Origin: Spirochaetota bacterium
GTDB taxonomy: Bacteria; Spirochaetota; UBA4802; UB4802
DNA length: 38,582 nt
NCBI GenBank assembly: GCA_026414805.1
Contig: JAOAIH010000022.1
Span: 1 to 38,582, forward strand
Reading direction: 5' to 3'
In this document: positions 1-38,582 of the stretch, piece by piece
Position numbering within the stretch: the first letter of the stretch is position 1
Layout of the letters: every line of letters begins with the position of its first letter
Notes under the pieces: model-generated
What the model saw: the letters and a program-made list of their open reading frames with translations, nothing else
What the model was told of the DNA's origin: nothing
Database searches by the model: none
Program-made: the position numbers and the translations under genes

Positions 1-353
1 GTGGAGACACCATGCACCGTAGTTACGCCATGCACCGTCGTAGTATTGACACCATGCATGGCGTCACGACGACAATTTTGGTTTATAAGAAAAATCATAT
101 GTATATGATCGGGCATAATTACAAATTCGTCCAGAACAATGCCCATATTTGGTCGTAATTGTGGCGTTTTTAACCATTCCTGTTTTGCTATATCACCAAT
201 TTTGGAATGATGAATAATGCCATTAATTATTTCCCCAAAATATGGCACTCTGTCTTTGGTACATATGGTAATAAAATATGCACCATCTTGTGAATAATCA
301 TATCCCTGTAATCGTGATGATTCAATCCTAAAACGATTATTAAATAATGTCAT
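1..353 (-). CDS. REP-associated tyrosine transposase (RAYT, IS200-type Y1), 5' part, runs off the left edge
   Basis: Reading the minus strand from ATG at 353 gives an open frame to the window edge (about 117 codons, no stop). The N-terminal part has the RAYT pattern: a basic start, then YDYSQDGAYFITICTKDR, then a W-L-x-T-P segment and FVIMPDHIHMI, whose HIH is the HUH metal-binding pair of Y1 transposases. The catalytic tyrosine lies beyond the edge. AAAGG lies 8 bases upstream of the ATG. Directly after the HUH block the frame enters a short tandem repeat (1-75) encoding repeated VHGV units, which is not part of the catalytic core. Family members act on REP-type palindromes as single-strand transposases. 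Whether this copy is complete or active cannot be judged. Confidence 0.85.
   Translation of the reverse strand, partial: MTLFNNRFRIESSRLQGYDYSQDGAYFITICTKDRVPYFGEIINGIIHHSKIGDIAKQEWLKTPQLRPNMGIVLDEFVIMPDHIHMIFLINQNCRRDAMHGVNTTTVHGVTTVHGVS
7..61. repeat. in-frame degenerate tandem repeat inside the RAYT gene
   Basis: The heptamer CCATGCA occurs at 10, 28 and 52, spaced 18 and 24 bases apart (multiples of three), within longer similar units containing ACCATGCACCGTAGT-like text. On the coding (minus) strand it encodes repeated T-V-H-G-V units. The repeat may continue beyond the window edge. Confidence 0.7.
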
Positions 354-456
354 GGTGTAACCTTTATTTATAATGGTAAAATTGCTTATTCTCTATTTAT
401 ATAAACGCTTTGATGTTTAAAAATTTGAAAAATTATATGGAATTTTTTAAAGGTCT

Positions 457-484
457 TTGAAAAATTATTAACCTTTACTATAAT
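457..484 (+). promoter_or_regulatory. sigma-70-type promoter for the M16 peptidase gene
   Basis: TTGAAA at 457-462, a 16-base spacer, and a perfect TATAAT at 479-484. The ribosome binding site AAGGAG (503-508) and the ATG at 520 follow. A 13-base direct repeat, TTTGAAAAATTAT, lies at 424-436 and 456-468, the second copy overlapping the -35 box. Confidence 0.7.
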
Positions 485-519
485 TGAGATACTTACTAAT
501 ATAAGGAGAATTTCATCCT

Positions 520-2013
520 ATGATAAAAAAACAATGGATAATAAGTTTGGCATTTCTTCTCATCATTACACTCTTTACCATGAGCTATCGCCCAATTTAT
601 GCAAATCCTTTGCTTGGAATTGGAAATGTTGAACAATACACATTGCCTAATGGCATAACGTGTTTACTGGTAAACCGCGGGTATGCGCCAACGCTGGCAT
701 TGCTCATTTCTTTTAAAGTGGGTTCAGTTGATGAAAATTATCAGACAGCAGGTGCAGCGCACCTGCTGGAACACATGATGTTTAAGGGCACAAAAACTAT
801 TGGTACTACAAACTTTGAAGAAGAAAATAAATTGTTACAGCAGATAGAAGCAATTGGCGAAACCATTGATAGGATTTCATTAACAAACCCTGATAATGTG
901 CAGTTGCCCGTGTTGAAAGAGCGCCTAAAGATACTACAGGAAAAGGCAAATGCATATGTGGTAAACTCAGCCTACGATGCCATCTACACGCAGGCTGGTG
1001 GCATTAACTTCAATGCTGGCACTTCGCGTGATATGACGCAGTACTACATAGAGCTTCCCAATGAAGCGTTGGAACTGTGGGCAAAGCTGGAATCAGAGCG
1101 CATTAAAGAGCCGGTATTCAGACAGTTTTACACTGAACGCAACACAGTGTATGAGGAACGCCTCATGCGCTATGAGTCGGATCCGCAAAATAAATTGTTT
1201 GAAGATTTTTTAGGTCTTGCATTTTTGGCTCATCCCTACCGACATCCTACTATTGGTTACAAATCAAACATTCCGTTTTTATCGTTAAGTTTGGTGCGTA
1301 AATTTTATTTTGAACACTACACTCCGCAAAAGATGACCATCACTGTTGTGGGAAAACAGGATACAGCACATACGCTGAAAATATTACATCAATATTTTGG
1401 CACTATTCCACAATCGCCCTCACAGGATTTTGTTGCAATAAACGAAGATACTAAAAACAGCCGAAGGCTGGTAATGTACGCTGATGCAACACCATATCTT
1501 TTGATTGGATGGCATAAACCTACCATGCCTCATTTTGATGATTATGTGTTTGATATTGTGGCTGAGATTTTAGCAGGAGGGAAGAGTTCAAAGCTTTATA
1601 AAAAGCTAGTAATAGAAAAAAAGATTGCATCACAGGTTAATGCGTATAATGGGTATCCGGGAGCTCGATACAATAATCTTTTTATTCTTGAGTGTACTCC
1701 AAAGGACAGTTCATTAATTGAAGATGTGGAATCAATGCTATATAAAGAACTATATGAACTTGCACAGAACTGCACTCAAGATGACATTACTGCCGCAGTG
1801 CGCCGGCTTGAATCTGCGCTCATTTTTGACATTGATACCAATATTGGCATAGCACGGCTGCTCAGCTACTATCAAACAATTACCAACAACTGGCGGTATA
1901 TACTTACCTACAGCGATATGCTTGGTAAAGTGACATGCAATGATATACAGCGTGTCATTAGTACCTATTGCAAAAAAGAATGGGCAACTGTAGCAGTGTT
2001 GAAAAAGATGTAA
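520..2013 (+). CDS. secreted M16 family zinc metallopeptidase (active type)
   Basis: 497 residues. An N-terminal hydrophobic segment (about 5-28) looks like a signal peptide or anchor, so the enzyme probably acts in the periplasm. The inverted zinc motif HLLEH is at 81-85, and the conserved downstream glutamates are in TVYEERL (about 212-213), as in processing-peptidase/YmxG-type M16B proteins. About 50 extra residues sit between the zinc motif and the conserved glycine/asparagine region (AGGINFNAGTS). The start is set by AAGGAG 11 bases upstream and a good promoter. The next gene encodes a second M16 protein lacking the zinc motif, a common pairing of catalytic and non-catalytic subunits. 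The substrate is unknown. Confidence 0.9.
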   Translation: MIKKQWIISLAFLLIITLFTMSYRPIYANPLLGIGNVEQYTLPNGITCLLVNRGYAPTLALLISFKVGSVDENYQTAGAAHLLEHMMFKGTKTIGTTNFEEENKLLQQIEAIGETIDRISLTNPDNVQLPVLKERLKILQEKANAYVVNSAYDAIYTQAGGINFNAGTSRDMTQYYIELPNEALELWAKLESERIKEPVFRQFYTERNTVYEERLMRYESDPQNKLFEDFLGLAFLAHPYRHPTIGYKSNIPFLSLSLVRKFYFEHYTPQKMTITVVGKQDTAHTLKILHQYFGTIPQSPSQDFVAINEDTKNSRRLVMYADATPYLLIGWHKPTMPHFDDYVFDIVAEILAGGKSSKLYKKLVIEKKIASQVNAYNGYPGARYNNLFILECTPKDSSLIEDVESMLYKELYELAQNCTQDDITAAVRRLESALIFDIDTNIGIARLLSYYQTITNNWRYILTYSDMLGKVTCNDIQRVISTYCKKEWATVAVLKKM

Positions 2014-2040
2014 CCAATAGGTTTATAGAGAAATGTTAAC

Positions 2041-2073
2041 AAAAGCGGTTGCACATTGATTTGCACCGCTTTT
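2041..2073 (+). terminator. hairpin between the two M16 genes, possible terminator or attenuator
   Basis: AAAAGCGG (2041-2048) pairs perfectly with CCGCTTTT (2066-2073), and inner TGCA/TGCA pairs extend the stem after a one-base bulge. The 3' arm ends in only four T, so termination may be partial, leaving some read-through into the second M16 gene. Confidence 0.45.
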
Positions 2074-2129
2074 GGATGCAAGCCAGGATCTAAAATGGCA
2101 AATTAAAACTTTTATTGCGAGGATATGCA

Positions 2130-3509
2130 ATGAGGAAGAAAATCTTTGTAATTATACTTTTTGGTATAGTATCCCTTCCATTCCTTGTATCAGGCAAAAG
2201 CCCTATTACATTGCCACACATTGAAACAATCAAAAGCAATGGAGTGAATGTTTATTACACACAAGATACTTTGCCCCAGTGCACAGTGTATATTTCCATT
2301 GGTGCAGGCACTTTGTATGAAAATGCACACAATGCTGGCATTAGCCAGATGGCAGCGCTGGTGCTATCGCTTGGCGGTAGCAAAAATTACCCAAGTATCA
2401 ATGAGTACATAGATGCAGTTGGCGGCCGCTATTCCGTGAGTGCCTCTTTTGAAACTGTTACTATCACTATGCGTGTACATCAGGATGAAGCAGTAAAAGC
2501 CTTTGCTATCTTAGCTGATATTATTGCCAATCCGCTTTTTGATGAAAAGCTTGTGGCTACTGCGCGTTTTATGTGCAAGCAGCAGATACAGCAAAAGCAG
2601 GATGATCCAATGACTATTGCAATGGAAAAAGCACGGCAATGTGTGTTTGGCGATAGTGGCTATGGAGCGGTCATGACCCCAGAATCAGTGGATGCTGTTA
2701 CCGTTGCAGGGTTACAACAGTTTTGGAAGCACTATGTTGTGAAAGATAATGTCCGCATTGGAATTGTAACCTCATTGAACAAAGAAATAATACTAGATCA
2801 CATCACTCAATTAACTGATGCCATTGCTCACGGTTATGCTGTTGATTACCCAGTAGATTTGGAAAAGGCAATAAGAAATGTTAGCAATAAAGAATTATAC
2901 TTTATTGAAAAGGATATTCCACAATCAACAATCGTTATGGCAACTGTTGCCCCTCCAATTAAAAGCGCGAATCGTTATGCGCTTGAGGTTGGAAATTACA
3001 TACTGGGTGGTGGTTCATTTAATTCATGGCTCATGAATGAAATACGGGTAAAGAGGGGGTATGCGTATTCTACTGGATCGGTGCTTCGATTGCGTAAAAA
3101 TACTGGTCTTTTTTTAGCTTATTCCCAGACACAGGCTGCCACAACATTATCCACTATTGAAATAATGAAAAAGGTTATAGCTCAGTATGCTCAAACAGGA
3201 CCATCAGAAGAACAAGTGCGGTGGGCAAAGGATGCACTTGTGAAAAGTTACATATTTGAGTTCAACTCACTGCGCGATATTATACAATTTTATATGTGGC
3301 TGGATTATAATACTCTGCCAGTATCATATATACATGAATATACAGATGGAATAAATTCTGTGACAAAAGATACTATTACTCAATGCTTTAACGATATTGC
3401 AAGTAAATATATTATTGTGGTTGTGGGGAATAAAGAAGTGAAGCAACTACTGGATAGTAATGCAATACCTTACAAAGTCAATTGTACAAATACTTTACCC
3501 AACAAATGA
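2130..3509 (+). CDS. secreted M16 family peptidase-like protein, non-catalytic type
   Basis: 459 residues from the ATG at 2130, chosen because GAGGA lies 7 bases upstream; the frame also opens at a TTG at 2115. A signal-peptide-like N-terminus (MRKKIFVIILFGIVSLPFLVSG) is present. The position of the zinc motif reads GISQMAALVLSLGGS, so HxxEH is absent. The C-terminal M16 signature is intact (GGGSFNSWLMNEIR then RGYAYS), which in paired M16B proteins supplies the Arg/Tyr residues that contact substrate. It is probably the non-catalytic partner of the upstream peptidase. Its end overlaps the convergent minus-strand gene by 15 bases (3495-3509). Confidence 0.87.
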   Translation: MRKKIFVIILFGIVSLPFLVSGKSPITLPHIETIKSNGVNVYYTQDTLPQCTVYISIGAGTLYENAHNAGISQMAALVLSLGGSKNYPSINEYIDAVGGRYSVSASFETVTITMRVHQDEAVKAFAILADIIANPLFDEKLVATARFMCKQQIQQKQDDPMTIAMEKARQCVFGDSGYGAVMTPESVDAVTVAGLQQFWKHYVVKDNVRIGIVTSLNKEIILDHITQLTDAIAHGYAVDYPVDLEKAIRNVSNKELYFIEKDIPQSTIVMATVAPPIKSANRYALEVGNYILGGGSFNSWLMNEIRVKRGYAYSTGSVLRLRKNTGLFLAYSQTQAATTLSTIEIMKKVIAQYAQTGPSEEQVRWAKDALVKSYIFEFNSLRDIIQFYMWLDYNTLPVSYIHEYTDGINSVTKDTITQCFNDIASKYIIVVVGNKEVKQLLDSNAIPYKVNCTNTLPNK

Positions 3510-4322
3510 TTTGCTGGTACTTATCATATCTTCAAGCAGAGCACAGTCGGAAAGGATTTTGTTTGCCTCGGCAATTGTATTATCAATAGAGATGAGTGCA
3601 TCGGAATATGTTTGTTTTTGGAATGGTGTCATATTTCGTTTTTCTTCAATATGTTGCTGTTCAAGTAAGAACCTAATGTCTGATAATATTTTGATTATAG
3701 TTTTATATGCGTTCCTTACCTGATACCATAACTCGTAGTACTTTACATATCGTAATTTTGCTGTTTCAGAAGGTATTTCATCAAGTATCTTTCGGTGTTT
3801 TGTGTCTAACTTTGACTGATAGTATATTATTGAACGAGGATAATTGTTAAATTCGGTATACAGTTCATTGATTTTTTCAAGTGCCTGTATTCCATCCATA
3901 TCAAGATTTCGAAAATAGTCATTCATTGTATTCCATGACATTTTGTCGGTATCCGAAATTATATTGGAATTTGCTATACTCATGATAATTCCATTGAGCC
4001 TATCCTTGTGAGTTTTGACAATTTCAACTATATGGTTTATGCACATCTCAGGATCAAATTCCAGAACCTCGCCCAAATAGTCGTCATGGTTATGGTTTTC
4101 TACTTTTTCAGCTTTGCGCTGCAACTTTTGTGAAAAGTATGAGGCATGTTTGCGGGGTGTGCGCATGATTTTAACTATCTCTATTTTTCTTTGTGCTTTG
4201 TTATAGCGTAACCCATACATATTGCCGTATTTATCAATGTACCTGTTGGCTAAATCTAAAGTGCTGATTTTAGATGTATCAATCTGTGAAACATCGTCTA
4301 TACGTATAAAGCGTGTTTTCAT
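3495..4322 (-). CDS. protein of unknown function next to a PilZ gene
   Basis: 275 residues, not recognised. It is soluble-looking (no signal peptide or membrane segment), rich in charged residues and predicted to be largely helical in its second half (about 90-270). An N-terminal block (about 25-55) reads like a small beta unit (RYIDKYGNMYGLRYNKAQRK). A histidine-rich patch ENHNHDDY lies near residue 77. It follows the PilZ gene by 6 bases, so the two are very probably co-transcribed and may work in the same c-di-GMP-linked process. No function is assigned. Confidence 0.75.
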   Translation of the reverse strand: MKTRFIRIDDVSQIDTSKISTLDLANRYIDKYGNMYGLRYNKAQRKIEIVKIMRTPRKHASYFSQKLQRKAEKVENHNHDDYLGEVLEFDPEMCINHIVEIVKTHKDRLNGIIMSIANSNIISDTDKMSWNTMNDYFRNLDMDGIQALEKINELYTEFNNYPRSIIYYQSKLDTKHRKILDEIPSETAKLRYVKYYELWYQVRNAYKTIIKILSDIRFLLEQQHIEEKRNMTPFQKQTYSDALISIDNTIAEANKILSDCALLEDMISTSKSFVG

Positions 4323-4328
4323 CAGCGG

Positions 4329-4706
4329 TTATACCTGCGCTATTATTTCTTCTGGTAAAAGTTCATTAAAGCGTATAGCAACGTAACTATCGCCCTTAAC
4401 TTTTTTTGTTGCGTACCGTTGTGCCACCTCAGATGGATTGTCATGTATCATTCCGGTGCGGACAATTAAGCCAGTTAATTCCAGTTTGGTTTTATTGATT
4501 TTGCAATACAGTTTCATTGGCATCTGAACACTGACGCGACAATTGCATACCATAAACAAACCGGAAGAACTGATGTTGAGAATATATCCTTTGGATTTTA
4601 TTGCTGGCTTTTGGTTTGTACTAACTTTTTCTGGATCACCTTCAAAATATTCAAATCGAGTTTTAATGTTGCATTCTTTACGTTGATGTTGACGTTTTTC
4701 GGTCAT
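4329..4706 (-). CDS. PilZ domain protein, probable cyclic-di-GMP receptor
   Basis: 125 residues, essentially a single PilZ domain. Both c-di-GMP motifs are present: RxxxR as RQHQR (5-9) and NxSxxG as NISSSG (44-49), followed by beta-strand-like segments and a VAIRF strand near the end. There is no signal or membrane region, so it is cytoplasmic. It is the first gene of a two-gene minus-strand unit with the unknown 275-residue protein and is divergent from pyrG across a 195-base gap. Stand-alone PilZ proteins usually pass the second-messenger signal to a partner; the neighbouring gene is an obvious candidate, by inference only. Confidence 0.85.
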   Translation of the reverse strand: MTEKRQHQRKECNIKTRFEYFEGDPEKVSTNQKPAIKSKGYILNISSSGLFMVCNCRVSVQMPMKLYCKINKTKLELTGLIVRTGMIHDNPSEVAQRYATKKVKGDSYVAIRFNELLPEEIIAQV

Positions 4707-4762
4707 AGTAGTTTCCTGTGTAATAAAATTTATATTTTTTCTTTACAGAACATTAAATAGTA

Positions 4763-4789
4763 CGTATAGTATCTTACATGTTTTGTCAA
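4763..4789 (-). promoter_or_regulatory. candidate promoter for the PilZ operon
   Basis: On the minus strand there is a perfect TTGACA (4789 to 4784), a 15-base spacer and TATACG (4768 to 4763). The -35 is strong, but the -10 and spacing are only fair. Confidence 0.35.
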
Positions 4790-4835
4790 GAATATTGTTT
4801 TTGCTTTTAAAATTTGCGAAGTCACTTACAAATTC

Positions 4836-4864
4836 TTGACAGCTGTGTATCAGTACTGTTTATG
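4836..4864 (+). promoter_or_regulatory. candidate promoter for pyrG
   Basis: A perfect TTGACA (4836-4841), a 17-base spacer and a weak -10, TTTATG (4859-4864), lie about 37 bases before the pyrG ATG. With the divergent candidate on the other strand, this accounts for most of the 4707-4901 gap. Confidence 0.45.
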
Positions 4865-4901
4865 GCAACGTAGGTATTTTTGGTATTTTTGAGAGGATGT
4901 A

Positions 4902-6527
4902 ATGAAAGACAAAAAGACTAAATTTATTTTTGTAACTGGCGGTGTGTGTTCTTCTCTTGGAAAAGGGATATCAACAGCTTCATTGGGGTTGTTACTTGAA
5001 GGGCATGGGTATAAGCTTTCAATAATAAAGATGGACCCGTATATAAATATTGACCCTGGTACCATGAGTCCATTCCAGCATGGTGAAGTATATGTTACGG
5101 AAGATGGTGCCGAAACCGACCTTGACTTAGGCTACTATGAGCGTTTAACCAATGCAAAACTTACCCGCAAAAACTCAGTATCTACAGGTCAAATTTACTA
5201 TGAGGTGATAATGCGTGAGCGCCGTGGCGATTATTTAGGCAGGACTGTACAGGTGATACCGCATATTACCAATGAAATCAAAAAGCGAATATATGATGTT
5301 GCAAATGAAGATGATCTTGACTTCCTGCTTGTTGAGATTGGGGGGACAGTTGGTGATATTGAATCAATTCCGTTTTTGGAGGCAATCAGGCAGATACGAC
5401 AGGAGCTGGGGAAAACAAGAGTTCTTAATGTTCACTTAACACTGGTGCCCACAATCACAGTAGCAGGTGAACAAAAAACAAAGCCCACACAGCATTCAGT
5501 AAAAGAGTTAATGGAACTGGGGATATTGCCTGATATCCTGCTGTGCCGTTCTTCGCGGCCACTTAGTGATGAGTTAAAGAGCAAGATAGCGTTATTCTGT
5601 AATGTTTCGGAAAAAAATGTTATTTCAGCAGTTGATATAAGCCGTTCTATTTATGAAATTCCGTACATGCTGCATGAAAACAAATACGATGAGGTAGTTC
5701 TTGAGCATTTTGGCCTTCCTGTAAAACCGTTACATCTTCCTGAATGGGACAAATTTATCAAATCGTTAATGAACCCAAAGAAAAAGGTTACGATAGCTGT
5801 TGTTGGGAAGTATATTTCATTGCAGGATTCATACCGATCAATTTACGAAGCACTAATTCATGGTGCTGTTGCCAATGATGCAGAACTTGAAATAATACGG
5901 GTTGAGTCCGAAGAAATTGAACGGAAATATGTGAATAAGCTGGATGATTTATTTAAAGGAGTTAATGGGATATTAATACCCGGTGGATTTGGCAATAGGG
6001 GAATTGAGGGTAAAATTGCCACAATAGAATATGCACGGGTAAACAAAATACCACTTTTTGGAATTTGCCTGGGACTACAATGTGCAGTAATAGAGTTTGC
6101 TAGGCATGTGTGTGGTATGGAAAACGCAAATTCCACTGAATTTGATCCCACCACACCGTATCCTGTGATATCGCTTTTGGAAGAGCAGGAACTCATCGAT
6201 AAGATGGGTGGTACCATGCGGCTTGGTGCATATTTATGTGTATTTAAAGATGGTACAAAAATTAAATCAATCTACAATGCTGATTCAGCAATGGAACGCC
6301 ACAGGCATAGGTTTGAATTTACCCTTAAATATAAGAAAATATTTGAGGATAATGGCATGATTTTGTCAGGCTTTCATCCTGAAAATTATCTGGTGGAAAC
6401 AATTGAATACAAGGAACACCCATGGTTTATCTGTACACAATTTCATCCTGAATTTAAATCAAAGCCTGTTAAGCCACATCCATTATTTAAGGATTTTATT
6501 CGTGCTTCATTGGAAAATATACGATGA
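4902..6527 (+). CDS. pyrG: CTP synthase
   Basis: 541 residues, the usual length. It makes CTP from UTP, ATP and glutamine in the cytoplasm. The amidoligase domain (about 1-270) begins KFIFVTGGVCSSLGKG with its P-loop, followed by KMDPYINIDPGTMSPFQHGE. The class I glutamine amidotransferase domain (about 297-541) has the nucleophile elbow GICLG (Cys389) and the His-Glu pair in QFHPEF (His515, Glu517), so all catalytic residues are present. The start is fixed by GAGAGGA 4-6 bases before the ATG. It stands alone between the divergent PilZ unit and rpoN, with no convincing terminator in 6528-6635. Confidence 0.98.
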   Translation: MKDKKTKFIFVTGGVCSSLGKGISTASLGLLLEGHGYKLSIIKMDPYINIDPGTMSPFQHGEVYVTEDGAETDLDLGYYERLTNAKLTRKNSVSTGQIYYEVIMRERRGDYLGRTVQVIPHITNEIKKRIYDVANEDDLDFLLVEIGGTVGDIESIPFLEAIRQIRQELGKTRVLNVHLTLVPTITVAGEQKTKPTQHSVKELMELGILPDILLCRSSRPLSDELKSKIALFCNVSEKNVISAVDISRSIYEIPYMLHENKYDEVVLEHFGLPVKPLHLPEWDKFIKSLMNPKKKVTIAVVGKYISLQDSYRSIYEALIHGAVANDAELEIIRVESEEIERKYVNKLDDLFKGVNGILIPGGFGNRGIEGKIATIEYARVNKIPLFGICLGLQCAVIEFARHVCGMENANSTEFDPTTPYPVISLLEEQELIDKMGGTMRLGAYLCVFKDGTKIKSIYNADSAMERHRHRFEFTLKYKKIFEDNGMILSGFHPENYLVETIEYKEHPWFICTQFHPEFKSKPVKPHPLFKDFIRASLENIR

Positions 6528-6635
6528 TTATATAATTTAATTGGACAATTGATTTGTAATTTTTGTATATTAGATGTAATAGTAGAGATGGGAAGTGTAA
6601 TTTTTTAATTGAGGAAAAGTGTTGTGGGGGAATGA

Positions 6636-8066
6636 ATGGCTTTCTTAAAGCTTGATGTGGTACAAACCCAGCGTTTACGCCTTACCCAGAGTCTGCGACA
6701 ATCACTGGACCTGTTACAAATACCAACACTTGAATTAGAGGATATTATCTTACAGGAACTGGAAGAAAATCCTGTCCTTGAATGTGATGATAGCCTTGAT
6801 GAAGGCTTTGAATCATTGGATGCTGCCACCAAAACAGAAATAGAAGGAATTTCCACCAAAGAAGAGTATACTGTAGAATATGAAAGCGAAGATACTGGTT
6901 CTATTGAATATGAAAAAAAGAATGTTATGGAGATTGTGTCTCAGGCTGAAACACTGCAGGAGCATTTGTTGACACAGGCACGAATGCTAGAGCTATCGCC
7001 TGATGAAATGATGATGCTTGAAGAAATCATTACCAGTCTTGATGATAATGGATTTTTATCAAGTACTATAGAAAATTTGCAAAAAGAATTAGGTGCCGAT
7101 AGCTCAAAGATACAAAAACTGCTGCATATTATTCAAACCCTGGATCCTGTTGGATGTGGTGCAACAAATGTTACAGATTCATTACGTATTCAGGCACACT
7201 ATTTTTATCCTGATGACATACTGTTGCAGCACATAATAAAGGATTATCTGCCATACATTCAGCGGTATGAATACGATAAAGTGGCAAAACAACTAAATAT
7301 CAGTAAGGAAGAAGTAAAAGAAAAAGCCATACTCCTTACTACTTTAACACCTTACCCTGGAGCTCATTTTTTTACCCGTAAACCAATTTATGTTCGCCCG
7401 GATATTGAAGTGCAACTTATTGATGGGGAGGTTGTTATTAATTTGGTGGATGACTGGATGCCAAAGCTATATATAAATGCTCGTTATATTGAGATGCTGA
7501 AGCAAAAAAAAGTTGATGAAAAAACAAGGGAATTTATACATGATAAAGTGAACGCAGCAAAAAACTTGATAAACAATATCAGCAGGCGGAATGAAACACT
7601 TCTTCTTGTTGCCTATGCAATAATGAATAGGCAAAAAGATTTTTTACAAAAAGGACCCGGTTTTTTAAAGCCTTTAATTTACGCAGATCTTGAATCTGAA
7701 CTGGGATTCCATGAATCAACTATTGCTCGGGCGGTGGCTAATAAATATGCACAAACAAAATGGGGCGTGTTTGAGTTTAAATATTTCTTTGTGAAAAAAA
7801 TTCAGTCTGTACACAATGATGATACATCATCCGACATGATCATGAAACGCATTAAGGAGCTTGTGCAGAATGAATCCAAACAAAATCCTTTAAGTGATGA
7901 GGAAATACTTGACATACTGAAGGCAGAAGGTATTCGTATTGCGCGCAGGACAATTGCAAAATACAGGGATTTGTTATCTATCCCTGCGTCACATATACGT
8001 AAAAAATCATACTTAATTAAACATGAGGGTAACCATGAATCTAATAATTACAGGCAGAAATTTTGA
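6636..8066 (+). CDS. rpoN: RNA polymerase sigma-54 factor
   Basis: 476 residues. Region I (about 1-50) has the glutamine/leucine-rich activator-contact sequence (QRLRLTQSLRQSLDLLQ, then QELEENPVLE). An acidic region II follows, then the core-binding and DNA-binding domains. The RpoN box ARRTIAKYR lies at 436-444 and recognises the -24 element. The start has GGGGG five bases upstream. The end overlaps the start of hpf, suggesting translational coupling. A weak promoter-like pair (TGGACA at 6542, TATATT at 6566) lies upstream. The NtrX-type activator encoded 5.5 kb downstream in the same direction is a natural client of this sigma factor. Confidence 0.97.
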   Translation: MAFLKLDVVQTQRLRLTQSLRQSLDLLQIPTLELEDIILQELEENPVLECDDSLDEGFESLDAATKTEIEGISTKEEYTVEYESEDTGSIEYEKKNVMEIVSQAETLQEHLLTQARMLELSPDEMMMLEEIITSLDDNGFLSSTIENLQKELGADSSKIQKLLHIIQTLDPVGCGATNVTDSLRIQAHYFYPDDILLQHIIKDYLPYIQRYEYDKVAKQLNISKEEVKEKAILLTTLTPYPGAHFFTRKPIYVRPDIEVQLIDGEVVINLVDDWMPKLYINARYIEMLKQKKVDEKTREFIHDKVNAAKNLINNISRRNETLLLVAYAIMNRQKDFLQKGPGFLKPLIYADLESELGFHESTIARAVANKYAQTKWGVFEFKYFFVKKIQSVHNDDTSSDMIMKRIKELVQNESKQNPLSDEEILDILKAEGIRIARRTIAKYRDLLSIPASHIRKKSYLIKHEGNHESNNYRQKF

Positions 8067-8844
8067 AGTAAGCGATAGCATTCGCGACTATGCTACAAAG
8101 AAGTTATCAAAACTGAGTAAGTATTTCCATCAGCTGATTGATATGCATGTGTGGTTACTTATTGAGCGCCAGGACCACATTGCCGAAATTACCGTTAATG
8201 GCGATGGTGTTCAGTTTTATGCAAAGGAAAAAGCAGGCGATATGTATTCAGCCATAGACCTTTTGCTGGATAAGATAGAGCAGCAGATAGTGCGATATAA
8301 GGAACGGCATTCGGGCCATAAGGTTACTCCGTTAAGTGAGCTTGAAGATATAGCTACTTTTACAGTAAAAGGTGAACAAAGCTCTATTACAGTACGGCAG
8401 GTTAGCAATAAGCCTGTAGATGAAAAGGAAGCATATTTGCAGATGAAATTGGATAATGCTGATTTTACTTTATTCAAGAAAGATGAAAAGAAAGTAAAAG
8501 ATACAATTGACTATATGAATAAAAATTATGCAGTTATCTATAAAGATGGGGATGGCTATTCAATGGTTGAAATTCCCTTTGAAATGATTCAATCCAATTC
8601 GTTTGATACATCAAAATTTAATGAATATACACTTGAAATAAAAAATGATTCATCAGTAAATCCTGATATAAAATTGAAAAAGAAAAAATCATGTGGTGTA
8701 AAGATGATGACAATCAACGATGCAGTGGCTGAAATAGCTAAAAATAATGCATCTTTTGTGGTATTTTTTAATACCGAAACAAATTATCTTAATATAATTT
8801 ATAAGCGCGGCAAGAATTTAGAACTACTAGTGCCGGCATTTTAA
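8035..8844 (+). CDS. hpf: ribosome hibernation promoting factor with an apparently duplicated C-terminal domain
   Basis: 269 residues from the ATG at 8035, chosen because GAGGG lies 5 bases upstream and MNLIITGRNFEVSDSIRDYA is the usual family N-terminus; an in-frame ATG at 8023 is less likely. The S30AE/RaiA domain (about 1-95) binds the 30S decoding region. Long HPFs end in one small dimerisation domain; here two similar segments follow: about 127-180 (EKEAYLQMKLDNADFTLF, then AVIYKDGDGYSMVE) and about 222-267 (MTINDAVAEIAKNNASFVVF, then LNIIYKRGKNLELL). The protein is therefore 80-90 residues longer than typical long HPFs. It lies between rpoN and hprK, a classic position. Confidence 0.9.
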   Translation: MNLIITGRNFEVSDSIRDYATKKLSKLSKYFHQLIDMHVWLLIERQDHIAEITVNGDGVQFYAKEKAGDMYSAIDLLLDKIEQQIVRYKERHSGHKVTPLSELEDIATFTVKGEQSSITVRQVSNKPVDEKEAYLQMKLDNADFTLFKKDEKKVKDTIDYMNKNYAVIYKDGDGYSMVEIPFEMIQSNSFDTSKFNEYTLEIKNDSSVNPDIKLKKKKSCGVKMMTINDAVAEIAKNNASFVVFFNTETNYLNIIYKRGKNLELLVPAF

Positions 8845-8851
8845 TGTTACA

Positions 8852-9802
8852 ATGAAAAAACAATTACGCATCCGTGATATTTTAGAAAACACACAAAAGA
8901 TTGACCTGCAGCTTATATTGATAGCCGGCAGGGAAGGACTTGATAAAGCTATCACCGCAATTGAAATCAACCGCCCGGGCCTTACTCTGGCGGGTTTTTT
9001 TGATTATTTTGCCTATGACCGCATCCAGATTTTTGGCCTTGGTGAGACAGCTTACATTAAACAATTATCCCGGGAAAGGCGTGAAGAAATATATAGTAAA
9101 TTTTTTTCCTACGGGATAGTATGCTGTGTGTATACTCATAATGAATATCCGGATGAAGTGTTCATTGAATATGCCCAAAGATATAAAGTGCCCACCTTTG
9201 TTACTCAGCATCCCACAACCCGCTTTATAAGTTTGTTAACACATATAGTTGAAGCTGCCTTTGCCGAATCGGTAACTATCCATGGTACACTTGTTGATGT
9301 ATTTGGCATAGGAATATTGCTTATTGGAAAAAGTGGAGTTGGCAAAAGTGAAGCAGCTTTGGAGTTAATAGAACGCGGGCACCGGTTAGTTGCTGATGAT
9401 ATGGTTGAGATAAAGAAAATTGATGAATCATTGCTTATGGGAAGTGGTTCAGAACTTATACGCCATCATATGGAAATACGGGGTATTGGAATATTAAATG
9501 TCCGTGATATATTTGGTATTAGATCGGTACGAAACAGAAAGCGCATTGAGCTTGTAGCAGAATTACAGGAGTGGGATCCTACTACACATTATGACAGATT
9601 AGGGATAGAGGAACAAGTATATACTATACTTGATATTGAAGTTCCATATATTGTTGTTCCTGTAAGGCCTGGAAGAAATATCCCGATAATTATAGAAACC
9701 GCTGCACTCAATCAACGGTTGAAAAAGATGGGTATTTTTTCAGCACAGGAGCTTGATAGGAAGATACAGGAGTGGATTGCAAGGGAGAATAATAGTAAAT
9801 GA
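8852..9802 (+). CDS. hprK: HPr kinase/phosphorylase
   Basis: 316 residues. This enzyme phosphorylates and dephosphorylates Ser46 of HPr in response to energy metabolites. The N-terminal domain (about 1-130) is followed by the kinase domain with the conserved histidine in TIHGTLVDV (His144), a P-loop GKSGVGKS (159-166), LVADDMVEI (about 179-187) and the family signature GIGILNVRDIFG. No good ribosome binding site precedes the ATG, which lies 7 bases after hpf, so translation is probably coupled. The stop overlaps the ptsH start (ATGA), placing enzyme and substrate in one transcript. Confidence 0.97.
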   Translation: MKKQLRIRDILENTQKIDLQLILIAGREGLDKAITAIEINRPGLTLAGFFDYFAYDRIQIFGLGETAYIKQLSRERREEIYSKFFSYGIVCCVYTHNEYPDEVFIEYAQRYKVPTFVTQHPTTRFISLLTHIVEAAFAESVTIHGTLVDVFGIGILLIGKSGVGKSEAALELIERGHRLVADDMVEIKKIDESLLMGSGSELIRHHMEIRGIGILNVRDIFGIRSVRNRKRIELVAELQEWDPTTHYDRLGIEEQVYTILDIEVPYIVVPVRPGRNIPIIIETAALNQRLKKMGIFSAQELDRKIQEWIARENNSK

Positions 9803-10074
9803 AAGAAAAGAAGGTAAAGGTAAAAAGTGATGCAGGTGTCCATGCTCGTCCAGCATCTATACTGGTACGAGAGGCAATGAAATTTCCATGTGATATCTAT
9901 ATCATAAAAGGCAATATGGAAGCAAACGGCAAGTCGATTATGTCAGTGTTGGGGCTTGCTATTACAAAAGGTAGTTTGCTCATAATTAGGGCTAATGGAG
10001 AAAAGGAGGAAGAAGCAGTGGACAGATTGTCAGCTTTGATTGAAAATGATTTTGCGGAGTTAGCTTCAAAATGA
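9799..10074 (+). CDS. ptsH: phosphocarrier protein HPr
   Basis: 91 residues. Both phosphorylation sites are at their textbook positions: His15 in GVHARPAS and Ser46 in NGKSIMS. The protein can therefore receive phosphate from enzyme I on His15 and be regulated on Ser46 by the HprK encoded just upstream. It overlaps hprK by ATGA and the next gene by ATGA (10071-10074). No enzyme I or sugar permease gene lies in the window, so a regulatory rather than sugar-uptake role is possible; that is an inference. Confidence 0.97.
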   Translation: MKEKKVKVKSDAGVHARPASILVREAMKFPCDIYIIKGNMEANGKSIMSVLGLAITKGSLLIIRANGEKEEEAVDRLSALIENDFAELASK

Positions 10075-10652
10075 GGAAATGTAATGTATATTTTGTAGTA
10101 TGGCTATTGATAGTAACCATACTGGTATTGCAATACCCTTTATTTGGGCAAACAAAGAAAAAAGAATTCAATATTCAGGAACTATCGCTTACTGATGAAG
10201 AAATTAAAGTATTGTTTGAAAAAAAGAAAGATCCACTTTTTGCTGGAATTCTATCTTTCTATATGCCTGGTCTTGGTCAGTTCTACAGTGATGAAAAGTT
10301 AAAAGGTGCCATTTTTTTGGTAACTGAGTACACAATAGTAATTGGATCTTTATTTTATTTTCTTGATTTCAATTTTAAGGCAGGAAGCGATTCAGGTTTT
10401 AATCTTACAATAGATGCAAAACGTACTGATTTGGGGGTAATCAGTACTAAACGCAAATATTTGTTTTATAGTACACTTGCAATGCTTTCTGTAATACATG
10501 TTTATAATATTATTGATGCAGTTCAAAGCGCTGGATCTTTTAATACATCACTGCAGCAAAAGCGACATGAATTAATCAAGAAGTATCCTCAATTAAATTT
10601 TGGCTATAATGCGGATGGAGGTATATATTTTGGGTTATCGTCTCGTTATTAA
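10071..10652 (+). CDS. small membrane protein with PGLGQFY motif (DUF5683-like), paralogue 1
   Basis: 193 residues. The start overlaps the ptsH stop (ATGA). A signal-peptide-like segment (about 7-27) is followed by a DPLFAGILSFYMPGLGQFYSDEKLKGAIFL block resembling the P-G-x-G-Q-x-Y core of DUF5683-type proteins, then two hydrophobic segments (about 80-100 and 125-145) and the C-terminal signature VYNIIDAVQSAGSFN. The next protein shares the same sequence of motifs, so the two are tandem paralogues. The function is unknown. The location between ptsH and the NtrYX pair suggests an envelope role linked to this regulatory operon. Confidence 0.75.
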   Translation: MRKCNVYFVVWLLIVTILVLQYPLFGQTKKKEFNIQELSLTDEEIKVLFEKKKDPLFAGILSFYMPGLGQFYSDEKLKGAIFLVTEYTIVIGSLFYFLDFNFKAGSDSGFNLTIDAKRTDLGVISTKRKYLFYSTLAMLSVIHVYNIIDAVQSAGSFNTSLQQKRHELIKKYPQLNFGYNADGGIYFGLSSRY

Positions 10653-11184
10653 AATAAGTATAGTTGCTATTATTGTAATATTTGGTTATCAGTTAGTTTT
10701 TGCCCAGAATAAACAGATGCAGCAAAATACTATGTCCTCTGTACCGGCTGTCCCTATTGTTTTTGAAGAGCCCGAACGAAAAGACCCTTTTATAGCTGGT
10801 GTATTATCCTGGTCATGGAGTGGCCTTGGGCAATTTTATACACAAAATTACAAAAAGGGTTCAGCGTTTTTGCTGGCTGATCTGGCTGAAAAAGGCTTAC
10901 TTGTTTACATGTTATTTTATATATCGGACAAATATTCCTCAAGCGATCAGGATGTAAATTGGTCAGATATTAGTAAGAGAGACCAAACTATTGTTGTGGG
11001 ACTACTTTTTTCAATATTTTTTACAAGGGTACTTTCAGTAGTAGATGCTGTTAATTCTGCTCATGAATATAACCGTTTGATTTATTATCCATATTGGAAA
11101 AGCAAACAGGGTTTTAAAACATCGTTTGAACCTGAAAATAAATCACTACAATTTAGCATATCATATCCAGTGAATTTTAAATGA
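10630..11184 (+). CDS. small membrane protein with GLGQFY motif (DUF5683-like), paralogue 2
   Basis: 184 residues from a TTG at 10630, preferred because GGAGG (10617-10621) lies 8 bases upstream; in-frame ATGs at 10609 and 10615 are alternatives. It overlaps the upstream paralogue by 23 bases. A signal-like segment ends at FAQ. It is followed by DPFIAGVLSWSWSGLGQFYT and KKGSAFLLADL, hydrophobic helices, and VLSVVDAVNSAHEYN, matching the first paralogue motif for motif. The proline of the PGLGQ core is replaced by serine. The function is unknown. It overlaps the next gene by ATGA. Confidence 0.72.
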   Translation: MGYRLVIKISIVAIIVIFGYQLVFAQNKQMQQNTMSSVPAVPIVFEEPERKDPFIAGVLSWSWSGLGQFYTQNYKKGSAFLLADLAEKGLLVYMLFYISDKYSSSDQDVNWSDISKRDQTIVVGLLFSIFFTRVLSVVDAVNSAHEYNRLIYYPYWKSKQGFKTSFEPENKSLQFSISYPVNFK

Positions 11185-11738
11185 GAAAATTAGCTATAAC
11201 TGTATTGTTACTATTGTATGCAAATGTAATTTTTGCTCAGGATATAGTTTTTGGAAATGTTAATTTTAACTCAAATAATCTTAATGTATATTTTTCCATT
11301 ACGGATGTAAAAACAAATGACATTATTGAGGCTTTAAAGCGTGGCCTTGAAGGTCAGGTTGAATACACCATCCAAGTTGTTGAAGATCCATTGTTGCCAT
11401 TGATGCCAAAAGACGTTGTTAAAACAATTACAATAAAAAAAAGAGTAAAATTTGATTTTTTTAATAAATCCTACATAGTTTCACAGGCTAAGGTTCCAAC
11501 CATTATTTATAGTGATGAATCGCTTATTGATGAGCTTTTTTTAAACAGGTTGATAGTTGTTGAGGATGGCTATAGATTCAGGAAATCAAATTACGTAATT
11601 AGATTAAGAGTTACTTTTACTTCAGTAAAATTGTATTTTCCCCTCAATATTATTTTTAATTATATTGTTGGTATTTGGGATTTTGATACAGGCTGGCAGT
11701 ATGGCCCTAAATTAATAGGAATACCGTACTCTGAATAA
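11181..11738 (+). CDS. DUF4390-like exported protein upstream of an NtrY-type kinase
   Basis: 185 residues with a clear signal peptide (MRKLAITVLLLLYANVIFAQ). The rest looks like a beta-rich secreted domain: an early VYFSITDVKTNDIIEALKRG and a C-terminal FPLNIIF ... DTGWQYGP stretch. This resembles DUF4390, a family often encoded directly before ntrY-ntrX, and the kinase gene starts 4 bases downstream. The family assignment rests on pattern and context, not on a search. A periplasmic accessory or sensor role for the kinase is plausible but unproven. Confidence 0.7.
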   Translation: MRKLAITVLLLLYANVIFAQDIVFGNVNFNSNNLNVYFSITDVKTNDIIEALKRGLEGQVEYTIQVVEDPLLPLMPKDVVKTITIKKRVKFDFFNKSYIVSQAKVPTIIYSDESLIDELFLNRLIVVEDGYRFRKSNYVIRLRVTFTSVKLYFPLNIIFNYIVGIWDFDTGWQYGPKLIGIPYSE

Positions 11739-11742
11739 CCTT

Positions 11743-13521
11743 ATGCGATGGTATATAAAAGATTATTTCAAAGCATTTATTACAAAGAAAAATATTAAAA
11801 ATTCGCTAATTTTTATTGGTGCATTTTTTGTCTTTGCAATTATCATAGCATTTCTTTTACCTCCTCAGAGTGAAGACGCTTCAGTAGGTGAAGGTTTTTT
11901 TGTAAATCTTGTTATGATTGTTCCACTTGCCGCTGCAGTATTTTTTATATTAATATCATTTAGACTAAAGGTTCATCCTGAAGTTATCTATAGCAGCAGT
12001 ATAAGGGCTAAAATAATTTTGGCATTAATTGTTATTGCTACTGTCCCAACTATCCCTATTATTGTGATTACAAGCAACATTTTGAATTCAACTATTAATC
12101 AGTTCTTTACAGAGAAAACTGTTGCTGCACTGGAAAAATCCGTTGACCTTGCAAATGAAAAGATACTTGCAATGGAAGACATTCTTGTAGAGCAACTGAA
12201 TCAGCTTAAATATGATTTGAATAATAATTTTATAAGTCCGGCGTATATGATGCACCCGGCATTTAGTAAACGATATATGAATGCAAATATATCGTTGTTA
12301 GTGGCAGTAATAGAAACAAAAGCTGAGCTTAACAATAAAGTGAGAGTTTTATATTCTATTAATGATAATTATGCTATTTTATCTAATATTATTATATTTT
12401 TGGGGTTGACACGCATTACTGATGCAACTAATTGCTACAGATTGTCTATTATGAACAATGTATATTCTGTTGCATATACTCAGTATGGTCCCTACTGTAT
12501 TGTATTGTATAGGTTAATACCCAAAGACATGTTTATAACAGTTGATTTTATAAATACCTCTTACAGCGAATATAAAAAGCAAGAATTCCTAAAACCTTAT
12601 TTTCAAACTGGCATTGGCATAGCATTGATACTACTTTCACTAGGCATTATTCTTCTGGCTATTGTGTTAAGTATCATGATTTCGCAAAGTATTACACGCC
12701 CGGTATTTGAACTGGTTACAGCAGCTCAAAAGATTGCAAAAGGTGATTTTTCAATAAATCTTACAAGAAAAGAGCAGGATGAGATAGCTGTTTTATATGA
12801 ATCATTTAACCAGATGGCCAGACAACTTGAGCATGGCAGGAAAATGATGTACCAGACGCAGAAGCTACAGGCTTGGAGTGATATAGCCAGAAAACTGATA
12901 CATGAAATTAAAAATCCTCTCACACCTATAAGATTGTCAGCCGAAAGACTTTATCGCAGATATGAAGAAAATCATCCCGAATTCCCAGCAATTGTAAAAG
13001 ATGCAACCAAGACCATTGTTGAAGAAGTTAATATCTTAATGAACATGCTTTCGGAATTTTCAAAATTTGCCCGGCTGCCAGAAATTAATATGGTCAAAGA
13101 AAACATTAATAGTATTATTGAAAATTGCGTTGCAATGTATCAGGGCAATGAGATGATTTCATTTATTGTTGACCTGGATGCTACTGTTCCACCGGTTATG
13201 TGTGATAAAGCATTATTGCGGCAGGCTTTTTTAAATATTATACAAAATTCAATTGAAGCTAAAGCAACAGTGATGACTGTTACCAGTAAATATGATGGAG
13301 AGAACAATTTTGTATATGTGCAGTTTAAGGATAATGGAGTAGGAATTTCTGAAGAAAATCTTAATAAGGTTTTTGAACCAACCTTTTCAACTAAAGAAAG
13401 CGGTATGGGTCTTGGACTTGCAATAGTTGAAAAAATTATAATTGACCACAAATGGAATATTGCCTGTGAGTCACAGCAAGGGCATGGAACACAATTTATA
13501 ATTACTATTCCTCTACAATAG
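11743..13521 (+). CDS. ntrY: NtrY-type membrane histidine kinase
   Basis: 592 residues. Hydrophobic helices lie at about 21-40, 54-73, 88-111 and 289-312, with an extracytoplasmic region (about 115-288) between the last two. A HAMP linker (about 313-365) leads to a HisKA domain with phospho-acceptor His387 in ARKLIHEIKNPLTPI, the NtrY signature. The ATPase domain has an N box (NIIQNSIEA), DNGVGIS and GMGLGLAI. No PAS domain is obvious between HAMP and HisKA, although many NtrY proteins have one. The response regulator follows 9 bases later and is its likely partner. The signal sensed is unknown. Confidence 0.9.
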   Translation: MRWYIKDYFKAFITKKNIKNSLIFIGAFFVFAIIIAFLLPPQSEDASVGEGFFVNLVMIVPLAAAVFFILISFRLKVHPEVIYSSSIRAKIILALIVIATVPTIPIIVITSNILNSTINQFFTEKTVAALEKSVDLANEKILAMEDILVEQLNQLKYDLNNNFISPAYMMHPAFSKRYMNANISLLVAVIETKAELNNKVRVLYSINDNYAILSNIIIFLGLTRITDATNCYRLSIMNNVYSVAYTQYGPYCIVLYRLIPKDMFITVDFINTSYSEYKKQEFLKPYFQTGIGIALILLSLGIILLAIVLSIMISQSITRPVFELVTAAQKIAKGDFSINLTRKEQDEIAVLYESFNQMARQLEHGRKMMYQTQKLQAWSDIARKLIHEIKNPLTPIRLSAERLYRRYEENHPEFPAIVKDATKTIVEEVNILMNMLSEFSKFARLPEINMVKENINSIIENCVAMYQGNEMISFIVDLDATVPPVMCDKALLRQAFLNIIQNSIEAKATVMTVTSKYDGENNFVYVQFKDNGVGISEENLNKVFEPTFSTKESGMGLGLAIVEKIIIDHKWNIACESQQGHGTQFIITIPLQ

Positions 13522-13530
13522 GTTGTTGTT

Positions 13531-14886
13531 ATGGCAAAGATATTAGTTGTTGATGATGAAAAAAACATACTGAATACAATGAAAGCCATTTTGCAAGATG
13601 AGGGTCATGTTGTGTATACTGTTGAAAATGGCAATGATGCAGTTCAATTTATTAAATCAAATGAATGTGATGTTGTATTTCTGGATGTGTGGCTTCCAGA
13701 TATTGATGGAATTGAAGTGTTACAGCGTATAAAGCACATAAAACAGGATGTTGCTGTCATCATGATTTCAGGGCATGGGTCAATAGATATTGCCGTGAAA
13801 TCAACACGGTTTGGTGCCTTTGATTTCCTGGAAAAACCTCCTTCTATTGAGCGGGTGATAACCTCATTGAATAATGCCATTGAGCAGGTTCAACTTAAAA
13901 GGGAAAATATCCTTTTGAAGAAGAATATAACCATGGAGGATGAGATGATTGGCAACTCTCCTGCAATGCAGGAAGTTAAGCGAATCATTGATACTGCTGC
14001 GTCAACCAATGCTAGAGTTTTTATAACCGGTGAAAATGGCACTGGCAAGGAACTTGTTGCTCGCGCTATATACCGTAAGTCTAAGCGAAGCGACAAGCCT
14101 TTTATTAAAGTTAATTGTGCAGCAATCCCTGACGAGCTTATTGAAAGTGAGTTGTTTGGCCACGAAAAAGGCTCGTTTACCGGAGCTGTCGCCCGCCGCC
14201 TTGGCAAATTTGAATTGGCCGACAAGGGGACAATATTTCTTGATGAGATATGTGATATGAGCCCAAGCGCACAGGCTAAGGTATTGCGTGTATTACAGGA
14301 ACAACAGTTTGAAAGGGTGGGAGGCAATGATGTTATCACCGTTGATGTGCGTGTGATTGCAGCAACCAATGTTGATGTGAAAGAAGCTATTGAACAGGGA
14401 CGTTTCCGCGAGGACCTTTATTACCGCCTCAACGTTATTCCCATCTATGTGCCACCTCTTTCAGAGCGGCGCGAAGATATTCCACTGCTTGTTGATTACT
14501 TTCTTGAAAAATTTGCACGTGAGCATGGTTTGGGTATTAAGCAGATGAGCGATAGCGCAATGGATTTTTTGGTTAATTATTCCTGGCCGGGCAATGTACG
14601 TGAGCTGAAAAATGTTATAGAACGACTGACAATTATGGTGCCATCTGAAACCATACAAGTTCAGGATATTACAAAACATATTGAATCGTATGATTATGAG
14701 GACACCATTGTACGGGAAACATCAAGCTTAAAAAAAGCGCGCGAACAGTTTGAAAAGGAATATATTATCAAAATGCTAAAGCAATATGATAAAAATATAT
14801 CGGCCACTGCCAAGGCGTTAGGAATAGAGCGTACAAATCTGCACCGAAAGATACGGCAGTACCATATTAATATTGACAGACTTTAG
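13531..14886 (+). CDS. ntrX: NtrX-type sigma-54-dependent response regulator
   Basis: 451 residues. The receiver domain (1-120) has acceptor Asp52 in VVFLDVWLPD. The AAA+ domain has Walker A GENGTGKE (167-174), the sigma-54 contact loop as GSFTGA (214-219, where the consensus is GAFTGA) and Walker B GTIFLDEI (233-240). A Fis-type helix-turn-helix ends the protein (NISATAKALGIERTNLHRKI). It should remodel the RpoN holoenzyme encoded in the same cluster after phosphorylation by the adjacent kinase. The ribosome binding site is poor. No -24/-12 promoter in this window could be confidently assigned as its target. Confidence 0.93.
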   Translation: MAKILVVDDEKNILNTMKAILQDEGHVVYTVENGNDAVQFIKSNECDVVFLDVWLPDIDGIEVLQRIKHIKQDVAVIMISGHGSIDIAVKSTRFGAFDFLEKPPSIERVITSLNNAIEQVQLKRENILLKKNITMEDEMIGNSPAMQEVKRIIDTAASTNARVFITGENGTGKELVARAIYRKSKRSDKPFIKVNCAAIPDELIESELFGHEKGSFTGAVARRLGKFELADKGTIFLDEICDMSPSAQAKVLRVLQEQQFERVGGNDVITVDVRVIAATNVDVKEAIEQGRFREDLYYRLNVIPIYVPPLSERREDIPLLVDYFLEKFAREHGLGIKQMSDSAMDFLVNYSWPGNVRELKNVIERLTIMVPSETIQVQDITKHIESYDYEDTIVRETSSLKKAREQFEKEYIIKMLKQYDKNISATAKALGIERTNLHRKIRQYHINIDRL

Positions 14887-14933
14887 CAAATAAGCTTTTC
14901 ATAATTAAATTCTTGAGTACAACTGGGAATACT

Positions 14934-15563
14934 ATGTACCATTTATTAAAAGAAGCCATTGGTACGCATTTACAGTATGGCAAACGCGTGCCTCTTGTTA
15001 TAGCATATGATGATGAGATAAAATATTTTGTAAGCAGGAAAACTGTTTGGGAACCAGTATTACATACACTGCAGCAAAAAGTACAGCATGCAGTAGCACA
15101 GTGCACTAAATGTGCAGCCACTGAAAAAAATACAATACATGGCGGTGATGCATCGTCAGGGATTATGATTATACTCAATCCACCATCCATGCTTTCGTCT
15201 GTTGAAAAGAAGGTATTGCAGCCTGAGGTTGATGTGATGCTTGATAAAATGATGAAAGCCATACATGTTGATAGTAAAACCTGCTATATTACCCATATGA
15301 TTAAATGCGAAAGCCAGCGTGAGCTCCCCGGCACCATGTTTTCACATTGCCAGCACCTTCTTGTAAAAGAAATTGAACTAGCAAAACCACGGATAATTAT
15401 TGTCATGGGTGAGATGCGCCCTCTGCAGAAGATTGTGAAAAGCAGCAGTGGCATTCAGTGGTTTGGCATTGAACATCCCATTACACTTATAAAAAACCCT
15501 GAATTAAAAAAAACAGCGTGGAAAACTCTTCAGTTAGTCAGGGCAACTTTAGATGGTAAGTAG
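14934..15563 (+). CDS. divergent family-4 uracil-DNA glycosylase-like iron-sulfur protein
   Basis: 209 residues from the ATG at 14934, with GGGA 5 bases upstream (the frame also opens at TTG 14913). Four cysteines, Cys57, Cys60, Cys125 and Cys139, have nearly the spacing of the 4Fe-4S ligands of family-4 UDGs. The fold landmarks are recognisable (CYITHMIKC, PRIIIVMGE, EHPITLIKNPELKKTAWKTLQ). The glycosylase motif expected as GEAPG is ILNPP here, and the asparagine usual in YITN is histidine. Activity is therefore doubtful, or the substrate differs. It lies between ntrX and priA, 3 bases before priA, which fits a DNA-metabolism role. Confidence 0.65.
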   Translation: MYHLLKEAIGTHLQYGKRVPLVIAYDDEIKYFVSRKTVWEPVLHTLQQKVQHAVAQCTKCAATEKNTIHGGDASSGIMIILNPPSMLSSVEKKVLQPEVDVMLDKMMKAIHVDSKTCYITHMIKCESQRELPGTMFSHCQHLLVKEIELAKPRIIIVMGEMRPLQKIVKSSSGIQWFGIEHPITLIKNPELKKTAWKTLQLVRATLDGK

Positions 15564-15566
15564 TAT

Positions 15567-17502
15567 ATGTTTGTTGATGTTGCAGTAGGCCTCCCATTAG
15601 ATGGATTATTTACATACAGTATTGATGAGCCCATCAGTAAAGGAATGCGTGTTGTTGTTGATTTCAATAACCGTAAAACAACTGCCTATGTTGTTGCAGT
15701 TCACAATAATGTCCCCGATTTTGAAGTAAAACCTGTTATTAAGGTGCTGGATACGCAGCCTATCTTTGACGAGCGTTTATGTGCGCTTGCGCAGTTTGTG
15801 GCCAACCATTATGTATGCTATTTTGGCGAAGCGCTGGGCACTGCATTGCCTGGGGGCAAATCATATAAAACAAGAACAAGACCATGTATAGGTGGCGATA
15901 GCTCAAAAGAGATAATCCTCACTGCGCAACAGCAACACATATATACTGCAATTCTCAATCAACCGCACAGAGCACATTGCATATATGGAATAACTGGTAG
16001 CGGAAAAACTGAAGTATACATTGCTCTTGCAAAAGAGATGATCAGGCAGGGCAAATCAGTGCTGTATTTGGTGCCAGAGATTTCCATTTCTTCGCAGATG
16101 TTTTATCGCCTAAATGCAGTATTTGGCACAAACCTTGTTATGTATCACAGCGGTATGAGTCCAAATGAGCGTCTTATAAGCTGGAAGCGCTTTTATAATG
16201 GAGAGGCAATGATTGCAGTGGGAACCCGTTCGGCTATTTTCATGCAAGCGCCTTCACTTGGGCTTATAATAATAGATGAGGAACACGATAGCTCATACAA
16301 AGAAAATAGTACAGCCACGGTACCATGCACGCACTGTAGCATGGTACAGACACAAACAGGAAGGAGCGCTTTTGGTATTGGGCTCGGCAACACCGTCACT
16401 TGAAACGCTGTATGCTGTACAGCGTAACATGATTTTACAACATGAACTTACTGAACGTTACGGAAAGGCGATATTGCCCCAGCTTGAAATTGTGCCTGTA
16501 AAAGCATCAAGCGGCCCACCACTTTTTTCAAATAGATTATTGTTTTCAATTAAAAAGGCAATTGAATCAAAGGAGCAGGTCATTTTGCTTTTAAACAGAA
16601 GAGGTTTTGCTCCGGTGGTTTTGTGCAGTGATTGTGGCACAGGAGTTAAGTGTCCACATTGCAGTATAAGCTTAACCCATCACAAGCATAGCCTGTTATG
16701 CCACTATTGCCATTACCAAACAGCGATGCCAAAGCATTGTGTACATTGCGGGTCAAATAATTTAGTACTTGTGGGCAGTGGAACACAGAGGGTTGAAGAA
16801 GCGCTGCAAAAAATGTTTCCTGTTGCACGGATTGTGAGGCTTGATCAGGATTCTGCGCGGAAAAAAAATTTCCTTTCTGGTGTTGTAAGCGACATGATGA
16901 ACCACAAAATAGATATTCTGTTGGGCACACAGATGGTGGCTAAAGGATTTGATTTCCCAAATGTGTCACTGGTAGGAGTAATTTTAGCTGATATAGGGCT
17001 TCATCTTCCTGATTTCAGAGCAGTGGAACGCACCTTTGCTTTGCTTGTACAGGTTGCAGGTCGCTCAGGGCGCGGTGATATTCCTGGCAAAGTAATCATA
17101 CAGACCTTTAATCCTGAAAATCCTTTGTTTCACTATTTGAAAAACCACGATTATATTGGATTTTGTAATAGGGAACTTTCAATACGAAAGGCTTTACAGT
17201 ATCCGCCATATATTCGCCTTGCACGGCTTGTAGTCAGAGGCACTAAAGAGGATGTGGTTAGCAATGTTGCCGACCATTGCAAAGAGCTATTACAGGAGCT
17301 ATCGCCACGCTATCCTGATGTAACTATTCTTGGGCCTACTCAGGCGCCACTGTATAAAATTGCATCGCAGTTCCGGTACCATATTGTGTTAAAATCACAC
17401 AACGTTGAAATGCTCAGCAGCGTGATAGGTGAGTGTAAAAAAAAGATTAATCTGCAGGGGACATTTTTAGAGATTGATATTGACCCGCTGGATCTATTGT
17501 AA
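15567..17502 (+). pseudogene. priA: primosomal helicase PriA, split by a one-base frameshift
   Basis: Two overlapping frames, 15567-16403 and about 16276-17502, together cover PriA (about 645 residues). The first has the N-terminal DNA-binding part, Walker A GITGSGKTEVY and the DEEH box (IIIDEEHDSSYKE). The second resumes with IVQPRYHARTVAWY, LGSATPSLET, the zinc-binding cysteines (CSDC, CPHC, CHYC, CVHC) and the helicase motifs to the C-terminus. The two join perfectly if one A is removed from the run of four at 16303-16306, giving SYKEIVQPRYHAR. Everything else is intact, so this is a very recent mutation, an assembly error or recoding. PriA restarts stalled replication forks. Confidence 0.9.
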
Positions 17503-17505
17503 TAA

Positions 17506-18003
17506 CTATATTTTTTCTTCCAGTACAATCTTTGTGCCGGCAATAGTCAGATAAAAAATATCGTCACTTTCTTCCAGACGGTCAAGGAGCGTAAACGAAG
17601 CTGAGCGCTTGAATTTGGCAAGCATTGTATTGTTGCGAACATAACAATATAGTTCCCTTCCTTTGCGGACATGAAGGGTAGAAATATCAAGCTCTTCTTC
17701 TTCTCCCGTGCTTAATGTAAGTAGTACTTTTTCAAAATCAGCAAAGCCTTCAAAACGAGCTCCTGTTACAAATATTGGTGCATCTTCAACGACAATGGGG
17801 TAGGTAAACTGTGCATAGTGAATAACATACATGCCGTCTTTAGTTATATTTATTGATTTATTAAAAAAATCGATAATGCGTTTATTTTTAAAAGGCTCTC
17901 CATTATGGTACCAATTGCCTTCGGCATCCAGTCTAATTTCATCAATCTTTTTGCCCTGCGAAAGCAGTTGTTTAATTTCATCGGGTACTTCAGGAAACTG
18001 CAT
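17506..18003 (-). CDS. DUF1285 family protein
   Basis: 165 residues, cytoplasmic-looking. The sequence IDEIRLDAEGNWYHNGEPFKNKRIIDFFNKSI, then GMYVIHYAQFTYPIVVEDAPIFV, matches the DUF1285 pattern of a short strand, a W-Y-x-x-G-x-P turn and a V-E-D-A-P segment. The biochemical function is unknown. It is the last gene of the ribH-nusB-TPR unit (6-base gap to the TPR gene) and ends 3 bases from the convergent priA end, leaving no room for separate terminators. Confidence 0.75.
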   Translation of the reverse strand: MQFPEVPDEIKQLLSQGKKIDEIRLDAEGNWYHNGEPFKNKRIIDFFNKSINITKDGMYVIHYAQFTYPIVVEDAPIFVTGARFEGFADFEKVLLTLSTGEEEELDISTLHVRKGRELYCYVRNNTMLAKFKRSASFTLLDRLEESDDIFYLTIAGTKIVLEEKI

Positions 18004-18009
18004 AATCTT

Positions 18010-20070
18010 CTACTTTAAAGAAAGTTCTTTTTCATAGGCCTGCATTGCAACCTTGCGATTAAGTCGTATTTCCTCATTGGTTGGGTCAAGCTCTGAAGCT
18101 TTTGTTAAAAACTGCAATGACTTTTTGTATTCGCGCTTTGCATAGTAGCAGCGTCCAATATTGTGATATGCCTGGGCAACAATGCTGTCTTCATTGGAAG
18201 CTTCAAGTACCTGATAAAAAATCTCAATTGCTTTATCATATTTATGTTGATTATATGCGATAGTTCCCATAGCAAGCAGTGCCTCAGGCTCATTTGGTGA
18301 AATCAAGAGTGCCTTTTGTAATGACTGCACTGCCTGTGCTTGCTGTTTTTCATCTTTTGCATTTGATAAAATGATACCTATATTTATATACGCTTTTTTT
18401 GCGTACTCGTTGTTGCCGTTAATTGCAATTACTCGGTTGAATGCTTCAAGTGCGTAGTCATTTCTGCCTTTATTGTAATACAGCATCCCAAGCATAAATT
18501 GGGCTTCCTGCAGGTTTGGCCACAGCCGCACCACTTTTATATATTCATCAAGCGCTAAATCAAGATACCCTTTTTCGTAGTAGAGGTCGGCAATGGCAAG
18601 CCGTGGTTTGGGATTGTCAGGATTATACTGGGCTGCATCGTTGAATGCTGCTACTGCAAGCTCTAGCTTTCCCGCATGTTTGTAGGCAATCCCTAAATTG
18701 TACAGAGTGGAACTGTCTTTGGGGTCAATTGCCAATGCCTTTTTATAAAAGTTTATTGCATCTTCATAGCGATGCTGGTCATCGCGAATATTACCCATGT
18801 TGGCATAAGCTATCCGTGCATTTTCTGAAACTGGCTCATATACTGTTATCTGCTTATAGTATTCAAATGCAGTATCAAGATCGCCTTTACGGTAGTATAA
18901 TTCAGCAAGCCTTGCTATGATAGCAATATTGCGGTTTTGCACTGGCTGAAGACGTTCAAGTACCGCAATGCTCTCATCATAGCGTTCAAGCGACGCATAG
19001 GCTTCAGATAGGCCTTCTAAAAGCTTTTCTTCATACACACCAGATGATTCGGCAGCTTTAAATTCGGCCAGCGCTTTTTCATACTGCTGGCGCTGCATAT
19101 AGACGATGCCAAGGTTATAGTGATTGACAGGTTCATTGGGGTCAAGCTGTATTGCCATGGTCAGGTATTTCTCAGCCATTGCATAGTCGCGTCTGCCAGT
19201 ATAAAATGCCCCTAAACGGCTGTACGCTAATTTGGCAATATTGCCCGAAGGGTCAGCAGCTGCAGCTTTTTTGAAATATTCAACTGCTGATAGCTCATCA
19301 CCTGTTTTTAAAAATGTTAGCCCGGTATTATACAGTGCCTGTGGATTGTTGGGTGCAATATCAAGAGCTTTTGTATAGCTTTTGACAGCTTCGGGGAATT
19401 TTCCCATATCATAGAATATATTGCCTTTGAGGATAAGCAAATCAGGATTACTATCATCATTATCTATGGCTTTTTGAATGGTTGCAAGTGCATTAGGGTA
19501 ATCCTTTCTGTGGCGGTATGCAAGTGCTAAGTTTTTTAATATTGTGCTGTCATTAGGTTTATATTTTAAAGCCCGTTTAAATGTCTCTATTGCTTTAATG
19601 TAGTCACCTTTATCATCGTATATCATGCCAATATAGGTGAGTGCAATAGCCTTGTCGCTGTCTGGGGCATCGGATTCAACAACCTGAGTAAATTCATCAA
19701 TTGCGCTGGTGTAGTTCTTTTTGAAATAATATGTTTTGCCACGCACAATGTGTGGATTCTGTGATGACTCTTCGGGTGTAAGTTTCTGGTCACTAATACC
19801 AGGGAGTAATTTATACGAATCCTCGGCAATGGTTTGCCTGTCACCTAAGAATGATGATGGCTTTTTTATAACAGTAACTATCGCCACCGCTAATGCAACG
19901 ATAGCTATCAAAACAAGTGCAGCAATCAAAGGATGGTATTTTTTTGGTATCGCAATGCCCCTAAAGCCTTTATGTGGTAAATCTTCTTTTTCTATGGAAA
20001 AGATACGCATACCTTCCTTCTGATTATTTTCAGGAATGATGGTGAACCTGTGTTTTTTTATTGGAGGCAT
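18010..20070 (-). CDS. membrane-anchored protein with about 16 tetratricopeptide repeats
   Basis: 686 residues. A short cytoplasmic N-terminus, one membrane helix (about 47-68), then TPR units from about 105 to the end. I count 16, each with the usual G/A-x-x-Y ... A-x-x-x-F-x-x-A-L-x-x-x-P pattern. The orientation suggests the repeats lie outside the cytoplasmic membrane, though this is not certain. TPR arrays bind other proteins; no enzymatic domain is visible. It follows nusB by 3 bases and precedes the DUF1285 gene by 6, so it belongs to the ribH operon. The partner is unknown. Confidence 0.85.
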   Translation of the reverse strand: MPPIKKHRFTIIPENNQKEGMRIFSIEKEDLPHKGFRGIAIPKKYHPLIAALVLIAIVALAVAIVTVIKKPSSFLGDRQTIAEDSYKLLPGISDQKLTPEESSQNPHIVRGKTYYFKKNYTSAIDEFTQVVESDAPDSDKAIALTYIGMIYDDKGDYIKAIETFKRALKYKPNDSTILKNLALAYRHRKDYPNALATIQKAIDNDDSNPDLLILKGNIFYDMGKFPEAVKSYTKALDIAPNNPQALYNTGLTFLKTGDELSAVEYFKKAAAADPSGNIAKLAYSRLGAFYTGRRDYAMAEKYLTMAIQLDPNEPVNHYNLGIVYMQRQQYEKALAEFKAAESSGVYEEKLLEGLSEAYASLERYDESIAVLERLQPVQNRNIAIIARLAELYYRKGDLDTAFEYYKQITVYEPVSENARIAYANMGNIRDDQHRYEDAINFYKKALAIDPKDSSTLYNLGIAYKHAGKLELAVAAFNDAAQYNPDNPKPRLAIADLYYEKGYLDLALDEYIKVVRLWPNLQEAQFMLGMLYYNKGRNDYALEAFNRVIAINGNNEYAKKAYINIGIILSNAKDEKQQAQAVQSLQKALLISPNEPEALLAMGTIAYNQHKYDKAIEIFYQVLEASNEDSIVAQAYHNIGRCYYAKREYKKSLQFLTKASELDPTNEEIRLNRKVAMQAYEKELSLK

Positions 20071-20073
20071 ATT

Positions 20074-20487
20074 TCACCTCGTTTGTAATTCGTGTACCCG
20101 TATTGCGTCAAGAATCCCGTTTATAAACTGGCCCGAATTTTCGCTCCCGTAAATTTTCCCAAGTTCAATTCCCTCATCAATGGTGACTGCATGCGGAATG
20201 GAATCAAGGTAAAGCAGCGCGTAAATAGAAATTCTCAGTATTGATTTATCAACCGGGTTTATGCGTTCAAATTTCCAGTTTTTTGAATATTGCTTTATCA
20301 GGCTATCAATGTAATCTACATTGGCAATGGTGCCTTCAATTAAGGTTATTGCAAAGTCCCTGATATCTTCCGGGATTTCCTTATCAACCCAATGCAGGGT
20401 AACAAGCTCCTCCACCGGCGTACGAACAGTTTCGTACATATACAGAGCCTGCATTGCGTATTCACGGGCTTTCCGTCTGTGACCCAT
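20074..20487 (-). CDS. nusB: transcription antitermination factor NusB
   Basis: 137 residues, the usual size. The all-helical family pattern is clear: RRKAREYAMQALYMYE at the start and, near the end, INPVDKSILRISIYALLYL and HAVTIDEGIELGKIYGSENSGQFINGILDAI. It acts with NusE/S10 on boxA of rRNA leaders. The start overlaps the ribH stop (TGATG), a common ribH-nusB linkage. Confidence 0.96.
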   Translation of the reverse strand: MGHRRKAREYAMQALYMYETVRTPVEELVTLHWVDKEIPEDIRDFAITLIEGTIANVDYIDSLIKQYSKNWKFERINPVDKSILRISIYALLYLDSIPHAVTIDEGIELGKIYGSENSGQFINGILDAIRVHELQTR

Positions 20488-20951
20488 CAGCGTATCTTTT
20501 TATATAGTTGAGCCATTTCTATAGCTGCCATTGCAGCATCAAAGCCTTTATTCCCTGATTTGGTTCCGGCACGCTCTACTGCCTGTTCAATGGTATCTGT
20601 TGTCAGCACTCCATAGATAACCGGTACCTGCGATTGTAATGAAACTGTTGCAACACCCTTGGAAACCTCAGCAGCAACATAGTCAAAATGAGGCGTTGCG
20701 CCTCGTATTACCGCTCCCAGACATATTACTGCATCAAAGCCGCCATTCTGGGCTACCTTCATTGCCACTGGTGGAATTTCAAACGCGCCGGGCACCCACA
20801 CAACGGTTATGTTTTTTTCTTCGGCATTGTGCCGTTGCAGACAGTCAAGAGCACCGGACAAAAGTTTATTGGTAATGAATTCATTAAAACGCGAGACTAT
20901 AATTGCAACCTTTAAACCGGATGCATCCAATTTCCCTTCAATTATGTTCAT
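20487..20951 (-). CDS. ribH: 6,7-dimethyl-8-ribityllumazine synthase
   Basis: 154 residues, full length. It makes the penultimate riboflavin intermediate. The motifs are VSRFNEFIT (start of the ribityl-binding strand), [25 protein letters not shown] with the catalytic histidine, and [31 protein letters not shown] precedes the ATG. It is the first gene of a four-gene minus-strand unit (ribH, nusB, TPR, DUF1285) and has a good promoter upstream. No other riboflavin gene lies in the window. Confidence 0.97.
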
Positions 20952-21003
20952 AGTTACCCTGCTTATGATGTAATTTTATTAAAAGCGATAGCTCATAATA
21001 GTA

Positions 21004-21032
21004 ATTCTAATGCATGACAAAGTGTGTTTCAA
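21004..21032 (-). promoter_or_regulatory. promoter of the ribH-nusB-TPR-DUF1285 operon
   Basis: On the minus strand: TTGAAA (21032 to 21027), a 17-base spacer, TAGAAT (21009 to 21004). The transcript would start near 20997, so the leader carries one copy of the recurring word (GAGCTATCGC in the transcript, 20994-20985). No FMN riboswitch pattern is seen in this short leader. Confidence 0.65.
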
Positions 21033-21058
21033 TATATTCTAATACGTCAAGTTATTTT

Positions 21059-22327
21059 TTAAAAACCTGCAGCGGTCATTATCATTACAACTTGATTAAA
21101 TCTATCATTAGCTGAAATATTTTTACTTATGCCGTGAGTAAGCCAGATTGGCAGCCCCCCAGGGCCAAGTATTCTGAAACCGTAGCCGCTCCCCATAATT
21201 TTTTGTGATTGTGGATTAATAATATATGCATAATCAAAATACATATTCATTCGCAGACGACTGAAAAGGTTAAACCCATACTGCATATTGCACAGACAAA
21301 ATGATTCTACTCTGAACTGGTCCACAGTTGTGCCATGCACTACATCTAACTTTGCGTTGTCAATGGTGCCGCCAAAGCGTGGCTGAGAAAGAAAGTCGTT
21401 GTCAATACCGCCTTTAAGCCGTAACCGTACAATAATATTGTGGTTATCTGCAAATACTTTCCCAATAGTAAGCGTTGAAGAATAAATTGCAAAGGTTCTG
21501 GCTTCTTCTCCCATCTGCAGTTTCCCTGGCTCGCCCCAGGTATCCCACCTGTTGCGGATGCCATAGCCAATCCAGTTATGGAACGCAATGCCATTAAAAA
21601 GCTGATCAATGCCCTGTTCTGTGTAATGTTCAATATTCCAGTCAAAGCGCGGAAATAGGTTATAATGATTTTTGGGCATAATGAAGTCTTTTGGTGTGTC
21701 TCTTTCAACAAAGAAGTACTGACGTGAATCAATCGTAAATCCTATGTTATTGTACAATGGCAGAGATATTTTCAAAGTAACTATCTCCGAAATATAATTA
21801 GTGTAAAATAACAGATCTTCATTAAAGCGCTCGCCAAAAAAACCAAAGTTTGTACCGCTTGCATATAAAAATGACCCTATGATTGTTTCCTGCAATGACA
21901 CATTGTCCCATATAAATTTTTTTTGAGTAAATTTTGCCGTTGCCTTGAAACCAACCCAGGTAAACGCAAAATCAGTATTTGAGTTAAAGATATTCTTTTT
22001 ATTGTAAAGAACAGCCGGGGCAAAGATGCTATTTTTAGATTCCAGAGGTATTTCCCCAAGCAATACAATAATAGTTGAGATGTCTTCATGGGTTGCTTCT
22101 TTCAATTTGTCAAAATCAGCCTGTTGGTAGGTGGAAATTTGTTTTTCTTTTTCTTTAAAAGGAGTGGTGTTTTCTTTGTATAGAGTTTGTTTGTCTATTG
22201 TTTCAAGAGTCTTCTTAATTGTTTTCCCTACAGAAGATTTTTTTTCTGCTGGTTTGTCTTCAGCAAAAAGTGTACTTGAGATGGCAATGCTTATCAATAA
22301 AATGATGAAGTGGGTAAATTTACTCAT
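21059..22327 (-). CDS. exported protein, probable outer-membrane beta-barrel
   Basis: 422 residues with a signal peptide (about 1-22, ending LFAED). A charged, lysine-rich helical stretch (about 25-75) follows, then many alternating aromatic strands (for example FRVESFCLCNMQYGFNLFSRLRMNMYFDYAY). It ends in phenylalanine (VVMIMTAAGF), the usual C-terminal signal of outer-membrane barrels. No family is recognised. Its start overlaps the stop of the large transporter-like gene (ATGA), so the two are co-translated and may form an inner/outer membrane pair, by inference only. Confidence 0.7.
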   Translation of the reverse strand: MSKFTHFIILLISIAISSTLFAEDKPAEKKSSVGKTIKKTLETIDKQTLYKENTTPFKEKEKQISTYQQADFDKLKEATHEDISTIIVLLGEIPLESKNSIFAPAVLYNKKNIFNSNTDFAFTWVGFKATAKFTQKKFIWDNVSLQETIIGSFLYASGTNFGFFGERFNEDLLFYTNYISEIVTLKISLPLYNNIGFTIDSRQYFFVERDTPKDFIMPKNHYNLFPRFDWNIEHYTEQGIDQLFNGIAFHNWIGYGIRNRWDTWGEPGKLQMGEEARTFAIYSSTLTIGKVFADNHNIIVRLRLKGGIDNDFLSQPRFGGTIDNAKLDVVHGTTVDQFRVESFCLCNMQYGFNLFSRLRMNMYFDYAYIINPQSQKIMGSGYGFRILGPGGLPIWLTHGISKNISANDRFNQVVMIMTAAGF

Positions 22328-25293
22328 GCGTTATATTGTGATAGTATTGATCTGAGTCGTTGGGCAATCACTTTCATTACATTGATAGCTATCGTAGGAT
22401 TTGCCTTCAAAGTTAACAAAAAATCATTGCGTGAGATAGAAAGTACAAGCGAAGGGCGCGTTGTTTTCACTGTGGCACTACGGGGTTCTTTATCTATTAT
22501 TGATAATTCGCCAATGCAACTACCTGCGCCAAGACGGGCTATTTCCTTTCCTCTTCGTGTAACACTTACCTGGCCGTCCATTATAATGAATAGTTCATCA
22601 CCTGTTTCATCTTCTTTGATGAATTCAGTATTTTCAGGAAATTTATGTATACGGGCAATTTGTACCAGGTGAATGAGCTGGTCAACAGGTGTTTCTGCGA
22701 AAAGAGCATTCTGTTTCAAAAAGGTAAGTATGTGGATTGTCTGTGCCACAGGATCCTCCAGTAGTAGGTTGTTAGTTTCAATATGTTTAAGACTAAAGTC
22801 AAGCTGTTTTGCAATTGCTGGCATGGATGAGCGCAGATATTTACAATTTTTTATAAAAAGCGGTAATTGTACTGGTGCTATTTCCCTGGCTGAGTATGTT
22901 TCAAGCAACGCCACCTTCTTGCCTTTCTGAGTCAAAGTAAGAAATTCAATGATGTAATTTTCCAATTCTACATCTTTCAGTAACATATTTGATTCGTAGG
23001 CAATGTCAACATGCACCCCTGTGGACAGTGCCAGAGCTTTTATCAGCAGATTTTTTTCATAGTGCAGTGCATCAGTAAATATCACCAAAAGAAAATCTTT
23101 TATACAATTGGAGATGGGCAATGTGGAGATGGTAGCCTTGCACTGTAATAACTGGTGAATACGTGCAATGGAAGAATTTATAAAAAGCGGCAGGTTTTCT
23201 TGAGGTAGTACATTTGCAGCCAGGAATATATTCAAATAGTTTATTTTTTTATGGTACGACCGCTTCTGTATAAGGCGATTTTCAGGTATAGTAAAATTAT
23301 AATCACCTGCATACAGTGCAGCAAATACGTCTGCTGTCATATCAAAACGATAATCACAGAGCATAAACTTTATTTCTGAATTTATAGAAGTTCTTGATAG
23401 GAAATGCTGCAGCTCAGCAAGAGGGGCGTATCTGAATTTATAAAGAATTCTAATGACTTGAGATTGTGGCAGCATATGGGCATAAAGAATGATAAATTTA
23501 AAAAAAATGATGTTGCCCGTTGTAATTGCCAAGCGATAGAGCTTGTGTATGAATAACCCGGGATCTATAACAGAACAGAGCATGAGGAATTCAATGTCAG
23601 CATTAGGTATATTGTTCAGTATGCGTTGCTCACACTGATGTAGCATCTGACTGATGTGGTCACTATTATACTTGTCTGTATCAGTAAGCAATCGGTGAAT
23701 AAACGATTCAATGGGCAGTATAGGTATGTGATTTTGCAGAATATCTCCTGGGTTTATCTGAGTAAAGTGTGATACATATCGATATGCGTAAACCCGTACC
23801 AAGAGGTTTGTATCGTTTAATGCTTTTTTGCTCATCTCAGTTGCTATATCGTGAGGTGCTTCGTATAATATTGAAAGCATGTTGATTTTTGTAGTTTCCG
23901 ATAGCGAATCGTAATGCTCCAGTATGAGTGGAAACACGTCTGCTGACATTCCTTTCTGCAGCAATGCATCAATGTATTCTGATTTATTTTCAATGTAAGG
24001 ATTTTTCAAAAGCTCTGTTATTTGGCTGTGGGTTATTTGCAAAGTTTGTGGCAGGTGCTGCTGTAATTTACAATAGATGGCTTCTTTATACAGTGCATTT
24101 TGCTTCAGAGTGACAGCAACAAACAGTAGTCCAACGCCAATTGATAGTGCAACAATAATCTGCAATGGGAGTGATACATATAATGATAACATTAATCCGC
24201 CTACAATCATACCGCATGGGCTTACGATGCTGGTAATAATGGAGCGTGCCTGGCTAACCCTGTCAGCTGGATAGATTGAGAGCATTATATTGCTAACAGG
24301 CTGACGGATAAAAAAACTCATATTTTTCCTAAAAAAGCGCAATGCTATTGCAGCAAGCAGAGTAGGAGATAGTAATGCATAAAAAATGAATAGCAAGTAT
24401 GAAGAGGGGTACAGGAGGTTTGTAATGGGAATACTCAATTTTTTGATAACACGGGAAGTAACAAATAACTGCATAGCCATGGTGATGCAATCAGTAATAA
24501 ATGTATATTTGCTTAAAAATACTGCCAAAGTGTGTTGTGAAGGGTAAATGTGTGTTGCAATCCGTGCAAAGAAATACTCCGCATGCTGATTGACAATTGC
24601 CATGACAAATACCGCAGCAGCGCTTACCACAAACATACGACTTGAAAATAATGTTGAAAGTTTATCTATAAACTTGTGTTCAGATTTTGTATGCAGCACA
24701 TGTCGTGTTTTAGCAGTGGTAAAGAAAGGAATCAATATCAGCAAGCCGGTAAAAAGCCATATATATGATGCATAGTGAATAAACAGCGAACTTGCTATTG
24801 ATATTGTAATTGTAATGAAAATGCCACCTAACTTGGAACCAGCCATTAAAAAGGGGAATATTCGCTTTGAGCTTTGCAGGGTAAGATATTGGAATGAAAA
24901 ATTGATAAAATGAGCATCCAGATAAAACGTAGCAATATAATTGCCTATAAAAAGATACAGTGGATCGTGGAGAGCATATCCTGAAGGAAGTAACGTGCTT
25001 GCAGGTATACAGCAAAATAATAGTATCAAGAGGATAAATGCACGTGTAAGTGAAAATAACTCAAGGAAATATGTGTAAATAAATCCCGACAAAAACAGTA
25101 CAATTCCGTTTATTGCAAAAAATTTTGCAAGACCTTTGGCACCGTAGGTTTGCAAAAACAAAGATTCAGTGTAAACCTGCCCAGTTGCAAAGAAAATCCC
25201 GGATAAAAAATAGATAAAAAAAAGCGGGATGGCAAATGACATCTCTTCACTGCGCAGTGAAAATAGTTTCCATCCTGCTTCTTTTATATTCAT
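22324..25293 (-). CDS. NTT/MFS-like membrane protein fused to a HEAT-like region and a cyclic-nucleotide-binding domain
   Basis: 989 residues. Residues 1 to about 395 hold about 12 hydrophobic helices in a layout reminiscent of ATP/ADP translocase (NTT) or MFS carriers (start KLFSLRSEEMSFAIPLFFIYFLSG). A long soluble helical part (about 400-860) looks HEAT-like. The C-terminus (about 876-989) is a cNMP-binding domain with an intact phosphate cassette: GEL (928-930) and Arg938 in PRSATV. Transport could thus be controlled by cyclic nucleotide. The substrate is unknown, and NTT assignment is from architecture, not from identified binding residues. There is no clear ribosome binding site. The 70-base gap to the upstream crotonase gene holds an inverted repeat. 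Confidence 0.75.
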   Translation of the reverse strand: MNIKEAGWKLFSLRSEEMSFAIPLFFIYFLSGIFFATGQVYTESLFLQTYGAKGLAKFFAINGIVLFLSGFIYTYFLELFSLTRAFILLILLFCCIPASTLLPSGYALHDPLYLFIGNYIATFYLDAHFINFSFQYLTLQSSKRIFPFLMAGSKLGGIFITITISIASSLFIHYASYIWLFTGLLILIPFFTTAKTRHVLHTKSEHKFIDKLSTLFSSRMFVVSAAAVFVMAIVNQHAEYFFARIATHIYPSQHTLAVFLSKYTFITDCITMAMQLFVTSRVIKKLSIPITNLLYPSSYLLFIFYALLSPTLLAAIALRFFRKNMSFFIRQPVSNIMLSIYPADRVSQARSIITSIVSPCGMIVGGLMLSLYVSLPLQIIVALSIGVGLLFVAVTLKQNALYKEAIYCKLQQHLPQTLQITHSQITELLKNPYIENKSEYIDALLQKGMSADVFPLILEHYDSLSETTKINMLSILYEAPHDIATEMSKKALNDTNLLVRVYAYRYVSHFTQINPGDILQNHIPILPIESFIHRLLTDTDKYNSDHISQMLHQCEQRILNNIPNADIEFLMLCSVIDPGLFIHKLYRLAITTGNIIFFKFIILYAHMLPQSQVIRILYKFRYAPLAELQHFLSRTSINSEIKFMLCDYRFDMTADVFAALYAGDYNFTIPENRLIQKRSYHKKINYLNIFLAANVLPQENLPLFINSSIARIHQLLQCKATISTLPISNCIKDFLLVIFTDALHYEKNLLIKALALSTGVHVDIAYESNMLLKDVELENYIIEFLTLTQKGKKVALLETYSAREIAPVQLPLFIKNCKYLRSSMPAIAKQLDFSLKHIETNNLLLEDPVAQTIHILTFLKQNALFAETPVDQLIHLVQIARIHKFPENTEFIKEDETGDELFIIMDGQVSVTRRGKEIARLGAGSCIGELSIIDKEPRSATVKTTRPSLVLSISRNDFLLTLKANPTIAINVMKVIAQRLRSILSQYNA

Positions 25294-25318
25294 ATTTATT
25301 TTATTTAAAAGTTTTGAC

Positions 25319-25353
25319 CGATAGCTCTTTTGATTGTATTATCGGAGCTATCG
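25319..25353. repeat. inverted pair of the recurring GCGATAGCTC-type word
   Basis: CGATAGCTC (25319-25327) and its perfect reverse complement GAGCTATCG (25345-25353) are separated by 17 bases in the gap between the crotonase and transporter genes. The transcript could form a 9-bp stem. No T-run follows on the minus strand, so termination would be weak. Confidence 0.75.
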
Positions 25354-25363
25354 AACATAAAAA

Positions 25364-26128
25364 TTACTTGCTCATTGTTGCCTGTACAAACTCCAATGTC
25401 TTGCGTACGTTATCATCAAAGAAACACTGCAATCCTTTTGTCCAGCTTCCGTCTTTAAGGTCTTTGCGTATTCTGTCGGCAGTTTCTTGACGTATGCATA
25501 ATTTAAGTGGTGTAAATGCATTGCCGGGATTGTTTTTCCACAGATTAATAAGTTCTTTTGCTCTGATAATTAATTTATCTTCATCAACAAGTTCATCAAT
25601 GAGTCCAAGTTGTAATGCCTGTTCTGGGCCGTACATGTTTCCAAAGTACATGATGTCTCTGAATTTCTTGTCGCTGTCCACGCCAAACCGTACCACATTC
25701 CACTGTGCAACTGAAAGAGGCAGTCCAATCTTGATTTCGCTCATGCCCATCTTTATCTTTGGATGATTTTTCATGATACGATAGTCGCACGCCATTGCAA
25801 ATATCATGCCGCCGGCAACAGTATGCCCATTTAATGCTGCAATAACAGGTTTTTCAAACATAAAAAGCTCAAGCAAAATCTCTTCCTCAACGTCAAAGAA
25901 TTTAATCACTTCGTTAATATCCTTAAAGCTTAAAAACATAGGTAGGCTGAAACCTGAGGAAAATGTTTTCCCTTCCCCTGTTAAAATAACACCCTTAATT
26001 GATGGGTCTGCTGCTGCTTCTTTAAGATACGTGCGCAGGTCATGCAGTACTGTGTCGGTGAGCGCATTCATTTTGCCATCATTAAGTGTAAGAATGTAGA
26101 CATTATCTTCTACTTTTTTCTGCAACAT
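25364..26128 (-). CDS. enoyl-CoA hydratase/isomerase (crotonase) family protein
   Basis: 254 residues, a single crotonase domain. The first oxyanion-hole segment is GKTFSSGFSL (about 53-62), the second is AALNGHTVAGGMIFAMACDYRI (about 98-118). Of the two hydratase glutamates, the first (GGxE) is isoleucine here (Ile109) and the second is present as Glu131 in GMSEIKIGL. One-glutamate members are often isomerases or other crotonase enzymes, so simple hydratase activity is doubtful. GGGGG lies 6-10 bases before the ATG. It is separate from the main oxidation gene group at 31-38 kb. Confidence 0.85.
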   Translation of the reverse strand: MLQKKVEDNVYILTLNDGKMNALTDTVLHDLRTYLKEAAADPSIKGVILTGEGKTFSSGFSLPMFLSFKDINEVIKFFDVEEEILLELFMFEKPVIAALNGHTVAGGMIFAMACDYRIMKNHPKIKMGMSEIKIGLPLSVAQWNVVRFGVDSDKKFRDIMYFGNMYGPEQALQLGLIDELVDEDKLIIRAKELINLWKNNPGNAFTPLKLCIRQETADRIRKDLKDGSWTKGLQCFFDDNVRKTLEFVQATMSK

Positions 26129-26289
26129 ACCAAGCCCCCGTAAAGTATAATGAAAATATAACTATATTGGTGCACAGTATTGTACAGGCATGATAGTTGT
26201 AAAGAATAAATTTTTTTCAAAAAATACTCTTGACCTTTTTGTGCAGGCTGTACCTGCTAATGTTGATAATTCCATTTGCGGAGGATATA

Positions 26290-27396
26290 ATGCACGACAT
26301 TACCTGGATACCGTTTGATATAGCTACACAATACGTCGTAGATGTATTTACCAGTTTAGGGGTGCCACGGGATGAAGCTTATATATGTGCTGATGTGCTG
26401 ATTATGGCAGATAAATTTGGCATCGATTCACATGGACTAAACAGATTAAAACCCATATATTACGATCGCATCAAGCAGGGGATACAGAAGCCAGTTACAC
26501 ACTTTGAGATTATCAAAGAAGGGCCAACCACGGCAACAGTTGATGGGCATGATGGAATGGGGCAGGTTATAGCCTACAGGTCAATGCAGATGGCTATCGA
26601 CAAAGCAAAAAAATATGGAATGGGAATGGTTGCAGTGCGCAACTCCACTCATTACGGCATAGCTGGTTACTATGCAAAGATGGCAGCCGACAACAATATG
26701 ATAGGCATAACCGGCACCAACGCACGACCTTCAGTTGCTCCTACGTTTGGTGTTGAAAATATGCTGGGTACCAATCCGCTCACGTTTGGAATCCCCACTG
26801 ATGAGGAATTCCCATTTTTACTTGATTGCGCTACCAGCCTCTCGCAGCGCGGCAAGGTTGAGGTGTACGCACGGCTTGGCAAGCCACTTCCACCAGGATG
26901 GGTTATTGACCACCAAGGCAATACCTGTACTGATCCCAATGAAGTGCTGGATGGTCTTATTAAAGGCACTATGGCTTTGACCCCACTGGGGGGCATTGGT
27001 GAGGAAGGTGGAGGCTATAAGGGCTATGGCTATTGTACGGTGGTTGAAATATTATCAGCTGCACTGCAAGCTGGCAGTTATTTGAAGATGCTCTCGGGCT
27101 TTGATGCTTTTGGCAATAAGGTCCCCTATCGTTTAGGCCATTTCTTCATAGCAATAAATATTGAAGCGTTCACTGAGGTGAGTTCTTTTAAGGCTATTGC
27201 GGGCGATATATTGCGGCAGCTACGTAATTCACAGAAAATGCCAGGACAGGAGCGTATCTATACTGCCGGCGAAAAGGAATATTTAGCGTACCTTGAGCGA
27301 AAGGACAAAGGTGTGCCCGTAAATAAAGAAGTAATGAAAGAGCTCATTGCGATGCGCAACGAGCAGGGAATACAAGGGTATGAGATATTGGCATAG
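26290..27396 (+). CDS. Ldh2/MDH2-family NAD(P)-dependent malate/lactate-type dehydrogenase
   Basis: 368 residues from the ATG at 26290, chosen for GGAGG 6 bases upstream; the frame opens earlier, at 26230. This is the family unrelated to classical malate dehydrogenases: FGIDSHGLNRL (His48) and VAVRNSTHYGIAGYYA (His121) are the hallmark motifs, followed by the NPLTFGIPT loop and EEGGGYKGYGYCTVVEIL. It reduces or oxidises 2-keto/2-hydroxy acids in the cytoplasm; the exact substrate cannot be read from sequence. Two bases separate it from the YbeD-like gene downstream. Confidence 0.9.
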   Translation: MHDITWIPFDIATQYVVDVFTSLGVPRDEAYICADVLIMADKFGIDSHGLNRLKPIYYDRIKQGIQKPVTHFEIIKEGPTTATVDGHDGMGQVIAYRSMQMAIDKAKKYGMGMVAVRNSTHYGIAGYYAKMAADNNMIGITGTNARPSVAPTFGVENMLGTNPLTFGIPTDEEFPFLLDCATSLSQRGKVEVYARLGKPLPPGWVIDHQGNTCTDPNEVLDGLIKGTMALTPLGGIGEEGGGYKGYGYCTVVEILSAALQAGSYLKMLSGFDAFGNKVPYRLGHFFIAINIEAFTEVSSFKAIAGDILRQLRNSQKMPGQERIYTAGEKEYLAYLERKDKGVPVNKEVMKELIAMRNEQGIQGYEILA

Positions 27397-27398
27397 TC

Positions 27399-27647
27399 AT
27401 GAACACTGAAAAAGAATTTCCACAGGAAATTACATTTAAGGTAATTTGCAAAAACATACCATATGTAAAAGATATTATCCATAATGCATGCGGCGAACAT
27501 GCTACTGATATTACCATTACCCAAAAAGAAAGTGCACGAAGCACATTTATATCGTACACAATTACTGCAACGTTTGATACACCAGAACATATTGACAGGT
27601 TGTGCAATGCAATTGCCAGCATTGATGGGTTTATAACTATGTTTTAA
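27399..27647 (+). CDS. YbeD/DUF493-like small protein
   Basis: 82 residues. The pattern FPQEITFKVICKN, then SARSTFISYTITATFDTPEHIDRLCNAIASIDGFITMF, resembles the DUF493 (YbeD) ferredoxin-like fold: a start with F-P-x-x-x-x-x-K-V, a Y-x-S/T-x-T strand and a final short strand. Family members are small putative regulators of unclear role. It follows the dehydrogenase gene by 2 bases and overlaps the convergent flavoprotein gene by 4. Confidence 0.7.
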   Translation: MNTEKEFPQEITFKVICKNIPYVKDIIHNACGEHATDITITQKESARSTFISYTITATFDTPEHIDRLCNAIASIDGFITMF

Positions 27648-28861
27648 ACGTTTTTCCCGGCGATAGCTCCGGTACTCCATGCAAACTGAAGATTATAGCC
27701 ACCGCTATCGCCATCAACGTTCAGTAGTTCCCCTGTGATGAAAAGTCCTTTATGCAATGTAGATTCCATTGTTGCAGGATTAATCTCGTTTACATCAACC
27801 CCGCCTGCAGCCACTACTGCTTCTGTAAACGAGCGCGGTTTCCCCGGATGAAGAGTTGCAGTGGTAAACGCGTTGATTACCGCATCAATGTTATCACGCG
27901 ATTCAACTGCAGGCCAATCATACGGAATGCCGGCCATGGATAAAAATACCCGCGGCATTTTATTATTCATGATGCCATATAGTGCACATTCTAGAGTTTT
28001 TTTAGGTTGGGAAAGCAGTTGTTCAAACAATATGCGTAAGGTACTATTATCATAGTATGGAAAAATATTGCATTGAATATACACATCATTGCCTTCAAGT
28101 ATTGCTTTGTTCACTGCACGTGAAATAGACAGAGCACCTGGCCCTGATATGCCGTACGCTGTGAAGAGCACTTCATCGGTTACCTGCTTTACAACGGTGT
28201 TGTCAATCACCACGCTCAGCGTGCAGTCCCAGCGAATACCCTGGAGTGTATGAAGCTGCTTGTTTGTAATGTTTACAGGCAGAATTGAGGGAAATGGTTC
28301 AATGATGGTGTGTCCCAACGACTGAGCAAGCTCATACCCATCTTTTGATGCGCCAAGGGGTCCATATGCACAGCTGCCACATGCCAGAATTATTTTATTA
28401 AAAAAATGCTGCTCTTTTCCTGCTGTTGTTATTATAAATCCATTGTGTACAGGTTGTATGGCTTCAATCTTACGTGAGGTGTGAATTTGTACATTATTGT
28501 GCGATAGCTCATGTTCAAAAGCCTTTACCACCGTAGAAGCTTGCAGCGAAGCAGGATAAACTTTGCCGTTGTCAATTGTAGTGGTGATAATCCCGATAGA
28601 ATGAAAAAATTTAAGTGTATCATTAAGCGTAAACGATTCCAAAACCTGTGTAACAAAATTAATATTGTTAGAGTGATAGTGCTCTGACCCCATATTCATG
28701 TTGGTGAGATTACACCTTCCGTTACCGGTTGCAGCTAACTTACGACCAATTTTGTTTTGCTTTTCAAATATATGAACTTGATTTCGTTTGTTCTGTGATG
28801 CGAAATATGCAGCAATAAGTCCTGAAGCACCGGCACCAATAATTCCAATTTTTTGTTTCAT
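27644..28861 (-). CDS. BaiN/HI0933-family FAD-dependent oxidoreductase
   Basis: 405 residues. An N-terminal dinucleotide fold, KIGIIGAGASGLIAAYFA, binds FAD. The family signature is IGRKLAATGNGRCNLTN (about 41-57). A later CGSCAYGPLGASKDGYELAQSLGH block and a C-terminal LHKGLFITGELLNVDGDSGGYNLQFAWSTGAIAG complete the flavin site. The physiological substrate of most members is unknown. No ribosome binding site is evident before the ATG. Two copies of the recurring octamer lie in its 3' end (27660 and 27704) and one more at 28501. Confidence 0.9.
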   Translation of the reverse strand: MKQKIGIIGAGASGLIAAYFASQNKRNQVHIFEKQNKIGRKLAATGNGRCNLTNMNMGSEHYHSNNINFVTQVLESFTLNDTLKFFHSIGIITTTIDNGKVYPASLQASTVVKAFEHELSHNNVQIHTSRKIEAIQPVHNGFIITTAGKEQHFFNKIILACGSCAYGPLGASKDGYELAQSLGHTIIEPFPSILPVNITNKQLHTLQGIRWDCTLSVVIDNTVVKQVTDEVLFTAYGISGPGALSISRAVNKAILEGNDVYIQCNIFPYYDNSTLRILFEQLLSQPKKTLECALYGIMNNKMPRVFLSMAGIPYDWPAVESRDNIDAVINAFTTATLHPGKPRSFTEAVVAAGGVDVNEINPATMESTLHKGLFITGELLNVDGDSGGYNLQFAWSTGAIAGKNV

Positions 28862-28983
28862 GAATAATGTTATAGAATTCCAACTTTTACATAAATATGG
28901 TGGTCCAAAAGCATAAAGCCAACCACACCAATACCATAATTGATATAATAAATTTAAAAATCAATGTTTTTTACTACTGTACT

Positions 28984-30825
28984 TTACACCACCATCCCGG
29001 CATTTAGTACACCAGTTGCTTTACCCTTATCCACTACTTTTTTGCCATTTATAAACACGTAGTCTATACCTGATGGTCGTTTGTTGGTTTCGGTCAGAGT
29101 ATTATTGTCCTTCACGTTTTTCCAGTCAACAATGGTGATATCGGCCATGTATCCTTCTTTGAGGTAGCCGCGCTTGGCGATTTTATAGCGGTCAGCTATT
29201 GCACCTGTCATTTTGCGGATTAATTCCTGTGGCGATAGCAACTTGTAATCACGGGCTATTTCAAAAAAGCGTGGATAGTTGCCAAACGCAGCTGGATTCT
29301 GAGCTCCCTGGGAAAATGGTGTAGCATCGGTCATGAATAACGATGCGCGATGCTTCATAAGATCCATAACATTCTGTAAGCTTGAATACCGGTGATTAAG
29401 CACCCGTGCTCGTCCATTTGATTTCTTTGCAAAGTCAATAAAATTATCGTACTGACTTAATCCTCGTTCTTTTGCAATGTCTTTTAAGAATTTGCCATTG
29501 TATTTTGCAAGTTCAGGGTTCTGTGCATTTATTATTTGAATATCGTTATAGCCAAAACCCAATAATGCCACTATTAATTCTAATTGTGCACGCAATTTCA
29601 GCAATGCTACTTTATCGTCGTATATTTGTGGTGTTTTTGCCAAAAATGAGCTTGGGAAAAATACATTTATAACAGATGTACCGCAATGATAAGCATAGGT
29701 ATCAAACTTTACATCCAATCCCGAATCAATTGCTCTGTCAATAATGGCAAGTGCATCAGGACAGTTTTTCCATGTTTTTGTTCCTACAAAAATAAGGTGC
29801 GATAGCTCTAAGCGAACATCTGTCTGTTTTGCAATGTCAAGCATCTCATTTAATGCAATGATGTTGTGGGGAGTACCAAATGGCTTGATAGGGTACGTTG
29901 CCGAAAGTGCCGAATAAGCTTTCATGTGGCAGGTGACAATTTTGTTTTTTTTCTTTACAAGGTTACAGATTTCTATGATTTCATCATTAGTTGCAAAAAT
30001 CCCTGGTTCATATTGCAGTCCAAATGAAACGCCATACGCACCCTCATCCATTGCCTGTTCAAGTAAATACAGCATGGTGTTCATCTCATCGCGAGTAAGT
30101 GGCTTTGATTCGTATCCCCTAAGTGATATTCGTGTTGTTCCGTGCCCAGCAAGGTTAACCATATTCAGTGGAATGCCGTGACTTTTGCAATAGCTTAAGT
30201 ACTGGCGCATTGATGGAAGCGAAACTGCAACCTGTTTCACAAAGTTATCTTTTTCCGTTGAGCTATCGCCCCCAAAAAAACCTTTGCCTATATTTTTAAT
30301 CATTTTAAGATATTTGCTTTTTGGCTTAAAGCCGGCAACACCATATCCACAGTTACCGGTAACCGTTGTGGTGATTCCCTGTTCCATAAATGGGTTTTTA
30401 AGTTCCGGATGAGCATCAAGTGGTAATACCCAATCAAGATGTGAATGGCAATCAATGAACCCGGGTGAAATAATTTTATCAGTACAATCAATTGTTGTGC
30501 CTTTGAATTGAATATCCTTGGGGGTTACAAGTTCAATTGTAGTGCCGTGTATCATGACATCGCCAGTGTACGGAGGATTGCCACTTCCGTCTATGATAAG
30601 GCCGTTTTTAAGCAAAATGCGTGACGGTGAGTAGGCAACTTCCATAACGGGTCGCTGTTCAGGTTTATACGAAATCCAGTTAAGGTTCTTTGATGGTTGT
30701 TGTGGTGTTTCCTCAGAGCATTGAAGTAGAGACAATGCAGATAGAGATATGAGCAATGAAGATGTAGTGTATAGAAACTCTTTACGAGTTTGTTCAGTTT
30801 CAAATATAGATTGGTCAAATTTCAT
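28984..30825 (-). CDS. N-acyl-D-amino-acid deacylase-like amidohydrolase, probable lipoprotein
   Basis: 613 residues from the ATG at 30825, with GGAGG 5 bases upstream; an in-frame ATG lies at 30837. The N-terminus has a Tat-like TRKEFL and a hydrophobic run ending LSLLQC (Cys36), suggesting export and lipidation, though glutamine before the cysteine is unusual. The amidohydrolase domain has the metal HxH in FIDCHSHLDW (His127, His129) and the zinc-binding cysteine in VTGNCGYG (Cys159), as in D-aminoacylases. It ends with ADITIVDW and a final beta sandwich. A role in releasing acyl groups from D-amino acids outside the cytoplasm is plausible. Confidence 0.87.
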   Translation of the reverse strand: MKFDQSIFETEQTRKEFLYTTSSLLISLSALSLLQCSEETPQQPSKNLNWISYKPEQRPVMEVAYSPSRILLKNGLIIDGSGNPPYTGDVMIHGTTIELVTPKDIQFKGTTIDCTDKIISPGFIDCHSHLDWVLPLDAHPELKNPFMEQGITTTVTGNCGYGVAGFKPKSKYLKMIKNIGKGFFGGDSSTEKDNFVKQVAVSLPSMRQYLSYCKSHGIPLNMVNLAGHGTTRISLRGYESKPLTRDEMNTMLYLLEQAMDEGAYGVSFGLQYEPGIFATNDEIIEICNLVKKKNKIVTCHMKAYSALSATYPIKPFGTPHNIIALNEMLDIAKQTDVRLELSHLIFVGTKTWKNCPDALAIIDRAIDSGLDVKFDTYAYHCGTSVINVFFPSSFLAKTPQIYDDKVALLKLRAQLELIVALLGFGYNDIQIINAQNPELAKYNGKFLKDIAKERGLSQYDNFIDFAKKSNGRARVLNHRYSSLQNVMDLMKHRASLFMTDATPFSQGAQNPAAFGNYPRFFEIARDYKLLSPQELIRKMTGAIADRYKIAKRGYLKEGYMADITIVDWKNVKDNNTLTETNKRPSGIDYVFINGKKVVDKGKATGVLNAGMVV

Positions 30826-30866
30826 AACTACCTCCATAGTGGTAGGATAAAAACTAAATATAGATT

Positions 30867-30895
30867 AACATAATAGGTGTAGGTAATTATTTCAA
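30867..30895 (-). promoter_or_regulatory. candidate promoter for the deacylase gene
   Basis: On the minus strand: TTGAAA (30895 to 30890), a 17-base spacer, TATGTT (30872 to 30867), 41 bases before the start codon. Confidence 0.4.
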
Positions 30896-30990
30896 TACAA
30901 TAATGTAAAAATTCAAATTTTCAACACATTTTCATTTTTGTTCACAATTATACTACACAAAAAAATTTTTATAAACTACAGAAAATTTGG

Positions 30991-31019
30991 TTGACCGTTC
31001 AGTAGATATGTAATACAAT
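30991..31019 (+). promoter_or_regulatory. promoter of the thiolase-fadB-acyl-CoA ligase operon
   Basis: TTGACC (30991-30996), a 17-base spacer and TACAAT (31014-31019). The predicted start is near 31026, giving a leader of about 70 bases. Confidence 0.65.
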
Positions 31020-31031
31020 ATTACTGTAATA
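31010..31031. promoter_or_regulatory. candidate operator: three alternating half sites over the -10 and start
   Basis: GTAATA (31010-31015), TATTAC (31019-31024) and GTAATA (31026-31031) form two overlapping perfect inverted repeats (spacers of 3 and 1 base), covering the -10 box and the expected transcription start. This is a typical place for a repressor to bind. The regulator is not in the window. Confidence 0.45.
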
Positions 31032-31040
31032 CATAATAAA

Positions 31041-31064
31041 TATGCATTATTAGTAAAATGCATA
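31041..31064. promoter_or_regulatory. 8-bp inverted repeat in the leader of the oxidation operon
   Basis: TATGCATT (31041-31048) and AATGCATA (31057-31064) are perfect reverse complements with an 8-base loop. It lies in the transcribed leader, 24 bases upstream of the GGAGG ribosome binding site, so it could be a second operator or an mRNA stem. Confidence 0.45.
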
Positions 31065-31097
31065 TACAAATTTATACTTACCATTATGGAGGATTGA

Positions 31098-32393
31098 ATG
31101 GCAAGGGGTGACAGAGTTGCAATTATTGATGGATGCCGTACGCCCTTTTTGCGTTCCGGCACCGAGTTTAGAGAGATGATGGCGTATGAAATATGCCGCC
31201 ATGCGGTGAAGGGTTTGGTAGCAAAAACCGGTATTCCTAACAACCTGGTGGATCATGTTATAATGGGAAGCGTTGCAACTGATATTGCAACAACCAATGT
31301 TGCACGTGAAATTATGTTAGCTGCAGGCCTTCCGTATACAATACCAGCATATACCTGCACTGTGGCATGTGTTTCTGCTAATGCTGCAATTATCAGTGGA
31401 GCTAATTTAATTTATAACGGTAATGCGGATTGTATTATTGCAGGAGGAGTTGAGACATTTTCAGATCCTGATATAAAGATATCCAAAAACTATCGCCGCT
31501 TTATTTTGGACCTTACCATGTTCAAAAGGCCAAAGGGTATTATTGGAAAGTTGAAGCTGCTAAAAGGCATGAGCTTTAAGGATTTCATTGTTCCAGAGCA
31601 GCCTGCTATTGGAGAGTTTTCCACTAAACTGCGTATGGGTGATACTGCCGACAGGATTGCAAAAAAGCTTGGTATATCCCAGCGAGAGCAGGATGAATTT
31701 GCAGCATTGTCGCATAACCGTGCTGCTGAAGCGTGGGAAAAGGGGGTGTTGAAAAAAGAAGTTGTGCCAGTTGTTACACCTCAGGGGAAACTAGTAGAAA
31801 AGGATAACGGCTTTAGGAAAGGCACCACTCCCGAAAAATTGGAAAAATTAAAGCCAGCATTTGACCGGCGATATGGAACAGTCACTGCAGGCAATTCTTC
31901 GTTTTTAACTGATGGTGGGGCAGCGGTGCTTTTAATGAGCGAAACTTTAGCTAAGAAGATGGGATTAAAACCGCTGGCATATATTAAATCTTATGCATTT
32001 ACCGCACAGGATTTGTGGGATGAACTTCTTCTGGGTCCAACATTTGCAATTCCAAAAGCACTGGCAATGGGTAAACTTAAATTTAAAGATATTGGTGTAT
32101 GGGAGATCCATGAGGCATTTGGTGCACAAATGGTGGCAGTTATTAAAACCTTGGCATCCAATTCGTTTTGCAAGGATAGATTAGGACTGCCTGGCAAAGT
32201 TGGTGAAATTCCTATTAATGCACTGAATGTGTATGGCGGGTCACTTTCATTGGGGCATCCATTTGGTGCAACTGGTGCACGGCTTGTTACAACGTGTGCA
32301 AACCGTTTGAAGGAAACTGGAAAACGGTATGGTGTGGTTGCAGGTTGTGCGGCTGGTGCAGTTGGCAATGCAATTATATTGGAGCGTGCATAG
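31098..32393 (+). CDS. thiolase (acetyl-CoA acyltransferase)
   Basis: 431 residues. It carries out the thiolytic last step of beta-oxidation. The nucleophile is Cys91 in YTCTVACVSANAA, then CIIAGGVETFS, the C-terminal GSLSLGHPFGATGARL (His387) and VAGCAAGAVG with the second cysteine (Cys417; the usual C-x-G reads C-A-A). The length is nearer to FadI-type long thiolases than to short-chain acetyltransferases. GGAGG lies 7 bases before the ATG. The fadB-type gene starts 18 bases downstream, and the two products together would form the trifunctional oxidation complex. Confidence 0.92.
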   Translation: MARGDRVAIIDGCRTPFLRSGTEFREMMAYEICRHAVKGLVAKTGIPNNLVDHVIMGSVATDIATTNVAREIMLAAGLPYTIPAYTCTVACVSANAAIISGANLIYNGNADCIIAGGVETFSDPDIKISKNYRRFILDLTMFKRPKGIIGKLKLLKGMSFKDFIVPEQPAIGEFSTKLRMGDTADRIAKKLGISQREQDEFAALSHNRAAEAWEKGVLKKEVVPVVTPQGKLVEKDNGFRKGTTPEKLEKLKPAFDRRYGTVTAGNSSFLTDGGAAVLLMSETLAKKMGLKPLAYIKSYAFTAQDLWDELLLGPTFAIPKALAMGKLKFKDIGVWEIHEAFGAQMVAVIKTLASNSFCKDRLGLPGKVGEIPINALNVYGGSLSLGHPFGATGARLVTTCANRLKETGKRYGVVAGCAAGAVGNAIILERA

Positions 32394-32411
32394 TATAAAG
32401 GAGGAATGGCA

Positions 32412-34535
32412 ATGAAAGGGTTACAGTTTTTAAAAACTGAAGTCATAAATGATGTGCTGGTGGTGAGCATCAACTGTCCTGGAAAGGTAAATAAAGTTTC
32501 CAGTGATCTTTTAAATGAAATTGAAGCTGTTATTGGGAATACTCAAGGAAAACAATATAAAGGGATGGTTATAGTAAGCGAAAAGCCTGACAACTTTGTT
32601 GTTGGTGCCGATATTGATGAGCTCAAATCAATGAAAACCGACGATGAAATTAAACGATATATTACAAAGGCCAATGAGATATTGTTTAAACTGGAAAAAC
32701 TTCCATTTCCAACTGTATCCATAATTAATGGCAATTGCCTTGGTGGAGGTGTGGAGTTGACGCTGGTAACTGATTACCGCATAGCCACCGATTCCACAGA
32801 AACAGTCATGGGCTTGCCTGAGATTAAATTAGGCCTCATTCCTGCAGCTGGTGGAACCCAGCGCCTCCCGCGATTGATTGGTATTCAAAATGCATTGCCG
32901 TTGATTTTGCAAGGAGGTAATGTGAGGCCTCGACGAGCAAAGCGTATGGGGCTTATTGATGAGATAGTTATTCCGTATGGCCTAAAAGAGATAGGTGTTA
33001 AGAAGGCATTACAGTTGAAAGGTAAACGCAAAATTAAAAGAAAAAGAAAATTTATTGAATGGCTGCTTGAGTCAAATCCTTTGGGACGAAGCATTATATT
33101 TTCGCAGGCACGCAAAATGGTGATGAAGCAAACAAGGGGGTTGTATCCTGCTGCACTTGCTGCTATAGATTCGGTTGAGTATGGTTACAAAACCAATGTA
33201 AAAAAAGGAGTGGAGAAAGATATTGAGCGATTTGTGACTTTAGTAAAGAGCTATCAGTCAAAATCATTAATGAACCTTTTCTTTGCAATGACTGATTTGA
33301 AAAAAAATCCACTAGAAAAGAAAGCAAAGAATGTTTCAAAATTAGCGGTCATAGGCACTGGCCTCATGGGTACAGGTATAGCGCAGGTTTCACTGCCGTT
33401 GTGTGACACAGTGCTTGTCAAGGACATGGCGCTTGATGCGGTGAGCCGCAGTATGGCACAGATACGCAAAAGCCTGGAAAAACGTGCACGCTCGGGAGCT
33501 ATACGTGATTTTGACAAGGAAGTGTTATACGGCAAATTAGTGCCCTGCGATGATTACGCGTATTTTAAAAATACTGACCTGGTCATTGAAGCAGTATTTG
33601 AAGATTTGAAAATAAAACAGGATCTTGTAAAGGAAGTGGAGGCTGTCACCAGTGACAAAACAATATTTGCTTCAAACACTTCTGCTATTCCAATAAGCCT
33701 CATTGCGAAAGCATCAAAACGTCCACAAAATATGATTGGCATGCATTACTTTTCACCGGTTCCAGCAATGCCACTGTTAGAAATTATAAAAACACCAAAG
33801 ACAGCTGATTGGGTAGTGGCCACAGCTCTAAAATTTGGCATTGCGCAGGGTAAAACTTGTATTGTGGTAAAAGATGGTCCAGGATTTTACACAACGCGGA
33901 TACTTGCTCCATACCTTAATGAAGCTGTATTCCTGATAGAAGAAGGTGTGCCAATGACAGATATAGATAAAGCAATGCTACAGTTTGGTTACCCAATTGG
34001 ACCTGTTGCATTAATTGATGAGGTTGGCATTGATGTGGGAGCACATGTAGCAGTTGAACTTGGCCAGGAGTTCAAAGCGCGGGGTGCTGCACCTTCGCAT
34101 GTATTGCCGCTACTATTTAGCAAGGGTTTTAAAGGGAAAAAGAACAAGAAAGGTTTTTATGATTACAGCAAGCCAAAAAAGAAAGGCATGCGTTTGCCCA
34201 ATGAAGAAATTTACAAGGTCATTGGCAAAGTAACTCCTTGCCATATGCCAGTGCAGGAAATTCAGGAGCGCGTAAGTCTCATGATGATAAATGAAGCGGC
34301 ATTGTGTCTGCAGGAAGGCATTATTTCTTCGCCACGTGATGGTGATGTTGGTTCAATTTTAGGATTGGGCTTCCCTCCTTTCAGGGGAGGTGTGTTCAGG
34401 CATATTGATCGTGAAGGTGTAAAAACCGTAGTTGATACCATGATGAAATATTATGATAAGGGGATGAAGCGGTTCAAGCCTGCTGGGATACTGGTTGATA
34501 TGGCAAAAAGTGGTAAGCGTTTTTACAAAGACTGA
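32412..34535 (+). CDS. fadB: FadB/FadJ-type enoyl-CoA hydratase/3-hydroxyacyl-CoA dehydrogenase
   Basis: 707 residues from the ATG at 32412, which has AAGGAGG 7 bases upstream; an ATG at 32406 is too close to it. The N-terminal crotonase domain has NFVVGADIDEL, NGNCLGGGVELTLVTDYRIA (Glu115) and GLPEIKLGLIPAAGGTQRL (Glu137), so both hydratase glutamates are present. The dehydrogenase domain begins LAVIGTGLMGTGIAQVS (NAD fold) and has FASNTSAIPIS and catalytic His445 in GMHYFSPVPAMPLLE. A basic stretch (about 203-213, KGKRKIKRKRK) is unusual. It covers two steps of beta-oxidation beside the thiolase gene. Confidence 0.95.
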   Translation: MKGLQFLKTEVINDVLVVSINCPGKVNKVSSDLLNEIEAVIGNTQGKQYKGMVIVSEKPDNFVVGADIDELKSMKTDDEIKRYITKANEILFKLEKLPFPTVSIINGNCLGGGVELTLVTDYRIATDSTETVMGLPEIKLGLIPAAGGTQRLPRLIGIQNALPLILQGGNVRPRRAKRMGLIDEIVIPYGLKEIGVKKALQLKGKRKIKRKRKFIEWLLESNPLGRSIIFSQARKMVMKQTRGLYPAALAAIDSVEYGYKTNVKKGVEKDIERFVTLVKSYQSKSLMNLFFAMTDLKKNPLEKKAKNVSKLAVIGTGLMGTGIAQVSLPLCDTVLVKDMALDAVSRSMAQIRKSLEKRARSGAIRDFDKEVLYGKLVPCDDYAYFKNTDLVIEAVFEDLKIKQDLVKEVEAVTSDKTIFASNTSAIPISLIAKASKRPQNMIGMHYFSPVPAMPLLEIIKTPKTADWVVATALKFGIAQGKTCIVVKDGPGFYTTRILAPYLNEAVFLIEEGVPMTDIDKAMLQFGYPIGPVALIDEVGIDVGAHVAVELGQEFKARGAAPSHVLPLLFSKGFKGKKNKKGFYDYSKPKKKGMRLPNEEIYKVIGKVTPCHMPVQEIQERVSLMMINEAALCLQEGIISSPRDGDVGSILGLGFPPFRGGVFRHIDREGVKTVVDTMMKYYDKGMKRFKPAGILVDMAKSGKRFYKD

Positions 34536-34549
34536 ATTGGAGGTGTGCC

Positions 34550-36337
34550 ATGTATCCTGGACTAATGCAGGCATTTTCACAGCATGTGGCAAAACAGCCT
34601 GAAGCGGTAGTTTTCAAGTATAAAGAAGAGGGGAAGTTTATTCCTATGAGCTATCGCCAGGCTTACGAAAAAGTTGAGGCGATAGCTTCATGGCTTACGG
34701 CTAAAGGTGTAGGCAAAGGTGATAGAGTAGCAATATTGTCGGAAAATTCAGTGTACTGGGCTTTGGCTGATTTAGCAATCATATCGCTGGGTGCTATTTC
34801 AGTTGCAATCTATCCTACATTAACGCCGCGCGATGTCCATTACATCATACAGAATTCAGGAAGCACTATTGTCTTTGTGCAGGATCTTGTGCAGCTTGAA
34901 AAAGTTTTAAGCTATCAGAAGATCAATGATATAGCTGCAATCGTTGTGATGAATAACCAATATCGAGGTAATGGAAAGGTTGTTAACTTGCAGGATGTGA
35001 TGCATTATAATGGAAGTAAAACCAATATTGGCGATACCATTCAGTCCATTACCGCTGATGATCCCATCTGTATTATCTACACCAGTGGCACCACCGGCCC
35101 TCCCAAGGGTGTGGTGCTGACACATGGTAATATAGCCTATGTTATCAATACCATTGCTGGAATGATTGGGGATATAAGCGTTATTAAAGAAAGTTTAAGT
35201 TTTCTGCCACTGTCACATGCTCTTGAGCGCATTGCAGGACTTTTCTTTGGTGTATATCTTGGAAAAACAGTGGCGTTTGCTGAATCACTCAACACCATAC
35301 TTGCCGATATGCAGGCAATAAAGCCCACCCATGCAATTGCAGTACCTCGTGTGTTTGAAAAAATTTTTGAGCGGGTAGTACAGATGGCCGAAAAGAGCCC
35401 AATAAAAAAGAAGATTTTCTGGTGGAGCGTGAAGATTGGCAGAAAGTGGAGTGAGGTAGTGTCAAAAGGGCAAAATCCGGGTTTGCTGCTACAATTGCGG
35501 TATGCTATTGCCCGCTCGTTAATATTCAAAAAGATAACAAAGGCAACGGGTGGCAGGCTTAAATATTTTGTATCAGGTGGAGCACCGCTTTCTAAACAGA
35601 TAGCAGAATTTTTCCATGCTGCAGATATCTTGGTTTTGGAAGGGTGGGGTGCTACAGAACTTTCTGCACCTGCAACCTGGAATAGCCCACATGAGTTTAA
35701 GTTTGGTTCAGTAGGCAAGCCACTGCCTGGAGTTGAAGTGGTGGTGGCTGATGATGGTGAGCTTTTAGTTCGAGGGCCAATTGTATTTAAGGAGTACTGG
35801 GGAAGGCCCGAGGCTACAGCAGAGGCTAAGGACAGTGAGGGCTGGTATCATACTGGTGATATTGGGTATATTGATAAAGATGGATGGGTGTATATCACCG
35901 ACAGGAAGAAAGAACTCATTATAAATGCAGCCGGCAAGAACATATCCCCACTTAACATTGAAAGCACATTAAAACAATCACCATATATTTCAAATGTTAT
36001 GGTGTATGGCGACAGGAGAAAATACATCACTGCCCTTGTTAATATTGATAGAGAGAATGTGTTACAGTATTGCAGGGAAAAGGGGATTGCTGTTGACAAC
36101 CATGACCTAACTTCTTTGCCAGTAGTTCAGGAACTCATAGGTAAAGAAATAGAACGGCTTAATAAGGATCTGGCACGATTTGAACAGGTGAAAAAGTTTA
36201 CCATCATACCTGAAGATTTTTCGGTTGAGAATGATATGCTGACACCAACCTTGAAACTCAAGCGTAAAAACATAATAGCGCGCTATAAAGAAGCAATAGA
36301 TGCCATGTATGAAGGTGAATTATTGCTGGTTGAATAA
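34550..36337 (+). CDS. long-chain fatty acid-CoA ligase (AMP-binding)
   Basis: 595 residues. It activates fatty acids to acyl-CoA through an acyl-adenylate. The AMP-binding P-loop YTSGTTGPPKG lies at 177-187, followed by FLPLSHALERIAG, GGAPLSKQIAEFF, LEGWGATE, and GWYHTGDIGYIDKDGWVYITDRKKELIINAAGKNISP with the C-terminal lysine region. This is the usual FAA1/FadD15-like form. GGAGG lies before the ATG, 14 bases after the fadB-type gene, so it is co-transcribed with the oxidation enzymes. Two copies of the recurring octamer occur only 29 bases apart in its 5' end (34650 and 34679). Confidence 0.95.
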   Translation: MYPGLMQAFSQHVAKQPEAVVFKYKEEGKFIPMSYRQAYEKVEAIASWLTAKGVGKGDRVAILSENSVYWALADLAIISLGAISVAIYPTLTPRDVHYIIQNSGSTIVFVQDLVQLEKVLSYQKINDIAAIVVMNNQYRGNGKVVNLQDVMHYNGSKTNIGDTIQSITADDPICIIYTSGTTGPPKGVVLTHGNIAYVINTIAGMIGDISVIKESLSFLPLSHALERIAGLFFGVYLGKTVAFAESLNTILADMQAIKPTHAIAVPRVFEKIFERVVQMAEKSPIKKKIFWWSVKIGRKWSEVVSKGQNPGLLLQLRYAIARSLIFKKITKATGGRLKYFVSGGAPLSKQIAEFFHAADILVLEGWGATELSAPATWNSPHEFKFGSVGKPLPGVEVVVADDGELLVRGPIVFKEYWGRPEATAEAKDSEGWYHTGDIGYIDKDGWVYITDRKKELIINAAGKNISPLNIESTLKQSPYISNVMVYGDRRKYITALVNIDRENVLQYCREKGIAVDNHDLTSLPVVQELIGKEIERLNKDLARFEQVKKFTIIPEDFSVENDMLTPTLKLKRKNIIARYKEAIDAMYEGELLLVE

Positions 36338-36359
36338 TTAAAGTAATATTGAGGTGTAC

Positions 36360-36378
36360 ACATACCATGTGAGTATGT
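36360..36378. other. small hairpin after the acyl-CoA ligase gene
   Basis: ACATAC (36360-36365) and GTATGT (36373-36378) form a 6-bp stem with a 7-base loop, without a T-run. It may mark the end of the first transcript, but the evidence is weak. Confidence 0.3.
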
Positions 36379-36394
36379 AAAGATTACAAGTCAT

Positions 36395-36484
36395 ACTGAA
36401 ATTTTAAGTCATCACAAGTTATTTTTCATCCTGAACTTGTTTTGGGATCGTACTTTAAAAAAAGATTCAGGATCAAGTTTGAGG
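36395..36484. repeat. degenerate REP-like palindromic element
   Basis: The 185-base gap before the acyl-CoA dehydrogenase gene holds CATCCTGAACTTG (from 36427) and, inverted, TTCAGGATCAAG (from 36466). ATCCTGAA (36428-36435) pairs perfectly with TTCAGGAT (36466-36473). Related fragments (TCATACTGAA, GTCATCACAAGT) precede it. The text resembles the TCATCCTGAACTTG-type intergenic palindromes of many bacterial genomes, and a RAYT gene lies at the left edge of the window. Confidence 0.5.
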
Positions 36485-36522
36485 TAATGTAAGAAAATTC
36501 CTAATTGTCTAAGGAGAGCCAA

Positions 36523-37668
36523 ATGAAACGTTCCATACAATTTACCCAGGAACATGAAATATTCAGGCAGACAGTACGTAAGTTTTTTGAAACAGAAGTC
36601 ATGCCTCATTATGATAAATGGGAAGAAGAAGGTATTGTGCCACGTGCAATGTGGAAACGGTGTGGTGAGTTAGGGTTGCTTTTGCCGTGGCTAGAAGAAA
36701 AGTACGGTGGGCCAGGTGGTGATTTTCTTTATTCTGTGATAATAGATGAAGAATTAGCTTATAGTGGTGCAAGTTCATTCATGATACCGCTACATAATGA
36801 TATTGTGGCGCCATACATTCATTCATTTGGCACAGAAGAGCAAAAGATGAAATACCTGCCAAAGTGTGCCTCGGGTGATATCATCCTTGCGGTTGCCATG
36901 ACCGAACCTGAGGCAGGATCAGATTTAGCCGCAATGAAAACCAGTGCAGTGCTTGATGGCGATAGCTGGATTCTCAATGGCCAGAAGACATTCATATCAA
37001 ATGGCATACTGGCTGATCTAGTTGTGGTAGCAGCTAAGTCCTCAAAGGAAGCACCACCACATCAGGCAGTAAGCTTGTTTCTTGTGGAAAACGGCACTCC
37101 CGGCTTTACAAAGGGAAAAGCAATAAAAAAAATAGGACTTAAAGCACAGGACACTGCAGAGCTATTCTTTGATAACTGTCGCATACCAAAAGAAAATCTT
37201 TTAGGGCAGGAAGGCCTTGGCTTCATTTACCTTATGCAAAAGCTACAGCAGGAAAGGTTAGTGTGTGCACTTGCTTCACAGGCAGCAATGGAAAAGTGCC
37301 TTGCCATAACTATAGATTATGTTAAGGAGCGAAAGCTCTTTGGAAAACCCCTCTCCAAATTTCAGAACACACAATTTACCATTGCAGAAATGGCTTCAGA
37401 AATTGCTGTTGGTAGAAGCTTTATAGATGACCTCATACTGCATCACATACGAGGCGACGATGTAGTGAAAGAGACCTGCATGGCAAAGTTCTGGGTTTGT
37501 GAAACAGCCAAGCGGGTAGCTGACCGATGCCTGCAGCTTTTTGGCGGGTATGGCTATTGTACTGAATATCCGGTGTCACGTTTCTATGTTGATGCACGTG
37601 TTCAAACCATCTATGCTGGAACATCTGAAGTAATGAAGATGATTATCTCACGGATGATGGGTTTATAA
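36523..37668 (+). CDS. acyl-CoA dehydrogenase, long-chain/isovaleryl-like
   Basis: 381 residues from the ATG at 36523, with AAGGAGA 6 bases upstream; the frame also opens at TTG 36505. It catalyses the FAD-dependent first step of beta-oxidation. The signatures are MTEPEAGSDLAAMKT, WILNGQKTFISNG, KERKLFGKPLSKFQNTQF and LQLFGGYGYCTEYPVSRFYVDARVQTIYAGTSEVM. The medium-chain catalytic glutamate position (IYEGT) is alanine, but a glutamate in LQQERL (Glu244) occupies the position used by long-chain and isovaleryl enzymes. An active long-chain-type enzyme is therefore likely. It lies apart from the ligase by 185 bases and probably has its own regulation. Confidence 0.93.
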   Translation: MKRSIQFTQEHEIFRQTVRKFFETEVMPHYDKWEEEGIVPRAMWKRCGELGLLLPWLEEKYGGPGGDFLYSVIIDEELAYSGASSFMIPLHNDIVAPYIHSFGTEEQKMKYLPKCASGDIILAVAMTEPEAGSDLAAMKTSAVLDGDSWILNGQKTFISNGILADLVVVAAKSSKEAPPHQAVSLFLVENGTPGFTKGKAIKKIGLKAQDTAELFFDNCRIPKENLLGQEGLGFIYLMQKLQQERLVCALASQAAMEKCLAITIDYVKERKLFGKPLSKFQNTQFTIAEMASEIAVGRSFIDDLILHHIRGDDVVKETCMAKFWVCETAKRVADRCLQLFGGYGYCTEYPVSRFYVDARVQTIYAGTSEVMKMIISRMMGL

Positions 37669-37676
37669 TTTAGTAG

Positions 37677-37705
37677 TTGACATTTATAGTAAATTGTAGT
37701 GTAAT
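37677..37705 (+). promoter_or_regulatory. strong sigma-70-type promoter for the acyltransferase gene
   Basis: A perfect TTGACA (37677-37682), a 17-base spacer and TGTAAT (37700-37705, one mismatch). It starts 9 bases after the acyl-CoA dehydrogenase stop and lies about 60 bases before the ATG. Confidence 0.75.
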
Positions 37706-37763
37706 CCTTGCGTTTTTCACGATTTGTGCAAAATTTAAAAAATGTTGCATTATGGAGGTCGTT

Positions 37764-38510
37764 ATGAATCCGGTGGTACGCAAGGGTTACACCTATTTGG
37801 CTTGGCTTTTCATTGGTGTTGATACTGCATTCTGGGGAACTATCTCCCTATTTTCCTGGTTTGTAAGCCCCAAAGGAGATCTTGCGCATTTCTGCATGCA
37901 AAACTGGTCAAAAAATATACTCTGGTTTTGTGGTATACGCTATCAGGTTGAGGGATTGGAAAACATCTCAAAGGATAAAGTTCAGATATTTGCCTCCAAC
38001 CATCAGAGCTTCTTTGATGTGTGGCTTCTGAGTGCTATCATACCGGTTAAGTTTGGCTGGACAGCAAAGAAAGAGCTTTTTAAAATTCCCTTTATGGGCT
38101 GGCACATGAGCCTTTCAGGGTATATAGCTATTGACCGTAAAAATAAAGAGCGTGCCATAGCCAGCATGAAGGAAGCAGCGATTAAAATACGAAAAGGCAA
38201 CCGCATTATGATTTTCCCTGAAGGTACCCGCAGCCGCACAGGGGTATTGCAGCCTTTTAAAAAAGGGCTGTTTTATTTATGCATAGAAACAGGTGTACCG
38301 ATAGTTCCAATTTATATACACGGTACCTACCAGCGGCTTAAACCTGAGTCTGGTGATATTAATCCAGGAAAAGTATATGTCCTTATTGGCAAAGAGATGC
38401 CCACTGAGCATTATACTGTTGATACAATAGAACAGGCCATGGATGATTTGCGCCAGCGAATTTTAGCTTTACAAAATGAGTGCCTTGCACGGTATGGTGA
38501 AGCTGTGTAG
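37764..38510 (+). CDS. plsC: 1-acyl-sn-glycerol-3-phosphate acyltransferase (PlsC family)
   Basis: 248 residues from the ATG at 37764, with GGAGG 5 bases upstream; the frame opens earlier, at 37677, inside the promoter. It adds the second acyl chain in phosphatidic acid synthesis at the inner membrane. A hydrophobic N-terminal helix (about 10-33) is followed by the catalytic NHQSFFD (His80, Asp85), the FPEGTRSRTG block (151-160) and a VPIVPIYIHGT segment. It has its own promoter right after the oxidation genes. An acyltransferase of another glycerolipid pathway cannot be excluded. Confidence 0.9.
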   Translation: MNPVVRKGYTYLAWLFIGVDTAFWGTISLFSWFVSPKGDLAHFCMQNWSKNILWFCGIRYQVEGLENISKDKVQIFASNHQSFFDVWLLSAIIPVKFGWTAKKELFKIPFMGWHMSLSGYIAIDRKNKERAIASMKEAAIKIRKGNRIMIFPEGTRSRTGVLQPFKKGLFYLCIETGVPIVPIYIHGTYQRLKPESGDINPGKVYVLIGKEMPTEHYTVDTIEQAMDDLRQRILALQNECLARYGEAV

Positions 38511-38582
38511 GTTGTATAATAATTATTGAATAACAGGCATGGCGGTTCTATAATTATACACAGTATATCATAATTTTCTCAG
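38511..38582. other. right-edge sequence with no recognised feature
   Basis: AT-rich sequence after the acyltransferase gene. No open frame, no clear terminator and no ribosome binding site is visible before the window ends. Confidence 0.5.

Follow-up and report, generated by a model that had tools for sequence, protein, structure and literature searches.

A divergent NTT-HEAT-cNMP carrier fusion co-inherited with an exported, candidate outer-membrane protein in Spirochaetota

The window, the whole 38,582-nucleotide stretch of DNA analysed here (Spirochaetota bacterium, contig JAOAIH010000022.1), carries two adjoining open reading frames on its minus strand. The first (25293 to 22324) encodes a 989-residue carrier/HEAT-like/cNMP fusion, recognised from the reading frame, its orthologs and a full-length profile match to NTT-HEAT-cNBD proteins. 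The second (22327 to 21059) encodes a 422-residue exported partner, probably an outer-membrane barrel, which has orthologs and matches no family. The stop of the carrier gene and the start of the partner gene share the sequence ATGA at 22324–22327, and both the pair and its overlap lie exactly where the preliminary description had placed them. Translational coupling, also claimed there, has fared less well: the overlap in the window is exact but not conserved. In 13 linked pairs the intergenic distance varies between -29 and 131 bp, the window and G017 (where it reads GTGA) alone have a four-base overlap, and no Shine-Dalgarno sequence is evident at the ATGA of the window. Because three congeners have 103–131 bp between the two genes, we dropped coupling as the main argument; co-inheritance, treated below, is the stronger argument for a unit.

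The pair sits between ech (enoyl-CoA hydratase; 25364–26128, minus strand, PF00378), its upstream neighbour, and ribH (lumazine synthase; 20487–20951, minus strand, PF00885) downstream, and these two genes likewise flank the site in relatives and at sites that lack the pair. They are followed on the same strand by nusB (20074–20487, PF01029) and by a TPR protein gene (18010–20070, PF07719 and others), which served as our lineage marker. Genes for a thiolase, an acyl-CoA ligase and an acyl-CoA dehydrogenase lie about 6–11 kb from the pair.

Residues 1–405 of the fusion (24079–25293, minus strand) form a polytopic domain assigned by hhalign and HMM searches to an NTT/MFS-type carrier. Profile comparison with TLC-HEAT-cNMP proteins gives a probability of 99.9 and an E value of 2.7e-32 over 412 columns, which bears out the carrier match expected of this region and places it in the NTT (TLC) class. 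An HMM of the window domain finds such proteins directly, with E values down to 9.1e-29, and some of the proteins it matches score TLC at up to 56.5 bits. PF03219 (TLC) itself has no Pfam match in the window protein, nor did hmmscan at E≤1 find it in any of 14 orthologs; a six-frame search gave one marginal match, in ortholog G004 (21.7 bits against a cut-off of 21). Since the cut-off is missed by the window protein and by the 14 orthologs in hmmscan, we describe the domain as a homolog and do not claim it as a member of PF03219. Its identity to five other aligned TLC-class proteins is 13–18%. The preliminary description counted about 12 membrane helices; the domain is indeed polytopic, with nine strong hydrophobic segments by hydropathy and about 12 helices in a low-confidence structure model. 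That model has a mean pLDDT of 43 and only its solenoid is usable, so the absence of a carrier fold from the fold-search list says little at this confidence. A PDB sequence search with the carrier domain returned no match.

The middle of the protein (residues 406–848; 22750–24078, minus strand) is probably a HEAT-like alpha-solenoid, judging by hhalign, the structure model and the fold search. It aligns to true HEAT regions with E 8.4e-5 and a probability of 60%, and the most confident part of the model, approximately residues 480–590, is an alpha-solenoid whose helices reach pLDDT 70–83. The fold search with the carrier model listed mainly HEAT/ARM solenoids, at Foldseek E values of at least 0.03 and VIA Z scores of at most 8.8, a common range. 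The earlier reading of a HEAT-like middle is the weaker part of the domain picture: the profile match and the model favour it but Pfam does not, since neither PF13646 nor PF02985 matches the window protein and no more than 3 of the 14 orthologs give PF13646, with E values no lower than 0.096.

The C-terminal cyclic-nucleotide-binding domain (residues 849–985; 22339–22749, minus strand) is confirmed: PF00027 scores 60.6 bits over residues 883–962, against a cut-off of 27.5, and the PDB sequence relatives of the domain are PKG, PKA-R, MlotiK1 and CRP. Its phosphate-binding cassette (residues 924–944; 22462–22524, minus strand) contains a Glu and an Arg which we take to be those expected of a cNMP pocket, their roles being known from the fold. 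The GEL...EPR pocket is intact in all 14 aligned orthologs, which upholds the reported cNMP domain with intact GEL and Arg. Class III cyclases are present in the same genome (five PF00211 matches), and all 45 genomes searched within the order have PF00211 matches. Carrier, solenoid and cNMP domain follow one another in a single chain, and the whole window protein matches NTT-HEAT-cNBD proteins of the same phylum at full length with E 1.4e-66. By these sequence comparisons, the 989-residue protein is a divergent relative of the NTT-HEAT-cNBD fusions, and the comparison originally drawn with them was right.

The partner was described at the outset as an exported, barrel-like protein. Its N-terminus (residues 1–22; 22262–22327, minus strand) is signal-like by eye, being basic, then hydrophobic, then LFA, and congeners of the window's genome have a similar one. 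All 15 partner orthologs end in Phe or Trp, with Phe in the window protein and Trp in the other families. Identity across families is 47–54%, and conservation is higher in the partner than in the carrier. Pfam and profile searches with the window protein and its orthologs gave no family match; PF01103 (Omp85) matched none of the 15 orthologs at E≤5, FadL did not match the partner, and a PDB sequence search returned chance-level rows only. Nor did we find a distant paralog in its own genome, a copy on the plasmids and viral contigs searched, or an ortholog outside the order among 296 Spirochaetota genomes. Structure prediction, from an input of only three close sequences, gave no usable fold (pLDDT 26.9), and the strand-like density of the partner equals that of Omp85 controls without going beyond shuffled sequences (z 0.64). 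The signal-like N-terminus and the aromatic C-terminus therefore stand, whereas a barrel is not borne out by the model, the strand density or any family match; we infer that the partner is probably an outer-membrane barrel.

Conservation of the pair, which had been put forward as a check on the original claim, was confirmed. Of 98 Spirochaetota genomes, 17 have the carrier, 18 the partner and 17 both; the carrier count leaves out G012, G024 and G046, whose matches cover the cNMP domain only. The sole mismatch is G022, where all that was seen of the partner is a piece at the edge of a contig; we count this genome among the partner holders and, in the TPR tree, among the pair holders. In 14 of the 17 genomes the two genes are adjacent, in two they lie apart, and in one a contig end interrupts the pair. 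Both are kept though unlinked in G014 and G010. From 12 gene-lacking genomes chosen, 10 were read (G030 gave a weak TPR paralog only and G046 none), and all 10 lack both genes; in five of them the pair is missing between ech and ribH/nusB flanks that are still present. On the TPR marker tree, which omits G010, G014, G021 and G028 (no usable TPR reading in the fetched stretches), at least four independent changes of state are forced, and the most parsimonious count is six. Over all pairs the distance correlations are 0.95 for carrier and partner, 0.99 for carrier and TPR and 0.96 for partner and TPR; between families they are 0.46, 0.88 and 0.31, respectively, and since the modest carrier-partner value lies below the carrier-TPR value, special co-evolution by this measure is not seen.

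Based on the above data, we propose, at about even confidence, that the two genes form a unit in which a cyclic-nucleotide-regulated inner-membrane carrier of the NTT type and an exported, likely outer-membrane protein serve the same solute. The carrier would sit in the inner membrane, with the HEAT-like solenoid and the cNMP domain as a cytoplasmic tail. The cNMP domain would sense cAMP or cGMP, and the ligand signal would be relayed through the solenoid as a conformational change that adjusts transport. The exported partner, most likely an outer-membrane barrel, would pass or capture the same solute at the cell surface; nucleotides and other small compounds that are phosphorylated or anionic are candidates. 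Points that speak against the proposal are the partner's want of a family match or usable fold, the modest distance correlation, the loss of coupling in congeners, the missing direct PF03219 match and a paralog in L105, taken up below, that stands without such a partner. The more ambitious form of this proposal, a two-membrane transport machine switched by cyclic nucleotides and composed of an NTT carrier, a HEAT relay and an undescribed, order-restricted family of outer-membrane barrels, is a possibility that we consider less likely than not.

The same proteins could instead build the envelope. The MFS-type domain would then flip a lipid or glycan precursor or serve as a scaffold under cNMP control, and the partner would be a divergent Omp85-like barrel that lacks POTRA domains and has a task in insertion or export. 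POTRA-less Omp85-type proteins of approximately 380–450 residues are common in these genomes, and the stronger conservation of the partner relative to the carrier would suit such a role. The last quarter of the partner can be aligned in register with the barrel region at the C-terminus of Omp85 proteins of the same order, at a score of 26.5 that exceeds all 40 column-shuffles (best 23.1), albeit with a probability of only 2.4%, and comparison with an Omp85 subset behaves similarly, with none of 60 shuffles reaching the score. However, shuffles do reach the partner's score against BamA barrels alone, against the whole small-Omp85 set and against its larger subgroup, positive controls score far higher (41–170), and PF01103 fails throughout the orthologs. 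After shuffles and positive controls, the relationship to Omp85 is thus suggestive only, and we regard a role in envelope building as unlikely, though worth keeping in view.

A rather unlikely reading is that the two genes are mere neighbours with separate jobs in a housekeeping operon (ech, ribH, nusB, TPR). They do lie among conserved genes that all point in one direction, their distances show no special co-evolution, and in f6 the genes lie apart, the partner adjoining genes for a molybdopterin oxidoreductase and an Fe-S protein. Against this, f6 retains both genes after their separation, and the pair comes and goes together in those four or more events, yet half of the gene-lacking genomes read still have ech and ribH or nusB. 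The same persistence of ribH-nusB in genomes without the pair led us to reject the adjoining ribH and the f6 neighbourhood as evidence for a flavin or respiratory role. Fatty-acid uptake, considered in view of ech and the nearby thiolase and related genes, was likewise set aside: half of the 10 pair-lacking genomes read also have ech beside the site, and FadL has no match. Quite improbable, in our judgement, is a plain ATP/ADP-type exchanger whose cNMP domain reports the energy state, with the partner as a nucleotide porin. The NTT homology of the carrier domain favours it, an energy-state role has been proposed by Major et al. 2017 (PMC5381601), and two genes in relatives count for it as well, one for an HD-domain phosphohydrolase after the TPR gene in L062 and one for a glutamine amidotransferase (PF13507) after the partner gene in G014. 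The carrier is nevertheless very divergent from other TLC-class proteins, there is no sign of an intracellular lifestyle, and in 4 of 18 stretches NTT-HEAT-cNMP relatives lie next to genes for amino-acid decarboxylases, a hint that the class may have other substrates.

If the cNMP domain does gate the carrier, a second messenger would directly control a solute carrier of bacteria in the proposed unit. SLC9C1, which belongs to a different carrier family than the window protein, offers a parallel. This Na+/H+ exchanger from sperm, whose gating depends on voltage and cyclic nucleotide, likewise has a cyclic-nucleotide-binding domain built into the carrier; it differs in having a voltage sensor, and the portion of the source drawn on here mentions neither a HEAT solenoid nor an outer-membrane partner (PMC6052114). 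The POTRA-less Omp85 barrels of the same genomes (PF01103) resemble the partner in size, export and the sequence pattern of the last quarter, but without a significant sequence or profile match to it. A paralogous NTT-HEAT-cNMP gene in L105 adjoins a cyclase gene, and the stretch read around it shows no partner of the kind described here; the class therefore does not seem to need one. Among the closest known systems are the NTT-HEAT-cNBD fusions published by Major, Embley and Williams in 2017 (PMC5381601), which occur widely, cyanobacteria and oomycetes among their hosts, have a related NTT-HEAT form in Chlamydia, and were of unknown function according to that survey. The window protein shares their three parts and the order in which these follow one another, but it is very divergent, has no direct Pfam TLC match and comes from the Spirochaetota, whereas a table note in the survey states that no NTTs were found in Spirochaetes (PMC5381601). 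It further differs in its co-inherited exported partner, a feature that the consulted part of the survey does not mention (PMC5381601), and such a second gene, gained or lost together with the carrier, provides a handle on what NTT-HEAT-cNBD proteins do.

The carrier gene (989 codons, 25293..22324, minus strand) and that of its exported partner (422 codons, 22327..21059, minus strand) are flanked by the enoyl-CoA hydratase gene ech upstream and by ribH, nusB and a TPR protein gene downstream, in a 3.24-Mb assembly of 186 contigs with a completeness of 95.6%. The gene pair recognized in the preliminary description is indeed conserved: the carrier occurs in 17 of 98 genomes (20 threshold matches less three to the cNMP domain only) and the partner in 18 of 98, the extra genome (G022) contributing a fragment of 163 aa that lies at the edge of a contig. 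In the 17 genomes with both genes, these are adjacent in 14 and apart in G014 and G010, which represent family f6, while contig ends intervene in G026. When the region was read in 10 genomes that lack matches and retain the TPR marker, carrier and partner were found to be absent together from all 10. In five of these (G002, G005, G018, G015, G036), the pair-less site lies between ech and either ribH or nusB, leaving no space for the pair; ribH is missing from the ORF lists of G015 and G036, apparently because a longer overlapping frame was retained. On a tree of the TPR protein from 24 genomes, presence and absence require six changes, at least four of which are forced by well-supported branches. 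This pattern, together with the retention of both genes by f6 when separated, is the strongest evidence that carrier and partner act together; the protein distances, in which no special co-evolution of the two is seen, speak against it.

In G014, where the carrier stands apart from its usual partner, the next same-strand gene encodes an ExtI-like porin of the selenite/tellurite operon type (L061:8412-9650; 119.6 bits vs a cut-off of 150). The f6 partner gene comes after genes for a molybdopterin oxidoreductase and a 4Fe-4S protein (L061:10187-15395, L073:4169-9245). Elsewhere in the window (15567-17502), priA is split over two ORFs (278 and 408 aa) that overlap, while congeners have a single 645-aa ORF; this frame break in a housekeeping gene is perhaps an assembly error.

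The four-base ATGA overlap of the two genes is exact in the window and a four-base overlap (GTGA) recurs in G017, but the intergenic gap ranges from -29 to 131 bp over 13 linked pairs (those with readable ORF limits, the earliest possible start codon being used). The translational coupling initially proposed is thus a local detail.

The assignment of the N-terminal region as a carrier holds at the level of profiles, but not of Pfam. PF03219, the NTT/TLC model, has no match in the window protein and no hmmscan match in 14 orthologs, and is narrowly passed by one ortholog in a six-frame search (21.7 bits vs a cut-off of 21). In a profile alignment against 13 longer proteins from the phylum, however, residues 1-405 align over 412 columns (probability 99.9, E 2.7e-32), and the full-length protein reaches E 1.4e-66; eight of the 10 comparison proteins covered by a Pfam check contain TLC, HEAT_2 and cNMP at E<=0.1. 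An HMM of the N-domain, run over 296 genomes, directly matches TLC-HEAT-cNMP-type proteins (best E 9.1e-29). Many polar residues of this domain are invariant in 14/14 orthologs, for example E43, D126, H128, N131 and R144, and likewise K154, E239, D268, R319 and K323. The middle was likewise described as HEAT-like, which agrees with the shape of the confidently modelled portion and with a profile match to HEAT regions (E 8.4e-5, probability only 60%), but Pfam makes no HEAT call there. Judged by its sequence, the carrier is conserved and is a divergent relative of fusion proteins already known but uncharacterised.

Its sole Pfam match is the C-terminal cyclic-nucleotide domain (PF00027, 60.6 bits), whose GEL and EPR motifs of the phosphate-binding cassette are retained in 14/14 orthologs, bearing out the early reading of an intact site; in this fold the Arg contacts the phosphate and the Glu the ribose. 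The best solved relatives in a sequence search include cGMP- and cAMP-dependent kinases, the MlotiK1 channel and CRP. Since class III nucleotide cyclases give five matches in the window's own genome and are found in 45/45 genomes of the order searched, a cyclic-nucleotide ligand is likely made in the cell. A paralogous NTT-HEAT-cNMP gene (L105:2566-7934, from G006:C65) lies 14 bp downstream, on the same strand, of a gene for a 681-aa class III cyclase predicted to contain membrane segments, so that the carrier class is here linked genetically and directly to the synthesis of cyclic nucleotides; this single case lends independent support to a working link between the two. We propose that ligand binding at the C-terminal domain would bend the solenoid, that the bent solenoid may alter the transport cycle, and that, at the outer membrane, the exported partner could deal with the same solute. 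Orn/Lys/Arg decarboxylase genes adjoin other NTT-HEAT-cNMP genes in 4/18 stretches (L104, L106, L108, L114), so that a nucleotide cargo is not to be assumed. A sodium:solute symporter gene adjoins two other TLC-class genes (L100, L101).

The partner has a signal-like N-terminus, is variable up to about residue 85 and strongly conserved thereafter, and ends in F or W in 15/15 sequences. Its identity is 84% within the genus and 47-54% to other families, compared with 72% and 29-37% for the carrier. It gave no Pfam or NCBIfam match, no meaningful PDB match and no usable predicted model; an Omp85-like pattern in its last quarter exceeds the shuffled controls when compared with two target sets but stays within their range for three more, and the match probability is only 2.4%. 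The partner is a putative outer-membrane barrel, likely but unproven. Short Omp85-type proteins of ~380-450 aa occur several per genome in the order (e.g., G000:C86, C2 and C17, stretches L185-L187, and relatives).

NTT-HEAT and NTT-HEAT-cNBD fusions have already been described in a 2017 paper by Major, Embley and Williams (PMC5381601), who suggested cAMP feedback, and one further paper mentions NTT-HEAT (PMC6995639); no description of an outer-membrane partner was found in titles and abstract openings. A table note in the former states that the survey found no NTTs in Spirochaetes, whereas TLC-domain matches are present in 14/296 Spirochaetota genomes, 11 of them above the cut-off. Compared with these fusions, the divergent NTT-HEAT-cNBD relative described here is accompanied by a co-inherited exported partner, and the two form a conserved pair.
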